Made by a program: the position numbers and the translations under genes | Source: Silvibacterium acidisoli | GTDB lineage: Bacteria; Acidobacteriota; Terriglobia; Terriglobales; Acidobacteriaceae | Assembly (NCBI GenBank): GCA_022870745.1 | Contig: CP085323.1 | Location: forward strand, 310,001 to 374,000 | DNA: 64,000 nt | Reading direction: 5' to 3' | Shown: positions 1 through 64,000 of the stretch, piece after piece | How the letters are laid out: each line of letters begins with the position of its first letter | Numbering within the stretch: the first letter of the stretch is position 1 | The notes under the pieces: generated by a model | Told to the model about the DNA's origin: nothing | Database searches by the model: none | The model's input: the letters and a program-made list of their open reading frames with translations, nothing else

Positions 1-215
1 AGTTCCTGAAGCACGCCGGGCGCAATTATCTTGTTGTCGCCACCAAGGCGGATCGCCTCAGCGGCAACGGACGCACCAAGGCAAAGATCACGCTCGAAAA
101 AGGTCTGGATACAGAAGGAATTCTGCTCTGCTCCTCAAAGACTGGAGCAGGAATGAAAGAAGTATGGGGGGCTATTCAGGCGGCAGCGGCTGGAGAAGAC
201 GTCTCCCCGGCGTAG
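1..215 (+). CDS. engB: Ribosome biogenesis GTP-binding protein EngB/YsxC, 3' fragment
   Basis: Only the last 70 codons are inside the window; the gene enters from the left edge in the frame starting at base 3 and ends at a TAG (213-215). The fragment carries ATKADRLS, matching the G4 (T/NKxD) guanine-specificity motif, and CSSKTGAG, matching the G5 region, in the spacing seen in EngB-type small GTPases that assist 50S subunit assembly. The assignment rests on these two motifs and the short C-terminus typical of EngB, so another TRAFAC GTPase cannot be fully excluded. Confidence 0.75.
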   Translation, partial: FLKHAGRNYLVVATKADRLSGNGRTKAKITLEKGLDTEGILLCSSKTGAGMKEVWGAIQAAAAGEDVSPA

Positions 216-417
216 CGGTTTATCTGAGTATCGCGTTCAGATGGAATATACACGTTAAATCGCCATTCCCTCAGGGCTAAAGCCCCCGACTTTTAAGCAG
301 GCAGATGCGGTATGGCTGAAGCCGTGCCCTGACACAAAACCGGCCCCTTCTGCACAATATCCGCACAGGAAAATACAGCGCGAGATGTGCATACACCCTG
401 ACACCAGGAGCAGACAA

Positions 418-450
418 GAAAAAGGCCACCCAACGGGTGGCCTGATTTTT
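418..450. terminator. Bidirectional intrinsic terminator
   Basis: A 9-bp perfect stem (423-431 with 435-443, loop AAC) is flanked by a T run on the plus strand (446-450) and an A run (418-423) that becomes a T run on the minus strand. It can end the pseudopilin operon coming from the right and engB coming from the left. The rest of 216-493 holds only a short palindrome (274-285, GGGCTAAAGCCC) of a type repeated in acidobacterial genomes; I see no gene there. Confidence 0.8.
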
Positions 451-493
451 GGGCGGCAAAGCCGCGACCCGCTGGACGCGCAGTCCCGCGCAG

Positions 494-910
494 TTACCAG
501 CTTGAGTAGGGCTGGCCGTCGGAGCCGGTTTCCTCGGAGCCGCTGTGCACGTCGCTGATGCCCGGCTCCGATTGGTCGACGCTCTCGAGCGTGTCGTCCA
601 TGGCCGGCTGCCAGCTTTCACTGGAGTGCGTCATCGGATCCTGCGGAAGCGTCTTGAGGTAGCCCGACTGCACCAGGTCATCGAGCGACTGCGGAGCCTT
701 ACCCTTGTCCATGGTGTAAGAGTCGATGGCATTGCGCAGCACATGAAGATCTTCCTTGAGAACGGCTTCCTTGGCGCTCTTGATGGAGGAGATATAGCTG
801 GGAATGGCAATGGCCGCCAGCACGCCGATGATGAGCATAACCACCATCAGCTCGACCAGCGTAAAGCCGCGCTCCGTGCGCCTCGATTTGTACCCTGCTG
901 TCTGCGCCAT
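494..910 (-). CDS. GspG-like pseudopilin (type II secretion / type IV pilus-like)
   Basis: 138 residues. A short basic leader ends in ERG followed by FTLVELMVVMLIIGVLAAIA, the class III prepilin signal: peptidase cleavage after Gly, N-methylated Phe, Glu at +5, then a hydrophobic helix of about 20 residues. The rest is a small globular domain with the GspG-like phrase LPQDPMT. It is the last gene of a minus-strand operon whose upstream members are a second pseudopilin (stop and start overlap as TAATG) and a secretin. It would build the short pseudopilus in the periplasm. A major pilin role is possible but the length and the DPMT motif favour a pseudopilin. Confidence 0.85.
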   Translation of the reverse strand: MAQTAGYKSRRTERGFTLVELMVVMLIIGVLAAIAIPSYISSIKSAKEAVLKEDLHVLRNAIDSYTMDKGKAPQSLDDLVQSGYLKTLPQDPMTHSSESWQPAMDDTLESVDQSEPGISDVHSGSEETGSDGQPYSSW

Positions 911-1383
911 TACCAGTCCTTGTATTTCGTTCCGTCGAGTGCTGTTCCTTCGGACTTCGAATACACATCGAAGAGATTCTGTCCGCCGAAGGAATCGCTG
1001 GTCGGGTCATCCTGCATCGAGCGCATGCCCCAATCGTCCTTACCCGTCATCGGATCTATCGGAATCCTGCGCAGGAAGCGAACCTTCTTGCCCTGCACAT
1101 CTACCCCTTGCACCAGCGTATCGAGGTCGGGCGGATACCCCTGGCTATCGACCTTGGTCTGAAAAGCATTGCGGTCGGCGGCATCCTTGTATTTATCGAT
1201 TGCCGTCCGCATCTGCCACAGGTCGTAGCGCAGTTCACGCTCCTTGGTGCGCTTCACCTCGAAACGAGCGACCGGCACCGCGGCTGAGGCGACGATCGCG
1301 AGAATCGCGACCGTCACGATCAGCTCAACCAGTGTCAGGCCGGCTTCGCTCGTCCTGCTACGAAATGGAGGCCGATGCTGCAT
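910..1383 (-). CDS. Second GspG-like pseudopilin
   Basis: 157 residues. The leader ends in SEAG before LTLVELIVTVAILAIVASAA, giving a prepilin peptidase site with Leu instead of Phe at +1 and Glu at +5. The globular part contains RRIPIDPMTGKDDWGMRS, the conserved GspG calcium-site/loop region, and ends in KYKDW like its neighbour's SSW. It lies 11 bp after the secretin stop and overlaps the next pseudopilin start by one base, so translation of the two pseudopilins is probably coupled. Two consecutive GspG-like subunits suggest a minor/major pair or a recent duplication followed by divergence. Confidence 0.85.
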   Translation of the reverse strand: MQHRPPFRSRTSEAGLTLVELIVTVAILAIVASAAVPVARFEVKRTKERELRYDLWQMRTAIDKYKDAADRNAFQTKVDSQGYPPDLDTLVQGVDVQGKKVRFLRRIPIDPMTGKDDWGMRSMQDDPTSDSFGGQNLFDVYSKSEGTALDGTKYKDW

Positions 1384-1394
1384 GGGCTTGTCCG

Positions 1395-3791
1395 CTACGG
1401 ACGCACCTGTACAAGCGCCCGCGATCCGGTTGCCGGCTGGGCCTGCTGCGCGCTGTTGCGCACCACAGGACGGGTGAGGATCACCGGCGCATCGCCTGCC
1501 GCCTTTGCCTGGAAGGTCAGCACACAGACCGTACCCGATCCGTTGACACCCTTCGTGCCCGGCGGACGCGAGGCCGAGATGGAGACCGTACCGTTGCCGT
1601 CGTCACGATGGACCAGTGCAACTGCCTGACCATCCTGCCCCAGCAGGTTCGTGCTCTTTGACTGCGGATCGCCAAGATCCACGTTCACCAGACTCAGCTT
1701 GCTCTGGTCGTACTTAAGCTGCATCGGCACTGAGAAGACGTCGTTGCCGTTGTCGAGATGAACGGCCATCTGGAAGGTCGAACCAACCTTCTGCTGACCC
1801 ATCTCCGGCGTCAACTGCAGCTTCACCGGCCCCGGCTGACCAGGCAGACCGACAGCAGCCGAATCTTCCTGCATGCTGGCGATGGCTCCAGCAGCGGCTG
1901 CGGCAGCTGTGACCGGCCCGTTCGCCGAGGTCGTCTGCGAAGTGGTCGGAGGAACAGCGAACTGACCTTGCGACTGGGCCTTCTGGATCGCGGCCTGCGC
2001 ATCCGTCTGGTTCATCTGGCGCAGCTGAATGCTTCCGCCCGTACCTGTGTCGAGTTCACGCAGGTTCAGCGGATCCAGCATGGTAGCGCGCACAACATGT
2101 GGAATCAGCAGGAAGACAATTTCATCATCCTGGGTTGTCTTATCGTTGCTGCCGAAGAGGTATTTCAGAATCGGCAGCTGCGCAAGGCCCGGCGTACCGC
2201 TCAATGAGAGCGAGGTCTGCTTCTGCAGGATGCCGCCGAGAATGTTCGCTTCGCCTTCCTTCAGACGGATCGTCTGGTCGACGGTGCGCTGCGTAATGAT
2301 CGGCTCTTCGATGCCGCCGATGTTCGAGTTGGAGTTCGAACCGGAGACTTCGATCTTGAGCTTCAGTGTCACGTCGCGGTCGTAGTGAACCGTAGGCTTG
2401 ATGGTGACGTTTACACCGATGTCAAGGTACTGGAACTGCGTGTTAACCAGCGAACTGACGATCGCCGTCGCCGCGCCCGTCTGGTACGAACCGGTTGCCA
2501 CCGGCAGACGTTCACCGATCTTGAGCGTCGCTTCCTGCCCGTCAGAGGCGCGGATGCGTGGATTCTGCAGAACCTTGGTCGAGCTGTCGGTAAGCAGCAG
2601 GTTGGCTGTAGCCGAGCCGATGCTCACGGCGAAGTTCGTGCCATTGAGATGGGCAAGGCTGTTCAGCGTCAGGCCATTGCTGGTACTCGAACCGCTGGTG
2701 TCGGTCGTGCCCGTCGTCGTGCTCGATGAGCTCGAGGTGCTGGTAGAGCTCTGGTTCAGGTTCGATTCCTGGAACGAGACTCCTACCGTCTGCGGCAGCT
2801 GGATACCGATGGTGCGTTCGTAGTTCCGGCTCACTTCAAGCACGGCTACGTCGACTACGACTTCCGGCTTGGCCTTGTCGAGATCGTTGATGAGCTTCTG
2901 CGCCAGCAGCAGTTCATCCGGCGTACCGCGCATGATGATCGCGTTCTGGCTGGCGACGCCATAAATCTTGGCTGTCTGGAACATGTTACGCAGAGCCGTC
3001 TGCACATCGGTAAAGTCGTTCTGCTGCGAAACATTCGTCAGATAAAAGGTCTGAACCGCCTGCTCTTCAAGCTCGGTGCGCTTGCTGCGGCTGTTCTGCG
3101 CCACGAAAATCGTATTGTCGGTGACCGGGCGCCAGAAGGTTCCAGAGATAGTCCCGATGATCCGAAGCGCGTCATACAGATCAACGTTCGTCAGGTCGAC
3201 CGGGATACGCTTCGAGGTGTAATCGGGATCGAAAAGCACGTTGATGCCGGCAAGCTTGCCCACCGTCTGGTAGATCACCTTGCTGTCTTCGACGGAGTGC
3301 AGCGTCAGCGGCTCTTTCGAGAGAGGCTTCAGGTGCAAGGGCTCGCCGATTCCGTTCAGCACCATTTCGGAGTTCGAATACTCCGGCGTTTCCGGCAGCG
3401 GAGGAGGAGCCGTAGCGTCGGCTTTCTTCCGCATCGCCTGGATTTCCTGCTGCGCCAGCTCATTGCTGGGATCGATCTCGATCGCGCGCAGAAATTCAGT
3501 CAAGGCGCCGGTGGTGTCGCCCTGCGCGCGCAGCTTCTGGCCACGCTGGATGTGGAGCGCCCCGACTGCGAAACGTGTCCGCTCGTAGCCTTCTTTGTAG
3601 CGGTCCTCTTTGGGGTCTTTCTGAAAGGCCTGGGAATAATCCTGGTAAGCAGTCTCGACGTCGTCTTTCTGCTCGGCCGCCTGGGCCATCTTATAAAGCT
3701 TCTTGGCCGACTGCGCATGAGCAGCCGGAGCAAGACCCAGAGCGAGGCCGAAGAGCGCGAGCGCGGCCCAATTCTTAATGCTGTATTTCAT
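1395..3791 (-). CDS. Secretin (GspD/PilQ-type) with N-terminal TPR and C-terminal cohesin domain
   Basis: 798 residues with a signal peptide ending near AHAQ (residue 27). Order of parts: TPR-like repeats (about 30-135, with AIEIDPSNELAQQE), an STN/N0-like and N1 domain (about 160-310), a Ser/Thr-rich insert (about 350-375), the secretin beta-barrel domain (about 400-610, with VPLATG-like RLPVATGSY and the EEPIITQRTVDQTI and GGILQ signatures), a linker, and a cohesin-like domain (about 665-790). It forms the outer-membrane channel through which the pseudopilus-driven machine exports proteins. It is first in the operon with the two pseudopilins. The ATPase and inner-membrane platform genes are not in the window. 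The cohesin tail is unusual for classical GspD. Confidence 0.88.
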   Translation of the reverse strand: MKYSIKNWAALALFGLALGLAPAAHAQSAKKLYKMAQAAEQKDDVETAYQDYSQAFQKDPKEDRYKEGYERTRFAVGALHIQRGQKLRAQGDTTGALTEFLRAIEIDPSNELAQQEIQAMRKKADATAPPPLPETPEYSNSEMVLNGIGEPLHLKPLSKEPLTLHSVEDSKVIYQTVGKLAGINVLFDPDYTSKRIPVDLTNVDLYDALRIIGTISGTFWRPVTDNTIFVAQNSRSKRTELEEQAVQTFYLTNVSQQNDFTDVQTALRNMFQTAKIYGVASQNAIIMRGTPDELLLAQKLINDLDKAKPEVVVDVAVLEVSRNYERTIGIQLPQTVGVSFQESNLNQSSTSTSSSSSTTTGTTDTSGSSTSNGLTLNSLAHLNGTNFAVSIGSATANLLLTDSSTKVLQNPRIRASDGQEATLKIGERLPVATGSYQTGAATAIVSSLVNTQFQYLDIGVNVTIKPTVHYDRDVTLKLKIEVSGSNSNSNIGGIEEPIITQRTVDQTIRLKEGEANILGGILQKQTSLSLSGTPGLAQLPILKYLFGSNDKTTQDDEIVFLLIPHVVRATMLDPLNLRELDTGTGGSIQLRQMNQTDAQAAIQKAQSQGQFAVPPTTSQTTSANGPVTAAAAAAGAIASMQEDSAAVGLPGQPGPVKLQLTPEMGQQKVGSTFQMAVHLDNGNDVFSVPMQLKYDQSKLSLVNVDLGDPQSKSTNLLGQDGQAVALVHRDDGNGTVSISASRPPGTKGVNGSGTVCVLTFQAKAAGDAPVILTRPVVRNSAQQAQPATGSRALVQVRP

Positions 3792-3987
3792 GCAACTCCA
3801 ACAGACTGGCCTGCGATGTGCGAATGCGCCGTGAAAGGCCAGCGGCGAGCGTTTTCAATCCGATGCCCGGATGCCGGGGTGGCCTGGCGTGGGTTGAGTA
3901 TAACACCGGCTCCCAGCGGGGCGATGAGCCGGGTCAACGTCCGTGCTAGCATGAAAAATTGATCCTCCGTGGGTAAAGCTCGCTTTC

Positions 3988-4527
3988 ATGGCCCGTCAAA
4001 GTACACATACGATCGTTCAGGCTCCGTCGAAAAAACCGAAGCCCCGTGACCCCGTCGCCTCAGGCGATCGCGATGCCGCAGTGAATCGCGCGGCCAGTCA
4101 CAACTATTTTCTGCTCGAGCGCTTCGAGGCCGGAGTCGCCCTGCGCGGCACCGAGGTAAAGTCGATCCGCGAAGGCAAAGCCAATCTCAAGGACGCTTAC
4201 GGGCTTGTCAAGGACGGCGAAGCCTTCCTTCTGAACGCCCACATCGGACCTTACTCGCACGGCAACAGCGCCAACCATGAGTCTCTCCGGACCCGGAAGC
4301 TGCTTCTGCACGAGGAAGAAATCCGCAAGCTAACCGGACAGACGCAGCTGAAAGGGCATACGCTCATCCCCACGCGGCTTTATTTCCGCCGAGGAAAGGT
4401 AAAGTGCGAGATCGCCGTAGCCAAAGGCAAACAGGATTGGGACAAGCGAGAAACCGAGAAACGCCGCGAGGCCGACCGCGAAGCCCGCTCCGCCATCGCC
4501 CACAGCCAGGGCAAACGGGCGCGCTAG
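3988..4527 (+). CDS. smpB: SsrA-binding protein SmpB
   Basis: 179 residues; SmpB binds tmRNA and delivers it to stalled ribosomes for trans-translation. Residues about 37-165 contain the whole OB-fold core: HNYFLLERFEAGVALRGTEV, KSIREGKANLKDAY, HIGPYSHGN, and the basic tail after GKQDWDKRETEKRREADREA that folds into a helix in the decoding channel. The first 35 residues are an extension beyond the usual ~155 and are basic and low-complexity; a later start is possible but no better in-frame ATG precedes the core. It is divergent from the secretin operon across about 195 bp. No ssrA gene is visible nearby. Confidence 0.95.
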   Translation: MARQSTHTIVQAPSKKPKPRDPVASGDRDAAVNRAASHNYFLLERFEAGVALRGTEVKSIREGKANLKDAYGLVKDGEAFLLNAHIGPYSHGNSANHESLRTRKLLLHEEEIRKLTGQTQLKGHTLIPTRLYFRRGKVKCEIAVAKGKQDWDKRETEKRREADREARSAIAHSQGKRAR

Positions 4528-4577
4528 GGCTCGGCCATTTCCAACCTGCAATAAATTGTCGCCAGAACTGAAAGAAC

Positions 4578-4648
4578 TTTCACCACAGAGAGCACAGAGG
4601 CATTTCCGTCTGTGCGGGCGGAGGTCTCTCTGTGTCCTCTGTAGTGAA
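4578..4648. repeat. REP-like imperfect palindrome (CACAGAG family), copy 1
   Basis: Left arm TTCACCACAGAGAGCACAGA and right arm CTGTGTCCTCTGTAGTGAA are near reverse complements around a variable centre. The same arms recur at 60136-60238. It fills the gap between smpB and pepA. Confidence 0.75.
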
Positions 4649-4730
4649 TCGAGCCTCGGATATCCCGGCGAAAACCCCCGACAGTAAAATCGAGTAGAGA
4701 CATTCTCACAAGGGAAAGCGAAAGGACTGG

Positions 4731-6236
4731 ATGAAGACCGAACTGCTCACCTCCCCGATAGACTCGCTGCAGTCAGAACTGCTGGTCGTATTTGCCGTAA
4801 ACAAATCGGAAAACACCGAGAAAGACGCCAAGGCCGAACCAGCCCTGCTCGCGTCCGACGGCGCAGCCGCGAAAGCTGCTGCCGATGTGCTGACGCTCGG
4901 CGACTTCAAAGCCGAGGCGAATGAGACCCTGCTGCTGCACGCGCCTGCCGGACTCGCCGCAAAGCGTCTGCTGCTCGTCGGACTGGGCAAGGAAAAGAAA
5001 GCCGGCGCGAACGAGCTTCGCAAGGCCGCCGGAACCGCCGTCCGCTTCGCCAAAGCAAAAGGCATCCGCTCACTGGCGATTGCTCTGCCTGAAAATCTCG
5101 ACATAGCCTCATCGGCACGGGCCATCGCCGAAGGCGCAGTCCTCGGCGATTACGACTCCGACACCTACCGCAGTGATCGGAAGGACCGCTCCATCGACTC
5201 CCTCTCGCTGATCGCCTCCGCTGCCAACAAGGACGCTGCCGCGGCTGGCCTGAATGAAGGCACGATCATCGCCGAGTCGCAGAACTTCGCCCGCTTCCTC
5301 ATCAATGAGCCGGGAAACTATCTGACGCCAACCATCCTCGGCGAGCGGGCGAAAAAAATGGCCAGCGAAAACGGCCTGAAGTGCGAGGTCTACAGCACCG
5401 AAAAGATGCAGGAGCTGAAGATGGGCGCGTTCCTGAGCGTGGCGCAGGGATCTGCGGAACCTCCGGCTCTGATTGTGCTCACTTACGAGCCGGAAGGCGC
5501 ACCCGCTGAGCCGGTCATGGGACTCGTCGGCAAAGGCGTCACCTTCGACACCGGCGGCATATCGCTCAAGCCTGCCGACAACATGGAGAAGATGAAATAT
5601 GACATGGCCGGCGGCGCAGCCATGCTCGGAGCGATGCAGGCAATCGCTCAGCTCAAGCCGAAGGTCAAAGTCATCTGTGTCGTTTGTGCCACAGAAAACA
5701 TGCCCGATGGCAAAGCACAAAAGCCGGGCGACGTGCAGATTGCCATGTCCGGCAAGTCTATTGAAGTCATTAACACCGACGCCGAGGGCAGGCTCGTGCT
5801 GGCTGATGGTCTGCATTATGCGAAGACGCTGGGCGCAACTCGCCTGATCAATGCAGCCACGCTGACCGGCGCCGTAGCGATTGCGCTGGGCCAGATCAGT
5901 GCCGGAGCATTTTCAAACGACGACGAAGCCTACGAAAAATTCGCCTCCGGACTCGCGGCATCGGGCGAAAGGTTCTGGCGGTTGCCTTGCGACGATGAAT
6001 ACCGCGACCAGATCAAGTCGTCGATTGCCGATATTCAGAACACCGGCCTCACCCGTTATGGCGGCGCAATCAACGGCGCAATGTTCCTCAAAGAGTTCGT
6101 CGGCGATACACCGTGGATCCATCTCGATATCGCGGCGCTCGCCTGGCTCGACTCCGAAAAGCCGTGGACGGCCAAAGGCCCGACCGGCGTTGCCGTGCGC
6201 AGCATCTTCGAGTGGGTCCGCAGCTACGCGGAATAA
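4731..6236 (+). CDS. pepA: Leucyl aminopeptidase (M17 family)
   Basis: 501 residues, the usual length for a cytosolic M17 aminopeptidase that removes N-terminal residues with two metal ions. The N-terminal macrodomain-like part covers about 1-165. The catalytic domain holds GKGVTFDTGGISLKPADNME (catalytic Lys and metal-binding Asp) and the family signature NTDAEGRL at 348-355. The start ATG follows AAGGGAAAGCGAAAGGACTGG, with a purine-rich Shine-Dalgarno. It is a single gene between a REP-like palindrome and a convergent-gene terminator. It may also act in turnover of glutathione-derived dipeptides, which is known for some family members but not shown here. Confidence 0.95.
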   Translation: MKTELLTSPIDSLQSELLVVFAVNKSENTEKDAKAEPALLASDGAAAKAAADVLTLGDFKAEANETLLLHAPAGLAAKRLLLVGLGKEKKAGANELRKAAGTAVRFAKAKGIRSLAIALPENLDIASSARAIAEGAVLGDYDSDTYRSDRKDRSIDSLSLIASAANKDAAAAGLNEGTIIAESQNFARFLINEPGNYLTPTILGERAKKMASENGLKCEVYSTEKMQELKMGAFLSVAQGSAEPPALIVLTYEPEGAPAEPVMGLVGKGVTFDTGGISLKPADNMEKMKYDMAGGAAMLGAMQAIAQLKPKVKVICVVCATENMPDGKAQKPGDVQIAMSGKSIEVINTDAEGRLVLADGLHYAKTLGATRLINAATLTGAVAIALGQISAGAFSNDDEAYEKFASGLAASGERFWRLPCDDEYRDQIKSSIADIQNTGLTRYGGAINGAMFLKEFVGDTPWIHLDIAALAWLDSEKPWTAKGPTGVAVRSIFEWVRSYAE

Positions 6237-6251
6237 GCTGCGACTGGAACA

Positions 6252-6284
6252 CAAAGGGCGCGCCTGTGAGAGGCGCGCCCTTTG
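6252..6284. terminator. Intrinsic terminator between convergent pepA and DJ-1/PfpI genes
   Basis: A perfect 14-bp stem (6252-6265 with 6271-6284, loop GTGAG) lies 15 bp after the pepA stop. The T tract is weak on both sides, so efficiency is uncertain. Confidence 0.65.
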
Positions 6285-6365
6285 CAGGTTTCAGGCTCTC
6301 CGCCAGGACTCATGCGGGCCTGGAGAATTGCTGAGAAGGGGTGCAGCGGGATGATTCCATTCGCC

Positions 6366-6929
6366 TTAGCTCGCAGCTTTCAGATGCACGCCATCCGCTA
6401 TCTCTTCAATCACCTTCTGGCTGAAGGCGGGAATGTCATCCGGTTTACGGCTTGTCACGAAGTTTCCGTCGGCAACTACTTTTTCATCGACCCATCTCGC
6501 GCCCGCGTTCATCAGATCGGTTTTCACTGAGGGCCACGAGGTCATCGTTTTACCCTTCACAACGCCCGCTTCGATTAACGTCCACGGACCGTGACAGATC
6601 GCCGCCACCGTTTTGCCGGATTGCGCGAACTCCTTCACAAAAGCGACAGCTTTTGGTTCCATCCGAAGATGGTCTGGGTTAAGGACCCCGCCGGGGAGAA
6701 CCAGGGCATCGTAATCACTCACACGAGCCTGATCGAGGGCCTTGTCGACCTTTACGCTCTCGCCCCAGTCGGTCTTGTTCCAACCTTTGATCGTTCCTGT
6801 CTTTGGCGAGACAACATGGGTGGTCGCACCCGCCTGCTCGAGGGCTTTTCTCGGCTCCGTCAACTCCGCCTGCTCGAAACCGTCCGTCGCTAGAATCGCA
6901 ACTTTTTTGCCCTTAAGTTTTTCTGCCAT
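6366..6929 (-). CDS. DJ-1/PfpI family glutamine amidotransferase-like protein
   Basis: 187 residues, matching the general-stress YhbO/PfpI group. The nucleophile elbow AAICHGPW puts the reactive cysteine at residue 112 with the adjacent histidine, and the conserved Glu of GFEQAEL near residue 18-22 is present. LPGGVLNPDHLR is the oxyanion-region motif. The family includes proteases, deglycases and chaperones, and the sequence does not separate these. A strong Shine-Dalgarno (GGAGGGTT) precedes the ATG. It is monocistronic and convergent with pepA. Confidence 0.9.
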   Translation of the reverse strand: MAEKLKGKKVAILATDGFEQAELTEPRKALEQAGATTHVVSPKTGTIKGWNKTDWGESVKVDKALDQARVSDYDALVLPGGVLNPDHLRMEPKAVAFVKEFAQSGKTVAAICHGPWTLIEAGVVKGKTMTSWPSVKTDLMNAGARWVDEKVVADGNFVTSRKPDDIPAFSQKVIEEIADGVHLKAAS

Positions 6930-7125
6930 TGCAAGAACCCTCCAATTGGTTCATCCGTCTTGGTTGGTCTTTCTACTTAGTAGGAAGACAACAGCCAGCA
7001 GAGCGTTGCCAGCTTTTAATGTTCCGTTGACGGACTGATATCCTGCTTTGTTACAAGGATTTCACTGCGATGGGTCCAACCCGGAGAGCTTTTTTCCACA
7101 TCGCAATGGCTGAATAAGAGGACTT

Positions 7126-8172
7126 ATGCACAGAAAACTTCGCGCCGCCTCCCTGCTGACACTGGCCACCATCGCCCTCACCGCCTGCAAGTCAAACAAC
7201 GTACAGATCTCTGGAGCGGGCAGCACTTTCGTCTACCCGGTCATGACCCGCTGGGTTCAGGATTTCCAGCAATCGCACCCCAGCGTACAGATCAACTACC
7301 AGTCCATCGGTTCCGGCGGCGGAGTGCAGCAGGTAAAGAGCAAGACCGTCGACTTCGGCGCGACCGATGCCCCGCTGGCCGATCAGCAGCTGGCCGGCAT
7401 GCCCGGCAATATGATCCAGATCCCCGAGACGGCTGGCCCCGTCTGCATTACTTATAACCTGCCCGGACTGCAGCAGCCTCTGCAGCTTTCGCCTGAATCG
7501 CTGGCCGGCATCTTCATGGGTACGGTTAAGAACTGGCAGGACTCCATGATCGCGAAGGACAACCCCGGCGTAACTCTTCCCAAGCAGGATATTGTCGTCG
7601 TTCACCGCGCGGACGGCAGCGGAACCACCAATGCCTTCACGACTTATCTAAGTGCCGTGAACAACGACTGGCAGAGCAAGGTCGGCAAGGGCAACAGCGT
7701 CAGCTGGCCTGTGGGCCTTGGCGGCAAGGGGTCTGAGGGTGTAACCGGGCAGCTGAAGCAGTCGCCAGGAGCGATCGGCTATGTCGAGCTGACCTACGCG
7801 CAGCAGAACCACCTGCCGGTCGCGAAGATCAAGAACCAGGCCGGCAACTACATCGCCCCGACCGCGCAAAGCACCACGGCTGCGATCAATGCCTTCACGG
7901 CGCAGCTGGTCGTCGATCCGCGCATTCCCATCGTGAATCCGCCTGCCGCGGCAACCGATGCGTATCCGATCTCAACCCTCACCTTTCTGCTGATTCCGCA
8001 GGACGGCTCGGATAAGGCGAAGCGTTCCGCACTGAAGAGCTTCATTCAGTACGTCATCACAGACGGGCAGCCGACAGCGGGATCGCTGAACTATGCGCCG
8101 CTTCCGGATGGCGTGAAGTCCTACGACCAGCAGCAGCTGAACAAGATGACGGCCGACGGGCAGGCGCTCTAA
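7126..8172 (+). CDS. pstS: Phosphate ABC transporter substrate-binding lipoprotein PstS
   Basis: 348 residues. A lipobox LTAC puts the lipidated cysteine at residue 21, so the protein is membrane-anchored on the periplasmic side. Phosphate-binding loops are recognisable: GAGSTFVYPV, SIGSGGGVQQ, FGATDAPL and RADGSGTTNAFT. This is the PstS arrangement for the high-affinity uptake system. The transporter genes pstC, pstA, pstB and phoU do not follow; a strong terminator comes directly after and then a minus-strand gene, so either they lie elsewhere or this is an orphan binding protein. The ATG follows AAGAGGACTT, a good ribosome-binding site. Confidence 0.93.
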   Translation: MHRKLRAASLLTLATIALTACKSNNVQISGAGSTFVYPVMTRWVQDFQQSHPSVQINYQSIGSGGGVQQVKSKTVDFGATDAPLADQQLAGMPGNMIQIPETAGPVCITYNLPGLQQPLQLSPESLAGIFMGTVKNWQDSMIAKDNPGVTLPKQDIVVVHRADGSGTTNAFTTYLSAVNNDWQSKVGKGNSVSWPVGLGGKGSEGVTGQLKQSPGAIGYVELTYAQQNHLPVAKIKNQAGNYIAPTAQSTTAAINAFTAQLVVDPRIPIVNPPAAATDAYPISTLTFLLIPQDGSDKAKRSALKSFIQYVITDGQPTAGSLNYAPLPDGVKSYDQQQLNKMTADGQAL

Positions 8173-8202
8173 GCAGATAGGACCAGCTCAAATCCGGTTC
8201 GC

Positions 8203-8241
8203 AAACAACAACGGCCAGCTCCCCGCTGGCCGTTGTTGTTT
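8203..8241. terminator. Strong intrinsic terminator between pstS and argS
   Basis: A perfect 17-bp stem (8203-8219 with 8225-8241, loop TCCCC) ends in a T-rich tail on the plus strand and begins with A-rich sequence that gives T's on the minus strand, so it serves both convergent genes. Confidence 0.85.
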
Positions 8242-8283
8242 TGGCTGACCGCCCGTCAGCGGACTGCGACTTCGCTGCCGTCT

Positions 8284-10257
<1,974 letters not shown>

Positions 10258-10488
10258 TTGATCGATATCCTGCTGTGGTGCTCCAGCGGCGCGGTGGAAG
10301 GCGCTGAAACATCTGATTTTACTGACGATTTTATCAGGTGGTCGGAACGAAGCCTGCCGGGATTCCAGAAACGCCCCGAAAGAACAAGCGAGAACTCGCA
10401 TCGCACGAAGCCTTAGCCGGGGCCGACCTCGACTAAGCCCCCCGCTGACGGTAATCTGGTAAGAAAGCCTTAACCGATTGCCGACCCC

Positions 10489-12594
10489 ATGCCTGATAAG
10501 TTTTATCTGACAACACCGATCTATTACGTCAATGCGCGCCCGCACATCGGCACGGCCTACACCACCATTGCCGCCGATGCCATTGCCCGCCGCAAGCGCT
10601 CACTCGGCGTCGATACCTTCTTCCTGACCGGCACCGACGAGCACGGCCAGAAGATCGAGCGCTCAGCCGCCGCAGCCGGCATCACGCCCCAGGCCTTTAC
10701 TGACAGCGTTTCGAGCCGCTTCCGCGAGCTGTGGGACCGCATGGGTCTTACCTACGACTACTTCGTGCGCACCACCGACGCGAACCACAAGCGCGGAGCG
10801 CAGAAGCTCTTCGCCGAGCTCCACAAGCGCGGATACATCTACCTCTCGACGTACACCGGCCAGTACTGCGTGTCAGAGGAGACCTTCGTCGAAGGCCCTC
10901 CCGGAACCATCGGACCCGACGGCAAGCCGACCGAAACTGTTACCGAAGAGAACTTCTACTTCAAGCTGAGCGAGTTCCAGCGGCCCGTCATCGACCTGAT
11001 CGAGTCGAACCAACTCGTCATCGAATCGGAAGCCCGCCGCAATGAAGTGCTTTCCTTTCTGCGCGGCGACGTCGCCAACGCCGAAAAAACCGAGATGTCG
11101 ACTAACGGGCTGCCCTATGTGCCCGGCGCGCTCAAGGATCTCTCCGTCTCGCGCAGCAGCTTCGACTGGGGCATTCCCGTTCCGGAACCCGCCGCCAGCG
11201 AAACAAAGCAGAAGCACATCATCTATGTCTGGCTCGACGCGCTGACGAACTACCTGACCGCAGTCGGCTACGGCAGCGATGCCCCTGAAGACCAGGCCCG
11301 CTTTGCGAAATACTGGCCTGCCGACCTGCACCTCGTCGGCAAGGAGATCACCCGCTTCCACTGCGTCTACTGGCCTGCGTTCCTGCTGGCCGCGGGGCTG
11401 CCGCTGCCTAAGAAGGTCGTCGCTCACGGCTGGCTGCTCTTTGAAGAGAGCAAGATGTCGAAGTCGCGCGGCAACATCGTGCGCGCGGAGACAATCCTCG
11501 ATGTCCTCGGTGCCGATGCCCTGCGTTACTTCCTGCTGCGCGAAATCGTCTTCGGGCAGGATGGCAGCTTCAGCTTCGACGCGCTGGTAAAGCGCTATAA
11601 CTCCGACCTGGCGAACGGCTACGGCAACCTCGTAAGCCGTACGCTGGCCATGATTCAGCGCTACTTCGACGGTGTTCTACCCGAACCGGCAGCCCAGCAG
11701 GCCGATGGACTGGCGACCGAATCGCACCGCATCATTACCGATTTTGCGCGCTTCTTCGACAATTTCGAATTCTCGCGCGCACTCGAAGCCGCATGGACGC
11801 TGGTCGCTGCAACAGACGGCTACCTGACTGCTTCCGCGCCGTGGAAGCAGTCCGAAAGCACCAGCGACGAACAGCAAAAGGCCCTGCGCGCCACGGTCCT
11901 TTCGACCGCAGCCGAGGCTATCCGCATCGTCACCGCGCTCATCTACCCGGTTATCCCCGATGCCGCGGCCAAGGTTTGGGCACAGCTCGGGCTGGGCGAC
12001 ATCAAAGAAGCAGATCTGAAGAACCTGACGTGGGGCGGACTCAAGCCGGGCACGAAGCTCGGCGAACTGGGTCCGGTTTTCCCCCGCGCAGAAAAGGATG
12101 CGATCACGCGTATGCAGGAACTCGAACAAAACAACAACGCCCCGGCAGAAGCGAAGCCAGCCGCAGACGAGACGGCTCCCGTAACAGGCACGCCTGCGGT
12201 ACCAGCGCCTCCGGAGACCGGGACCCACTCCGTACCCGCTGGCCCGAGCATTCCGGCGACCGACAGCGCCCAGATCACCATCGACGACTTCGCCAAGGTC
12301 GACCTGCGCGTCGCCCAGATCAAGGTCGCCGAGCGTGTACCCAAGGCCGACAAGCTGCTGCGTCTCGAAGTCGACCTCGGCTACGAGCAGCGGCAGATTC
12401 TCGCGGGAATCGCCGAAGCCTACGCACCCGAGTCGCTGATCGGCCGCAAGGTCGTCATCGTGGCCAACCTGGCTCCACGCAAGCTGCGCGGCCTCGAATC
12501 GAACGGCATGATCGTCGCCGCATCGCTCGAAGGCGGCAAGGCTGTACTGGCCAGCTTTATCGAAGACATCGAGCTTGGAGCAAGACTGAAATAG
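10489..12594 (+). CDS. metG: Methionyl-tRNA synthetase with C-terminal tRNA-binding domain
   Basis: 701 residues. HIGH motif is HIGT at 19-22 and KMSKS at 322-326 (ESKMSKSRGN). The region that normally carries the zinc knuckle reads GQYCVSEETFVEGPPG with a single cysteine, so the zinc-binding CxxC pairs are missing. After a Pro/Ala/Thr-rich linker (about 545-595), residues about 597-701 form a Trbp111/EMAPII-like OB-fold (DFAKVDLRVAQIK, then PRKLRGLESNGMI), which aids tRNA binding and dimerisation. Divergent from argS. tatD follows after 39 bp and may be co-transcribed. Confidence 0.95.
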   Translation: MPDKFYLTTPIYYVNARPHIGTAYTTIAADAIARRKRSLGVDTFFLTGTDEHGQKIERSAAAAGITPQAFTDSVSSRFRELWDRMGLTYDYFVRTTDANHKRGAQKLFAELHKRGYIYLSTYTGQYCVSEETFVEGPPGTIGPDGKPTETVTEENFYFKLSEFQRPVIDLIESNQLVIESEARRNEVLSFLRGDVANAEKTEMSTNGLPYVPGALKDLSVSRSSFDWGIPVPEPAASETKQKHIIYVWLDALTNYLTAVGYGSDAPEDQARFAKYWPADLHLVGKEITRFHCVYWPAFLLAAGLPLPKKVVAHGWLLFEESKMSKSRGNIVRAETILDVLGADALRYFLLREIVFGQDGSFSFDALVKRYNSDLANGYGNLVSRTLAMIQRYFDGVLPEPAAQQADGLATESHRIITDFARFFDNFEFSRALEAAWTLVAATDGYLTASAPWKQSESTSDEQQKALRATVLSTAAEAIRIVTALIYPVIPDAAAKVWAQLGLGDIKEADLKNLTWGGLKPGTKLGELGPVFPRAEKDAITRMQELEQNNNAPAEAKPAADETAPVTGTPAVPAPPETGTHSVPAGPSIPATDSAQITIDDFAKVDLRVAQIKVAERVPKADKLLRLEVDLGYEQRQILAGIAEAYAPESLIGRKVVIVANLAPRKLRGLESNGMIVAASLEGGKAVLASFIEDIELGARLK

Positions 12595-12633
12595 CGAAAA
12601 TGAAAAGCATTTTGCTTTAGAACCTCGAAGAAA

Positions 12634-13452
12634 ATGATCGATTCTCACGCCCATCTCGACAGTCCGCGCTACGCCGAAGATCGCGACGCCATGCTGGCGC
12701 GCGCCTACGAAGCGGGGGTGCGCACGATTCTCTCAATCGGCATCGGTGAAGGGCCGGACACCATGCATCAGGCCGTCGACCTGGCTCGCACCTACGCAGG
12801 CAAGCCCGGTGTACCGAAGATCTACGCAAGCGCCGGCATTCATCCGCACGAAGCGCAACTGGCCGGTGACCCGGCCTACTGCCGCCTCGATACCCTGCTC
12901 CAGCAGCCGGAAGTGCTGGCCTGCGGCGAGATCGGCCTCGACTACTACTACGACAACTCGCCCCGGGATGTGCAGAAGCAGGCCTTCTCCCGGCAGATGG
13001 AGATCGCTGCCGCCCGCAGGAAGCCGATCATCATCCACTGTCGACCGTCGGACAATTCGACCAACGCATGGGATGACACCCTGGCCATGCTTGCCTCTGA
13101 GTGGAAGCCCACCGGACTGGGCGGCATCCTGCATTGCTTTACCGGCAAATGGACGCACGCGAAGCAGGCGATGGATCTCGGCTTTCTGCTCTCGTTTACC
13201 GGCAATATCACCTATCCAAAGGCGCAGCCGATCCGCGATGTGCTCGCGCAGGTTCCGCTCGAACGGGTCCTGATCGAGACGGATGCGCCTTTTCTCGCGC
13301 CCGTTCCGCACCGCGGCAAACGCAACGAGCCGGCATTCGTGTCCGAGGTCGCAGCCAGGCTGGCCGAGGTGAAGAACGTCCCGGTGGAGGAAGCGGCTTT
13401 CACCATAACACAGAATTTCCACCGCTTTTTCGGGACAGAAAACGCCTCTTGA
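12634..13452 (+). CDS. tatD: TatD family metal-dependent deoxyribonuclease
   Basis: 272 residues, a TIM-barrel metallohydrolase. Metal ligands seen: SHAHLD near the N-terminus, the Glu of CGEIGLDYYYD, the His of IIIHCRP, the His of LHCFTGKW, and the Asp of IETDAPFLAP. These are the full TatD/YcfH set. Family members act as 3'-5' exonucleases in DNA repair or quality control; the exact substrate here is unknown. It follows metG by 39 bp, a pairing often seen in bacteria, and starts after a GAAGAAA purine stretch. Confidence 0.92.
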   Translation: MIDSHAHLDSPRYAEDRDAMLARAYEAGVRTILSIGIGEGPDTMHQAVDLARTYAGKPGVPKIYASAGIHPHEAQLAGDPAYCRLDTLLQQPEVLACGEIGLDYYYDNSPRDVQKQAFSRQMEIAAARRKPIIIHCRPSDNSTNAWDDTLAMLASEWKPTGLGGILHCFTGKWTHAKQAMDLGFLLSFTGNITYPKAQPIRDVLAQVPLERVLIETDAPFLAPVPHRGKRNEPAFVSEVAARLAEVKNVPVEEAAFTITQNFHRFFGTENAS

Positions 13453-13511
13453 GGCGCGACCGGCTCCCTCGAATGGGGAGAAGCGGATAATCTATAGAGG
13501 AGGAATCACTT

Positions 13512-14012
13512 ATGGCAACCGATAATTCCTTCGACGTGGTATCGAAGGTCGATATCCAGGAAGTACGCAATGCGATCGACCAGGCAACAAAGGAAGTGAA
13601 CGCGCGCTTCGATCTGAAGAACACGCACTCCGAGATCAAGCTTGAGGGCGACGAGACGATTCAGCTTGCCTCGTCGGATGAATACAAACTCGAAGCGGTT
13701 ACAGAAATCCTGCAGCAGAAGCTGGTAAAGCGCGGCATATCGCTCAAGTCTCTCGAATTTGGCAAGATCGAGCCGGCCTCAGGATCGAGTGTGCGCCAGA
13801 AGGTTACGCTGCGCCAGGGCATCGCCAGCGAAAAGGCCAAGGAGATCGTTCGCGTCATCAAGGACTCGAAGAAGAAGGCTCAGGCCTCGATCCAGGGTGA
13901 CACCGTGCGCATCAGCGGCAAGGATCGCGATACTCTACAGGAAGTGATCGCTCTGCTCAAATCGCACGACTTCGGCATCGATATGCAGTTTACGAACTAC
14001 CGTTCCAACTAA
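13512..14012 (+). CDS. YajQ family nucleotide-binding protein
   Basis: 166 residues spanning the complete YajQ (DUF520) fold of two RNP-like domains. Characteristic stretches are SFDVVSKVDIQEVRNAIDQA at the start and FGIDMQFTNYRSN at the end. Homologues bind c-di-GMP or RNA; which applies here cannot be read from sequence. A strong Shine-Dalgarno (AGAGGAGGAATC) precedes the ATG. It sits between tatD and a polyprenyl synthetase on the same strand with short gaps, consistent with one operon. Confidence 0.92.
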   Translation: MATDNSFDVVSKVDIQEVRNAIDQATKEVNARFDLKNTHSEIKLEGDETIQLASSDEYKLEAVTEILQQKLVKRGISLKSLEFGKIEPASGSSVRQKVTLRQGIASEKAKEIVRVIKDSKKKAQASIQGDTVRISGKDRDTLQEVIALLKSHDFGIDMQFTNYRSN

Positions 14013-14042
14013 AAAGAAAGCAGCAGGTCAAAGAATTTCCGA

Positions 14043-15032
14043 GTGAGTACACTGGCCATAGCGACGGCAAAAGAGGTCTTTGACCTGCTGCAGGACGATC
14101 TGCGCGCCATCGAGCGCGAGTTCAGCGTGGACGCGGTTTCATCCGTCGCCGCCATCACGGAAATCTCAGGCTACCTGCGGCAGGGCGGCGGCAAACGCAT
14201 CCGTCCGCTGCTGCTGCTGCTTGCAGCCAAATCGCAAGGTTACAGCGGCCACGGCATGATCCGGCTGGGCGCAGTCGTCGAGATGGTTCATTCGGCCACG
14301 CTCGTCCACGACGATATCATCGACGCCGCCGACACCCGCCGCGGACGCCCCTCGGCCAACACCACCTGGGGCAACGCGAAATGCGTGCTCGCCGGGGACT
14401 GGCTCTACATGCAGGCCTTTCGCGTGGCGCTCGAGGAGCGGAACTTCCGCGTGCTCGACCTGCTCATCGGCCTGACCCAGCAGATGGTCGAAGGCGAGCT
14501 GCTGCAGATGGAGAAGCTCGGTAAAACCATCTCGGTCGACGAGTACAACACCCTCATCTATCGCAAGACCGCCTGCCTCTTCGAAGTCTCAATGCGCCTA
14601 GGCTCCGTACTGGCTGCCTCCGGCGATGAGACCGAGAATCGCATGGGCGAATACGGGCACGCGCTCGGCATGGCCTTCCAGATCGTCGATGACGTGCTCG
14701 ACCTCACCGCGACGGAAGAAGTTCTGGGCAAGCCGGTAGCCAGCGACCTGCGCGAAGGCAAGGCAACGCTCGCAGTCATCCACGCGCTTGAGCACAGCAG
14801 CCCCGAAGAACGCCGCGCCATCGAGACCGTTCTGACCGAGCAGAATTTCGGATCGGTCACCCACGCGCAGATCCTCGCCATCCTGCACCGGCACCACTCC
14901 GTGCAGTACGCCATGGATGTGGCTTTCCGCTACGCGGAGACGGCACGCAACGCCGTGGCCGATCTTCCCGACTCCGACTTCAAGCGTGCCCTGCTTTGGG
15001 TGCCGGACTTCGTCGTCGCCCGCGATAAGTAG
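14043..15032 (+). CDS. Trans-polyprenyl diphosphate synthase (octaprenyl/heptaprenyl type)
   Basis: 329 residues from a GTG start 30 bp after the yajQ-family gene. The two Asp-rich motifs that bind Mg-diphosphate are DDIID at 90-94 (in HSATLVHDDIIDAADTRRG) and DDVLD at 216-220, with the KxxxL/GKR region GGGKRIRPLLLLLAA upstream. The enzyme condenses isopentenyl diphosphate onto an allylic primer to make the long side chain of the respiratory quinone (menaquinone expected in this phylum, inference). Chain length cannot be fixed from sequence by eye. Confidence 0.92.
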   Translation: MSTLAIATAKEVFDLLQDDLRAIEREFSVDAVSSVAAITEISGYLRQGGGKRIRPLLLLLAAKSQGYSGHGMIRLGAVVEMVHSATLVHDDIIDAADTRRGRPSANTTWGNAKCVLAGDWLYMQAFRVALEERNFRVLDLLIGLTQQMVEGELLQMEKLGKTISVDEYNTLIYRKTACLFEVSMRLGSVLAASGDETENRMGEYGHALGMAFQIVDDVLDLTATEEVLGKPVASDLREGKATLAVIHALEHSSPEERRAIETVLTEQNFGSVTHAQILAILHRHHSVQYAMDVAFRYAETARNAVADLPDSDFKRALLWVPDFVVARDK

Positions 15033-15127
15033 CCCCCTCGGGTCGCCATCGGCACCTCACGTTTCGTATCACAGCAGTATGGTCCTTCGCGCTATTCCAC
15101 CACGTTACAAGCCACAGACGCGGGTGC

Positions 15128-15160
15128 CCCATCCATGACAGTTTCATCGTCATGGGTGGG
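15128..15160. repeat. Inverted repeat after the polyprenyl synthase gene
   Basis: Arms 15128-15139 and 15149-15160 pair over 12 bp with one mismatch around a 9-base loop. It lacks a T run on either strand, so I treat it as a REP-like palindrome or a weak terminator between convergent genes. Confidence 0.5.
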
Positions 15161-15182
15161 CCGCCAATCGGCCCCGTCGAGA

Positions 15183-16781
15183 CTAAATCTTCCGAGTCTC
15201 AGGCCCATCGAACTCCACATCCGCAAGCCCACGGCTGCCAAAACTACGGAAGCCCGAAACCTGCTTCAGATCGAAAGCGGAAGCACCCTTCGGAACGCGC
15301 ACCCGGAAGAAATCCGCACCATCCAAATCATGTAACCAGAACGCAGGACGAGGATCAGGCGCCTGCACCGCAATCTCCACGTTGCTCATCTCAAGGTTGC
15401 GAATATGGCGCAGAAAGAATCCCGTCGCCGGTAGATGCCCGAACATCTCCGGATCAGGGTAACCAGCTTCCTTCTCCGGAGGCATCAGCGCAGCCATGTC
15501 AGCCGAGGCTCCCCCTACCTGCTCAAGATAAAAATTGCTGATCTGGATGTCTTCGATATTGTGCCCCGGAATGCCCGAAAGAATCGACGGCAGAACCGCC
15601 GCGCCGGAGCTGGTGATGTTGCTCAACAGCACGCGCTTCAACACGCCGACTGGAACACCCTGCGGCCCGCGCATGCGGCTGCCGAGGCGAAAGAACAGCG
15701 GCGCTCCCTTGCAGCCGCGCATGGTGATATTTGTAACCGTGATGTCTTCACAAAGCGCGCCATCTTCCGTCTCGAGCGCAAGCCCGTGACAGTTCTCGAA
15801 GATGCAGTTTGAAATGGTGATGTTGCGGAAGCCGCCGTTCGACTCCGTGCCGCACTTGATGCGCCCGGTGCCATATGCCATGCCTTCCGGCATCTTCTTC
15901 CAGCTGCCATCGAGCACCGACCCAAGAACGTAATCGCCCGTCACATAGCAATTCGTGATGGTCAGATTATCTGTAGGCCGCGCGTAGCCGAGCGCAAATG
16001 AGCTCTTCGGGCAGATGCCGTCATCCCACGGTGAATTCACCGTGCAGTTCGAGACGCGCACATTGCGGCAGCAATCGATATCCATGCCGTCGCGGTTGGT
16101 ATCGATCTTCAGGTTGTCGATGGTCAGGTTATCGACGCCGGTCGCAAGGACACCGAACCAGCCGCCCTGCAAAATCGAGAAGTCGCGCAGGATGACGTTG
16201 TAGCAGTTCTTAAGCGCGATTGCCTTGTTGCCCACACCCGGCTTCGTTGTGTCCGGCAGGTCTGTATCTTTTTCGTTGCCGCGGCTCAGGCCCTTGCCCC
16301 AGATCAGTCCCGGACCAAGAATCGAGAAACTGTGAATGTCCTCGCCCCAGATCAGGCTGTTGTGCCAGTGGTTGTGGCCATAGTCCTGGTAATGTTCGAA
16401 TGCCGGATTCTGCGGCTCAGCCGCATCGTAGCCGCCGCTCGTCGTGCCTTCCATAGGAACCGAAGCCGCCAGAATGGTCGCACCCTGGTCGAGGTACAGG
16501 CTCACATTGCTGCGCAGATGAATGGAATACGAGGCATAGACACCCGCCGGGAAAAAAACCGTTCCTCCGCCCGCCGAGGCAGCCGATTCGATCGCGCGAT
16601 TGATGGCTGCTGTGTCGATGGTCTTGCCATCGCCGGTCGCGCCGAAGCTGCGAACGCTGGCCCAGAACCCCGAAGCGGCATGTGCTGGAGCCGCGGCTGC
16701 TCCTGCTGTTGCAAGCGGAGCTGCCGCCACTGCCAAACCACCACTTGCATACTTCAACAAATCTCTGCGCAGAACCGTCAT
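15183..16781 (-). CDS. GH28-like (polygalacturonase-type) right-handed beta-helix enzyme, Tat-exported
   Basis: 532 residues. The N-terminus MTVLRRDLLKYASGG with an Ala-rich stretch to about residue 35 looks like a twin-arginine signal. The body begins with a VRSFGATGDGKTIDTAAINRA element typical of pectate-lyase-superfamily helices. Two GH28 motifs are visible: NRDGMDID at 229-236 (catalytic-Asp NTDGxD) and WDDGIC with D253/D254 (DD of the DDCI motif); GRIKCG matches the RIK motif. The GHGxSIGS histidine motif is replaced by GDYVLGSVLDG. It probably cleaves a pectin-like or related polymer in the periplasm or outside. It is the downstream-most gene of the carbohydrate region. Confidence 0.8.
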   Translation of the reverse strand: MTVLRRDLLKYASGGLAVAAAPLATAGAAAAPAHAASGFWASVRSFGATGDGKTIDTAAINRAIESAASAGGGTVFFPAGVYASYSIHLRSNVSLYLDQGATILAASVPMEGTTSGGYDAAEPQNPAFEHYQDYGHNHWHNSLIWGEDIHSFSILGPGLIWGKGLSRGNEKDTDLPDTTKPGVGNKAIALKNCYNVILRDFSILQGGWFGVLATGVDNLTIDNLKIDTNRDGMDIDCCRNVRVSNCTVNSPWDDGICPKSSFALGYARPTDNLTITNCYVTGDYVLGSVLDGSWKKMPEGMAYGTGRIKCGTESNGGFRNITISNCIFENCHGLALETEDGALCEDITVTNITMRGCKGAPLFFRLGSRMRGPQGVPVGVLKRVLLSNITSSGAAVLPSILSGIPGHNIEDIQISNFYLEQVGGASADMAALMPPEKEAGYPDPEMFGHLPATGFFLRHIRNLEMSNVEIAVQAPDPRPAFWLHDLDGADFFRVRVPKGASAFDLKQVSGFRSFGSRGLADVEFDGPETRKI

Positions 16782-16850
16782 TCCCTGCTCCTCTGTCGAT
16801 GCGAAGCCATTGAAAAATCATTCGGCGTGAAAACGCCAAGGCGGCGCTCA

Positions 16851-16880
16851 AAGAAAATGCGGCGGAGACCTCCGCCGCAT
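16851..16880 (-). terminator. Intrinsic terminator after the small lipoprotein gene
   Basis: A 10-bp perfect stem (16857-16866 with 16871-16880) is followed on the minus strand by TTTTCTTT (16851-16857). It separates the lipoprotein gene from GH28. Confidence 0.85.
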
Positions 16881-16896
16881 GTTCCGATACTCTTTG

Positions 16897-17247
16897 TTAT
16901 TGCTTCTGGAAGTTGTCCTTCGCCTGCACCGAGGGCGGAGTCGCCGAGCCGTGCTCCGCACCGGGTCCGGAGCGAGCCATCGCATCGTCGTAAGGCTGCT
17001 TGCCGTCCGCTCCGGCAGCCGTCGGTGAGCCTGGCACCGGAGGCTGACCCTCGCCACTGCCGACGATGTTCGGATTCTGCTTACCAGTGGTAGTGATGTC
17101 CGAGGTTGCCGTCATCGGACCATGGCCCTTTTTCGTCCTGCTCGTCTCGCATCCCGAAACCAGCCAGCCCAACATTGCAGCGGTCAGAACCCATCCAGAA
17201 GCCTTCGCAAAAGCTCGCAATTCCGTTCCTCCAGGCACTCGAATCAA
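16897..17247 (-). CDS. Small putative lipoprotein, function unknown
   Basis: 116 residues. A hydrophobic segment ends in the lipobox-like LVSGC (Cys at about 32), after which the chain is polar, rich in Gly, Pro, Thr and Gln and without recognisable domains. A proper terminator follows and the frame is the only plausible one in the gap between the GH28 and GH55-like genes, so I take it as real. It could be a surface-exposed accessory of the neighbouring glycan genes, but nothing in the sequence shows that. Confidence 0.6.
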   Translation of the reverse strand: MIRVPGGTELRAFAKASGWVLTAAMLGWLVSGCETSRTKKGHGPMTATSDITTTGKQNPNIVGSGEGQPPVPGSPTAAGADGKQPYDDAMARSGPGAEHGSATPPSVQAKDNFQKQ

Positions 17248-17289
17248 TCAGCGGAACCATTCTACTCGACAAAGCCGGCGACTGGCCTG

Positions 17290-20262
17290 CTACTTCAAGC
17301 CCAATCCCGCATTCTTTGTCTCGACCGAGTACAGCGATTGCCGCGAAAGGATGTAAAGCGTTCGGCCCCCTTTGCCGCCGAATACAAGATTGATCGGCCG
17401 CTCGGGCACGCGGATCGTCTCCAGCAGCTTGCCCTGCGGGCTGTAAACAAACACCTGCCCAGCCGCAAGGTAGACGTTCCCTGCCGAGTCCTGCACCACA
17501 CTCTCGCCCCCGCGCTCCGCGAAGAGCTTCATGTCCGTGAGCGATCCATCGTCACCGATGCGTGCCGAGTAAGTCTTCTGCCCCGACTCCTCGGTCACGT
17601 AGAACGGATGCCCCGGAACATTCTTTGCCAGGCCGTATCCGCGAAGCAGATCGGCCATCTTGATGCCGTAGTAGAGCGCACCCTTCACGAAGTCCTCGCC
17701 CGCAGGCAGAAAGGTGGAACCATCCGGCGATACATACTGGTATGGCTTCGCAACCGACATCGCATCGATAAAGTCGTTCTCGTTGCGCCAATGTTCGTTG
17801 GGCAGAACAGCGATCTGCCCGGTGCGGGCCGTCGTCGGCTCAGGCTTGAGGAAGTTGATCTCGGTAGCAGGCGCATCCGGGCGAAACCAGTAGACGGTTC
17901 CGTCTCCCGCATAGGATGTAACCAACAAATCTCCAGCCTTGTCGAAGAAAAGATTCACAGGGTCGAGCGGATTGTCGCGTACCGTATCCACTTCCTGCCG
18001 AGCATCCGACCAGCGGTAGATCTTCTGCCAATGCGCATCGACGAAGTAAAGCTGCCCCTTCGGATCGACCGCCGCACCCGAGATATTGAAGAACCCATCC
18101 GCAAGCTTCTTCACACGCGTGCCCTCTGCAAGCAGCGGAGAGGCCGTTGACGCAGACTGCGACGATGCCGCTCCAGTGAAGGTCACAGCCGCAGCTTCGC
18201 GAGCACGGATCTCGACCTTATGCGTCTGGTCGAAGACAGCGCTATCGAACGAAGCCTTGCTGTCGCTGTAGACATGCATGTTGCGCAACCGTATATCCGA
18301 AGAGTTCGAGACCTTGATCGCATACGGAAACGGCTGATAGGTGCTGACGACACGATACGAGTGGTAATTCGCAAAGAGCAGGTTTTTCGAGCCATCGATT
18401 TCGAGCGGCAGGCAGAAGCCGCCTTCGCCGCGTTCTTCCTCTGTCTGCAGTGCGAATACTTCCCAGTTCGAAACCCGATTCAGCTTCATCTCGTTGCGAA
18501 CATGATGCTCGCTCGAAAGCTCGTACACATGCCCTTCTGTATCCGTGTCAGATACATATATGCCGGCCTGCGCATACGTATCCGCCGTCCAGATATCGGC
18601 GAATGTCCCGCCGCCGCCATTCGTCACCCACAGGCTGGGATACTGCCCGTCCCAGCGCTTCTTCAAATCCGGATCGGCGGTATGCGTATTGTTATATGGA
18701 TTGATTCCCTTGCCTTCAGCATCGAAGGTGCCGTGTCCGCCGAGGAACTTCACATCGTCGATCAACGAATCCTTCCCGGCCTGCCACAAAATTCCCACCG
18801 CGCGGCCATTGATGCCGCCGCCATAGATGCCAATGCCGGTGAAGATATTCGATCCGCCCCTTGGTGCTTCAACCACGGCTCGCGGCGCGCCCGGCGTTTC
18901 AAAGCCCGGAGTGCTATCCGCAAGATCGAACTGCGTTGTGCTGGGATGCAAGCCAATCATCACAGTATCCGGTTTCAGATGAATGGTGTCGCTCACCAGG
19001 TAGCGACCGCTCGGAACATAAATCGTTGCGTGCTCATTAATCGCCTTCTGGATGGCCGCTGTATCGTCTGTCACGCCATCGCCCTTCGCGCCCAGTGCAC
19101 GCAGATTCGTCCACGTATCGCGCGCAGGCAGATTGCGAATCGCATCCGGCATCGCGGCATCAGTTTTTTCGGGAACGGCCTGGAAGGTCGTCTTAACCTC
19201 CGCATGATTCTCGTTATCGACCATCGTCAGCCCATGCGTGAAGTCCCTAACCATGTAGCTGCCGGGCAAACCTTTTACTGTCTTGCCGCTTTCGCGGAAT
19301 GCAGCGAAGGTCGCGACATGATCACAGAACACGTCTTTCAGGTTGATCTCGGTACGTGGGCTGTTCTCGTTGCTGATGGTAATCGCCGGGCCGCTGATAT
19401 CTACAAAACGCGAACGAGTGATCCACAGCTCGTCAGAGTAAGTCGGATCAATCGTAACCGCCGCAGGCACATGTCTAAACTCATCGTGAATGAGTGTCAG
19501 CCCCGCTTCGTGCTCCTTGATGGCGGCCTCGCGCTGGCCCTCAAAAGTTGAGTCGACCAGCGTGAACTGCCATCCCGGCGAAGGCTTGCGCGTCATGATG
19601 CCGTAGCGCCCACCGTAGAAGTGCAGGTCTTCCGCTTCATTTCCGATATCATGCAAGGCCGCAAGTCCCGAACCGGTGTGGAAGTCCATGTGCGTAAGGA
19701 AGCAGTGCTGCGCCACGCGAAACCGAATCCCTACAGCGTTGGGATTCCCCTCGCCAATCTCGAAGTCGATGTTGCTCATGCCGGAATAAAACGTTCCCGG
19801 ATTCGCATCGGAAATCTGATTGTTCGGTGGAACGGTTCCCGGAAATGGATCGTGCTGGTTGGCGATACCACGCCGTGCACCATGCCTGTTGCCGGTGAAG
19901 AAAACCATGTAGCCAATGTCATTCTGGTAGCCCGGTGTATTCGGGGCCAGCATCAGCACGGGACGCGTTGCGCCATAGCCAATCACGCGAATACCAGGCC
20001 AGACATAAATCGTCTTCGTGATGCGATAGTGGCCTTCGGGCAAAAAAACAATCCCCTGGTGCGTCGTCGACTCGACCTTGTCAATTGCCTGCTGGATGGC
20101 ATCGCTGTCGTCAGCGACGCCATCGCCATGCAGTCCGAACTCCTGCTTCGTCACATAAACCGCTTTTGGATCATCCAGCTTCTGCGTGTAATAAGAAGTA
20201 GAGGCGAAAGCAGGAACAGCGGCAAGGCACAATGCAGCAACAACGTACAAGCGTTCTTTCAC
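17290..20262 (-). CDS. GH55-like twin beta-helix glycosidase fused to a C-terminal beta-propeller
   Basis: 990 residues with a signal peptide (to about 21, AVPAFA). Two pectate-lyase-3 type beta-helix modules occur: about 35-370 (FGLHGDGVADDSDAIQQAID) and about 385-690 (ALGAKGDGVTDDTAAIQKAI). This tandem layout is characteristic of GH55 beta-1,3-glucanases. The second module has SSEHH and then ALQTEEE, which correspond to the GH55 core in which the catalytic acid lies; E608 is the candidate. Residues about 715-990 form an SMP-30/NHL-like propeller (AVDPKGQLYFVDAHWQKIYRW). It follows GH30 by about 30 bp and is probably co-transcribed with it. Substrate (beta-1,3-glucan) is inference. Confidence 0.78.
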   Translation of the reverse strand: MKERLYVVAALCLAAVPAFASTSYYTQKLDDPKAVYVTKQEFGLHGDGVADDSDAIQQAIDKVESTTHQGIVFLPEGHYRITKTIYVWPGIRVIGYGATRPVLMLAPNTPGYQNDIGYMVFFTGNRHGARRGIANQHDPFPGTVPPNNQISDANPGTFYSGMSNIDFEIGEGNPNAVGIRFRVAQHCFLTHMDFHTGSGLAALHDIGNEAEDLHFYGGRYGIMTRKPSPGWQFTLVDSTFEGQREAAIKEHEAGLTLIHDEFRHVPAAVTIDPTYSDELWITRSRFVDISGPAITISNENSPRTEINLKDVFCDHVATFAAFRESGKTVKGLPGSYMVRDFTHGLTMVDNENHAEVKTTFQAVPEKTDAAMPDAIRNLPARDTWTNLRALGAKGDGVTDDTAAIQKAINEHATIYVPSGRYLVSDTIHLKPDTVMIGLHPSTTQFDLADSTPGFETPGAPRAVVEAPRGGSNIFTGIGIYGGGINGRAVGILWQAGKDSLIDDVKFLGGHGTFDAEGKGINPYNNTHTADPDLKKRWDGQYPSLWVTNGGGGTFADIWTADTYAQAGIYVSDTDTEGHVYELSSEHHVRNEMKLNRVSNWEVFALQTEEERGEGGFCLPLEIDGSKNLLFANYHSYRVVSTYQPFPYAIKVSNSSDIRLRNMHVYSDSKASFDSAVFDQTHKVEIRAREAAAVTFTGAASSQSASTASPLLAEGTRVKKLADGFFNISGAAVDPKGQLYFVDAHWQKIYRWSDARQEVDTVRDNPLDPVNLFFDKAGDLLVTSYAGDGTVYWFRPDAPATEINFLKPEPTTARTGQIAVLPNEHWRNENDFIDAMSVAKPYQYVSPDGSTFLPAGEDFVKGALYYGIKMADLLRGYGLAKNVPGHPFYVTEESGQKTYSARIGDDGSLTDMKLFAERGGESVVQDSAGNVYLAAGQVFVYSPQGKLLETIRVPERPINLVFGGKGGRTLYILSRQSLYSVETKNAGLGLK

Positions 20263-20294
20263 AGGTCACCTTTTCATGCAATGTAAAACTGGCG

Positions 20295-21704
20295 CTACCA
20301 GACGTATGTGCCGACGGCGCCCTCGGCAAGCGAGGTCGTCATATCTTTGCCGTGATAACGAATCTTGAAAGACTGCGGCCCGCTGCCCGTATTCGCAACA
20401 ATCAGCACACGCTTTCCCTCTGGAGTCTTGAACGCGACATTGTGCAGGTTGTCTAGATCGTTGGAGGCGACGCGAACCGAACCCGGACGCACAAAACGCG
20501 AAGCATGCGCAACGGTGTAATACGCGGAGTTGCGCGCGACGTCGTTATGGTCGATAGTGATGGCCCCCTGGCACATAGGGCAGCCGCCATCATTCGTATG
20601 CGGGCCAAAATCCGGATCGGCTGCAAGGTTCCACAACAGCACATTGCGGCTCCAGTTCCGCGTCGCGCCAATCACGATGCGGGAGACAGCACGCGCCACC
20701 GGAAATACAGAGCTGTCCTTGCCGTCGACAACCATCTGCTCCGTGAAGTAGAGATTCTTATCGGGATAAGCATCGTGCACCTTGCTCATCGCCGTAATCT
20801 CGCCCTCGTACAGATGGAAGCCGGTACCGTCCACATACTTTCGCGCATCCGCGTCCTTTAATACCGTCAGAGGATACTCCGGCATATCGCAGTTATGGTC
20901 GTAGAGAATGATCTTGGTCTTGATCTTCGCCTTTTCAAAAGCAGGTCCGAGGAAATTCTTGATGAAGTCGGCCTGCTCCTCCGCCGTCATCACCAGGCTT
21001 GGCGTGTTCTTCGGATTCCGCGGCTCATTCTGCACCGTGACCGCATCGATGTGAATGCCTTCGGCTTCCATGCCCTGGACATACTTCACGAAGTACTGCG
21101 CGTAGTTGGCGTAGTACTCCTTCTTCAGGCTGCCGCCCTTCGGCTTCTCATTTGTCTTCATCCACGAAGGTGCGGTCCAGGGCGAACCGAGAATCTTGAT
21201 CTTCGGATCAATCGCAAGGACCTGCTTCAAGACAGGAATCACCGCCGCCTGATCTTCCTTCAGCGAGAATTTATTCAGGTCTGCGTCCTTCTCTCCTGCT
21301 GGCATATCGTCGTAGGTGTAAACGTGATCGTTCATGTCCGACGCACCAATACTTACGCGCAGGTAGCTCACGCCGATACCCGTATTGGCGGTGCTGAATA
21401 ATTCATTCAGAATCGAAGAGCGGCTGTCTGCGCTCATCTGCATCAGCAACTGGGCACTGCCCCCCGTCAACGCAAAACCGAAACCATCGATCGATTGGAA
21501 TTTCTTCTTATCGTCAACCTCGATGGTAATGGCCTTTTCCTTGCTCTTTTCAAACTTCAGCTCAGAGTGCTGCTCCATGAAGAGCGACGAACGATCTTCC
21601 GTCGTGAGATAAAGATCGGCATCGTGCCTGAACTGCGCAAGAAGAGAAACCGGCGAAAGAACCATGAATGCAAGTGCGAGGCAGGCGGGAGATTTGAGAC
21701 GCAT
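20295..21704 (-). CDS. GH30 family glycosidase (glucosylceramidase / beta-1,6-glucanase type)
   Basis: 469 residues with a signal peptide ending near SLLAQ (residue 24). The TIM-barrel catalytic pair is visible: acid/base E227 in TVQNEP and nucleophile E322 in YFTEQ. SIDGFGFALTGGSA and LGSPWTAPSWMKTN are conserved GH30 elements, and a beta-sandwich tail ends the protein. GH30 subgroup 3 enzymes cut beta-1,6-glucan; others act on glucosylceramide or xylan, so the substrate is inferred from the GH55 neighbour. A strong Shine-Dalgarno (AGGAG) and a sigma-70-type promoter with a LacI-like operator lie upstream. Confidence 0.88.
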   Translation of the reverse strand: MRLKSPACLALAFMVLSPVSLLAQFRHDADLYLTTEDRSSLFMEQHSELKFEKSKEKAITIEVDDKKKFQSIDGFGFALTGGSAQLLMQMSADSRSSILNELFSTANTGIGVSYLRVSIGASDMNDHVYTYDDMPAGEKDADLNKFSLKEDQAAVIPVLKQVLAIDPKIKILGSPWTAPSWMKTNEKPKGGSLKKEYYANYAQYFVKYVQGMEAEGIHIDAVTVQNEPRNPKNTPSLVMTAEEQADFIKNFLGPAFEKAKIKTKIILYDHNCDMPEYPLTVLKDADARKYVDGTGFHLYEGEITAMSKVHDAYPDKNLYFTEQMVVDGKDSSVFPVARAVSRIVIGATRNWSRNVLLWNLAADPDFGPHTNDGGCPMCQGAITIDHNDVARNSAYYTVAHASRFVRPGSVRVASNDLDNLHNVAFKTPEGKRVLIVANTGSGPQSFKIRYHGKDMTTSLAEGAVGTYVW

Positions 21705-21776
21705 AGACGCTCCTGAAATCGTTATTAAAAACTTGGATGAGAGTGAAGCTTGAGAGGTACAGTTAGCCCGCTAAAC

Positions 21777-21806
21777 ACTATGCGCGTAGGCACAAAGAGG
21801 TGTCAA
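21777..21806 (-). promoter_or_regulatory. Sigma-70-type promoter of GH30
   Basis: On the minus strand a perfect -35 TTGACA (21801-21806) is separated by 18 bp from CATAGT (21777-21782). It lies about 75 bp before the GH30 ATG, just downstream of the palindrome at 21814-21829. Confidence 0.6.
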
Positions 21807-21813
21807 GCCGCAT

Positions 21814-21829
21814 GAACAAACGTTTGTCT
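21814..21829. promoter_or_regulatory. Putative LacI-family operator upstream of GH30
   Basis: ACAAACGTTTGT (21816-21827) is a perfect CG-centred palindrome, the architecture of LacI-family operators. Read on the minus strand it extends to GACAAACGTTTGTTC, sharing GACAA-N-CG-N-TTGT with the site at 28332-28351. It abuts the CRTAC stop codon and lies 8 bp upstream of the GH30 -35 box. Confidence 0.6.
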
Positions 21830-23547
21830 TACTTCGTGAGATGCTGCGCAGTCTTCGCATCCACGACGCCCGCGCCTTCGCGAATGGAGTAGAACCTGTC
21901 TGCGGCCAGATTCGAAAAAGACTCCGTCTTGCCATCGCTCCACAGCACGGTTGCGGAATCGATCCGCTCATGCGCGCCTAGTCCGAAGTGCAATCGGAGA
22001 TCGTTCTGCGAAAGGTAGCTGCCTCCGCTGTTCACCTCTTCCAATTGCACGAGGTCTCCAGCGACAACCTTCACCCGCGCATTCAGCGCCAGCTTATTCT
22101 TCTCTCCCTCAAGCTGAAAGCTCACCCAATGGTTTGGCACGCCACCGTCAGGGCGCAGAATCATCGGCTGGCCGGTCAGGTTCTCGATGACCAGGTCGAC
22201 CTTGCCTTCATTGAAAAGGTCTCCCATCGCGACACCGCGGCTGACCTGCGGCTCCTCGATCGCAGGGCCTACATCATGGCTGATGTCTTTGAAGCTGCCA
22301 TTCCGCTGGTTAAGAAGCAGCACCTTTGGCTCCCGGTATTTCACATCGATGTGTGCATTGTCGATCTGCGGATAGACGTGACCGTTCACGAGAAAATAAT
22401 CCAACCACCCATCATTATCGAAATCGAAGAAGCAGTCGCCCCAACCCACGTAAGGATGCGTCGCCTTCGCCACCCCTGATTCGTCGGACGTATCGGAAAA
22501 GGTTAGTTTGCCGTCGTTACGATAGAGAGCAGCGTACTCATTATCGAAGTGTGAGATCAGCACGGACATACGTCCGGTATGCATGTAATCGCCGATGGCT
22601 ACGCCCATATTCGCCTGCTCCTCGCCGTCCTGACTGACAGCAATGCCGGAGTCGTATGCAATATTTGTAAACTTCCCGTTGCCATCGTTGCGATAGAGAA
22701 AATTCGGCTGGCCGTCGTTTGCGACAAACAGATCAATTCGGCCGTCATCGTTGAAGTCCGACCAAAGCGCCGTCAGCCCGAAGAAGTGCTGCGGATCGTC
22801 TACGCCAGCCTGCTTCGAGACATCCGTAAAAGTGCCGTTGCCGTTGTTGCGATACAGATTGTCCGGCGAACCTTTCAGTCCACGCGGCCCGCATTGCACA
22901 TCGATGCCGTGATACTTGCATGTCTTCACCGAACCGAAGACCGGCAGGCTGTCGAGATGCAGATCCACGTAGTGCGAAACGAACAGATCGCTCCACCCAT
23001 CTCCGTCGTAGTCCCCGAATGCCGCGCCTGTAGCCCAGAGCGAATCGCCGCTCAGACCGGCAGCTTTTGTCACATCCGAAAATGTGCCATCGTGATTGTT
23101 GCGATAAAGCACTACACCGCCAAAGCAGGTCACCAGCATATCCGGCCAGCCGTCGTTGTTGTAGTCGCCGACGGCAACACCCTGCCCCCAGCAGGGGAAG
23201 GCCACTCCCGCTTTCTCAGTCACATCTGTGAATGTGCCATCGTGATTGTTATGAAAGAGCGCGCTGCGTGCCTTCTTGTTAGCAAGCGCCATTTCGACGC
23301 TCTGCGAGTTGGTGAAGTAGATGTCCGGCCATCCGTCGCGGTCGTAGTCAATCAGCGCCACGCCGCCGCCCATTGATTCGACAATGTAGCGCTGCTCCGG
23401 GCTGGAAAGGTGCTCGAAATGAATGCCGGTCGACTCGGTGATGTCGACCAGCTTCGGCAGAGCCTGCTGGGCGAAAGCCGGCATAGAAGCCGCGATGATG
23501 GCGACAAGCCACGAAACCAGCCGCAATTGGGACAAGGCCCGGTTCAT
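21829..23547 (-). CDS. CRTAC family protein: FG-GAP/VCBS repeats with ASPIC/UnbV C-terminal domain
   Basis: 572 residues, secreted (signal peptide ending near AFAQ, about residue 27). Several calcium-loop repeats of the form DYDRDGWPDIYFTN, DYNNDGWPDMLVTC, DYDGDGWSDLFVSH and DFNDDGRIDLFVAN form a beta-propeller (about 50-430). The last 90 residues (NHWVSFQLEGEKNKLALNARV, then GSYLSQNDLRLHFGLG) are the ASPIC/UnbV domain. Such proteins sit next to TonB receptors and TPR proteins in acidobacteria; function is not established, with surface glycan binding a guess. Only 3 bases separate it from the upstream TPR gene. Confidence 0.88.
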   Translation of the reverse strand: MNRALSQLRLVSWLVAIIAASMPAFAQQALPKLVDITESTGIHFEHLSSPEQRYIVESMGGGVALIDYDRDGWPDIYFTNSQSVEMALANKKARSALFHNNHDGTFTDVTEKAGVAFPCWGQGVAVGDYNNDGWPDMLVTCFGGVVLYRNNHDGTFSDVTKAAGLSGDSLWATGAAFGDYDGDGWSDLFVSHYVDLHLDSLPVFGSVKTCKYHGIDVQCGPRGLKGSPDNLYRNNGNGTFTDVSKQAGVDDPQHFFGLTALWSDFNDDGRIDLFVANDGQPNFLYRNDGNGKFTNIAYDSGIAVSQDGEEQANMGVAIGDYMHTGRMSVLISHFDNEYAALYRNDGKLTFSDTSDESGVAKATHPYVGWGDCFFDFDNDGWLDYFLVNGHVYPQIDNAHIDVKYREPKVLLLNQRNGSFKDISHDVGPAIEEPQVSRGVAMGDLFNEGKVDLVIENLTGQPMILRPDGGVPNHWVSFQLEGEKNKLALNARVKVVAGDLVQLEEVNSGGSYLSQNDLRLHFGLGAHERIDSATVLWSDGKTESFSNLAADRFYSIREGAGVVDAKTAQHLTK

Positions 23548-23550
23548 CCG

Positions 23551-24732
23551 CTACTTCGCATCTTCCTCGCGAATCTCATCCGGACGAATCTGCATCTCCT
23601 TGTACACACCACGCAGTTTTTCCTTCAGGTCGCGATACTTCTTGTATTCCTCGACTTCACGCTGTGCATCCGCCGTTCTTCCCCGCTGCCGATACAACGT
23701 GGCCAGGCGGTAATGCGCGGTCGCATAGGTCGGATCGAGCCGCACAGCCCGCTCCAGCAGCGGCAAAGCCTTGTCCTGCTGTTTCATCGATATCAACGTC
23801 ACGGCGAGACCGAAGTTGGCATCCGGATCGTTCGGCTGTAACGCCACGGCCTTCGTGTAGTACTCGAACGCCTGCTGCAGATTGCCATCATGCTCGGCGA
23901 GCTGCGCCAGGCGGCTTACCGACTTTTCGTCATTCGGATTCGCAGCCAGCGCAGCCTTATATTCCTGCGCCGCCTCTGCCTTCACCTTCTGATCGTCCGC
24001 GGTGTTCAGCAACTCTGCCAGCTCGAAATGCGCGCCTGGCAGTTTCGGATCGATCGCAATGGCCTTGCGATACTGTGCGATCGCGCCATTCGTATCGCCG
24101 CGCTTCGACTCTTCATGCGCCATCAACTGATGCATCTGCGCGGAGTCAGGACCGACCAGCCCCAGCGAAAGAATAGCTTCACCGGTCAGGTCGGAATACG
24201 TGCGGTAGGCAGCGTATAAAACTTCCTTGTTCTCCGGATCGTCACGACGCAACTGCCCTAGAACGACTGCCGCTTTGTCTAGATCACTTGTTGCCGTATA
24301 AAGCTCAACAAGCGCCAGGCCGACCTGCGTTTTAAACTTAGCATCCTGCAGCGACGGATAAGCCGCTTCCATATCCTTCGCCGCTTGCTCGATGTCGCCA
24401 GTGTTCTTCTCTGCCAGTCCCAACAGTCCCTGCAGCTTCGTCAGGCCCGGCTGCATGGAGACAGCGGCACGTAGCGGCTGTACAGATTTTTCGTATTGCC
24501 CCTGGAAGAAGAGAAGCACGCCAAGATTTCCCTGCGCCTCAACATCCTGAGGATTCAATGCCACCAGTTGCTCCAGCTCAGGAATGGCCAGATCGGGTCG
24601 CCGTTCACGCAGATGCTGTTGCGCGCTCTGCGTCAGTTGCTGAGCCTGCTGTTGCTTGTCCGTGCCACTTTGAGCGACGCTGGCCGTGGCAAAGAACAGG
24701 ACCAGCAATAGATTCGAAAGCCTCATATGCAT
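23551..24732 (-). CDS. Exported TPR-repeat protein of the glycan-utilization locus
   Basis: 393 residues: signal peptide (LLLVLFFATASVAQ) followed by about eight tetratricopeptide repeats, e.g. AIPELEQLVALNPQDVEAQGNLGVLLFF, AIAQYRKAIAIDPKLPGAHFELAEL and ALPLLERAVRLDPTYATAHYRLATL (quoted shorter here as AHFELAEL, AHYRLATL). TPRs scaffold protein partners; the CRTAC protein encoded 3 bases downstream is the likely partner. Two ATGs occur two codons apart (24732 and 24726); the second lies 8 bases after a TATAGT box and has no Shine-Dalgarno, hinting at a leaderless transcript starting there. The gene is separated from the TonB receptor by a terminator. Confidence 0.87.
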   Translation of the reverse strand: MHMRLSNLLLVLFFATASVAQSGTDKQQQAQQLTQSAQQHLRERRPDLAIPELEQLVALNPQDVEAQGNLGVLLFFQGQYEKSVQPLRAAVSMQPGLTKLQGLLGLAEKNTGDIEQAAKDMEAAYPSLQDAKFKTQVGLALVELYTATSDLDKAAVVLGQLRRDDPENKEVLYAAYRTYSDLTGEAILSLGLVGPDSAQMHQLMAHEESKRGDTNGAIAQYRKAIAIDPKLPGAHFELAELLNTADDQKVKAEAAQEYKAALAANPNDEKSVSRLAQLAEHDGNLQQAFEYYTKAVALQPNDPDANFGLAVTLISMKQQDKALPLLERAVRLDPTYATAHYRLATLYRQRGRTADAQREVEEYKKYRDLKEKLRGVYKEMQIRPDEIREEDAK

Positions 24733-24745
24733 TCACTATACTGCT

Positions 24746-24779
24746 CAAAAAAACGGGGATGGCGATTATCGCCATCCCC
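24746..24779 (-). terminator. Intrinsic terminator between TonB receptor and TPR gene
   Basis: An 11-bp perfect stem (24755-24765 with 24769-24779, loop TTA) is followed on the minus strand by seven T's (24747-24753). It ends only 14 bases before the TPR start codon, so it insulates TPR-CRTAC from the receptor transcript or sets their ratio. Confidence 0.85.
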
Positions 24780-24801
24780 CCGGGAGGGTTGCAATTCTTA
24801 A

Positions 24802-27800
24802 CTAGAACGAGAATCGAGCTCCAAGCTGCATCGTACGGCCGCCAACAGTAGTGCCGGTTACGTTCGCAGCGGAGGTGCAGGGATCACCGACACCAGAACA
24901 GCTAAGGCTCGAGTTAGGCAATCCGAAGCTCGGATGGTTAAAGGCATTAGTAGCATCCGCGCGAATCTGCATCTGCATACCTTCCGTCAGTGCAAACGTC
25001 TTGCCTGCCGAAAGGTTCACTTCGTTAAGCCCAGGTCCATAGACGCTATTACGCCTCATATCGCCGAAGGTCCCGTTAGCTGGCAACGTATAAGCGGCTG
25101 GATTAAACCACTTGTCTATTCCTTTACCCTTCAGAGTCGGGCTGCCGATCTGATTCGGATAGTAGGCGTAGCCATTGCCACCGGACTGCGAGTAGGACTT
25201 ATCCTGCGTGCTGGAGATAGTTGGCGTGAAGGGATTGCCACTAGACAACAGCAGTGTCCCCGAGAGCTGCCAACCACCAACCACGGCATCCAGCATGCGG
25301 TTGCTGTGCAGGAACATTCTTCCCTGGCCAAACGGAAGCTGATAGAGCCCGTATGCCTTGAACGCATTGCGGATGTCGAAGTTCGACGCACCGTAATTAG
25401 CCGAAGGATCATACGCACGCTGCCAGGTTTGTGTACCTTCACGGCTGCCCCAACCCGAAGAATCCTGGTCGTCGAGGAAGTGCGACCAGACATAGTTCGC
25501 GTTGATGCTGAAGCCCTGAGTCAAGCGCTTGCTGATCGAAACCTGAAGCGAGTGATAGTTGGATATGGCGTTGATCGTACCATTGCTGCCGCCAATTCCC
25601 TGATATTGAGGATAGGGGCGGAAGGTGGGGCTGTCGTCAGGCCCAAGATGCGCCTCAGGAACCTGGTTCAGGTCGGTCGGGAAGGCGAGATTGTAACCGT
25701 GGCTGGCAACATATGCGAGTTCTGCCACCATGCTGTTGCCAACTTGGCGTTGGATCGCGAAGTTCCACTGCAGGCTCTTGCCGAGCGGCGTGTGATACAT
25801 GTTGTAATTCACGCCCTGACCGTTTTGCGCTGCTGGATCAGTCGTGGGTCCCACATAAGGAAGGTTCGCGCCGGACCCTGAGAGGAGAACGACAGGTGTA
25901 ATACCGTTGGTCTGGTCCGAATCACTTCCTTGCGATTGAAGTGCTGAACCGAGGCCAGTACCCGTGAGGTCAAGGCTGTAGTTATAAGCGTAGAGGCCTA
26001 CACCGCCGCGGATCGTAGTGTTGGGTTGCGGCGAATATGAGAATCCGGCACGAGGCAGGAAAGTATCGTAGATAGGAGCCTGTAGAGAAGTGCGTCCGTG
26101 AGCATGTGTTGCCGCATACCAGATCGCGCCCGCAGTGCCAGTCGCAGGATTGGTCACTTCGGGGTCGAAAACGCTGATGTTGTTCTTCACTTCGTTCCAG
26201 CCATGCTGAATCTGGTAGCGAAGACCGACGTTCAGTGTGAGGTTTGGCTTCAGTTTGATATCGTCCTGCACGAAGAATTGCGGGCTCTTCAGGCGGGCGC
26301 CGTATTCCGGCTGCACCTGTGCGCTCCACGACTGGGTCTGCCCCAGCAGGAAGTCGCCGTATGCTACACCGGTTGTTGCATCAGGCTGGAACGCGCAGGT
26401 CGGGCACGACTGGCTCCAGTTCTGCGTGTAAACACCCGAATAGTTGACCGTTGCGGCGTTGATGTTGCCCCATGCCGTCGTGTTATCGCGGTATGCCAGC
26501 AACTCGCCACCGAAGTGGAGAATGTGGCGACCGCGGATCATCGTAACCACGTCTGAAGGGTCAAATGCGAATTCCTTGTAGACGGCGTTCGTGCCCGGCC
26601 CGAGCGCATAGCAGCAGCTGTTCGCGCCATTGATGTTAACCGTCGGGAAGGCATCGGCTTTCGCAAACTGCAGGCCCAACTCAGCGGGGTATCCCTTGCC
26701 AAGTGTCTGTGAGCCGTAGAAGTTCAACTGTGTGGTGAAACCGAAACGCGCTTCGTTGATCGTTTGCGAACTGATGTTCCACACATCGGAGATCTGAGCG
26801 TTGTTGCTATCTACGTCCTGCGCCTGGCAATCGATCGGGCAGGCATAAATGTCCAGCCCGCGGTTCGGATTATCGCGCTGCGTATCAGAGAGGGTGAGTC
26901 GGTTGTTGGTCGAGATATCCCAGTCGAGACGGCCGAAGTACTTGGTAAAAGGATTCGGCGCGGGAATGTTGTAGTAATAGTTATTCGTGACAATGCCGTC
27001 GACAACCGTGCCCGGAACGAAGTGACCAGTGGACGGATGGTTCGTGGCCGTCGGATAGAAAGCTTGGATCTTCGCGGCGACCGGATCAATCATGTTCGCC
27101 GGAATCTTGTTCGAACCGTACTCTTCAATGAACGACTTCCTGACTGGATAGGCGTTACCGGATGCGTCATGCGCAATCGTCTGCGAGGTCGGATCGTAAA
27201 GCGTCGGCAGCCCAGGAGCGGTGAAATCGCCGGCCATCATTGCATCGGTCGGGACCGTCTTATAGCCGGTGTTGGATCCGCCATTCTGGTCAATTTTGTC
27301 GAAGTTGAAGTAAAAGAACATGCGCTTCTTCAGGATCGGACCGCCGATCGATCCGCCGAAGTTGTTGTAGCGCAGAAAGTTGACGCTAACGTCGTTGCCG
27401 AAACCGTAATTCTTCGCGTTCAGCGCATCGTTTTGAAAGTACTCGTAAGCCGCACCATGGAAGCTATTCGTACCGCTCTTGCTGATCTGGTTGAAGATCA
27501 CGCCGCCGATACCGTATTGCGCCGAGAAAGCCGAAGTGCTCACCTGGAGTTCGGCAACAGTTTCAAGAATGGAAACGTCGGAATTGGAGCTCGAAGGTAA
27601 TGTTGTTGAAGCACCATCGGCCAGAACCGAGTTATAAGGCAGGTTGCCATTCACCGACGCAACCTGTCCAGGGTTCGGACCGTTGTTAAACGAAGCATTG
27701 CCTGCTGCACCCGGAATTAGAATAGTGAAGTTTTCCCAATCCTGTCCCGTCTCGGGGAGCTGAGAAAGAGACTTCGCTTCGAGCGTGGTGGACTGTTCGC

Positions 27801-28191
27801 CAGATTCTGTCTTCAACAGAGGCACGTCGGTATTCACCACGACCTTTTCTGCGACAGAGCCAACCTTCAGCGCGGCGTTAACGGTGGTAAAGCCGACATC
27901 AAGAGTGATCGGGCCACGGACCAGCTGGTCAAAGCCTTCCTTGGTGAAGGTGACCGTGTAGCTGCCTGCAACGATGGAAGAGGTATCGTAGATACCATCG
28001 TTGTTCGAGGTGAAGTCCTTCGATACGCCGGTATCGACGTTCAAAACAGTTATTTTAACGTCGGGTATTACTGCACCCGTTGCGTCCGTGACAGTTCCAC
28101 GAATATCGCCAGAGTTTGTACTCTGGGCCATGCAGGTTGCAGAAACCAGCGCTGCAAACAGCAGCGCAATCCAGTTCCATCTCCTAGTCAT
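24802..28191 (-). CDS. TonB-dependent receptor, Oar-like with N-terminal carboxypeptidase-regulatory domain
   Basis: 1129 residues. After a signal peptide (to about AQS, residue 25) comes a CarboxypepD_reg Ig-like domain (GDIRGTVTDATGAVIPDVKI, about 27-110), then a plug domain with GVIFNQISKSGTNSFHG, and a 22-strand-type barrel ending in FGLPNSSL...ARFSF with a terminal aromatic. This is the acidobacterial Oar-like class that imports large ligands, often glycans, across the outer membrane using TonB energy. A Shine-Dalgarno GGAGG precedes the ATG. The adjacent divergent LacI gene and operator-like palindrome suggest substrate-induced expression. Its substrate is inferred from the GH30/GH55 neighbours. 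Confidence 0.92.
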   Translation of the reverse strand: MTRRWNWIALLFAALVSATCMAQSTNSGDIRGTVTDATGAVIPDVKITVLNVDTGVSKDFTSNNDGIYDTSSIVAGSYTVTFTKEGFDQLVRGPITLDVGFTTVNAALKVGSVAEKVVVNTDVPLLKTESGEQSTTLEAKSLSQLPETGQDWENFTILIPGAAGNASFNNGPNPGQVASVNGNLPYNSVLADGASTTLPSSSNSDVSILETVAELQVSTSAFSAQYGIGGVIFNQISKSGTNSFHGAAYEYFQNDALNAKNYGFGNDVSVNFLRYNNFGGSIGGPILKKRMFFYFNFDKIDQNGGSNTGYKTVPTDAMMAGDFTAPGLPTLYDPTSQTIAHDASGNAYPVRKSFIEEYGSNKIPANMIDPVAAKIQAFYPTATNHPSTGHFVPGTVVDGIVTNNYYYNIPAPNPFTKYFGRLDWDISTNNRLTLSDTQRDNPNRGLDIYACPIDCQAQDVDSNNAQISDVWNISSQTINEARFGFTTQLNFYGSQTLGKGYPAELGLQFAKADAFPTVNINGANSCCYALGPGTNAVYKEFAFDPSDVVTMIRGRHILHFGGELLAYRDNTTAWGNINAATVNYSGVYTQNWSQSCPTCAFQPDATTGVAYGDFLLGQTQSWSAQVQPEYGARLKSPQFFVQDDIKLKPNLTLNVGLRYQIQHGWNEVKNNISVFDPEVTNPATGTAGAIWYAATHAHGRTSLQAPIYDTFLPRAGFSYSPQPNTTIRGGVGLYAYNYSLDLTGTGLGSALQSQGSDSDQTNGITPVVLLSGSGANLPYVGPTTDPAAQNGQGVNYNMYHTPLGKSLQWNFAIQRQVGNSMVAELAYVASHGYNLAFPTDLNQVPEAHLGPDDSPTFRPYPQYQGIGGSNGTINAISNYHSLQVSISKRLTQGFSINANYVWSHFLDDQDSSGWGSREGTQTWQRAYDPSANYGASNFDIRNAFKAYGLYQLPFGQGRMFLHSNRMLDAVVGGWQLSGTLLLSSGNPFTPTISSTQDKSYSQSGGNGYAYYPNQIGSPTLKGKGIDKWFNPAAYTLPANGTFGDMRRNSVYGPGLNEVNLSAGKTFALTEGMQMQIRADATNAFNHPSFGLPNSSLSCSGVGDPCTSAANVTGTTVGGRTMQLGARFSF

Positions 28192-28331
28192 AAACAGCCT
28201 CCAAAAATCCGCCTTGCTCTCGTTCGTTATCTACTCTTCATAACTTCTGAAGATAGTTGTTATCCGGCCACTTTATTCGCGAACTTAAGTAAGATCTACA
28301 GTGCGGCCAGTGTAGAAGTGGGCCATAACCC

Positions 28332-28351
28332 AAAGACAATCGCTTGTCTTT
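28332..28351. promoter_or_regulatory. Putative LacI-family operator upstream of the TonB receptor
   Basis: AAAGACAAtcgcTTGTCTTT has perfect 8-bp arms around a centre containing CG. It lies about 140 bp before the receptor ATG and 334 bp before the LacI start. It shares the GACAA-N-CG-N-TTGT core with the GH30 site at 21814-21829, supporting control of both by the LacI protein encoded next to it. Confidence 0.65.
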
Positions 28352-28433
28352 GCTAGTCAGGCTCCAGTCCGTCCGCGATTAAATCTCACCGAAATAATCG
28401 TTGTCAAGTACTCGCTTGAATTCCCTGAAATTG

Positions 28434-28449
28434 AGACAAACGATGGTCT
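28434..28449. promoter_or_regulatory. Possible degenerate third operator
   Basis: AGACAAACGATGGTCT matches the GACAA-N-CG core on one side and keeps 5 of 7 arm pairs. It is nearer the LacI gene and could serve autoregulation or looping. Confidence 0.3.
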
Positions 28450-28684
28450 ACAGCGCCTTTGCGCCGGAAGCTCTTGCCTTTCGTTTCCGGGAGAAGGTAT
28501 AGTCCGGTCAGACAGGGCAGAGCGCAGTGAAATACGGCGCCTGCGGCATATCAATGACCCGTCTATGGCCTTTTCGGCCGGCCCTTTGCTGGTTTGCCCG
28601 GTGTTTTAAGCTAGATGCAGCCGGAAGGATCGAAAATCGGAAGTTCTACCCGGCACCTAATTTCCCAGAGGCGGTTCAGTAACA

Positions 28685-29800
28685 TTGCCACGTTCAGCCA
28701 GTTCAAGGCCTAAAAAGGCGTCGACATCGAAGCAGATGCCCGACAAGCCCGTTCGTCTGAAAGAGCTTGCCAGCTACCTGGGACTCAATCCCTCTACGAT
28801 CTCCGTCGTCCTGAACGACACGCCCGGCCGCTCCATCCCCGAAGAGACACGCCGCCGCATCAAGGCGGCCGCGGAACAGTTCAACTACCAGCCGAACCTG
28901 CTGGCACGCTCCTTCCGCAACCAGAAGACCCTGACGCTGGGAATCCTCGTCCCCGAGCTCAACGACGGTTATCACACTGAAGTCATGAGCGGCATGGGCG
29001 ATTACCTGATGGGCGCCGGCTACTTCTACCTGACCGCGCACCACCGCCACCGTCCCGATCTGGTTGCGGAGTACGGAAAGCTTCTTATTGCACGAGGTGC
29101 CGAGGGTATTCTCTGCATCGACACAGCCATTGAGCAGCCGTTCCCGGTGCCCTGCGTAGCGGTAGCAGGCCACAAGAATATTGATAGCGTCACGAATGTC
29201 GTGCTCGACCACTCGCTGGCTGCGCGGCTCACGCTCACCCACCTGCACTCCCTGGGGCATCGCCGGATCGCTTTCATGCATGGCCAGCCCTTCAGCTCCG
29301 ACTCTGACGAACGCTGGCGCTGCATTGAGACGATCTGCCGCGAGTTGAGCATCGAGATACAGCCCGAGTTGACGATTCAGCTCGACAAAGATGTCAGCTC
29401 GCCCGACCTCGGCTATCCGGTAGTGCGCCAATTGCTGCAGCAGAAAAAGCCATTCACCGCGCTCGTCTGCTTCAACGATGTCACCGGCATCGGAGCTATC
29501 CGCGCCATCCGCGACCACGGCCTGCGGGTGCCCGAGGATATCTCCGTCATCGGCTTCGATGACATCAAGGCCGCCGCCTATACGACACCCGGGCTGACAA
29601 CCATCCGCCAGCCACTGGCCGAGATGGGCAGCTTCGCCGCGCAGTACATGGTTAACCGGCTGAACCAGTCAGAGGATTTTCGTCCGGAAGTCGCATTCGA
29701 ACCGCAGCTTGTGGTCAGAGAGTCGACCGCCCCCGCAGCCGGAAGCTGCTTCGGGAACGGTCAACGTAACAAGCGGTCTAAGAGCTTAGGCGGGAGTTAA
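28685..29800 (+). CDS. LacI family transcriptional regulator
   Basis: 371 residues from a TTG start; an in-frame ATG at 28736 directly before the DNA-binding helices is an alternative. The helix-turn-helix is VRLKELASYLGLNPSTISVVLND (quoted in part: LNPSTISVVLND), followed by the hinge helix RRRIKAAAEQFNYQPNLLAR and a periplasmic-binding-protein-like effector domain (LTLGILVPELNDGY to IGFDDIKAAAYTTPGLTT). It would repress transcription until a sugar ligand binds. The gene is divergent from the TonB receptor and two palindromes of matching sequence lie before the receptor and GH30, so these are its likely targets. Its 3' end overlaps the convergent fcl by 15 bp. Confidence 0.92.
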   Translation: MPRSASSRPKKASTSKQMPDKPVRLKELASYLGLNPSTISVVLNDTPGRSIPEETRRRIKAAAEQFNYQPNLLARSFRNQKTLTLGILVPELNDGYHTEVMSGMGDYLMGAGYFYLTAHHRHRPDLVAEYGKLLIARGAEGILCIDTAIEQPFPVPCVAVAGHKNIDSVTNVVLDHSLAARLTLTHLHSLGHRRIAFMHGQPFSSDSDERWRCIETICRELSIEIQPELTIQLDKDVSSPDLGYPVVRQLLQQKKPFTALVCFNDVTGIGAIRAIRDHGLRVPEDISVIGFDDIKAAAYTTPGLTTIRQPLAEMGSFAAQYMVNRLNQSEDFRPEVAFEPQLVVRESTAPAAGSCFGNGQRNKRSKSLGGS

Positions 29801-30757
29801 AACCAGCGCATCCTTGGCCCACTCGTAAGTCAGGCGAATGCCTTCGTCGAGTGAAGTCTGCGCCTTCCATCCTAGAGAGTTGATCAGGCCGACATCCATC
29901 AGCTTCTGCGGCGTGCCGTCGGGCTTCGAGGTATCGAACTCAAGGGAGCCTTCAAACCCCACAGCCCTGCAGGCAGCCTCGGCCAGTTCGCGGATGCTTA
30001 GATCCTCTCCCGTGCCGATATTGATCAGCGGCGGTTCCGAATCGTTGAGCAGCTTTGCGTACTTCTCTTCCGGCAGGTTCATCAGGAAGACGCTGGCCTG
30101 CGCGAGATCGTCGCTGTACAGCAGTTCGCGACGAGGCGTGCCGGTGCCCCATACAACGATCGACTTGTCCCCGTTCGCCTTGGCGTCAGCCGCCTTGCGG
30201 ATCAGCGCAGGCAGTACGTGCGACTTCTTCAGGTCAAAGTTGTCGCCCGGTCCATAGAGATTTGTCGGCATCGCTGCCAGGTACTTCGTGCCGTACTGGC
30301 GGTTGTACGACCAGCACATCTCGATGCCAGCAATCTTCGCCAGCGCATACGGACGATTGGTCGGCTCAAGCGGACCGGTCAGCAGATACTCTTCCTTGAT
30401 CGGCTGCGGGCACATCTTGGGATAAATGCAGCTCGAGCCGAGAAAGAGCAGCCGCTCGACACCGCTCTTCCATGCGGCGTCGATCACGTTGGTCTGGATC
30501 TCGAGGTTATCGCGGATGAAGTCCGCGGGATAGGTATTGTTCGCGAGGATGCCGCCAACCTTCGCCGCAGCCAGGAAGACGTAATCCGGCTTTTCTTCTG
30601 CGAAGAAGGCTTCAACCGCGGGACCGTTCATCAGGTCCAGCTCCGCGTGGGTGCGGAGCAGCAGGTTGGTGTAACCCTGCCGCTCCAGTTCCCTGCGGAT
30701 CGCACTGCCCACCAGGCCACGATGCCCGGCGATGAAAATCCTGCTGCTCTTTTCCAT
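29786..30757 (-). CDS. fcl: GDP-L-fucose synthase
   Basis: 323 residues; extended short-chain dehydrogenase that epimerises and reduces GDP-4-keto-6-deoxymannose to GDP-L-fucose with NADPH. Nucleotide-binding GHRGLVGSA is at about 11-19, the catalytic Tyr/Lys pair is in RPYALAKIAG, and the serine region is LGSSCIYP with the conserved Cys. LYGPGDNFD and SHVLPALIRK are family signatures. It follows gmd by 19 bp in the same operon, so the pair converts GDP-mannose to GDP-L-fucose for surface polysaccharide. Confidence 0.95.
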   Translation of the reverse strand: MEKSSRIFIAGHRGLVGSAIRRELERQGYTNLLLRTHAELDLMNGPAVEAFFAEEKPDYVFLAAAKVGGILANNTYPADFIRDNLEIQTNVIDAAWKSGVERLLFLGSSCIYPKMCPQPIKEEYLLTGPLEPTNRPYALAKIAGIEMCWSYNRQYGTKYLAAMPTNLYGPGDNFDLKKSHVLPALIRKAADAKANGDKSIVVWGTGTPRRELLYSDDLAQASVFLMNLPEEKYAKLLNDSEPPLINIGTGEDLSIRELAEAACRAVGFEGSLEFDTSKPDGTPQKLMDVGLINSLGWKAQTSLDEGIRLTYEWAKDALVLTPA

Positions 30758-30776
30758 CGTCTATTCCCGTGCGTGG

Positions 30777-31859
30777 TTACTCGTGGTAGTTGTAAGCGGT
30801 AAATCCATGGCGCTTGACCAGGGCATCGCGTTCAGCAGCGGTAAAGTCTTCCTTCACCATCTCCTGCACCAGCTCCTGGAACGAAGTGCGCGGAACCCAG
30901 CCGAGCTCATTCTTGGCCTTCGACGGGTCGCCGAGCAGCGTCTCCACTTCGGTCGGGCGGAAGTAGCGAGGATCGACAGCGACGACTACGTTGCCCTTCT
31001 CGTCATATGCCTTCTCATCCACTCCGGAGCCTTCCCAGCGCAGCTTCATGTCGAGGTAGCTGGCAGCGATGTTCACGAAGTCGCGAACGCTGTGCTGCTC
31101 GCCGGTCGCGATCACGTAATCGCGGGCCGTCTCCTGCTGCAGCATCAGCCACTGCATCTCGACGTAGTCGCGGGCATGTCCCCAATCGCGCAGGGCGTCC
31201 ATGTTGCCGAGGTAGAGCGTGTCCTGCAGTCCGAGCTTGATGCGGGCCAGGGCGCGCGTGATCTTGCGGGTCACGAACGTTTCGCCGCGCAGCGGAGACT
31301 CGTGGTTGAACAGGATGCCATTGCAGCCATAGATACCGTAGGCCTCACGATAGTTCACCGTGATCCAGTAGGCGTAAAGCTTGGCGACCGCATAAGGCGA
31401 ACGCGGATAGAACGGCGTCGTCTCTTTCTGCGGAATTTCCTGCACCAGTCCGTACAGCTCCGAGGTAGAAGCCTGGTAGAAGCGCGTCTTCTTCTCGAGA
31501 CCGAGAATGCGGATGGCTTCGAGCAGACGGAGCGTGCCGATGCCGTCAGCGTTAGCCGTGTACTCGGGCTCTTCAAACGAAACCGCAACGTGGCTCTGTG
31601 CGGCGAGGTTGTAGATCTCGTCCGGCTGCGTCTTCTGGACGATGCGGGTAAGCACGGTCGAGTCCGTCAGATCGCCGTAGTGAAGAATGAAATGCCGACC
31701 CGAAACGTGCGGATCTTCGTAAAGGTGATCGATGCGGTTGGTGTTAAAGAGCGAAGTGCGGCGCTTGATGCCATGAACCTCGTAGCCCTTTTTCAGCAGA
31801 AACTCCGCCAGATACGCGCCATCCTGGCCGGTAATACCGGTAATCAGTGCTTTCTTCAA
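30777..31859 (-). CDS. gmd: GDP-mannose 4,6-dehydratase
   Basis: First enzyme of GDP-L-fucose (and related 6-deoxyhexose) synthesis. I place the start at the TTG at 31859, giving 360 residues beginning with [24 protein letters not shown] lies about 10 bases upstream. The frame continues to an ATG at 31916, but that adds 19 residues with no family match. The Rossmann glycine motif is GITGQDG, the catalytic Tyr/Lys pair is in [12 protein letters not shown], and [15 protein letters not shown] and [15 protein letters not shown] are hallmark stretches. Operon with fcl. Confidence 0.95.
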
Positions 31860-31980
31860 AACGAAACTCGCTCCTGTAGAAATAGTGAGAGGAAGACACA
31901 GGGCATAACAAAACAAATGAGGGGAATAGAACTTTAGTACTATTTTAGTCTGTCGAGCGGGAGAACTCCAACCTCATTCC

Positions 31981-32235
31981 CTACTCCAGCAGATCTTCAT
32001 TGCTTGCATGCATCCAGCGATCCATCAGCGTCTGCGCGCAGCGGGCGCCGCACAGATGCTTCACGTTCGCGTCGTGAGATAAAAACGCATTCCAACGGGT
32101 GACTTTCAGCAGAGGTTGATCGGGATCGCCCTGCTTGGGAGATAACCAGTCATTCCACACCAGCCACCAGTCCGCAGCTTCTTCGCTCTTCGGCTTGCCG
32201 CATACATCGCAGGAATAAGTTTCTGTCCAGGCCAT
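31981..32235 (-). CDS. Small zinc-ribbon-like protein, function unknown
   Basis: 84 residues, no signal peptide. Two cysteine pairs, C9-x2-C12 and C62-x3-C66 with a nearby His60, could hold one zinc ion. The centre is Trp-rich (ADWWLVWNDWLSP). A GGAG Shine-Dalgarno lies about 9 bases before the ATG, supporting expression. It stands alone between gmd and the DedA gene. I do not recognise a named family. Confidence 0.65.
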   Translation of the reverse strand: MAWTETYSCDVCGKPKSEEAADWWLVWNDWLSPKQGDPDQPLLKVTRWNAFLSHDANVKHLCGARCAQTLMDRWMHASNEDLLE

Positions 32236-32313
32236 GTCCGGTCGCTCCAGGGAATATCTCTTCGGAAGTTAGCACAAAGACGGCTACCTAAAAAGCGCCT
32301 ATCGATGAAACTG

Positions 32314-33273
32314 TCAGCTTGCCTGCGTCAGTTCAGCCGGCGCAATCTGCACCAGCGGATACCCTAACTTCTTCCACTCGTCATAACCACCGCGCAGTGG
32401 ACGCACGCGGAAAACACCCTTTTTGCGGATCGTCAGAGCCATCTTGGCTGCCGTCGCCTCGCTCGGGCAGGTGCAGAAGAGCACGACGTCGCGATCGCGC
32501 GGGATGTCGTCGCTGTGTGCAACCAGCGCATCCGGCGTCATCAGCGTCGCGCCCGGCAAGGTTCGCGGATCGGGCAGATAATCCAGCGGATGCCTTAGAT
32601 CGACAATGTAGACCGGCTGCTCCCGGTCAAGCATCTCCTTCAAATCCTGGGGTTCGAGTCTCGCCATCTTGATCTCCCGCAGAAATGCCCGCTGGCGCAG
32701 GAACCGCGAGAGCAGGAAGCCCATCAGCAGCAGGGCGAAGAGCAGGAAGGCGAAGTGTGCAACCCAGGAAAGCGCATGCGGGTGCTTTTTCAGAAGATCG
32801 CCGAAGAAACGGCCGCCGAGCGTAAAGGTAAGCGCCCAGATCAGGATGCCAATCACGTCGAAGGTCGCAAATGTTCGATAGTCCATGCCGGTTTGCCCGG
32901 CAATGGGAGCCGCCACCGAGCCGAGGCCGGGAATGAACTTCGCCAGGACCAGCGCCCACACGCCGCGCTTCGTAAAGTGGTCTTCCGTCTTGCGGACGCA
33001 GGAGGCCACCTCCATCGAAAGCCGGCAAAGCAGCCGCACCACGCCACCGCCGTACCGCTTCCCCATCAGGTACCAGAGACTGTCAGCCGCCAGGCTGCCG
33101 AAGATAATCGAGAGCAGCACAACGGGCAGATTCAGCTTGTGCGTCGCTGTCAGCGTGCCTGCGGTAATCAGCAGCGGCACGCTTGGAATCGGCACTCCAA
33201 GCTGCTCTGTAAAGACCCATAAAAACAGGATCCAGTAACCGTACTTCAGGAAAAAGCTGATCGCGATGGGCAT
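32314..33273 (-). CDS. DedA family membrane protein fused to a rhodanese domain
   Basis: 319 residues. Residues about 1-195 are a DedA/SNARE-associated membrane domain, with the re-entrant motifs PIPSVPLLITAGTL and FIPGLGSVAAPIAGQTGM and a final hydrophobic segment (FLLFALLLMGFLLSRFL). Residues about 205-310 are a cytosolic rhodanese domain: VYIVDLRHPLDYLPD and the active-site loop FCTCPSEATAA with C267 and C269. DedA proteins act in lipid-carrier (undecaprenyl phosphate or phospholipid) translocation; a sulfur-handling partner domain suggests redox or sulfur-transfer coupling, which is inference. Confidence 0.9.
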   Translation of the reverse strand: MPIAISFFLKYGYWILFLWVFTEQLGVPIPSVPLLITAGTLTATHKLNLPVVLLSIIFGSLAADSLWYLMGKRYGGGVVRLLCRLSMEVASCVRKTEDHFTKRGVWALVLAKFIPGLGSVAAPIAGQTGMDYRTFATFDVIGILIWALTFTLGGRFFGDLLKKHPHALSWVAHFAFLLFALLLMGFLLSRFLRQRAFLREIKMARLEPQDLKEMLDREQPVYIVDLRHPLDYLPDPRTLPGATLMTPDALVAHSDDIPRDRDVVLFCTCPSEATAAKMALTIRKKGVFRVRPLRGGYDEWKKLGYPLVQIAPAELTQAS

Positions 33274-33421
33274 CGCGCCGGGACCTCGATTATCGGTTCA
33301 TTGTAGCCAGAATACTTTACATTTCAGATGTTTCGAAATCGGTAAATGATTCGCCGGGCAAAGTGGACGGGCCGGATTCCGCGAGTTCACCCGTTCAGCA
33401 AGCCGCAAGTGCCTGCGCGCG

Positions 33422-33453
33422 AAAAAAGGCGCCCGGAGATCCGGGCGCCTTTT
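33422..33453 (-). terminator. Intrinsic terminator of the TolC-HlyD operon
   Basis: A 14-bp near-perfect stem (33424-33437 with 33440-33453) ends in T's on the minus strand, 18 bp after the HlyD-family stop codon. Confidence 0.85.
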
Positions 33454-33470
33454 GAAGCCGAACAGAATGG

Positions 33471-34697
33471 TTACTTGACTCGCACCTTCGGCTCGACCGA
33501 AAGACCCGGCCGCAACAGATGATCGCGGTTTTGGTCATGGTTGGTCAGGTCGATACGCACCGGAATGCGCTGCACGACCTTTACGTAGTTACCGGTTGCG
33601 TTTTCCGGCGGGAAGAGGCTCAGCACCGAACCCGTCGCGCCACCGATTTGCGTGATCTTGCCGTCGTACTTGCGTCCGCCGTAGGCATCGACAGAAATTT
33701 CGACCGCCTGGCCTGCGCGCATGTGCTCCAGCTGGGTTTCCTTAAAGTTAGCCGTGATCCAGATATCGTCGAGCGAAACGAGCGTCATCATGTTCTGGCC
33801 GATGCTGACGTTCTGGCCTACTTCAACACTCTTGCGGGTGATGATGCCGGCTTCCGGAGCGATGATCTTGGTGTAGCTCAGGTTCAGGCGGGCCTGGTCA
33901 AGCTGTGCCCGGGCCTGTTCGACCTGCGCTGCTGCCTGATCGGCACGCGCCTTCTGGATCGCTACCTGCTGAGGAGCGGTCTGGGCATTCTTGAGAGACT
34001 GTTGCGCCTGGAGAACACGGTCCTTGGCTACGCGAACCGCATCCTGCGAACCCAGTACCTGTGCCTGTGCCTGCGCAAGTGCCGCCTTGTTTCCGTTCGC
34101 CGCCGCAACAGCCGCATCGAACTGCTGCTTGGAGATAACGTCCTTCTCAACCAGGGGCTTATAACGCTCCAGGTCGAGCTGAGCCTTGGTATTGTTCGCC
34201 TCGGCCTGGCCCACGGCTGCCTGGGCAGCTTCGAGCTGCTTCTCCGACTGCGCGACCTGCGCATTCGCCGTCGAAACATCCACGCCGGCTGTGCGCAGAT
34301 TGGTGCCCGTATTGATATTGATTACAGGTACGTTAACCTTCGCAGCCTCGTACGCCGCTTCAGATGCCTGCAGGTTGGCTTCATCCTGCTGGACTGCGGT
34401 CTGGAAGTCCTTGGGGTCGATCTCCACCAGGACGGTTCCCTTGTCGACGTACTGGTTCTCATCGACATTCACCTTGGTCACATGGCCCGCAATACGCGCG
34501 CTCACCTGGATGAGATGGCCATCCACCTGCGCGTCGTCCGTATCCTCGTAAAAGGTCGAGTGCCACCAGAAAAGGATGGCCCCTACGACAAGCACCGCGA
34601 CCACGCCAATGATGATGAACCGGCGTCTGGACTTAGGCTTTTCGAGTTGCTGATCCGAACCTGAATTTTGTTGCTGATCCGGCTTTTCGTCGGCCAC
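33471..34697 (-). CDS. HlyD/EmrA-family membrane fusion protein
   Basis: 408 residues. A cytosolic polar start is followed by one membrane segment (FIIIGVVAVLVVGAILFW, about 27-44), a biotinyl-lipoyl-like half (ISARIAGHVTKVNVDENQYV), long Ala/Gln-rich coiled-coil hairpins (about 95-255) and the second lipoyl half and beta-barrel (IIAPEAGIITRKSVEVGQNV). It bridges an inner-membrane pump to the TolC-like channel encoded 2 bp upstream. No pump gene follows: a terminator comes next. The inner-membrane partner must be encoded elsewhere. Confidence 0.9.
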   Translation of the reverse strand: MADEKPDQQQNSGSDQQLEKPKSRRRFIIIGVVAVLVVGAILFWWHSTFYEDTDDAQVDGHLIQVSARIAGHVTKVNVDENQYVDKGTVLVEIDPKDFQTAVQQDEANLQASEAAYEAAKVNVPVININTGTNLRTAGVDVSTANAQVAQSEKQLEAAQAAVGQAEANNTKAQLDLERYKPLVEKDVISKQQFDAAVAAANGNKAALAQAQAQVLGSQDAVRVAKDRVLQAQQSLKNAQTAPQQVAIQKARADQAAAQVEQARAQLDQARLNLSYTKIIAPEAGIITRKSVEVGQNVSIGQNMMTLVSLDDIWITANFKETQLEHMRAGQAVEISVDAYGGRKYDGKITQIGGATGSVLSLFPPENATGNYVKVVQRIPVRIDLTNHDQNRDHLLRPGLSVEPKVRVK

Positions 34698-34699
34698 CG

Positions 34700-36196
34700 T
34701 TACTTTCCTCCCACGTAATTCTTATAGTTGTTCTCAGCCGCTCCAAGAGCGCGCGCCAGAGAGAGCTTGGCGACGTTGTGCCGGTAAAGACTGCTTACGT
34801 ACTGGTTGTCAGCCTGCGCGACCGAAGTCAGTGCCTGCGAAACCGCCAGGTTGTCTGACACGCCTGCCGCATAACGCTGCTGCGCCTCGCTCAAAGCCTC
34901 TTTGGCCAGCTCGACGTTGCTGTGGGCGACTTCAACCTGTTTGGCGGCAGCCTGGATATCGAGAATGCTGTCCCGCACATCCGCGCTCACCTGCCCCGCA
35001 TTGTCACTCAGCTTTGCCTTCTGCTGGTCGAGCTGCGATTGCGCCGTTTTTGCATCGCCGCGCAGCTTCGCTTCTTCAAACAACGGCACGTCGAGTGATC
35101 CGGTTGCATCGCCTGTACCGTGCGAGGTCGCAAGGTTGACACCGATGTCGCCGTAATCGCCGGAAAAGCTCACCGTCGGGAAGCGTTCCGCCGTCGCTGC
35201 CTTACGCGAAAGCTCGGCTGCCTTTTCCTGCTCCTGCAGGGCCTTGCGGTCCGGGCGCGCGTCGAGTGCCTGCTTCACAGCCGTATCGGCATCGAGATTA
35301 TCGAGCGCTGCATAAGGAGCCTGGTCGGTAAGCTGAAATTTCTGCTCAAGCGGCAGGCCGATCGCCCGGGCCAGGGCAATCTTGTCTTTCTCATACTGAT
35401 TCTGTGCCGAGATCAGGGTCTGCTGCTGCGTCTGGTAATCCACGCGAGCGCGAAGCTCATCCAGCAGCGGAGCTGTTCCGGCCGTGTGATTATCGACGGC
35501 CTGATCGAGTGAGACCTTGGAGGTATCCACCTGCGCCTGGTCATAATCAGTCGCAGCCTTGTCGGCAATGCAGGTCAGATACGCATTTCCAACGGTCAGC
35601 ACGACCATGTCCCGAGCGTCCGCGGCCGAAAGCTTCGAACCCTCGAAGTTATGCTTCGAGGCCAGATAGTTTCGCAGCGAACTGATATCCACCAGCGACC
35701 ACGACAGACTGCCGCGCAGGTCGGTGTAGCCATACGGTCCGATGATCGCCGGGAAACCCTGTCCCCGCAGACCCAGTGCCTGCAGATCGGTCTGCGAAAC
35801 GGCTTCCTTCAGGCTGCCCGTCACCGTCGGCAGAAGTGACTGGAGCTGATCCAGCTCCGAACCGCGCGAGGACTGCGTGCTCTGGCTGGTCAGAATCAGT
35901 CCAAGGTTATGCTTGAGGCCGCGTGCAATGGCATCGTCGAGGGTCAGGTCCAGAACCCCGTCCGTCGCCTTCTCGTTCGTCTCGCTGCCCTGGTAGGTCG
36001 AGCTGTTGATCTGGGGCTGGATGACCTGGATCGGCGGTGGCGGCGTCGCAACTGTGCTGCTCGTGCCACCAAACTGGCCAAAGGCCGCAGGGCTAACTGC
36101 AAGAGAGGCAAGCATCAGCGCCTTCAGGCCCCGGCCGGCAGCCCTGTTACATGGAATTTCCTCAAACACGAAGGACAACACCCCTTGTGAAACCAT
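34700..36196 (-). CDS. TolC-family outer-membrane efflux protein
   Basis: 498 residues with a signal peptide (hydrophobic LKALMLASLAVSPAAFG, cleavage near residue 40). Two related outer-membrane-efflux repeats are present, each with long helices: about 75-270 (LDLTLDDAIARGLKHNLGL) and about 290-490 (QQRYAAGVSDNLAVSQALTSV). The trimer forms the tunnel through the periplasm and outer membrane. First gene of a two-gene operon with the HlyD-family adaptor. The chosen ATG gives an extended n-region; a later start is possible. Confidence 0.9.
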   Translation of the reverse strand: MVSQGVLSFVFEEIPCNRAAGRGLKALMLASLAVSPAAFGQFGGTSSTVATPPPPIQVIQPQINSSTYQGSETNEKATDGVLDLTLDDAIARGLKHNLGLILTSQSTQSSRGSELDQLQSLLPTVTGSLKEAVSQTDLQALGLRGQGFPAIIGPYGYTDLRGSLSWSLVDISSLRNYLASKHNFEGSKLSAADARDMVVLTVGNAYLTCIADKAATDYDQAQVDTSKVSLDQAVDNHTAGTAPLLDELRARVDYQTQQQTLISAQNQYEKDKIALARAIGLPLEQKFQLTDQAPYAALDNLDADTAVKQALDARPDRKALQEQEKAAELSRKAATAERFPTVSFSGDYGDIGVNLATSHGTGDATGSLDVPLFEEAKLRGDAKTAQSQLDQQKAKLSDNAGQVSADVRDSILDIQAAAKQVEVAHSNVELAKEALSEAQQRYAAGVSDNLAVSQALTSVAQADNQYVSSLYRHNVAKLSLARALGAAENNYKNYVGGK

Positions 36197-36360
36197 AGTT
36201 TCCAGAAAGTTCTTATTAGGGTACGTGGTTTTGGATGCCAGGAATGCGGAAAGTATTCAAAAAGAAGTGAGCGGAAATCGTAGAAAAATCTGAGAAAAGG
36301 TATCCAGTTTGTGATGAGGAGCCGGAATCCGGGCTGGCCGCCCGGTTCCGGCCGACTGTT

Positions 36361-36927
36361 CTAAACCGTAGCGCCCTGCGCGCTCGAATGCACCAACGAA
36401 GACGTCAACGAGCAAAGCGCCTGCCGAAACAGGTCGCTGACCTGCGACGCCGACCATCCACCGTTCTTCGGCAGCGACTCCGCCGTTTCGCTGTTGTTCC
36501 AGCCAAGAATCGCGCGCTGCACAAAGATCGCACGTTGGGCCAGCGGCAGTTTATCGAGCCATACCCGCAGCTGCTGGCGGCCCGCTCCGCCGATCAGGTC
36601 CGAGACCGCCGCGGGCAGTACGCCGGCGGCGGAAAAATCGTCGTCATCGAGACAGGTAACCGATGCGCTGTCCGATGCGGCCGGCGCCACGAACTCCTCC
36701 GGCTTTGCCCGGCTCATCAGCGCCACGGCATCCTTCACCAGCTGGTGCCGCGCCTGATCGACCGCGGAGTCGCTTTCGTCGCAGGGGTCGATCTCGACCT
36801 CGGCGACCGTCTTCTCCACCAGGTTCAGGGCCTCGTTCTCACTGCCAAGCATCAAAGCTGCAAGCTGATATAACTCAGCAGCCGCATCCTGCGCTTTTAG
36901 AAGGCCTCCGCTGCAATCTTCCGTCAT
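36361..36927 (-). CDS. Sigma-70 region 4-like protein
   Basis: 188 residues, acidic, no membrane segment. The C-terminal third (LRVWLDKLPLAQRAIFVQRA, then GWNNSETAESL and WSASQVSDLFRQAL) resembles the region 4 helix-turn-helix of ECF sigma factors, including the LP...R.IF.. pattern before the HTH. The N-terminal part (about 15-75) may be a decayed region 2. A GGAGG Shine-Dalgarno supports translation. It may be a divergent sigma factor or a regulator derived from one. It lies divergent from ppk. Confidence 0.6.
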   Translation of the reverse strand: MTEDCSGGLLKAQDAAAELYQLAALMLGSENEALNLVEKTVAEVEIDPCDESDSAVDQARHQLVKDAVALMSRAKPEEFVAPAASDSASVTCLDDDDFSAAGVLPAAVSDLIGGAGRQQLRVWLDKLPLAQRAIFVQRAILGWNNSETAESLPKNGGWSASQVSDLFRQALCSLTSSLVHSSAQGATV

Positions 36928-37110
36928 GCCTGTCCCTCCGTTACCCTGCCATTGTATCTCCTGCCGTCAAGCAGCCCGGCACGCCAGCGGCGATTCAGGA
37001 TCGGCCGAAAGCATTTTCGCGGGATCTTCATCACTCAGCGATGGGGCTCCTGTATACGCATTATGTAAACTTTAGGGCACGCCGGAAGATGCCCCGGACC
37101 AAGCATTCCT

Positions 37111-39327
37111 ATGACGACCCAGACGAAGACCGCGGAACCGCCGCAAAAGCTCTTCTTTGGCCGGGATGAATCCTGGCTCAGCTTCAACCGCCGTGTCCTC
37201 GAGGAAGCCCAGGACGAAACGAATCCCCTGGTCGAGCGAGTGAAGTTCCTCGCCATCACCGCGAGCAACCTCGACGAATTCTTCGAGATCCGCCTCGCCG
37301 GCATCATGCAGAAGATCGAAGACGGGTACGCAGAGCTGGCGCCCGATGGCACCACCCTCGAGCAGACCCTCGCAGTGCTCACAGAAGACGTTCACCGCTT
37401 CGTCGACGAACAGTATCGCTGCTGGAACAAGCAACTGCTGCCAGCCTTATATAAGGAGAATGTCCGGGTACTTGGCTGGGACCAGCTCGACGAGAAGGCG
37501 CGTAAGGCAGCCACCCAGTTCTACCAGCGCGAAGTCGATCCCCTGCTCACGCCGATCACCATCGACCCCGCCCATCCCTTTCCCCGCGTGCTCAACAAGG
37601 CCCTGTGCCTTGCCCTGTTGCTGCGCCGCAAGCGCAAGGGAACGGCCGGACCTGTCCTCGGAGTTCTTACCGTTCCGCGTGCATTGCCCCGCTTTGTACA
37701 TCTGCCCTCGACCGAAGGCACGCAGGACTTCATCTTCCTGCACGACCTGATCGAAAGGAACGCCGCCGGCATGTATCGCGGTTACGAAATCCTTTCGAAA
37801 GCAGCCTTCCGCGTTACCCGCAACAGCAACCTCTATTTCCAGGAAGAAGAGTCGCGCAATCTTCTCGAGACCGTCCGCTCCGAGTTGCACAATCGGCGCA
37901 AGGGCGATGCCGTGCGCCTCGAAATCGAGAGCGATGCCGACCCGGAAATCATCGATCGCCTGCGTACCAATTTCGAGCTGGACGAGTCGCAGGTGTATCG
38001 CACCGACGGCCCCGTCAACCTGTCCCGGCTGATGAGCCTGGCGGGCGAGGTGCCGCGCTCCGACCTCAAGTTTCCGCCCTTCGTGCCCCACGAGCTGCGC
38101 ATCAGCCGCAAGTCAGCAGACCTCTTCGAGGAACTGCGTTCGCGCGACATCATGCTGCATCATCCCTACGACTCCTACGATGCCGTCGTGGGCTTTATCC
38201 AGTCGGCCGCACAGGACCCGAACGTCGTCTCGATGAAGCAGACGCTTTATCGCACCAGCGCCGATTCGCCTATCTTCCAGGCCCTGGTCGAAGCCGCGCA
38301 GGCAAAAGAAGTCACCGCGGTTGTCGAACTGACCGCCCGCTTCGACGAAGCCTCGAACATCCGCTGGGCGCGCAATCTCGAGGATGCCGGAGTGCAGGTC
38401 TTCCACGGCATCGTCGGTCTCAAGACTCATTGCAAGCTGGCCCTGCTCGTCCGCCGCGATCCCGATGGCATCATGAGGCGTTACGCGCACCTGGGCACCG
38501 GTAATTACAACCCGAACACCGCCCGCTTCTATACGGACATGAGCCTGCTGACCTCGGACCCCGAGATCACCGCCAGCATGCACGCTGTCTTCAATTACCT
38601 GACGGCTCACTCCGAATCGGACGACTACGCTCCGCTGATGGTCGCGCCCCTCACCCTGGCCGAAAGCTTCATGCGGCTCATCCACCGCGAAACCGAGCAC
38701 GCGCAGGCCGGCAAGCCGGCGCGGATCATCGCCAAGATGAACTCCCTGCTTGAGCCCAAGGTGATCGAGGCGCTTTACGCGGCTTCGCAGGCCGGTGTCG
38801 AAATCGATCTCATCGTACGCGGTATCTGCGCGTTACGCCCGGGCCTCAAAGGCCTGAGCGACAACATCCGTGTGCGCTCGATTATCGGACGATTCCTCGA
38901 ACACAGCCGCATCTTTTACTTCCGCAACGACGGTAACGAGGAGATGTACTGCGGCAGCGCCGACTGGATGCCCCGCAACCTCTTCGAGCGCTGCGAAGTC
39001 GTCTTCCCGATTAAGGATGCGCAGATCTGCGCCCGCCTCCAGAACGAAGTTCTGGCGGCTTACCTGGCAGACACCGTCAAGGCCCGCCTGGCGGATTCCG
39101 AAGGCGTTTATCACCGCGTGCGTGACACCGATGCAGGCCGTAAACTGCCCGCCTTCAGTTCGCAGGACTTCTTCATGCAGGTTGCCGAAGGCAAGGCCTC
39201 AGCCGACGACATCCCAAAGATCGAAGTCCCCACGCCAAAACCCGACCTCAAGCCTGAGGTGGTGGCGGAAGCCAGGCCAGCGAAAAAGGCTCCCACAAAG
39301 AGACCCGCAAAGGTAGCCGCCGACTAA
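37111..39327 (+). CDS. ppk: Polyphosphate kinase 1
   Basis: 738 residues; reversibly transfers the gamma-phosphate of ATP onto polyphosphate. The autophosphorylated histidine is H440 in GLKTHCKLALLVRR and the second essential histidine is H598 in LEHSRIFYF. RHLGTGNYN-like YAHLGTGNYNPNTA and the N-terminal FGRDESWLSFNRRVLEEA are PPK1 signatures. The last 45 residues are Pro/Lys/Ala-rich and dispensable-looking. Downstream, SixA, exopolyphosphatase and a CHAD protein complete a polyphosphate-related cluster. Confidence 0.96.
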   Translation: MTTQTKTAEPPQKLFFGRDESWLSFNRRVLEEAQDETNPLVERVKFLAITASNLDEFFEIRLAGIMQKIEDGYAELAPDGTTLEQTLAVLTEDVHRFVDEQYRCWNKQLLPALYKENVRVLGWDQLDEKARKAATQFYQREVDPLLTPITIDPAHPFPRVLNKALCLALLLRRKRKGTAGPVLGVLTVPRALPRFVHLPSTEGTQDFIFLHDLIERNAAGMYRGYEILSKAAFRVTRNSNLYFQEEESRNLLETVRSELHNRRKGDAVRLEIESDADPEIIDRLRTNFELDESQVYRTDGPVNLSRLMSLAGEVPRSDLKFPPFVPHELRISRKSADLFEELRSRDIMLHHPYDSYDAVVGFIQSAAQDPNVVSMKQTLYRTSADSPIFQALVEAAQAKEVTAVVELTARFDEASNIRWARNLEDAGVQVFHGIVGLKTHCKLALLVRRDPDGIMRRYAHLGTGNYNPNTARFYTDMSLLTSDPEITASMHAVFNYLTAHSESDDYAPLMVAPLTLAESFMRLIHRETEHAQAGKPARIIAKMNSLLEPKVIEALYAASQAGVEIDLIVRGICALRPGLKGLSDNIRVRSIIGRFLEHSRIFYFRNDGNEEMYCGSADWMPRNLFERCEVVFPIKDAQICARLQNEVLAAYLADTVKARLADSEGVYHRVRDTDAGRKLPAFSSQDFFMQVAEGKASADDIPKIEVPTPKPDLKPEVVAEARPAKKAPTKRPAKVAAD

Positions 39328-39389
39328 GGCACATCCTGGCCTCGATTTGCCATTCTGAACAAATCGAAAAATCTGCTGTTTCTACCGCG

Positions 39390-39434
39390 CACCGCAAAGT
39401 CGCCAAGAATGCCCAGGTACACGACTTTGCGGTG
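39390..39434. repeat. REP-like palindrome (CACCGCAAAG family), copy 1
   Basis: Perfect 13-bp arms CACCGCAAAGTCG (39390-39402) and CGACTTTGCGGTG (39422-39434). Related copies lie at 52681-52761 and 57745-57787. Confidence 0.75.
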
Positions 39435-39496
39435 AACGTGCTTAGAAATCCATAGCCGGAAAGAATCCCGGAGCGCCAAACGCCTAAAATAGGTGC

Positions 39497-40399
39497 GTGG
39501 CTTTCGCGCCAACACCACTCGCTCTGGAGAGCCGGGCACCCACGCGGGGACTGGCCACTGGCCTCGTCCGGCTCTGGCATCTTCTCTCGCTCGATGCCCC
39601 GACGGTCGCGGCCCTCTGGGCCTGGGGCATGGCTCGCGCCGTCAAGGTTCACCTGCCGTGGAGCGCTCCGCTGCTGCTGGCTCTCGGCACATGGCTGCTC
39701 TACATTGGCGACCGTATCCTCGATGGGTTAAACGATCGGAAGCACGGCACGAAGCTGCGTAACCGTCATTATTTCTACATTCGCCACCGTCGTGCGTTCC
39801 TCGCCGCGGGCGCGTCTGGCGCGGCTCTGCTGATCTGGCTCATCGCCACGCGCATGACGCCGGCAGCCTTCCACGAAGATCTCATCCTCTTCACTTTGGC
39901 GCTGATTTATTTCGGACTCATTCACCTTTGCGGTCCGGCGATAGAGCGCTGGTTCCCCAAGGAAATGGCCGTCGGGCTGGTCTTCGCCTCGGCCACGGCA
40001 GTTCCTGCATGGTCTCGCCTTAACGGCCACCGCCTGCCGCTTGTACCGCTGGTAGCGATCTTCGCTGCGCTCTGCTGGATGAACTGCGCCGCCATCGAAA
40101 AGTGGGAGTCGCTCAGGGACACCTCCACAAATCATCGGCCGCCCCCTCACCGGACCACCCGCTGGGTGCAGCAGGCATTTCAGCCAGCGGCAGGTGCTGT
40201 TGCAATGCTCGCGGTCTGCGGCGCAACCCTCGCCGTCTCTTTCGGACTTTCCCTGCAAATGACAGCTCTCTACACAGCCTGCGTTCTCTCGGAACTCGTG
40301 CTCGCAGGTCTTGACCGGGGCCATCTCTCTGCCGGGCAGCTGCGCATCGCCGCCGATGCCGCCCTGCTCACTCCGCTGCTACTGCTGCTGATTCCCTGA
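39497..40399 (+). CDS. Polytopic membrane protein, UbiA-like, function unknown
   Basis: 300 residues from a GTG start, with about seven to eight membrane segments (e.g. APLLLALGTWLLYIGDRILD, AAGASGAALLIWLIATRM, ALLTPLLLLLIP). An Asp-rich stretch after the second helix (GDRILDGLNDRKHG) recalls the first metal-diphosphate motif of UbiA prenyltransferases, but the second motif is not obvious, so I do not assign activity. It is 5 bp from a methyltransferase gene, suggesting a joint role, possibly in lipid or quinone modification. A TAAAAT box 6 bases before the GTG and no Shine-Dalgarno hint at a leaderless mRNA. Confidence 0.75.
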   Translation: MAFAPTPLALESRAPTRGLATGLVRLWHLLSLDAPTVAALWAWGMARAVKVHLPWSAPLLLALGTWLLYIGDRILDGLNDRKHGTKLRNRHYFYIRHRRAFLAAGASGAALLIWLIATRMTPAAFHEDLILFTLALIYFGLIHLCGPAIERWFPKEMAVGLVFASATAVPAWSRLNGHRLPLVPLVAIFAALCWMNCAAIEKWESLRDTSTNHRPPPHRTTRWVQQAFQPAAGAVAMLAVCGATLAVSFGLSLQMTALYTACVLSELVLAGLDRGHLSAGQLRIAADAALLTPLLLLLIP

Positions 40400-40403
40400 C
40401 GCT

Positions 40404-41036
40404 ATGCCAGCCGACTTCAGCCGCATTGCCCGGCCCTACCGCTGGATGGAGTACCTGAGCTTCGGCACCCTCCTCGAAAGCTGCCGCTTCTATCGTCTCC
40501 CTGACCTTCGGAATGCTCGCCGCGCACTCGTCTTCGGAGACGGAGACGGCCGCTTCCTTTCGCGCCTGTTGGCCATAAACCCCGATCTGCGCGCGGATGT
40601 CGTCGATAGCAGCCAGGCCATGCTCAATTTATTGGCAGCCCGGGTGAAGAAGATAGGTGCGGAGGACCGGGTAACCCTCTACTGCATTGACGCTCTGAAA
40701 TTCGTTCCCACCGGCGGATACGACCTCGTAGTCACCCACTTTTTCCTCGATTGCCTGGAAACCGCCGAAGTCGAAGCCCTGGCTCAACAAATGCGCAAGG
40801 CCGTATTAAAAAATGCCGTCTGGGTCGTCTCCGACTTTGCCGTCCCCTCGAACGCCGCCCGGCTCCCTGCCCGTATGCTCATCTGCTGCCTGTACTTAGC
40901 TTTCCGGCTTCTGACCCGGCTACGTACGAGCAAGCTTCCAGACCACGCCACGGCACTTGCCACGGCCGGTTTTCGGCGCATCAAAACAGAAAGATGGCTG
41001 GCCGGGATACTCGTCAGTGAGCTATGGATCGCCTGA
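40404..41036 (+). CDS. Class I SAM-dependent methyltransferase
   Basis: 210 residues. Motif I is ALVFGDGDGRFLSRLL (about 36-51), followed by the acidic end of beta-2 (ADVVDSSQAML) and motif II/III regions (VTLYCIDALKF and YDLVVTHFFLDCLE). These mark a Rossmann-type methyltransferase. The substrate is unknown. It begins 5 bp after the membrane-protein gene and is probably translated with it. Confidence 0.82.
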   Translation: MPADFSRIARPYRWMEYLSFGTLLESCRFYRLPDLRNARRALVFGDGDGRFLSRLLAINPDLRADVVDSSQAMLNLLAARVKKIGAEDRVTLYCIDALKFVPTGGYDLVVTHFFLDCLETAEVEALAQQMRKAVLKNAVWVVSDFAVPSNAARLPARMLICCLYLAFRLLTRLRTSKLPDHATALATAGFRRIKTERWLAGILVSELWIA

Positions 41037-41105
41037 ACGAAACTCCTCGATTTGCCGGTCATCGAATTGTTACAATTGCGTGAATTTGCAGAAACGAGTT
41101 ACGTT

Positions 41106-41630
41106 GTGAATCTTTATATACTTCGACATGCCAGCGCCGGAACTCGGCGGGCAAACCCCCTGCTCGATGTAAAACGCCCGCTCGACAGGGAAGGCAAGCA
41201 GCAGTGCTTCCTGGTAGGCAGCTATCTCAGCGCACTCAAAGTGCAGTTTGATCTCATCGTCTCAAGTCCGCTTAAGCGGGCACTCCAGACCGCCTCGCTG
41301 GTGGGTACGGAAACCGGCTATGACAGCCGGGTTCTCGTCTCACAAGCCGTTTCGCCCAACGCTACCGTGGCAGATTTTGAAAAGCTGGTAACCGAGATCT
41401 CTGTCCACGAGAATGTTCTGATTGTCGGGCACAACCCGAATCTCCCGCTCTTCCTGGGATCGCTGATCACACCGGGGCGCGTCAGTATTCGCATGCGCAA
41501 GGGCGCCATCGCACGTGTCGACATGACCCGTCGGCCAGCGATGCTTCACTGGCTGGTCGATCCGCGCATTCTGCGCGGCGTCTACGCCAACGTGACCAAG
41601 AGCTCGCGGCGGAAGATCTCGCGGAAGTAG
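41106..41630 (+). CDS. sixA: Phosphohistidine phosphatase SixA-like
   Basis: 174 residues from the GTG at 41106, giving the expected start VNLYILRHASAG; the catalytic histidine is in LRHASAG, the conserved Arg in SSPLKRALQTA, and the second histidine in VLIVGHNPNLPLFLG. SixA-type histidine phosphatases remove phosphate from phosphohistidine. An upstream TTG (41052) adds 18 residues that do not fit the family. The gene overlaps the convergent ppx end by 49 bp. SixA and CHAD proteins often occur together, as here. Confidence 0.88.
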   Translation: MNLYILRHASAGTRRANPLLDVKRPLDREGKQQCFLVGSYLSALKVQFDLIVSSPLKRALQTASLVGTETGYDSRVLVSQAVSPNATVADFEKLVTEISVHENVLIVGHNPNLPLFLGSLITPGRVSIRMRKGAIARVDMTRRPAMLHWLVDPRILRGVYANVTKSSRRKISRK

Positions 41631-43141
41631 TCGGCCTCTTTCCGCAGCGACCAAAGCTCGAGCTCAGCCCCGGTCCTTCCCGGACTTATTTCCAGGATGA
41701 CTTTCTTCGGATAGACCCGCGTCCGCACACGCAGTACGTCGCTGGCGCGGTCCTGATTCAACGCCACGGCCAGCCGCAGCAGTACTACCCCGCGCTTCAC
41801 GTGCTCGTGTTCCTGCACCGGAACCTGCCTCATGGTGCGGCCCTCAGGCTGTGGCCTGCTCTTGCCGATGTAGCGGGCAATTGCTGAAATCAGTACGCGC
41901 TGGCCGGGGGTGAAGCCATAAATTTCCGAGTTGGCGATGATGTATTGCGCGTGCCGGTGGTGCCCCTGGTAATTCAGGAACTTGCCGATATCACGCAGCA
42001 TTGCCGCCGACTCCAGCCAGGTTTCATACTCGGCCGGAAGCTCGTGTACCGGCGCCATATCGCGGAAGAGCTGTGCCGCATGCAGGCGCACCGGCTCGGC
42101 ATGGCGCGGATCGATTCCGTAACGGCGGCAGGTTTCGAGCACTGCCTCCCAGCGATCACGCTCGTATTGCTGATGGGCGAGCGTCCGCGAATCCTGCTCC
42201 GCCAGCATCTGCGCCAGGATGCCGTCGCGCAGCCCCATGGCCGAGTAGCGGAAGCCCGCCAGGCCAAAATGTTCGAGAATCTGCGCGTACACGTGCGCAC
42301 CGGCAACCACAATCTCCGACCGGCGCGGCCCGATGCCGGGAACGGCGCTGCGGGCTTCGTTCCTGAGGCGGGTGAGCTTCTCCGCCAGCCGGCGCACATC
42401 TTTTACCGGAGCAACGTAGTCTTTCCCGGCGGTGCCCTTCGACATGACACGGCTTGCCTCGGAAAGAGCAGCCGCCGTGCCGGAGGTGGCGATGACGAGT
42501 GGAATGCCCGCTGCCGCGACCCGCTTGGAAGCCTTGCGTAGCTCGCGCGCGATGAACTGCTTCATGCGCGCCACTTCCTCCTTCTGCGGAGGGTCGTTCT
42601 TCAGGAACTCCTCCGTCAGCCGCACCGCTCCGATGGGCAGGCTGATCGTTTCGACAATCTTCTTGTGGTTCGAGTGAGAAATCTCGCAGCTTCCGCCGCC
42701 CAGGTCGAGCAGCAGGCAGCGCCCGCTGACGCCCTGCTCGTGACTCATCACGCCGCGGTGAATCAGCCGTCCCTCTTCGAGGCCGGAGATGATCTCGACA
42801 TCCCAGCCCGTCTCATCCTTTACCCAGGCCAGAAAAGCGCGGCCATTGCGGGCATCGCGCATGGCCGCAGTGGCTACGGCGCGCACCTGGTCGGCGCTGT
42901 GCAACTGCACAGCCTTGTAGAAACGCTTCAGAGCGGCCAGGGTTGCGGCCATCGAATCCGGCGAAACCAGCCCGGTCTCAAAGACGCTCGCTCCCAGCCG
43001 CGTGACCTCGCGATCTTCGTGCACCACGCGCAACCGGTACTGCACCACCCGGGCGATTTTCAGTCTGCAGGAGTTCGAGCCGATATCGATCGCCGCGAAG
43101 GTTTGCGGCGCTTTTCCATGCGCGGGGGTTATTTTGGCCAT
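41582..43141 (-). CDS. ppx: Exopolyphosphatase / GppA phosphatase family protein
   Basis: 519 residues from the ATG at 43141 (32 bp after the CHAD stop). The ASKHA fold P-loop 1 is AAIDIGSNSCRLKIARV (about 16-32), P-loop 2 is LLLDLGGGSCEISHSN, and a C-terminal HD-like helical domain (about 320-500) includes MLRDIGKFLNYQGHHRHAQY. It hydrolyses terminal phosphates of polyphosphate or pppGpp. The frame is open to an ATG at 43225 that would overlap the CHAD gene; I prefer the inner start. The pairing with ppk across sixA points to polyphosphate metabolism. Confidence 0.9.
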   Translation of the reverse strand: MAKITPAHGKAPQTFAAIDIGSNSCRLKIARVVQYRLRVVHEDREVTRLGASVFETGLVSPDSMAATLAALKRFYKAVQLHSADQVRAVATAAMRDARNGRAFLAWVKDETGWDVEIISGLEEGRLIHRGVMSHEQGVSGRCLLLDLGGGSCEISHSNHKKIVETISLPIGAVRLTEEFLKNDPPQKEEVARMKQFIARELRKASKRVAAAGIPLVIATSGTAAALSEASRVMSKGTAGKDYVAPVKDVRRLAEKLTRLRNEARSAVPGIGPRRSEIVVAGAHVYAQILEHFGLAGFRYSAMGLRDGILAQMLAEQDSRTLAHQQYERDRWEAVLETCRRYGIDPRHAEPVRLHAAQLFRDMAPVHELPAEYETWLESAAMLRDIGKFLNYQGHHRHAQYIIANSEIYGFTPGQRVLISAIARYIGKSRPQPEGRTMRQVPVQEHEHVKRGVVLLRLAVALNQDRASDVLRVRTRVYPKKVILEISPGRTGAELELWSLRKEADYFREIFRRELLVTLA

Positions 43142-43173
43142 CGATTGGAAGATACACGACCCGGCGAAGGAAT

Positions 43174-44070
43174 TCAGTGGGACGCCGGAGCCTTTCGCCT
43201 GCGAACCGGCTTCATCGACTGCCACTCACCCATCAGGCGTCCGCGCATCCGCTCGGAGATGCGCATCGCCTCCGCATAGTGACTGTCCCTCTGCTCCTCG
43301 AGGCGGGCTTTCAACTGCAGCCCGTCCTCTTCGAGGACCGATTGCGCCTCCTCGGCCAGAGTGAGCCAGTCATGCCAGTCGCCGATCTCGTCCTGCATCT
43401 TCTTAAGCGCCCTGCCGATGGCCGCCGCATGGCCATGCTCACCACCGGACTCGGCCATGTAGCGGGCCTTCTTCGCGCCTTTGCGAAAATCGTGAAGGTT
43501 TGCCGCGTCCAGCCGCTGCATGTGCGTCGAAAGCACGGCGAAGGCGTCGAGTGCCGATCGCGCCGGGTCCGGAGCACGCCTGTCCTTTGCTCTCGGGAAC
43601 GATGCCTCCAGCAGAACCAGATTCTGCTCCAGCTTCCCCGCCCATTTGGCCGCTAACTTCTGCAGGCGGCGGGCATGATGCTCGCGGCCATGCTTGAGCC
43701 AATGGTCGAGTTTTTCCACCGGCTCGCCGATGGCCTCGGGGGCCTTACCCTCGGGCTCTTCCGTCAGCTTTTCAAGCAGCTTGCGATGGACGTCGAGATC
43801 CCGAGCCGGGGCAGCTGCCCGGCGAATCTTCTTGAGCAGCTTACGGAGCTTCGCTACCGCCTCGCCGAATTCCTGATGCTCCTCGCCAGCCGTCTGCCGG
43901 GTACGCACCAGCGCATCGAGCTGGGCCTCGATACGCCGCGTTCCCGTCCGGGTGCGATGTATCGCGTCAACGCCGGGATCGCTTGCGCAGACCGCCAGGG
44001 TCTCTTCCAGTGCGACGACGAGTGCACGTAAAGTCGCCGTCTCAGGATTAACGGCCTGTAGACGGGGCAT
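43174..44070 (-). CDS. CHAD domain protein (polyphosphate-binding family)
   Basis: About 298 residues from the ATG at 44070; a TTG at 44118 in the same frame would overlap the divergent GT39 start. The chain is almost all helical and rich in Arg, Lys and His, with the CHAD hallmarks VDAIHRTRTGTRRIEAQLDAL (basic helix) and a repeat in the second half (LHDFRKGAKKARYMAE). CHAD domains bind polyphosphate. Its position directly upstream of ppx in one operon, and opposite ppk and sixA, supports that role. Confidence 0.88.
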   Translation of the reverse strand: MPRLQAVNPETATLRALVVALEETLAVCASDPGVDAIHRTRTGTRRIEAQLDALVRTRQTAGEEHQEFGEAVAKLRKLLKKIRRAAAPARDLDVHRKLLEKLTEEPEGKAPEAIGEPVEKLDHWLKHGREHHARRLQKLAAKWAGKLEQNLVLLEASFPRAKDRRAPDPARSALDAFAVLSTHMQRLDAANLHDFRKGAKKARYMAESGGEHGHAAAIGRALKKMQDEIGDWHDWLTLAEEAQSVLEEDGLQLKARLEEQRDSHYAEAMRISERMRGRLMGEWQSMKPVRRRKAPASH

Positions 44071-44102
44071 TCGCGGCTGACTGATATTCTTTACTTTGTT
44101 CG

Positions 44103-46115
44103 ATGAAGCCAATGACAATGCCTGAACCTTCTGCGCCGCTCGAGTCCTACGAGGGCAAGCCAGCGCTGCTTACCTCTGCCGTAAAAAGCTGGAGCCTGCT
44201 GCTTTTAGTCTTTCTTGCCGTTCATTTTGCCGCGCTCTTCTCGCCGTCGCTGCTCGACGACGCCGATGCTACCCACGCGAACGCCGCCCAGCACATGGCG
44301 CGCAGCGGCGACTGGGTCACACTCTACGTTAACGGCATCCGTTACCTCGAGAAGCCGCCGCTTCCCTACTGGCTGGCTGCCATCGATTATCACCTCTTCG
44401 GCTACAACGTCTTCGCAACTCACCTGCCAATTTCGCTCGGAGTACTCGGCTGCGCCATCCTCGCCTGGCTGTGGTCGCGCCGCGCTTACGGGGAACGAGC
44501 AGCCTTTTATGCAGCGCTCGCGGTTCTGACCTCCATCGGAGTCTTCCTTTGGACGCGCTTCATGATCCCCGAGTCGCTCCTGACTTTCTTTATAGGTCTG
44601 TCTCTCTATACCTTCCTGACCGGGCTTGAAGACCGCAAGCCCGCGCGCTTTTATGTCTGCTATGCCTCGCTGGCCATCGCTGTACTTGCCAAGGGCCTGA
44701 TCGCTCCGGTCTTCTTCGGCGCAGCAGTGATTCCGTACCTCATCGTCACCGGCGAATGGCGCCAGTGGCGGCAGATGCGCATTGTCACCGGCGTGCTGCT
44801 CTTTCTGGCTATCGCAGCGCCATGGCATGTCCTGGCCGCACTGCGAAATCCCGACCACGGTAACCCCGTGGGCAATGTGCCTTCGCCCGGCCACGTCCAC
44901 GGATTCCTCTATTTCTACTTCATCAACGAGCATTTCCTGCGCTTCCTGGGCAAGCGCTACCCGCACGACTACAACAAGCAGAACTTCTATGCCTTCTGGT
45001 TTGGTCAGCTGGCGTGGCTCTTCCCGTGGAGCCTCTTCCTGCCGGCGGCACTCATCCGCGCCTGGCGGAACCGCAGCATCTTCGCCTCCGACCTGCGCTA
45101 CGACGCAACCAACACCATCCAGTTCCTCGATCCACGGATGACGGCTCATTACGCCTCGTCACTGGCCTCACGTCTGCGCTTCCGCGCCCGCACCGGCCTG
45201 CTTCTATCGATCTTCTCGGGCTTCATCCTCGTCTTCTTCTCGATCTCGACCAATCAGGAGTACTACACCTGGCCGGCCTGGTTCGGCATCCTGATTCTGA
45301 TCACCGGCTCTCTCGCAACCATCGAAGAGGCTCCTTCGGGCACGAACGCCCGCTGGATCAACGCCTCCAGCGCATGGCTCACCGGAGCTCACGCCGTGCT
45401 CGCCCTGATCGGGGTTGCAGCCGCCATCGCCCTCGGCGCAGGCCTCTGGTCTTCGCGTAATCTGCCCTTTACGGCTGACGTTGGCTCGCTCATGGCTCAT
45501 CGCGGCGTAGGCGATTACTCGCTGGCCACCTCGCATCTCTTCGACCTGACAGGAGCAGCCTTTGCCGGCTTGCGCCTGCCTGCGCTGATCGCCGCTTTCG
45601 CGCTGCTCTTCGGAACGCTCGCCGCCTGGTGGCTGCGCCGTAAAGGACACGGCTTTGAAGCCACCGTATCGGTTGCCCTCACCGCCGGACTCTTCCTCAT
45701 CGCCGCGCACATCGCTCTTGTGCGTTTCCAGGGCATGCTGTCGTCGCGTCCCATGGCAGACACCATCAATCGCCTCGCCGGGCCGAACGACCAGCTCATC
45801 ATCTACGGCGATCAGGCAGACGGCTCCTCGGTCGTCTTCTACACGCACCGCCAGGCCCTGCTCGCTCACGGACAGAAGTCTTACTTCGAAGACAAATTCG
45901 GATCGTCGATGATCTGGGGATCGAATTACCCTGACGCCCCGCACATCTTCCTCACCGACTCGGAGTTCCTGCCCATGTGGGGCACCGGCCCACGCAAGTT
46001 CCTCTTCGTCGGCGGCGACCTGCACGACCATGTTGAGAAGCTGCTTGCCGGTCATCTCTACAAGCTGCAGGAACTATCCGACAAGACGCTCTACACCGAC
46101 CGGCCAGTCCAATAG
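44103..46115 (+). CDS. GT39-type (ArnT/PMT-like) glycosyltransferase
   Basis: 670 residues with about 12 membrane segments and a C-terminal periplasmic part. The first loop has the acidic metal/catalytic motif LLDDADATHANAAQHM (D52, D53, D55), then RYLEKPPLPYWLAA, the GT-C signature of lipid-linked sugar transferases such as ArnT. It would move a sugar from polyprenyl phosphate to lipid A, protein or another acceptor in the periplasm. The exact acceptor is unknown. No Shine-Dalgarno precedes the ATG; a TACTTT box lies 5 bases upstream. Confidence 0.88.
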   Translation: MKPMTMPEPSAPLESYEGKPALLTSAVKSWSLLLLVFLAVHFAALFSPSLLDDADATHANAAQHMARSGDWVTLYVNGIRYLEKPPLPYWLAAIDYHLFGYNVFATHLPISLGVLGCAILAWLWSRRAYGERAAFYAALAVLTSIGVFLWTRFMIPESLLTFFIGLSLYTFLTGLEDRKPARFYVCYASLAIAVLAKGLIAPVFFGAAVIPYLIVTGEWRQWRQMRIVTGVLLFLAIAAPWHVLAALRNPDHGNPVGNVPSPGHVHGFLYFYFINEHFLRFLGKRYPHDYNKQNFYAFWFGQLAWLFPWSLFLPAALIRAWRNRSIFASDLRYDATNTIQFLDPRMTAHYASSLASRLRFRARTGLLLSIFSGFILVFFSISTNQEYYTWPAWFGILILITGSLATIEEAPSGTNARWINASSAWLTGAHAVLALIGVAAAIALGAGLWSSRNLPFTADVGSLMAHRGVGDYSLATSHLFDLTGAAFAGLRLPALIAAFALLFGTLAAWWLRRKGHGFEATVSVALTAGLFLIAAHIALVRFQGMLSSRPMADTINRLAGPNDQLIIYGDQADGSSVVFYTHRQALLAHGQKSYFEDKFGSSMIWGSNYPDAPHIFLTDSEFLPMWGTGPRKFLFVGGDLHDHVEKLLAGHLYKLQELSDKTLYTDRPVQ

Positions 46116-46134
46116 GAGTTGACCGAATCCCAAA

Positions 46135-46169
46135 GTAAAAAGCCCTCGCATAAAGCGAGGGCTTTTTAC
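46135..46169 (+). terminator. Intrinsic terminator after GT39
   Basis: A perfect 15-bp stem (46135-46149 with 46155-46169, loop ATAAA) with five T's in the 3' arm, 20 bp after the stop. Confidence 0.88.
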
Positions 46170-46227
46170 TTCTTTCCAGAATCCCTGACCGCTTCCAATC
46201 GTCTAATGGTTAAGGAAGGAAACGAAT

Positions 46228-46389
46228 ATGGCTGCCTATTGCACCTGCTGCGGAGCCGAGATCACCCCCAAGAGCGGAGCCTGCACAGCCTGCGGCGCTC
46301 CCTACCATGGTGGAACGCCCGCAAAGCCTGCTTCTACTTCGCCCAACTCCTCTACCAAGAACACACTGCCCAAGACCGGCCTCTACTAA
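46228..46389 (+). CDS. 53-residue zinc-ribbon protein
   Basis: A short gene in plain view: ATG at 46228 preceded by AAGGAAGGAAACGAAT, an excellent Shine-Dalgarno, and ended by TAA. The product starts MAAYCTCCGAE and has C5-x2-C8-G, ten residues, then C19-x2-C22-G, the classic zinc-ribbon spacing, followed by a Pro/Ser/Thr/Lys-rich tail ending in LPKTGLY. No signal peptide. It lies after the GT39 terminator and before a REP-like palindrome. Function unknown. Confidence 0.7.
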   Translation: MAAYCTCCGAEITPKSGACTACGAPYHGGTPAKPASTSPNSSTKNTLPKTGLY

Positions 46390-46400
46390 CAGCTTTAAGT

Positions 46401-46478
46401 TGTCATTCCTGGCATAGCGAGGAATCTGCATTTCCCGGTTGCGGGAGGATGCAGATTCCTCATTGCGTTCAGAATGGA
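46401..46478. repeat. REP-like palindrome (TGTCATTCC...GAATG family), copy 1
   Basis: Left arm TGTCATTCCTGGCATAGCGA and following GGAATCTGCA mirror a right arm GCAGATTCCTCATTGCGTTC AGAATG. Copies recur at 52792-52823, 55901-56011 and 61445-61529. Confidence 0.7.
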
Positions 46479-46488
46479 AGCAGCAGAA

Positions 46489-47910
46489 CTATCGCGCCGG
46501 AATAACCAGGTACTGCTCCAGCTTGCCATCCGGCATCGTGTAGGTGGTTACGCGCACAACCTGCTGTGAGGCGGCAAACTTTACCGTGTAAGTGCGGAAG
46601 GTCATGCCGCCGCGCAGCAATTCGCTGTTCTTCTCGAAACTGCCCGGCTCGCCAAGCGACTCCAGGCTGGAACGGAAATCGCCAAGCGCGGTCTGGTCGA
46701 AGTAAACATTGCAATTCTCTGTAAAGAGCGAGCGGTCGATCTTGCCCTGCTGCAGCCCAAGAAAGATCTGGCGCGCCTGTTCCGTCGCTGACGCTGCCTT
46801 GTCTTCTTCAACACCCAGCACCACCGGCCCGAGATCGTTTGCAATGATGCTTGCCGCGGGCGAAGCATCCTGGTTGGTCAGCACCACGATGGCCGCCTTG
46901 TCATCGGGATAGACCACGTTCTCGGCTACGAAGCCTGAGACCTCGCCCGAGTGGTCGTATTCCTTGTGCCCAAACTTCTCCCCCACGAACATGCCCAGCG
47001 AGTAATGGGAGCTGTCTCCATTCTTGAGCTTCACCGGCTCGAACATCTCGTCATACGACTTCGATCCAAGCAGCGAGCGGTTCATCACGCTGATATCCCA
47101 CTGCGCAAGATCGTAGGCGGGCATCGCCAGCTCCCCCGCGGCAAACATCCATCCGGCACCTTCCTTCGGAGCGGGACGTAGCGGTCCAAGCGCATAGCGG
47201 ATATACCCCCTCGCATCCGTATCGCCCAGCTTCTCCGCGTCCGAGTTCCACACCGCGCGCATATCGAGCGGCTTGAAGATATTCGCCTTGAGAAACTCCA
47301 TGATCGGCATGCCGCTCACCTGCTCGACGATGCGTCCCGCGATCACGAAGTTGGTATTCGAGTACTGCCATTGCGTTCCCGGATCGAAGTCGAGAGGCTT
47401 TTTGCCCCACACATCCAGGATGTGCTGCGCGGTTGTCGCCTCCTTCATCGGAAACATCAGGTAGTCTTCCGGCCAATAGTCCTGGTAGCCCGCCGTGTGC
47501 GACAACAACATACGGATCGTTACTTCCTTCGACCGGGTCAGATCGGGCAGGTATTTCGATACCGGATCGTCGATCGAGAGCCTGCCCTGCTGCTCGAGCA
47601 ACAGGATTGCCGCGGCAGTGAACTGCTTCGAGATCGAGCCGATCGAGTAGCGCATCGCCGGCGTGGCTTCGAGCGGCGGCTCCAGCTTCGCCTTGCCGTA
47701 GGCATGCGTGTAAACGATCTTTCCATGCTGCACGACGGCTACAGAAGCCGAGGGCACGCCCGTCTTATCGAGAGCCTTCTGTGCAAGGTCATCGATCTGC
47801 CGCTTCACCTGCGGCGAGAGGTTATCGACCGCTGTGTTTTCTGTTATGGAAGCCTGTGCAAACAGGGGGACGCAGGAAAATAACAAGGTGGCGGCAACGC
47901 GACTGAACAT
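46489..47910 (-). CDS. Serine hydrolase, class C beta-lactamase/penicillin-binding family
   Basis: 473 residues, exported (signal peptide to about residue 20). The SxxK motif is S92-I-S-K95 and the second motif is Y183-S-N185; together these define the serine beta-lactamase-like fold. A C-terminal domain of about 110 residues (from EQARQIFLGLQQGKIDRSLF) follows. Family members include D-aminopeptidases, esterases and peptidases, so true beta-lactamase activity should not be assumed. Monocistronic, divergent from the asparaginase-like gene. Confidence 0.88.
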   Translation of the reverse strand: MFSRVAATLLFSCVPLFAQASITENTAVDNLSPQVKRQIDDLAQKALDKTGVPSASVAVVQHGKIVYTHAYGKAKLEPPLEATPAMRYSIGSISKQFTAAAILLLEQQGRLSIDDPVSKYLPDLTRSKEVTIRMLLSHTAGYQDYWPEDYLMFPMKEATTAQHILDVWGKKPLDFDPGTQWQYSNTNFVIAGRIVEQVSGMPIMEFLKANIFKPLDMRAVWNSDAEKLGDTDARGYIRYALGPLRPAPKEGAGWMFAAGELAMPAYDLAQWDISVMNRSLLGSKSYDEMFEPVKLKNGDSSHYSLGMFVGEKFGHKEYDHSGEVSGFVAENVVYPDDKAAIVVLTNQDASPAASIIANDLGPVVLGVEEDKAASATEQARQIFLGLQQGKIDRSLFTENCNVYFDQTALGDFRSSLESLGEPGSFEKNSELLRGGMTFRTYTVKFAASQQVVRVTTYTMPDGKLEQYLVIPAR

Positions 47911-48056
47911 GCCTGAAGTTTAGCGTAGAGGCGGTCTGCGGAAACTCGATCAGCGTTAGAAAACGCCGGCGCGAAACCGTCTGGCAAAGACTGAACGCCG
48001 CATTGCTGGCAGCTTTTTGCTGACGCTTTCCCGCTGCCTCCCTGCTACCATCCAGC

Positions 48057-49331
48057 ATGACAACCCGCCGCGATTTCCTCTCCCTTGGAGCAGTTGCCGC
48101 CGCAGGCCTTACCGCGGGCCCGAACGCTTCCGCAGAAACCACGGAATCCGTTAAAAGCATGAAGCCGCCGGCCAGGCCGGTCATCGTCACCCGCGTCACC
48201 GGCGACCAGACCGTGCAGGAGGCCTACCAGATGCTGCTCGACGGCGCCGATACCCTGGACGCCGCGCATCACATCTGCCTCGGCCGTGAGAACGATCCCC
48301 GCGATCACAGTGTGGGCCTCGGAGGCCTGCCGAACGAAGATGGCATCGTCGAGCTCGACTCCTGCTGCATGCACGGCCCGTCGCGCCGCGCCGGCTCCGT
48401 CGGCGGCGTACGCAACATCCGCAATGTCTGCCAGTTGGCTCGTAAGGTCTACGAACACACTAGCCACGTGATGATGGTCGGGGAAGGCGCGGAAAAATTC
48501 GCCGTCGACCTCGGATTCCAACGCGAAAACCTGCTCACCGAAGATGCCCGCAAGATGTGGATGCTCTGGAAGGAGAGCAACTCGCAGATGGATTGGTGGG
48601 GACCTGGAATGGCCGACCCAGCCTGGAAGGATCCTTACGCAGGCAAACCCGCGCCCAAGCCCACGATCGACCTTCACGGGCTGTCTTCCCTTACGCCCCT
48701 CAATCCAGGCGCAGTGCCGCGCCATCCGGGGGAGGGGTGGCAACCTATCATCGCCGCGCGCACGCAGAAGTTGCTCGCCATGGCTGCCGACTTACAAATT
48801 GCCCCGGAACTACGCCTCGCGGCCGTCGAGCAGATACTCTGGCCAACTACCGGAACCATCCACGTATCGGCACTGAATACGAAGGGCGAGATCTCCGGCG
48901 CTACGACCACCTCTGGCCTGGCATGGAAGCTCTCAGGCCGGCTTGGCGACTCGCCGATCATCGGCGCAGGATGCTACACCGATCAGGATGTAGGCTCTGC
49001 CGGTGCGACTGGCAGCGGCGAAGAGAACATCAAGGTCGCGGGAGCGCACACCATCGTCGAGCTCATGCGGCAGGGCTACACCCCAAAGGAGGCAGGCCTC
49101 GAAACACTGCGCCGTATAGTTCGTAACTACGACGGTGACATGAACAGAATCCGTTACCTGGACATGGAGTATTACATCGTGCGCAGGGACGGTACTTATG
49201 CCGGAGTCTCGCTCTGGACTACGGGACCGACCGGCAGGCCGAGACAATTTGTTGTTCACGATGGAACCTGCCGGGTAGAGCCCTGCGCATGCCTTCTTCC
49301 GGGAGCAGCAGTGGAATGGCCGCCATTCTAG
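48057..49331 (+). CDS. N4-(beta-N-acetylglucosaminyl)-L-asparaginase family Ntn-hydrolase, Tat-exported
   Basis: 424 residues. MTTRRDFLSLGAVAAAG is a twin-arginine signal. The alpha chain contains TLDAAHHICLGRENDP and a CMHGPSRRAGSVGGVRN stretch; the beta chain would begin at T267 (GTIHVSALNTKGEISGATTT), with GRLGDSPIIGAG giving the substrate-binding Arg/Asp. These proteins self-cleave before the nucleophilic Thr and release Asn-linked GlcNAc from glycopeptides. Residue 266 before the Thr is Gly, where aspartylglucosaminidases have Asp and plant-type asparaginases have Gly. No Shine-Dalgarno; TACCAT lies 5 bases before the ATG. Confidence 0.88.
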   Translation: MTTRRDFLSLGAVAAAGLTAGPNASAETTESVKSMKPPARPVIVTRVTGDQTVQEAYQMLLDGADTLDAAHHICLGRENDPRDHSVGLGGLPNEDGIVELDSCCMHGPSRRAGSVGGVRNIRNVCQLARKVYEHTSHVMMVGEGAEKFAVDLGFQRENLLTEDARKMWMLWKESNSQMDWWGPGMADPAWKDPYAGKPAPKPTIDLHGLSSLTPLNPGAVPRHPGEGWQPIIAARTQKLLAMAADLQIAPELRLAAVEQILWPTTGTIHVSALNTKGEISGATTTSGLAWKLSGRLGDSPIIGAGCYTDQDVGSAGATGSGEENIKVAGAHTIVELMRQGYTPKEAGLETLRRIVRNYDGDMNRIRYLDMEYYIVRRDGTYAGVSLWTTGPTGRPRQFVVHDGTCRVEPCACLLPGAAVEWPPF

Positions 49332-49342
49332 CGGGCGATAAA

Positions 49343-49358
49343 GTCAATAAATTGATTC
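49343..49358 (+). repeat. 16-bp direct repeat, copy 1
   Basis: GTCAATAAATTGATTC, containing the dyad TCAAT-AA-ATTGA. An identical copy lies at 49520-49535. Confidence 0.85.
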
Positions 49359-49494
49359 ACTTAGGGAGTGGTTACCTCGGTTACGGAAGTTGTACCGGAT
49401 TTTAAGAAAATCTGGGCACTTTTTGAAGGCCATCAGTTTTCGATAGATCGAGGTAACTAAAACCCAGTAACTTGCTGCGAATTACCCTAAGTGA
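49357..49494. repeat. Nested inverted repeats
   Basis: Outer arms 49357-49366/49485-49494 (10 bp, perfect), inner arms 49371-49379/49449-49457 (9 bp, perfect) and a central hairpin 49398-49403/49407-49412. All nest about one centre, so an RNA from here could fold into one long branched stem. Confidence 0.7.
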
Positions 49495-49519
49495 CTGTCC
49501 GGTGATATTCCTAATCTGG

Positions 49520-49535
49520 GTCAATAAATTGATTC
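49520..49535 (+). repeat. 16-bp direct repeat, copy 2
   Basis: Identical to 49343-49358, 177 bp downstream. Sequences after both copies (AGGGAGT/AAGGAGT, GGATTTT hairpins, GCTGCGA.TTAC) are loosely similar, as if a longer unit had been duplicated and diverged. Confidence 0.85.
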
Positions 49536-49600
49536 TAAGGAGTTAGTTTTTTCTTGGATTTTCCGCGAAAGTTGTAGGAAATCCAGGCGCTGCGAGTTAC

Positions 49601-49638
49601 TCTCCAGTTAGCGGTCCAACCGCTGATTTTTCTGGAGA
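49601..49638 (+). promoter_or_regulatory. Hairpin masking the ribosome-binding site of the repeat gene
   Basis: Outer stem TCTCCAG (49601-49607) with CTGGAGA (49632-49638) and inner stem AGCGGT (49610-49615) with ACCGCT (49619-49624). The 3' outer arm contains GGAG, the Shine-Dalgarno of the TTG at 49644. The inner hairpin is followed by TTTTT (49627-49631), so it could also act as an attenuator. Confidence 0.6.
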
Positions 49639-49643
49639 AAACC

Positions 49644-50150
49644 TTGAACAAACTTACTGCTCTTCCGCTGCTTGCTGCTGCAATTTTTGCTGTTCCAGTT
49701 ACTAAGGCTTCCGCTCTTGCCAGCCCTGCAACCCCGCGTCCGCTGCCGCCTCCGGCCGTTGCCTTTGCCAGCCCCGCGACTCCGCGTCCGTTGCCGCCTC
49801 CGGCTGTTGCCTTCGCCAGCCCTGCGACTCCGCGTCCGCTGCCGCCTCCGGCCGTTGCCTTCGCCAGCCCTGCAACCCCGCGTCCGCTGCCGCCTCCGGC
49901 CGTTGCCTTTGCCAGCCCCGCGACTCCGCGTCCGCTGCCGCCTCCGGCCGTTGCCTTTGCCAGCCCCGCGACTCCGCGTCCGTTGCCGCCTCCGGCCGTT
50001 GCCTTCGCCAGCCCCGCGACTCCGCGTCCGTTGCCGCCTCCGGCCGTTGCCTTCGCCAGCCCCGCGACCCCGCGTCCGTTGCCGCCTCCGGCCGTTGCCT
50101 TCGCCAGCCCTGCGACTCCGCGTCCGCTGCCGCCTCCGGCTGTTGCTTAG
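49644..50150 (+). CDS. Secreted protein of nine identical 16-residue Pro-rich repeats
   Basis: 168 residues from a TTG start (GGAG six bases upstream). Residues 1-25 (MNKLTALPLLAAAIFAVPVTKASAL) form a Sec-type signal peptide; quoted in short as LPLLAAAIFAV...KASA. The rest is nine tandem copies of ASPATPRPLPPPAVAF, the last lacking only the final Phe. The mature part has no other sequence: about 37% Pro, one Arg per repeat, no acidic residue, no Cys. Differences between the nine copies are all synonymous, so this frame is under selection or was recently homogenised. It is likely an extended polyproline-type chain at the cell surface or a multi-copy peptide precursor. Function unknown; no family recognised. 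Confidence 0.75.
   Translation: MNKLTALPLLAAAIFAVPVTKASALASPATPRPLPPPAVAFASPATPRPLPPPAVAFASPATPRPLPPPAVAFASPATPRPLPPPAVAFASPATPRPLPPPAVAFASPATPRPLPPPAVAFASPATPRPLPPPAVAFASPATPRPLPPPAVAFASPATPRPLPPPAVA
49719..50150 (+). repeat. 48-bp tandem repeat array, nine copies
   Basis: Nine head-to-tail 48-bp units, the ninth ending in the stop codon. Variable codons are Pro3, Ala4, Thr5, Leu9, Ala13, Ala15 and Phe16; all variants are silent. Units 1 and 4 are identical and units 6 and 7 are identical, indicating unit-level duplication. Confidence 0.95.
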
Positions 50151-50190
50151 TACTTAAGTGGTAGATTAGCCAACGTTTTCTCCTGGCACT

Positions 50191-50229
50191 TGGACCTTCC
50201 GCTGATATGCTTAGCTAGTGGAAGGTCCA
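50191..50229 (+). promoter_or_regulatory. Hairpin masking the ribosome-binding site of the membrane-protein gene
   Basis: Perfect 10-bp arms TGGACCTTCC (50191-50200) and GGAAGGTCCA (50220-50229). The 3' arm contains GGAAGG, the Shine-Dalgarno 7 bases before the ATG at 50233. No T run follows, so it is not a typical terminator. Confidence 0.6.
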
Positions 50230-50232
50230 TAG

Positions 50233-51018
50233 ATGCGCATGACAGACATCGATACCGTGCTCTGGATCGCCGGTTTTCTCGGCGAAGCTCTTTGCCTGCT
50301 AGTCTTTACCTTTCGGCGCACCTTCCGGACATTCCCGGTCTTCTACATATGGATGGCCACAAATGTGGCGATGGAGCCAACCTTCTACTGGCTCGCTCAC
50401 CATGTCTCGTCGCTGACCTATTACCGCGTATATTTCGCGACGGACCTGCCACAGTCGCTGCTGGAAATCGGCATCATCATTGAAATCGCCGCGGCGGTTC
50501 TGCAGCCGGTAAAGCGTTCTCTTCCCAAGAAGCTCCCTGTTTTCCTCGTGGCGGCACTGCTGCTGGTCGGTGTCGGGGCATTCTTCTTCGCTACCCACCT
50601 GAACTCGTCGACGCTTGCCCATCCCCGCGGATTCCAGGTATTCGACACCACCATGGCGGTTCTGCGACTGGCAACATTTGTGTTGATCGCCGCGTTCTCC
50701 CAGGTGCTTGGCGTCGGCTGGAAAAACCATATCCTGCAGCTCGCCTCCGGACTGGGCTTCTATGCAGCGGTGTCGCTGATCGTCTCGATCGCCCAAAGCC
50801 ATCTGCGCGGCGGACCGGATTACGCCAGCCAGTATTTCGGGCTCGATCATCTTCGTATTGCCAGTTACCTTTGTGCACTGTACTATTGGTGCTTCTGTTT
50901 TGTTCGGAAAGAAGCTGCACGCAAAGAATTCAGTCCCAAAATGGAAGAGTTTCTGGTATCAATGGTTAGTCACACCAAGAGGCACCATCCGTACGTTGCC
51001 CGCTCGGCTGATAAGTAG
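50233..51018 (+). CDS. Polytopic membrane protein, function unknown
   Basis: 261 residues with about six to seven membrane segments (e.g. TVLWIAGFLGEALCLLVFTF, LPVFLVAALLLVGVGAFFFA, LATFVLIAAFSQVLGVGW, IASYLCALYYWCFCFV) and a basic cytosolic tail (KRHHPYVARSADK). A second ATG two codons downstream is an alternative start. I know similar unnamed proteins from acidobacterial genomes but no function. It follows the Pro-rich repeat gene and precedes a membrane-anchored protein by 10 bp, so the last two are surely co-transcribed. Confidence 0.78.
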   Translation: MRMTDIDTVLWIAGFLGEALCLLVFTFRRTFRTFPVFYIWMATNVAMEPTFYWLAHHVSSLTYYRVYFATDLPQSLLEIGIIIEIAAAVLQPVKRSLPKKLPVFLVAALLLVGVGAFFFATHLNSSTLAHPRGFQVFDTTMAVLRLATFVLIAAFSQVLGVGWKNHILQLASGLGFYAAVSLIVSIAQSHLRGGPDYASQYFGLDHLRIASYLCALYYWCFCFVRKEAARKEFSPKMEEFLVSMVSHTKRHHPYVARSADK

Positions 51019-51028
51019 GTAATTCGTT

Positions 51029-51553
51029 ATGGTTTTAGCAATCATATCCGTGTTGATCCCTGCGATCCTGATCGCATACGGCACGTACTGGCGTCGCAGC
51101 CAGTCTCGCCGCCGGAATGCGGACTGGGATTCCATCGTGGGCCGTCTTCGCTCCAATAATGAGTTCAACTTCGACCAGATCGCTGAACGTTATCTGTACA
51201 GCGAAGGTCTGAAGGTACCTGCATCCGACATCTGGAACCGCATCGACGGCGCCAACGGTCTGTGGGCAATGTTCACCAATGCCGGCGTCCTCATGGAACT
51301 GGCCGATTATGCTGCCGAGCACGGCGAAAATATTCCCGAGCAATTGATCGAGGAACTTCGCAGCGACGCCATGCATATTCGTATGGCAGTGATGGTCGCC
51401 CTGGTTCGCTACGGCTTCTCGCGCTCTGGCGTTGCGGCTTCAGTGAACGCACACCGCGCAGCGACAGCTTATAGCGCGATGCTGGCTCACATCACAACGC
51501 TCTTCCAGGAGCACTCGACGCTGTACTTCCCGCGTTTCCTGGAATCGATGTAA
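51029..51553 (+). CDS. Membrane-anchored protein of unknown function
   Basis: 174 residues: one N-terminal membrane segment (MVLAIISVLIPAILIAYGTY), a short Arg-rich stretch (RRSQSRRR) that keeps the remainder in the cytosol, then a mainly helical domain of about 140 residues (IWNRIDGANGLWAMFTNAGVLMELADYA in part: GLWAMFTNAGVL). No catalytic motif. It ends the presumed operon before a strong terminator. Confidence 0.75.
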   Translation: MVLAIISVLIPAILIAYGTYWRRSQSRRRNADWDSIVGRLRSNNEFNFDQIAERYLYSEGLKVPASDIWNRIDGANGLWAMFTNAGVLMELADYAAEHGENIPEQLIEELRSDAMHIRMAVMVALVRYGFSRSGVAASVNAHRAATAYSAMLAHITTLFQEHSTLYFPRFLESM

Positions 51554-51567
51554 CCCGCTTAGCTTCG

Positions 51568-51608
51568 AAAACAAAAGCCCTGCGCCGCGGCGCAGGGCTT
51601 TTGTTTTT
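51568..51608. terminator. Strong bidirectional intrinsic terminator
   Basis: A long stem around GCCCTGCGCC/GGCGCAGGGC with A's on the left and TTTTTGTTTT-like tract on the right. It serves the plus-strand membrane-protein operon and the minus-strand aldo/keto reductase. Confidence 0.88.
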
Positions 51609-51615
51609 GCCTCTA

Positions 51616-52596
51616 CTAAGCGTTCGTTTTCTGGAACTCGGCAATCTGGCTCAACTCGGCTTCGCTCAGGCGGAAAGTAGCCGCGGGCAGAACTCCGTCA
51701 ACCTGGTCGGGGCGGCGGGCGCCGACGATCGCCGCGGTGACAGCCGCATGACGCAGGGTCCACGCGATGGCGACCACGCCCGGTTCCACGCCGTGCTCGT
51801 CGCCGATCTCGCGCAGAAGCTCAACCAGCTTCAGGTTATGAGAAAGCTTCGGCTCGTTGAAGTTGGGATTGCGCTTGCGCCAATCGTCTGCCGGCATCTG
51901 GGCCACACGTTCGGCTGTCATTTTGCCGGTCAGCAGGCCAGAGAGCATCGGTGAGTAGTTGATGACGCCGATGTTGTTTGCTTCGCAGAACGGAAGAATC
52001 TCGGCCTCGATGTCCCTGCGGAGCAGCGAATAGGGCGGCTGCAGTGAGGTGATCGGGGCGATCTTCTGAGCGCGCTTCATCTGCTCGACGTTGAAATTCG
52101 AAACTCCTATGTGGCGGACCTTGCCCTGCTCTTTGAATTTCGCCAGCGTCTCCCATCCTTCCTCGATTTCCTCGTCCGGATTGGGCCAGTGGATCTGGTA
52201 GAGGTCGATGGTGTCCACGTTCAGGCGGCGGAGGGAGTTTTCCAGCTCCTCCTGGAGCGATGCCGCCTTCAGGCTGCGATAGATCGAGCGGTCTTCGTGC
52301 CAGCGCATCGAGCACTTGGTGAAGATGTAGGGCTTCTGCTTCGTGTTCTTCAGCGCCTTGGCTACTACTTCTTCCGAGTGGCCGAGGCCGTAGATGGCAG
52401 CGGTGTCGATCCAGTTGATGCCAGAGTCAATGGCGCGCTCGATGGTCTTTACCGATTCATCGTCGTCCTGGGCGCCCCAGGCAAACTCCCAGTTGCCGCC
52501 GCCGATAGCCCACGCGCCGTAACCGATGGCGGTGATGTGAAGATCTGAGTTGCCGAGTTGACGCGTCGCGAAGGTCGTTTCAAAAGTCGAAGCCAT
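51616..52596 (-). CDS. Aldo/keto reductase
   Basis: 326 residues, a TIM-barrel NADPH-dependent oxidoreductase. The catalytic tetrad is D64, Y69 (in INWIDTAAIYG), K94 (FTKC) and H136 (YQIHWPN). IGVSNFNVEQM and the C-terminal cofactor loop IVGARRPDQVDG are present. Substrate unknown; similar proteins reduce sugars or reactive aldehydes. Monocistronic. Confidence 0.93.
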   Translation of the reverse strand: MASTFETTFATRQLGNSDLHITAIGYGAWAIGGGNWEFAWGAQDDDESVKTIERAIDSGINWIDTAAIYGLGHSEEVVAKALKNTKQKPYIFTKCSMRWHEDRSIYRSLKAASLQEELENSLRRLNVDTIDLYQIHWPNPDEEIEEGWETLAKFKEQGKVRHIGVSNFNVEQMKRAQKIAPITSLQPPYSLLRRDIEAEILPFCEANNIGVINYSPMLSGLLTGKMTAERVAQMPADDWRKRNPNFNEPKLSHNLKLVELLREIGDEHGVEPGVVAIAWTLRHAAVTAAIVGARRPDQVDGVLPAATFRLSEAELSQIAEFQKTNA

Positions 52597-52680
52597 ATAG
52601 TTCCCTTGGACGCACGACCTGTTTCGGGAGATTCATCCCGGCAGAGGATTTAACGATCTGCCCGGTGAGGATTGAAAAGC

Positions 52681-52761
52681 GTTCACCGCAAAGGCGCGAA
52701 GAACGCTAAGAAAAACCGCAAAGATCTTTGCGGCCCATTGGCGTTCTTTGCGGTTTTGCCG
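52681..52761. repeat. REP-like palindromes (CACCGCAAAG family), copy 2
   Basis: GTTCACCGCAAAGGCGCGAA with a later GGCGTTCTTTGCGGTTTT arm; between them lies a perfect 18-bp palindrome CCGCAAAGATCTTTGCGG (52716-52733). Located between the reductase and aminopeptidase genes. Confidence 0.75.
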
Positions 52762-52791
52762 TAAATGTTCTCGCCCGGGGGGACTGAACAA

Positions 52792-52823
52792 AAGCAGGTT
52801 CCTCGCTTCGCTCGGAATGACAA
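52792..52823. repeat. REP-like element (TGTCATTCC family), half copy
   Basis: GCAGGTTCCTCGCTTCGCTC followed by GGAATGACAA matches the right arm of the copies at 46401-46478 and 61445-61529; the left arm is absent. Confidence 0.6.
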
Positions 52824-52846
52824 CAAACAAGTGAACCCGGCGCTTC

Positions 52847-53890
52847 TTACGACTCGATCAGAAAGCGGCCGTCCTGCATGATCTGCTCGTCGTCCACCCA
52901 GATGTTGAAGCGCAGTCCGACGACGTCGATATGCGTGGTCGAGGTCCACGGAGCGCCGGTGTGCTCTCCGTAGGGATTGCCGAAGGCAATGTGGATGCCA
53001 GGAAATTTCTCATCCTGCAGGATGTTGCCGATCACGTGCGTTACCCCGACATTAGTCCCAATGGCGAACTCACCGACCCGGTCGGAGTTTTCGTCGGTGT
53101 GGGTGTAGGCCCAGAACTCGTCCCGCAGCTCCTGGTTCTTCGACTCGCAGGAAACGATGCGGTTCCCTGCGATCTCGATCGTCAGGGGATTCTCCGCAAG
53201 CAGGCCAAACCGTGCACAGAGATAATCGCCCACGACACCATCGACCACAAAGGTGCCGTTGACCTCGCCGGGAGTAGTAAAGATCTCGCCTCCGGGCAGG
53301 TTTCCCCATTTATCGCGGGAGATCAGTCCCGAGGTCTTCAGCCACTTGTACTCGGGGTTCAGAGTAGCGGTGATATCCGTACCGAGCGCGGTGGTCGCGC
53401 GGACCGCTCTCGCCTTGCGGACCTTCTCGATCACTTTCTGCGAGAGCCGGTCGACCCGGTCGAAGTCCGCTCGCATCCCCTCACACATGACCTGCGGCGT
53501 GATGTTGACCATGTGTGCGTGGCGCATGCGGCGGCGATTCACGACATCGGTCATCTGCATGCGCGAGCGCAGCTCGTTGCGCTGTACATTCACTGCGAAG
53601 ATGCTCACGTCGGAGCTTTCCATGTCGGCCAGCACCGGCTGCGGCATGCCAGCCAGCGGGCGCGGCGCCAGATCTTCCAAAACGAAGGCATTCCAGGTAC
53701 AGCCGTTCGCGGCCAGCTCCTGTGCAAGCGAAGCGGCGATGGGCAGCGTGGCCTGATCGGTGATCAGGGTCACCTTTTCGCCGGGCTGCACCTTCAGGCA
53801 CGTCTCGATGGCCGAGTGCGCGCCGGGGACAAACTCCGCCGGAAAGCTCGTATTCAGAACGCCCAGATTTTCGTCTCTGAAAGTGCTCAG
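52847..53890 (-). CDS. M29-like aminopeptidase
   Basis: Metal-dependent exopeptidase. Visible features are KVQPGEKVTLITDQAT at the N-terminal domain, the Glu/His/Asp-rich C-terminal half with NRIVSCESKNQELRDEF, VGEFAIGTNVGVTHVIGN, and GNPYGEHTGAPWTSTTHIDVV, which hold the family's metal ligands. The first standard start is a GTG at 53791 (314 residues), but the frame keeps family-like sequence upstream (VLNTSFPAEFVPGAHSAIETC) up to a stop near 53923, and that stretch has no ATG, GTG or TTG. A CTG at 53890 (347 residues) is my best guess; a sequencing error or another rare start is possible. Confidence 0.78.
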   Translation of the reverse strand: MSTFRDENLGVLNTSFPAEFVPGAHSAIETCLKVQPGEKVTLITDQATLPIAASLAQELAANGCTWNAFVLEDLAPRPLAGMPQPVLADMESSDVSIFAVNVQRNELRSRMQMTDVVNRRRMRHAHMVNITPQVMCEGMRADFDRVDRLSQKVIEKVRKARAVRATTALGTDITATLNPEYKWLKTSGLISRDKWGNLPGGEIFTTPGEVNGTFVVDGVVGDYLCARFGLLAENPLTIEIAGNRIVSCESKNQELRDEFWAYTHTDENSDRVGEFAIGTNVGVTHVIGNILQDEKFPGIHIAFGNPYGEHTGAPWTSTTHIDVVGLRFNIWVDDEQIMQDGRFLIES

Positions 53891-54108
53891 GGTGGGTACC
53901 TGCCTTGATAACGTCTCCCTTTAAATTACCGTAAACGGGCTTGATTTTTTAAGCTTTCTGGCGGCTTCGTCGAATTTCAGCCTGAACAGACTACTTCCTC
54001 CCTGCGGTAGGCATCTTGGTTAATGGCGAGAGCTGCAAGGGGATAGAGCGCAACCCACGTAAAGCTCTGACCAGCATCTCGACCAGAACGTGGAGGTTTC
54101 ATAGAGCG

Positions 54109-54561
54109 ATGTCTCGTTGGAAGTTATTGGCCTTTTCGGCCGTTGCTGCTGCGCTGATCACCAGTGCGCCGGTATCCGGGGCGCAGATCTCAGTCAATAT
54201 CGGTCCTGCACCCGTCTGCCCGTACGGATACTTCGATTACGCTCCGTACGATTGCGCACCTTACGGCTATTACGGCCCCGACTGGTTCAGCGGCGGCGTC
54301 TTCATCGGGGCAGGTCCCTGGTTCCACGGCCCGCACGGCTTCTACGGACACGTAGACAATCGCTGGGACCCCCACCATGGCTATCACGGCCCGCTGCCTG
54401 AACGCGGAGGGCGTCCGTTCTATGGATTCCACGCGAACGAAGGCCGCGACGGACGAGGCCATATCGGCAACCCCGGCCACGATGGCGGAGGCGAACACAT
54501 GGGTGGCTTCGCAGGTGGCGGTCATCCGGGTGGCGGTCACTTCGGCGGCGGCCACCGGTAG
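54109..54561 (+). CDS. Gly/His/Tyr-rich secreted protein
   Basis: 150 residues from the ATG at 54109, preceded by GGAGG 12 bases upstream; the frame is open to 54016 but those codons do not look like a signal peptide start. Signal peptide LLAFSAVAAALITSAPVSGA. The mature chain has many Tyr and Pro in the first half (YFDYAPYDCAPYGYYGPD) and Gly/His-rich repeats at the end (GGGHPGGGHFGGGHR). The His-rich tail may bind divalent metals. No domain recognised. Confidence 0.7.
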   Translation: MSRWKLLAFSAVAAALITSAPVSGAQISVNIGPAPVCPYGYFDYAPYDCAPYGYYGPDWFSGGVFIGAGPWFHGPHGFYGHVDNRWDPHHGYHGPLPERGGRPFYGFHANEGRDGRGHIGNPGHDGGGEHMGGFAGGGHPGGGHFGGGHR

Positions 54562-54709
54562 TTTGTAAGACAGGGTATCCGGGAGGGCGCGGGTTTTCGC
54601 GATTTCCTCCGCTTGTCGTTGACGTAGGAGAATCGCTGTCAGTCAACGAACCTCCCACCCTGGTAATCCAGCAAATGCACGACCCGAATCTAAAAAGGAG
54701 GGTAATGCA

Positions 54710-55216
54710 ATGACACGAGGAGAACCGAAAGACAACATTCTGAAGCGGTACCTGGAGGACGCCATCGCAGCGGAACGGAATTTCGAAACGCAGCTCCGCG
54801 AGATGTCCAAAGAGGGAGATAACACGGTCGCTCAGAAGGCCTTTGCCGAGCACGCCGACCAGACCCGGGCTCAGCATCATCGCCTGCAAAAACGCCTGGA
54901 AGCACTCGGCGGCAGCGCCTCGGGTTTCAAAACGGTACTGGCGCACGTCTTCCACTTCGCTCCGAAGGCTGCCCAGCTAGGCCATGACGAGTCGGAGAAG
55001 GCAACGCAAAATCTGATCATCAGCTTTTCGGTGGAAAATGCCGAAGTCGCGATGTATGAAGCGCTTGCCTCGGTGGCCGCAGCCGCGGGCGATAAGGAAA
55101 CCGAGCTGCTGGCTCGCGAGATCCAGGAAGAAGAACGCCAGGCCGCCAGCATTGTGTGGCACATGATTGCCACATCCGCCGCGCGGTCTTACCAGAAGAT
55201 CTCCGAAGCAGCCTGA
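54710..55216 (+). CDS. Ferritin-like (DUF892/YciE-YciF-type) four-helix protein
   Basis: 168 residues, all helical, soluble. Glu/His placements typical of a di-iron ferritin-like bundle occur in ILKRYLEDAIAAERNFETQL, HADQTRAQHHRL, SVENAEVAMYEAL and REIQEEERQAA. A strong AGGAGG Shine-Dalgarno is 9 bases before the ATG. Relatives are stress-induced; the precise role is unknown. A terminator follows closely. Confidence 0.8.
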   Translation: MTRGEPKDNILKRYLEDAIAAERNFETQLREMSKEGDNTVAQKAFAEHADQTRAQHHRLQKRLEALGGSASGFKTVLAHVFHFAPKAAQLGHDESEKATQNLIISFSVENAEVAMYEALASVAAAAGDKETELLAREIQEEERQAASIVWHMIATSAARSYQKISEAA

Positions 55217-55236
55217 TTGCGAACCTCGCAGAAAGG

Positions 55237-55267
55237 AAAGGCAGCCCGTATGGGCTGCCTTTTCTTT
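55237..55267 (+). terminator. Intrinsic terminator after the ferritin-like gene
   Basis: An 11-bp perfect stem (55237-55247 with 55252-55262) runs into TTTTCTTT. Confidence 0.85.
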
Positions 55268-55278
55268 AGTATGGCGGT

Positions 55279-55881
55279 ATGAAGATCCGCGCCTTCCATC
55301 CCTCGATCGCCGCTGCTCTCGCCTCTACTCTCGCACTAGCGGCACAGACCGCACCCAGTAAGACCGCTGCTCATCCCCCCGCACATCGCACCGCCGCAGC
55401 GGCCGGCGTTACTCCGCTGCCCAAGGGCATTCCACCGGTCAAGGCACCGATGAAGGTTCAGTACGTGATGCGCTACCAGGAGATCGCGATTGGCAAGGGC
55501 GATCTGGCAAAGCCGGGTGACTCGTACAAGGTGCAATACACGGGCTGGCTGGCTACGACTGGCGAGAAGTTCGACTCGTCCTACGATCGCGGCACGCCTA
55601 TCGACTTTATACAGGGGTCAAAACGAGTCATCACTGGCTGGGACCAGGGGTTCGAAGGCATGCACGTCGGCGGGAAACGCCGCTTATTTATTCCCTATCA
55701 GCTGGCCTACGGCGACAAGGGTCGCGGCCCCATTCCGCCGCAAACGAACCTGATCTTCGACGTGGAGCTGTTGGACCAGCATGATCCCAATGTTCCCGGG
55801 CTGGAGATCCACCCGGCCCTGCCGCCGCAGCCCCAGCAGCAGCCGGATCGAGCTGAGCCGAAGCCGCAGTCACCGCAGTAG
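55279..55881 (+). CDS. FKBP-type peptidyl-prolyl cis-trans isomerase, exported
   Basis: 200 residues with a short signal peptide (to about AAQT, residue 23), an Ala/Pro/His-rich linker and an FKBP domain at about 68-165: YKVQYTGWLATTGEKFDSSYDRGTP, then the FIQGSKRVITGWDQGFEGM core and RLFIPYQLAYGDKG active-site Tyr. The tail is Pro/Gln-rich. It would speed prolyl isomerisation in periplasmic protein folding. Its start has no strong Shine-Dalgarno. Confidence 0.93.
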   Translation: MKIRAFHPSIAAALASTLALAAQTAPSKTAAHPPAHRTAAAAGVTPLPKGIPPVKAPMKVQYVMRYQEIAIGKGDLAKPGDSYKVQYTGWLATTGEKFDSSYDRGTPIDFIQGSKRVITGWDQGFEGMHVGGKRRLFIPYQLAYGDKGRGPIPPQTNLIFDVELLDQHDPNVPGLEIHPALPPQPQQQPDRAEPKPQSPQ

Positions 55882-55900
55882 GCCGGGCATCGTCTCGTGA

Positions 55901-56011
55901 TTTGTCATTCCAAACGGGCTCCTATGGTTTGTCTTCCCGAACGCCGTGAGGGATCTGCATTTCTTCCGGATGCGCCAAGTGCAGATTTCTCGCCACGCTC
56001 GGAATGACAAA
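55901..56011. repeat. REP-like palindrome (TGTCATTCC family), copy 2
   Basis: Left arm TTTGTCATTCC..., internal GGGATCTGCATTTCTTCCGG with a matching GTGCAGATTTCTCGCCACGC arm, and right end GGAATGACAAAG. It lies in front of purH and explains a spurious upstream extension of that reading frame. Confidence 0.7.
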
Positions 56012-56149
56012 GTGGAGGAGCGCCGGGCTGAAAGCCGGGAGAACAATCGTTCGCTGGTTGCCCCGAATGACACCCCCGAAGGCTTTCAATACAATTTCCC
56101 CATAGGCCGGATTCTTCCGGCCGCCATTTTTCATTTCAGGAGCAGTCAT

Positions 56150-57733
56150 TTGAGCGGCAAGAAGCAGGTGCGGCGCGCACTTTTGAGCGTCACCGATAAG
56201 TCCGGCCTCGTGGAGTTTGCAAAGAGTCTCGCCGGGCACGGCATTGAGCTGGTTTCGACCGGCGGAACGGCGCGCGCTCTGCGGGAGGCAGGACTGGCAG
56301 TGAAGGATATCTCCGAGCTGACGGGCTTTCCCGAGATGCTCGATGGCCGCGTAAAGACGCTGCATCCGCGCGTCCACGGCGGCATCCTGCACATCCGCGA
56401 GAACGCCGGCCATGTTGCCGCTGTCAAGGAACACGGCATCGAGCCGATCGACATGGTGGTCGTGAACCTCTACGCCTTTGAGAAGACCGCTCAGAAGCCG
56501 GGCGCGACCTTTGCCGAGGTCATCGAGAACATCGATATCGGCGGCCCCTCGATGGTGCGCTCCGCTGCCAAGAACTGGGAAGACGTCGCCATCGTGACCT
56601 ACGCCAGCGACTACTCCAAGCTGAGCGAAGAGCTGGCCGCCAACAACGGCGCCCTGACCCGCGAAACCCGCTGGGAGCTGGCGAAGAAGGCCTTCTCGGT
56701 CACAGCCGCCTACGATACCGCCATCGCCAACACCCTTGAAAAGATCACCTCGCCCGAGCCGGCTGAGGCTCCGGTGCAGTTTGCCGACGCGGCCAAGGCC
56801 GACTTCCCGGCGGTACTGCGCGTGAGCTATCCGCTGGCCATGTCGCTGCGTTACGGAGAGAATCCGCACCAGCGCGCCGCGCTTTACTCCGATGGGACCA
56901 AAACCGGCGTTGCCGGAGGCACACAGCTTCAGGGCAAGGAGCTGAGCTACAACAACCTGGTTGACCTGGATGCCTGCTGGGAGCTGGCGCAGGAGTTCGA
57001 TGCTCCGGGCGTGGCCATCATCAAGCACACCAACCCCTGCGGAGCCGCGACCGGCGAGACCATTCTCGAGGCTTACAAAAAGGCGCTTGAGGCCGACCCC
57101 ATCTCTGCTTTCGGCGGCGTGATCGGCATTAATCGCGAGGTAGACGGAGCGGCTGCGGAAGAGATCGCCAAGCTGTTCGTCGAGGCGATTGCGGCTCCTT
57201 CGTTTACAGAAGAAGCCAAGGCCCGCTTTGCCGCGAAGAAGAACCTGCGGCTGGTGGAGATCAAGAATGCGCAGACGCCTCAGGTGATCAAGCAGGTCTC
57301 CGGCGGACTGCTGCTGCAGGATGCCGACCTCGGACACGTCACCGCCGATGAGCTGAAGGTCGTAACCGCCCGCAAGCCTACCGAGGACGAGCTGGCAGCC
57401 CTGCTCTTCGCCTGGCGCGTCTGCAAGCACGTCAAGTCGAACGCCATCGTCTACGCCCGCAACGGCCAGACGATCAGCGTCGGCGCGGGCCAGATGAGCC
57501 GCATCGATTCCGCCAAGTTCGGCGCCATGAAGGCGATTCTGCCGCTCGAAGGCTGTGTGGCCGCTTCCGACGCCTTCTTCCCGTTCCCCGATGGGCTGGA
57601 AGTGATTGCAAAGGCTGGCGCTACGGCGATCATCCAGCCTGGGGGATCGGTAAAAGACGCGGACGTGATCGCGGCAGCCGATAAGCTGGGCGTGGCCATG
57701 GTCTTTACCGGCATGCGGCACTTCCGGCACTAG
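56150..57733 (+). CDS. purH: Bifunctional AICAR transformylase / IMP cyclohydrolase
   Basis: 527 residues from the TTG at 56150, which has AGGAG 9 bases upstream and gives the expected N-terminus (KKQVRRALLSVTDKSGLVEF). The MGS-like IMP cyclohydrolase domain (about 1-200) includes STGGTARALREAG and DGRVKTLHPRVHGG; the transformylase domain includes KHTNPCGAA and MSRIDSAKFGAMKA. It carries out the last two steps of de novo purine synthesis. The frame is open upstream to 55946, but that part is REP sequence. Confidence 0.95.
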   Translation: MSGKKQVRRALLSVTDKSGLVEFAKSLAGHGIELVSTGGTARALREAGLAVKDISELTGFPEMLDGRVKTLHPRVHGGILHIRENAGHVAAVKEHGIEPIDMVVVNLYAFEKTAQKPGATFAEVIENIDIGGPSMVRSAAKNWEDVAIVTYASDYSKLSEELAANNGALTRETRWELAKKAFSVTAAYDTAIANTLEKITSPEPAEAPVQFADAAKADFPAVLRVSYPLAMSLRYGENPHQRAALYSDGTKTGVAGGTQLQGKELSYNNLVDLDACWELAQEFDAPGVAIIKHTNPCGAATGETILEAYKKALEADPISAFGGVIGINREVDGAAAEEIAKLFVEAIAAPSFTEEAKARFAAKKNLRLVEIKNAQTPQVIKQVSGGLLLQDADLGHVTADELKVVTARKPTEDELAALLFAWRVCKHVKSNAIVYARNGQTISVGAGQMSRIDSAKFGAMKAILPLEGCVAASDAFFPFPDGLEVIAKAGATAIIQPGGSVKDADVIAAADKLGVAMVFTGMRHFRH

Positions 57734-57744
57734 AAACAAAGGCG

Positions 57745-57787
57745 TTCACCGCGAAGGAAACGCAGAGATTGCGTTCTTTGCGGTGAA
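57745..57787. repeat. REP-like palindrome (CACCGCAAAG family), copy 3
   Basis: TTCACCGCGAAGGAAACGCA pairs with TGCGTTCTTTGCGGTGAA across a short loop, just after purH. Confidence 0.7.
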
Positions 57788-57861
57788 AGGCCCTAGACCT
57801 CGCATCGCTCAAGATTGGCATGCAACTTGCATCCGTATGCGGGTTACAATCGTCTTAATAG

Positions 57862-57896
57862 AAGGCGGGCGCTCACAGCAGCGCCCGCTTTTGTAA
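57862..57896 (+). terminator. Terminator-like hairpin upstream of the TPR gene
   Basis: A 9-bp GC stem (57865-57873 with 57880-57888) followed by four T's. It probably ends purH transcription, 130 bp after its stop; an attenuator in the TPR gene's leader is also possible. Confidence 0.65.
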
Positions 57897-57973
57897 TCTG
57901 CCAAGCCGCATCTATCTGAGAAGAAGTCGAACCGGAGCGTCGACAGGTCCGGGCGCAGGAAAGTTCATCGAGC

Positions 57974-60124
57974 ATGAGCCGCAAGTCTCAAACGAGCACC
58001 ATCGCCCCAGCCCCGATCTCTGTAGCCTCTTCCCTGTTCGCTGCCGCCACCCTGGCACTCGCATTGTTCGCTGCTCCGCCCTCGGCTCATGCCCAGCAGC
58101 AGCAGGCACCGGCATCACCCACTCCTTCCGCTGCGGCAACTCCGAATGGCCAGCTCGACAAAGCTTCTTCCTACTACCACTTCATGCTGGCGCATGAATA
58201 TGAGGAAATGGCTGCGACCTTCGGACGCCCTGAATATGCGACGCGCGCGGTGGAAGAATACAAGCTGGCGCTCAATGCGGATCCGGATTCGAAATACCTG
58301 AACAACGGCCTTGCCGAACTTTACTTCCGCACCGGCCGCGTGCGCGATGCTGTGCTGGCCGCACAGGAACAGATTCGCAAGAACCCCGACAATCTGGACG
58401 CGCATAAGCTGCTCGGCAACATATATCTGCGCTCTCTTGGCGACGGCCAGCAGGGCTCTGCCTCCGACGAGATGCTGAAGCTTGCGATTGCCGAGTACCA
58501 GAAGATCGTGGAGCTTGAGCCGAACAACGTACAGAACCGCCTGCTGCTCGGTCAGCTTTATTCGTTCTCGCACGACTCCGTTCATGCCGAAGAGCAGTTT
58601 TCTGCGGCGGAAAAGATCGATCCGGGTTCAGAAGACACCGCGCTCAACCTCGCCCGTCTCTACAGCGAGCAGGGAGATGTGCCTCGCGCGATTCACCTGC
58701 TGAACTCGATCCCGGATGACGACAAGACCGGCAAGACCCAGTTTGTTCTGGGCGCGAGTTATGAGCGGTTGAAGGATGAGAAAAACGCGATCGCCGCGTA
58801 CCGCAAGGGCCTGGATATCGAGCCCGATAACCTTGACACGGAACGTGCCCTGGCCAAGGCTCTGCTGAATGACAATCAGCTGGATGCCGCTTACGGCATC
58901 TTCAAGGACATCTCGAATGCCGATCCGACCGATCCCGATGCATTCCTGCACATGTCCGAGATTGAACGCCGCAACGGTAACTATGAGCAGGCTCTGGCCA
59001 GCCTGAAAAAGGCAAAATCTCTGGTCGCGGATTCGGACGAGATCAGCTTCAACGAGGGATTGGTCTACGATTCTCTGGGTCAGTACGACCAGGCCGCGCA
59101 GGTCTTCGAAAAGCTCGTTGCCGCCTCGGAGCATACGACCGGACAGTATTCCGATTCGGAGCGCGGAAACCGGGCGCTCTTCCTTGAGCGGCTGGCAGTC
59201 ATCTATCGCGAGCAGAACAAGCTCGACCAGGCACTGGCTGCCTACCAGAAGATGGAAGCGCTCGGCAGCGACTATGCCGCGCAGGCTGCGGAGCTGGAAG
59301 TGGATGCCTATCGCGATGAACACCAGTACGACAAGGCGACCGAGGTAGCGCGGCAGGCCGCCGACAAGCAGCCTAAGAATCGCGGACTGAAATTGATGCT
59401 CGCAGGCCAGCTTGCCGACAACGGCCACGTTGAAGAAGGCGTCACGCTGGCGAAGTCGATGCTGAACAATTCGCCCAGCGATCTTGAGGTCTACCGTTCG
59501 CTGACGACCATGTATACCCGCCTGCGCAAGTGGAAGGATGCTGCCGAGGCCCTCGACCAGGTGGACAAGCTCTCGACCGCCAAGGACGACAAGTTCTACG
59601 CTGCCTTCCTGCGCGGCGCGCTTTACGAGCGGCAGAAGCAGTTCGATCCGGCAGAAGCGGAGTTCCGCAAGGCGCTCGCGCTCGATCCGGACAACAGCAT
59701 GACGCTGAATTACTTCGGCTACATGCTGGCCGATCGCGGCGAGAAGCTGGACGAAGCGCTGGCCATGATCAAGAAGGCCGTCGAGCTCGACCCGCAGAAC
59801 TACGCCTATCTCGACTCGCTGGGCTGGGCCTACTTCAAGATGGGCCAGTACAACCAGGCGGAAACCGAACTACGTAAGGCCGTCGAACGCGATTCTACCG
59901 ATGCGACCGTTCACGACCACCTCGGCCAGCTCTATGAGAAGACAGGTCGCCTGAAGCTGGCAGCAGCGCAGTGGGAGGCCTCACTGAGCGAATACGCGCA
60001 TACTCTGAGCGCCGATGCCGATCCGGGAGACGTGAGCCGCGTGCAGAAGAAGCTCGACAGCGCCCGCGTTCGCCTGGCAAAGGAATCTCCGGCGCCGACG
60101 CAGCAGCAGCAAGCGAAGCCGTAA
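57974..60124 (+). CDS. Large exported TPR-repeat protein
   Basis: 716 residues. A signal peptide (to about AHAQQ, residue 41) precedes some 14 tetratricopeptide repeats spanning about 60-680, e.g. AVEEYKLALNADPDSKYLNN, AIAEYQKIVELEPNNVQNRL, AEAEFRKALALDPDNSMTLN and AETELRKAVERDSTDATVHD (20 residues each). The two ends are Gln/Pro-rich. Likely a periplasmic or outer-membrane scaffold; resembles BamD/YfgC-like or PEP-CTERM-type TPR organisers only in general layout. Downstream is a REP palindrome. Confidence 0.88.
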   Translation: MSRKSQTSTIAPAPISVASSLFAAATLALALFAAPPSAHAQQQQAPASPTPSAAATPNGQLDKASSYYHFMLAHEYEEMAATFGRPEYATRAVEEYKLALNADPDSKYLNNGLAELYFRTGRVRDAVLAAQEQIRKNPDNLDAHKLLGNIYLRSLGDGQQGSASDEMLKLAIAEYQKIVELEPNNVQNRLLLGQLYSFSHDSVHAEEQFSAAEKIDPGSEDTALNLARLYSEQGDVPRAIHLLNSIPDDDKTGKTQFVLGASYERLKDEKNAIAAYRKGLDIEPDNLDTERALAKALLNDNQLDAAYGIFKDISNADPTDPDAFLHMSEIERRNGNYEQALASLKKAKSLVADSDEISFNEGLVYDSLGQYDQAAQVFEKLVAASEHTTGQYSDSERGNRALFLERLAVIYREQNKLDQALAAYQKMEALGSDYAAQAAELEVDAYRDEHQYDKATEVARQAADKQPKNRGLKLMLAGQLADNGHVEEGVTLAKSMLNNSPSDLEVYRSLTTMYTRLRKWKDAAEALDQVDKLSTAKDDKFYAAFLRGALYERQKQFDPAEAEFRKALALDPDNSMTLNYFGYMLADRGEKLDEALAMIKKAVELDPQNYAYLDSLGWAYFKMGQYNQAETELRKAVERDSTDATVHDHLGQLYEKTGRLKLAAAQWEASLSEYAHTLSADADPGDVSRVQKKLDSARVRLAKESPAPTQQQQAKP

Positions 60125-60135
60125 GTTGAAAACCA

Positions 60136-60238
60136 TTTCACCACAGAGAGCACGGAGAACACAGAGGTGTTCCCGGCTATGCGATAGCTCGCGACAGAAT
60201 CGACATCCCTCTGTGCTCTCCGTGTCCTCCGTGGTGAA
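60136..60238. repeat. REP-like imperfect palindrome (CACAGAG family), copy 2
   Basis: TTTCACCACAGAGAGCACGG on the left mirrors CCGTGTCCTCCGTGGTGAA on the right; inner CACAGAGG/CCTCTGTG also pair. Same family as 4578-4648. Confidence 0.8.
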
Positions 60239-60274
60239 TCAAACCTTCTCGAGTCGCGGCGGGTATTATTGCGC

Positions 60275-61411
60275 ATGAGCTCCGATCGGCTGCCCTCAGG
60301 CTGTGCCGTTCCCAACGACGGCTCTCTGGTTTCAAGGAAACACCCTGAGCCGCAGCACGCCTACCGGCTTCCCTTCGATCGCGACCGCGCCCGCATCATC
60401 CACGCGCGCGCCTTTCGCAGGCTGGCGGGCAAGACGCAGGTCTTTACCCACCGCTACTCCGATCACTTTCGCAGCCGCCTGACGCATACCATGGAGGTCG
60501 CGCAGATCGCCCGCACCGTCGCCGCGGCGCTTGGCCTGAACGAATCGCTGGCAGAATCGCTGGCCCTGGTGCACGACATCGGGCATCCCCCCTTCGGCCA
60601 CGCTGGAGAACGCGCGCTCGACGATTGCCTCAAGGAACATGGCCTGCGCTTCGATCACAACCTGCACGCGCTGCGCATTGTCGAGCACTTCGAGCTTCGC
60701 TACGCAGAGTTTCGCGGCCTGAACCTCACCTTCGCCGTGCGCGAGGGCATCATCAAGCACTCGCGCGACTACCCGGCCGCGCAATATCCGGAGCTTGCGG
60801 AATACCTGCTCGACAAGCGGCCGCCGCTCGAAGCCCAGCTGATCGACCTGGCCGACGAAATCGCTTATCTCACCGCCGATCTCGACGATGGATTCGAGGC
60901 AGAGATCCTCTCGCTCGAGCCGGCGCGGCAGCAGGTGCGCCTCTTTGAGCGCTTCTATGCGCCCATGCTGGAAAGGTATCCCGACGCGCCTCCGCGGCTC
61001 GTCTTCAATGAAGCCCTCAAGCGGATGCTGGGAGCGCTGGTGGACGACCTGATATCCGAAACCTGCCGCCGTGTGAAAGATGCCGGAGTAGAGACGCTTA
61101 AAGACGTCCGCGACACCGCTCAACGGCTCGCCGCATTCTCACCGGAGACGGAGGAGCTGCGCATGGAGGCCAAGCGCTTCCTGTACGCCAATCTCTACAA
61201 CAGCACCGAGTTGACCGGCGACCACGAAGAAGCAGAGCTGGTGGTGAAGACGCTCTTCAAGGCATGGGTCGCGGAACCGTCACTCCTGCCATCGAGTTAT
61301 GACGAAGAGATCGGTGCGGAGGGCGCACCGCGCGTCGTCGCCGATCACATCGCGGGCATGACCGACCAGTACATCCTGGCGCGTTATGCGGAGTGGATGG
61401 CGGGGCGGTAA
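60275..61411 (+). CDS. dgt: dGTP triphosphohydrolase-like HD-domain protein
   Basis: 378 residues from the ATG at 60275 (a TTG two codons earlier is possible). The HD metal site is complete: FTHRYSDHFRSRLTHTMEVA (first His), ALVHDIGHPPFGHAGE (HD pair), and the later LIDLADEIAYLTADLDDGF Asp. This arrangement is that of bacterial dGTPase-like dNTP triphosphohydrolases, which release triphosphate from dNTPs and limit nucleotide pools. No Shine-Dalgarno; TATTAT lies 5 bases before the ATG. Confidence 0.92.
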   Translation: MSSDRLPSGCAVPNDGSLVSRKHPEPQHAYRLPFDRDRARIIHARAFRRLAGKTQVFTHRYSDHFRSRLTHTMEVAQIARTVAAALGLNESLAESLALVHDIGHPPFGHAGERALDDCLKEHGLRFDHNLHALRIVEHFELRYAEFRGLNLTFAVREGIIKHSRDYPAAQYPELAEYLLDKRPPLEAQLIDLADEIAYLTADLDDGFEAEILSLEPARQQVRLFERFYAPMLERYPDAPPRLVFNEALKRMLGALVDDLISETCRRVKDAGVETLKDVRDTAQRLAAFSPETEELRMEAKRFLYANLYNSTELTGDHEEAELVVKTLFKAWVAEPSLLPSSYDEEIGAEGAPRVVADHIAGMTDQYILARYAEWMAGR

Positions 61412-61444
61412 CTCCGTCTTTGTCCCGAACACTCGCCGCACTCC

Positions 61445-61529
61445 TTGTCATGCCGAACGCAGTGAGGACCTGCTTTTCGCTTGCTCCCGCGTCCTGAAAA
61501 CAGGTCCCTCACTGCGTTCGGGATGACAA
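61445..61529. repeat. REP-like palindrome (TGTCATTCC family), copy 3
   Basis: TTGTCATGCCGAACGCAGTG with GAGGACCTGCTTTT mirrors AACAGGTCCCTCACTGCGTT with CGGGATGACAA: a long near-perfect inverted repeat between convergent genes, also able to act as a terminator. Confidence 0.8.
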
Positions 61530-61552
61530 TTCTGACTGTGACGGTTACGACC

Positions 61553-62803
61553 TCATACGATCAGGTTCAGAAAGTTCGCCGCGCCGATGTGCGCTCCCGG
61601 AAAGGTCAAAGCCAGGTCCTTCGAACCGATCTGCTTATAAGCAGCTTCGGCGAGCACCTGCCGGAAGTCGGTCGTGACCTTCAGATCGCGGCCTTCGTTC
61701 AGCTGCTCGGGCGCGAGGCCGGGCCACTGTCCATAGACGCGTCCTCCGCGCACCGGTCCGCCCATCACAAACATCACGTTGGCGTGTCCATGATCGGTGC
61801 CGCGCGTGCCGTTCTCGCGAGCGGTGCGGCCGAACTCGGACATGGTTACGACGACCACATCCCCGGCCTGGTCGCCCATGTCTGTCCAGAAGGCCGAGAG
61901 AGACTCCGAGAACTCGCGCAGGCGGCCGGCAAGCTGACCCTCGACGCTGCCTTCGTTCTGGTGATGATCCCACCCGCCGATATCGGTAAAGGCAGCTTCG
62001 ACGCCGAGATTCGCCTTGAGCAGCTGTGCGACCTGCTTCATGCTGTCACCGAAGGCTCCGCGGGGATAGTTCGCACCCGGCGCGGGCGTGTAGCGATCGA
62101 GCTGGGAGGACTTGAGCATCTGCACCGCGTCAAAGGTTTCGTGCGCCGTGCCATGCAGCGCGGCATCGGCGGTCTGGGCGTAGAGGGCTTCGAAGCTGGC
62201 GTTCGCAGGCGCGGCGGCTGGTCCATTGCCAAGGTGAAAATCGCGGACATTGTTCAAGGCAATTGCAGGCACACGGCCTTCGAGGGTACGCGGCATCTGC
62301 GGCGTCAGGGAAACAGCCCTGAAAGGCGTCTGCGAGGCGCGGATGCGCTCGTTTTCTGCCTGCAGTGCGCGGTTCAGCCAGCCGTCTTCAGTCGACTTCA
62401 CGCCGGGAGTGCCCGACTCCATGAAGTCCTGCGCGTCGAAGTGCGAGCGAGACATATCCGGCGACCCGGCGGCGTGCACGATGGCCAGGTGCTTCTGATC
62501 CCAGAGTGGCTTGAGGCTGGCCATGGCCGGATGCAGCCCGAAAAATCCATCGAGATCGATGATCTGCCCTTGCGGAATGGCGATACTGGGGCGCATCTGG
62601 AAGTACGACGGCTCCGCATGCGGAATCACGATATTCAGGCCGTCGGCAGCGCCGCGCTGAAAGACTACAACCAGCTTCTTATGATTGGCCGCAGCGGTGG
62701 TGGCCTGCGCCATGACAGATCGCGTCAGAAATGCCGGGATGGCCGTGGTGCCGACCAGCGCCATCGCTCCGCCTTTCATAAATGCTCTTCGCGTCAGGTT
62801 CAT
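61553..62803 (-). CDS. DUF1501 (sulfatase-like fold) protein, Tat-exported
   Basis: 416 residues. MNLTRRAFMKGGAMALVGTT is a twin-arginine signal. DUF1501 hallmarks follow: KLVVVFQRGAADGLNIVIPH, SRSHFDAQDFMESG, FTDIGGWDHHQNEG and VVTMSEFGRTARENGTRGTD with GHANVMFVMG. The fold is related to alkaline phosphatases and sulfatases; activity is unknown. It starts 21 bp after the DUF1800 gene, with which it is nearly always paired. Confidence 0.92.
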   Translation of the reverse strand: MNLTRRAFMKGGAMALVGTTAIPAFLTRSVMAQATTAAANHKKLVVVFQRGAADGLNIVIPHAEPSYFQMRPSIAIPQGQIIDLDGFFGLHPAMASLKPLWDQKHLAIVHAAGSPDMSRSHFDAQDFMESGTPGVKSTEDGWLNRALQAENERIRASQTPFRAVSLTPQMPRTLEGRVPAIALNNVRDFHLGNGPAAAPANASFEALYAQTADAALHGTAHETFDAVQMLKSSQLDRYTPAPGANYPRGAFGDSMKQVAQLLKANLGVEAAFTDIGGWDHHQNEGSVEGQLAGRLREFSESLSAFWTDMGDQAGDVVVVTMSEFGRTARENGTRGTDHGHANVMFVMGGPVRGGRVYGQWPGLAPEQLNEGRDLKVTTDFRQVLAEAAYKQIGSKDLALTFPGAHIGAANFLNLIV

Positions 62804-62824
62804 GGAGCTTCTCCGGATATGGGA

Positions 62825-64000
62825 TTACTTGCGTTGAAAGTCGGGTGAGCCGAGCAGCAGCGCTTCCGCTGTGGTTGCCGGGGTGGGCGTTACGCCAGCC
62901 GGCTTGACCGGCGGACCGAAAAATTCGCCGCTCGGCAACTGGGAAAACTGGTTCAAGCGCCGCGCCTGTGGCATGTCGGTTGCGGCATTCATCTCCGTCA
63001 AAACCGTCTGGTGCGTGTGCGCATCGGCGAGGCCGTTCAGCAGTTGCTGCTCGAGCGCGGCTTCTTCCGCTTCAGGGTTCGCTGCCTGCGCAGGGACGGC
63101 GACGGTCGTTCCCGGCACATGATCGACAGTGAAGGCGAGCGCAAAGTTCATGCGGGCCAGCAGCGCTCCCGCGCCCAGCCAGGGATCGGCCTTGAGCGAA
63201 TAACCGTTCGGCTGCTGCACCCCGTAGATGGGCATGCCCATGCGATCGAGCGAGGCAGCGAGAGGCGCGGCGTCGTCCACGGTTGCGTGCGTCGCACGGC
63301 ATGCGGAGACAACATACTCAAAGGGCGTCTTCAGCTTGGCGCGGTATGCATCCTGCGACCAGAACTCCGGCGAGCGGAACATCGTCCGCAGAACCTGGCG
63401 GATATCGCCGTGGGTCCTGAGATAGGTCTTAGCCATGCGATCGACCAGGGCGGGCGGCGGATTGTCGCTTACGAACTGCTCGGCCAGCTTGGTTGAAAGG
63501 AAGTGCGCGGTCGCCGGACGCATCGCCAGCAGGTGCAGCACCTCGATGCCCTCCTGCTCGCCCTTTTCCTGAATCGTATGTCCCAGAACCTTTTTGGCAC
63601 CTGGCTCGTGACGGCGCTCGTTGAAGTCAAAACCATAGCCATCGCGCGGATTCACGACGCCCCAGCCGGTGAATACCTTTGCCACCTCGGTGACGTCGTT
63701 CTGCGTGTATCCGCCGTTCACCCCAAGCGTGTGCAGTTCCATCAGCTCGCGGGCGTAGTTTTCATTCAATCCGGGCGCAGCATTTTTCCGGTTGGGATTA
63801 CCCTCGGCGCGCACGGCGGCAATCGAATGGGGGCCGATGCTCTGCTCGTTGTCGAGAAACTCGAGCATGGCCGGGCTGTGCGCCACGGCATCGAGCAAGT
63901 CTTCAAATTTGCCCATCGCATGCGGACGAATCACGTCGCGCTCGTATCCGGCCAGGTACCAGGGCTCGACTCCGTTTTTGTGCAGGAAGACGCTGAAGTG
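62825..64000 (-). CDS. DUF1800 domain protein, 5' end outside the window
   Basis: 391 codons are visible; the frame is still open at the right edge, with FLHKNGVEPWYLAGYERD encoded between 63934 and 64000, so the GTG at 63934 is internal. Hallmarks are DVIRPHAMGKFEDLLDAVAH, LNENYARELMELHTLGVNGGY, FTGWGV and STKLAEQFVSDNPPPALVDR. DUF1800 and DUF1501 genes form conserved two-gene operons in many phyla; the role is unknown though an envelope location is likely. Confidence 0.9.
   Translation of the reverse strand, partial: HFSVFLHKNGVEPWYLAGYERDVIRPHAMGKFEDLLDAVAHSPAMLEFLDNEQSIGPHSIAAVRAEGNPNRKNAAPGLNENYARELMELHTLGVNGGYTQNDVTEVAKVFTGWGVVNPRDGYGFDFNERRHEPGAKKVLGHTIQEKGEQEGIEVLHLLAMRPATAHFLSTKLAEQFVSDNPPPALVDRMAKTYLRTHGDIRQVLRTMFRSPEFWSQDAYRAKLKTPFEYVVSACRATHATVDDAAPLAASLDRMGMPIYGVQQPNGYSLKADPWLGAGALLARMNFALAFTVDHVPGTTVAVPAQAANPEAEEAALEQQLLNGLADAHTHQTVLTEMNAATDMPQARRLNQFSQLPSGEFFGPPVKPAGVTPTPATTAEALLLGSPDFQRK

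Follow-up and report, generated by a model that had tools for sequence, protein, structure and literature searches.

The pair formed by fungal alpha-factor and its receptor Ste2, the Agr system of Firmicutes (AgrD/AgrB/AgrC), and the XRE-type regulators Rgg, ComR, and PlcR are the described systems that come closest to a three-gene cassette, A-B-C, located in the genome of Silvibacterium acidisoli. With alpha-factor and Ste2, the cassette shares a secreted precursor composed of near-identical units, a species-specific peptide, and a likely partner with seven helices, whose N-terminus is outside and C-terminus inside. It differs from the fungal pair in being bacterial, in having units without Kex2-type dibasic sites, in the lack of a G protein and of any significant fold match, in the adjacency of the putative receptor and peptide genes, and in the presence of a small intracellular partner, C. 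As in Agr, a short peptide gene adjoins the gene of a polytopic membrane protein and both diversify together. Unlike AgrD with its own type of leader, however, the cassette peptide carries a cleavable Sec signal, B lacks the conserved Cys and His of the AgrB protease, and neither a histidine kinase nor a response regulator is part of the cassette. At some loci, a secreted peptide is encoded close to an XRE-type HTH gene, as in systems of the Rgg, ComR, and PlcR type, but the cassette contains a 7TM protein and usually C, peptide import is not indicated, and the C-terminal region of the cassette regulator is, by eye, S24/LexA-like instead of being made of TPR repeats. The logic of the cassette resembles that of known peptide pheromone systems, and its parts belong to none of them by the tests made. 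A literature search yielded nothing on this system or on any of its three proteins, and no described peptide-signalling system in Acidobacteriota. Our preferred reading, which we hold with somewhat more confidence than doubt, is that of a peptide-communication cassette made up of a multi-copy precursor, a 7TM receptor, and an intracellular partner.

The cassette is encoded on the forward strand of the 64 kb stretch of DNA analysed here (the window, to which all positions refer). The ORFs, the repeat array, the leader repeats, and the terminator all lie where the preliminary description had placed them. The complete ORF of A (49644-50150) has a TTG start and codes for 168 aa. Its 26-aa signal peptide, MNKLTALPLLAAAIFAVPVTKASALA (49644..49721), is followed by a region of 16-aa repeats (49722..50150), the only tandem array within the window (TRF score 730). 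This product had been described as a signal-peptide protein with nothing but nine 16-residue repeats; it is indeed a signal peptide and then repeats, but eight of these are full units, SPATPRPLPPPAVAFA, and the ninth is truncated before the stop. The full units contain 6 variable nucleotide sites, every one of them synonymous. In the congeners, the A proteins begin with MTKL and have a signal peptide similar to that of A in the window. B (50233..51018; 261 aa) has seven predicted helices, an N-out/C-in orientation by the charge rule, and a conserved cytosolic tail. C (51029..51553; 174 aa), the candidate intracellular partner, has one N-terminal membrane helix and then a cytosolic helical domain. 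An intrinsic terminator with a 20-bp perfect palindrome and a T tail is located at 51568..51607. The upstream flank (48057-49331) codes for a Tat-signal asparaginase family protein, which is kept upstream in two congeners. The aldo-keto reductase gene downstream (51616-52596) adjoins the cassette in many genera; no such gene was detected beside paralogous cassettes, so this association is probably one of synteny alone.

Wherever the upstream DNA is intact, congeneric Silvibacterium loci have the whole trio, with a repeat unit that differs per species. The proposal of an undescribed three-gene system, comprising a secreted proline-rich peptide and dedicated membrane partners, is supported by this conservation as a unit; the absence of the repeat gene beside B and C in close relatives had been named in advance as the observation to speak against it, and the gene sits beside them there. 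B is present in 7 of 9 Silvibacterium genomes, the two genomes without it being 72-74% complete. Within Silvibacterium and the nearest outgroup, identities are 44-64% for B and 63-83% for C. Homologues of C were detected in 37 of the 150 family genomes, and B immediately precedes C at nearly all loci taken from these genomes. All 39 C loci revealed by a GTDB-wide scan belong to Acidobacteria, including Silvibacterium bohemicum, the closest named relative; the scan of genome contigs with B alone gave no match, and the loci were retrieved with the C alignment. Remote relatives of B (250-310 aa) were detected in families f1, f6, f22, f30, f52, f63, f66, f72, f74, and f77 of Acidobacteriota. These relatives are present in at least 56 of 396 genomes, a lower bound with six candidates scored per genome; B relatives occur in at least ten families. 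Of 128 non-redundant B genes, 84 had an ORF with a signal peptide and a P-x-P motif at most 150 nt upstream, versus 19 of 288 control genes, which came from these loci too (Fisher p 2e-36, nominal since the sequences are related). The other 44 B genes were without a recognisable P-x-P peptide in this automatic test; several of them lie at contig ends or are masked. Many loci share the same flanking aldo-keto reductase gene, which points to one orthologous locus where the peptide was rewritten time and again.

The genome of the window contains three more cassettes of the superfamily: L219 (G000:C1:1322740-1328525), with a peptide ...ALPMPVCDPTQTCNIRGR; L220 (G000:C1:760467-766183), with a peptide ...VPPAPVCPQEHCPPTTPPPAN; and L061 (G000:C1:374000-384000), with ten units around TGSDPMPKSKGGLT. 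A plasmid or phage origin was rejected, as B had no plasmid match and C no phage match. An anti-phage defence system was also rejected, given that no PADLOC match was obtained up to E 1.

The AlphaFold2 model of B (pLDDT 88.9; pTM 0.81) contains seven membrane helices and a cytosolic helix. The K/R counts of its loops place the N-terminus outside and the C-terminus inside, a topology as in GPCR. Residues R32, P35, F37, E84, P92, F149, W163, and G173 are nearly invariant, and the alignment has no conserved Cys or His. The preliminary description recognised no named family for the three proteins; this agrees with the lack of Pfam, NCBIfam, or PADLOC matches and of PDB folds at E<0.001. Window B and C fall into no Pfam or NCBIfam family, and only scattered weak matches, none common to the members, were obtained for B. 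Its best PDB match has E 0.096 and TM 0.39. Almost all top fold matches are to 7TM rhodopsins or GPCRs (TM about 0.3-0.5), which, being below significance, support the topology only. No sequence or fold match to GPCR had E below 0.001, and the alignment shows no conserved Lys in helix 7 as would be characteristic of a microbial rhodopsin, to which there was no significant fold match either. B is a candidate peptide receptor of the 7TM N-out/C-in type. Tandem duplication of B inside the cassette, with a divergent second copy, was observed at L048, L052, and L108.

In C, residues W33, W69, G74, G77-L78, N84-A85, D113, A144, and Y148 are invariant. A fold search with C gave nothing meaningful, and no output domain could be recognised in B or C. 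One-helix C-like proteins follow many short remote B genes, while B proteins of about 300 aa are mostly without C. In genus g48 (L036, L040, and L046), C occupies the syntenic locus with neither B nor a repeat gene next to it; at least one of these genomes has other B-C pairs at different positions (L092, L095). C of L051 contains an in-frame TGA and is possibly a broken copy.

The outer half of B and its outer loops are far less conserved than the inner half and the tail (mean pairwise identity of 0.25 in the outer versus 0.41 in the inner half; p 1e-9), and the variation of the outer half is linked to that of the peptide. Among 28 disjoint pairs, with predicted topology and hand-chosen peptide windows, peptide divergence correlated with that of the outer half at partial r 0.65 (permutation p 0.0002) and with that of the inner half at 0.04. 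For the 100 closest pairs, each half being examined with the other removed, these values were 0.65 and 0.01; with conservation-matched columns, they were 0.61 and 0.08. Pairs had initially been chosen by inner identity, a possible source of bias, and the analysis was redone with symmetric selection, conservation-matched columns, and disjoint pairs. Over all 1540 pairs with matched columns, the difference between the outer and the inner half was absent, and the effect is confined to closer pairs; this may reflect saturation of distant pairs.

Clustering of neighbouring genes revealed one recurrent non-syntenic partner, an XRE-type HTH protein, beside 22 cassettes. It comprises two families, beside 17 and 5 cassettes, in varying positions and orientations; the HTH_31/HTH_3 match is weak for one family and has E 2e-10 for the other. 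The S24/LexA-like appearance of the C-terminal region is without a Pfam match. In the 396 genomes searched, 13 of the 14 strong matches to the first family were at B loci, the thirteenth (G050) being assigned by coordinates, about 1.9 kb from B. XRE1 is absent from the genome of the window.

Export, anchoring, or immunity had been proposed for the membrane proteins. A receptor role fits better, given the co-divergence of the peptide and the outer face of B and the HTH regulator genes beside many cassettes. The main rival is antagonism, in which A would release an antimicrobial peptide and B-C would be the matching immunity unit; we consider it rather unlikely. A fast-diverging secreted peptide with dedicated, co-diverging membrane partners would be expected in such a case as well, and a co-evolving immunity protein would yield a similar co-divergence signal, which counts against the receptor reading. 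Proline-rich antimicrobial peptides of insects are also made from precursors with tandem arrays. The mature units of the cassette are, however, nearly neutral (mean net charge of +0.2; range from -2 to +2), unlike the cationic proline-rich antimicrobials. Neither an exporter nor a modification gene recurs near the cassettes, where only syntenic genes and HTH regulators do, so that the features of a RiPP cluster are lacking. The near-exclusive location of the first regulator family at B loci also argues against antagonism.

The units encoded upstream of B are lineage-specific. They include MSPASPHPVPPPALA, GPSAPAPLPPPAFASH, GPATPVPVPPPSLASVDF, GPAAPVPLPPPSAALA, SPSAPQPIPPAGDSFAALR, GPGLPAPKVPTRSIGVIEVA, SPNLPFPKSLGKSGSVAY, SIPMSPIPVGRVVS, FGPGGGMPSPIGQTGLIA, FPMGTNPLPRVNEAA, AKGIIGSLPRPAGTLQ, and others, and the P-x-P motif is present in 34 of 35 representative units. 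The cores GPGDPSPIGH and GTDPEP may resemble plant peptide hormones. Two precursor forms were found, namely a tandem array, with about 25 units in the longest case (L105), and a single-core peptide of about 55 residues (range about 40-65 aa). Single-core precursors of about 54-65 residues, with a signal peptide MNKSIRNLALTAA..., occur in a large genus of the family and elsewhere; they consist of the signal peptide, one core (e.g. GTDPHP, GSDPRP, or GTNPPP), and a hydrophobic tail ending with GL or GF. Short secreted peptides, frequently containing two cysteines (MPVPSCAPDGQNSCGL, VPIPVCPPDDPNACGM), are also encoded ahead of many remote B relatives, with as many as six gene copies in tandem. 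Separate short secreted-peptide genes upstream of one B number six in L149, three in L144, two in L142, and three in L092. In genus g59 (L043, L044, and L045), B is preceded by a short hydrophobic secreted peptide without a proline-rich core, e.g. AHATEIWRWIMSL, which may mean that the peptide class was lost or has shifted.

The first test for selection on the units used pattern-matched units, which favours identity, and was repeated with plain period slices. With the period slices, the units of 8 of 12 arrays had one and the same amino-acid sequence, and those of the remaining four came close to this. Across the arrays, 76 variable DNA sites were located in codons of invariant residues and 10 in codons of variable residues. 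Units alike in amino acids yet synonymously diverged indicate that selection acts on the unit, which is kept as a defined peptide. A signal peptide followed by near-identical units under unit-level selection is the make-up of a multi-copy precursor of the alpha-factor type.

These data also bear on the earlier notion of a surface polyproline peptide. If A persisted as a proline-rich surface or matrix polymer, with B-C as assembly or anchoring factors, arrays as long as that of L105 would be well suited to it, and repeat proteins are common in surface structures. We regard this explanation as improbable. Many loci encode only one core or separate short genes, from which no long chain could be made, and the amino-acid-identical, synonymously diverged units fit better with the release of a defined unit. 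Since precursors come in two forms, of which the repeat array is one, released peptides are likelier than a surface protein.

The leader of A (49332..49643) contains a 16-nt direct repeat, GTCAATAAATTGATTC, at 49343 and 49520, as well as nested inverted repeats. Its description as structured is supported by a predicted fold of -108 kcal/mol versus -78.8 ± 5.1 in shuffles (z -5.7) and by the repeats present, but the sequence itself is not shared: no similar DNA was found in any fetched relative, and the leaders of three congeners have mild structure only (z -1.5 to -2.9). Judged by these comparisons, the elaborate leader is private to the S. acidisoli genome. A mobile element or repeat as its origin was rejected, since the leader has a single genomic copy, with no second one elsewhere in its own genome, and is absent from congeners. 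No known RNA family reached the gathering score in the window.

In agreement with the preliminary description, folding placed the Shine-Dalgarno (SD) sequences of both genes, A and B, within stems. The SD of A is inside the stem of the last leader hairpin (about 49601-49637), and that of B (GGAAGG, 50220-50225) is in the 3' arm of the A-B intergenic hairpin (50191..50229). The latter arrangement was found for 44 of 130 B genes (p 0.05 or less) versus about 6 expected. Hairpins resembling that of the window, with different arm sequences, are present at L034, L132, and L035. The top of the hairpin carries a -10-like element, TGATATGCT (50203-50211), in the extended form TG-A-TATGCT. The corresponding motif TATNCT is strand-specific, precedes 38 of 130 B genes, mostly at a distance of 18-38 nt, versus 8.2 in shuffles, and sits at the hairpin top in the window and several relatives. 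The extended -10-like motif in the hairpin loop and its family-wide enrichment before B make the earlier proposal of a single A-B-C transcript doubtful; judged by the motif, B probably has its own promoter besides read-through. On the full-length mRNA, the hairpin would lock the ribosome site of B, so that peptide but little B would be made. A promoter in the hairpin loop would give rise to a short mRNA for B and C starting past the 5' arm, and the levels of peptide and receptor could be set separately. That A is instead a secretion-monitoring arrest peptide like SecM or VemP, with stalling that frees the ribosome site of B from the hairpin, would agree with the Sec signal, the proline stretches, and the SD-covering hairpin shortly downstream, but is very improbable, as the stop of A in the window is 40 nt before the hairpin, a common C-terminal arrest motif is lacking, nine identical units would be superfluous, and tandem single-core genes stand further from B.

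In a peptide-communication cassette, A would be a Sec-secreted multi-copy precursor, from which identical P-x-P units would be freed outside the inner membrane as short peptides. The variable outer half of B would recognise the peptide of its own species, as suggested by their co-divergence. C, anchored beside B by one helix and constantly paired with it, may pass the signal inward via its helical domain. In many relatives, the adjacent XRE-type HTH regulator would be the likely output. Several observations weigh against this reading: B and C have no recognisable output domain, the genome of the window lacks the XRE1 regulator, the similarity to 7TM receptor folds is below significance, some B genes have no recognisable P-x-P peptide, and the longer B proteins are usually without C.

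Acidobacteriota rank among the most abundant bacteria in soil. We give an even chance to the broader view that phylum-wide cassettes of this kind combine secreted P-x-P peptides from tandem multi-unit or single-core precursors, a cognate 7TM N-out/C-in receptor with an outer face that co-evolves with the peptide, and a one-helix relay to an HTH regulator, forming a bacterial counterpart to peptide-GPCR pairs, with signals private to each species. Context has been gained for three protein families without a match to curated families. If the view is true, many private peptide-receptor pairs would be readable from genomes, because each receptor gene adjoins its peptide gene. Peptide-receptor specificity and co-evolution would become testable on a large natural set, and a seven-helix receptor type would join bacterial cell-cell communication.
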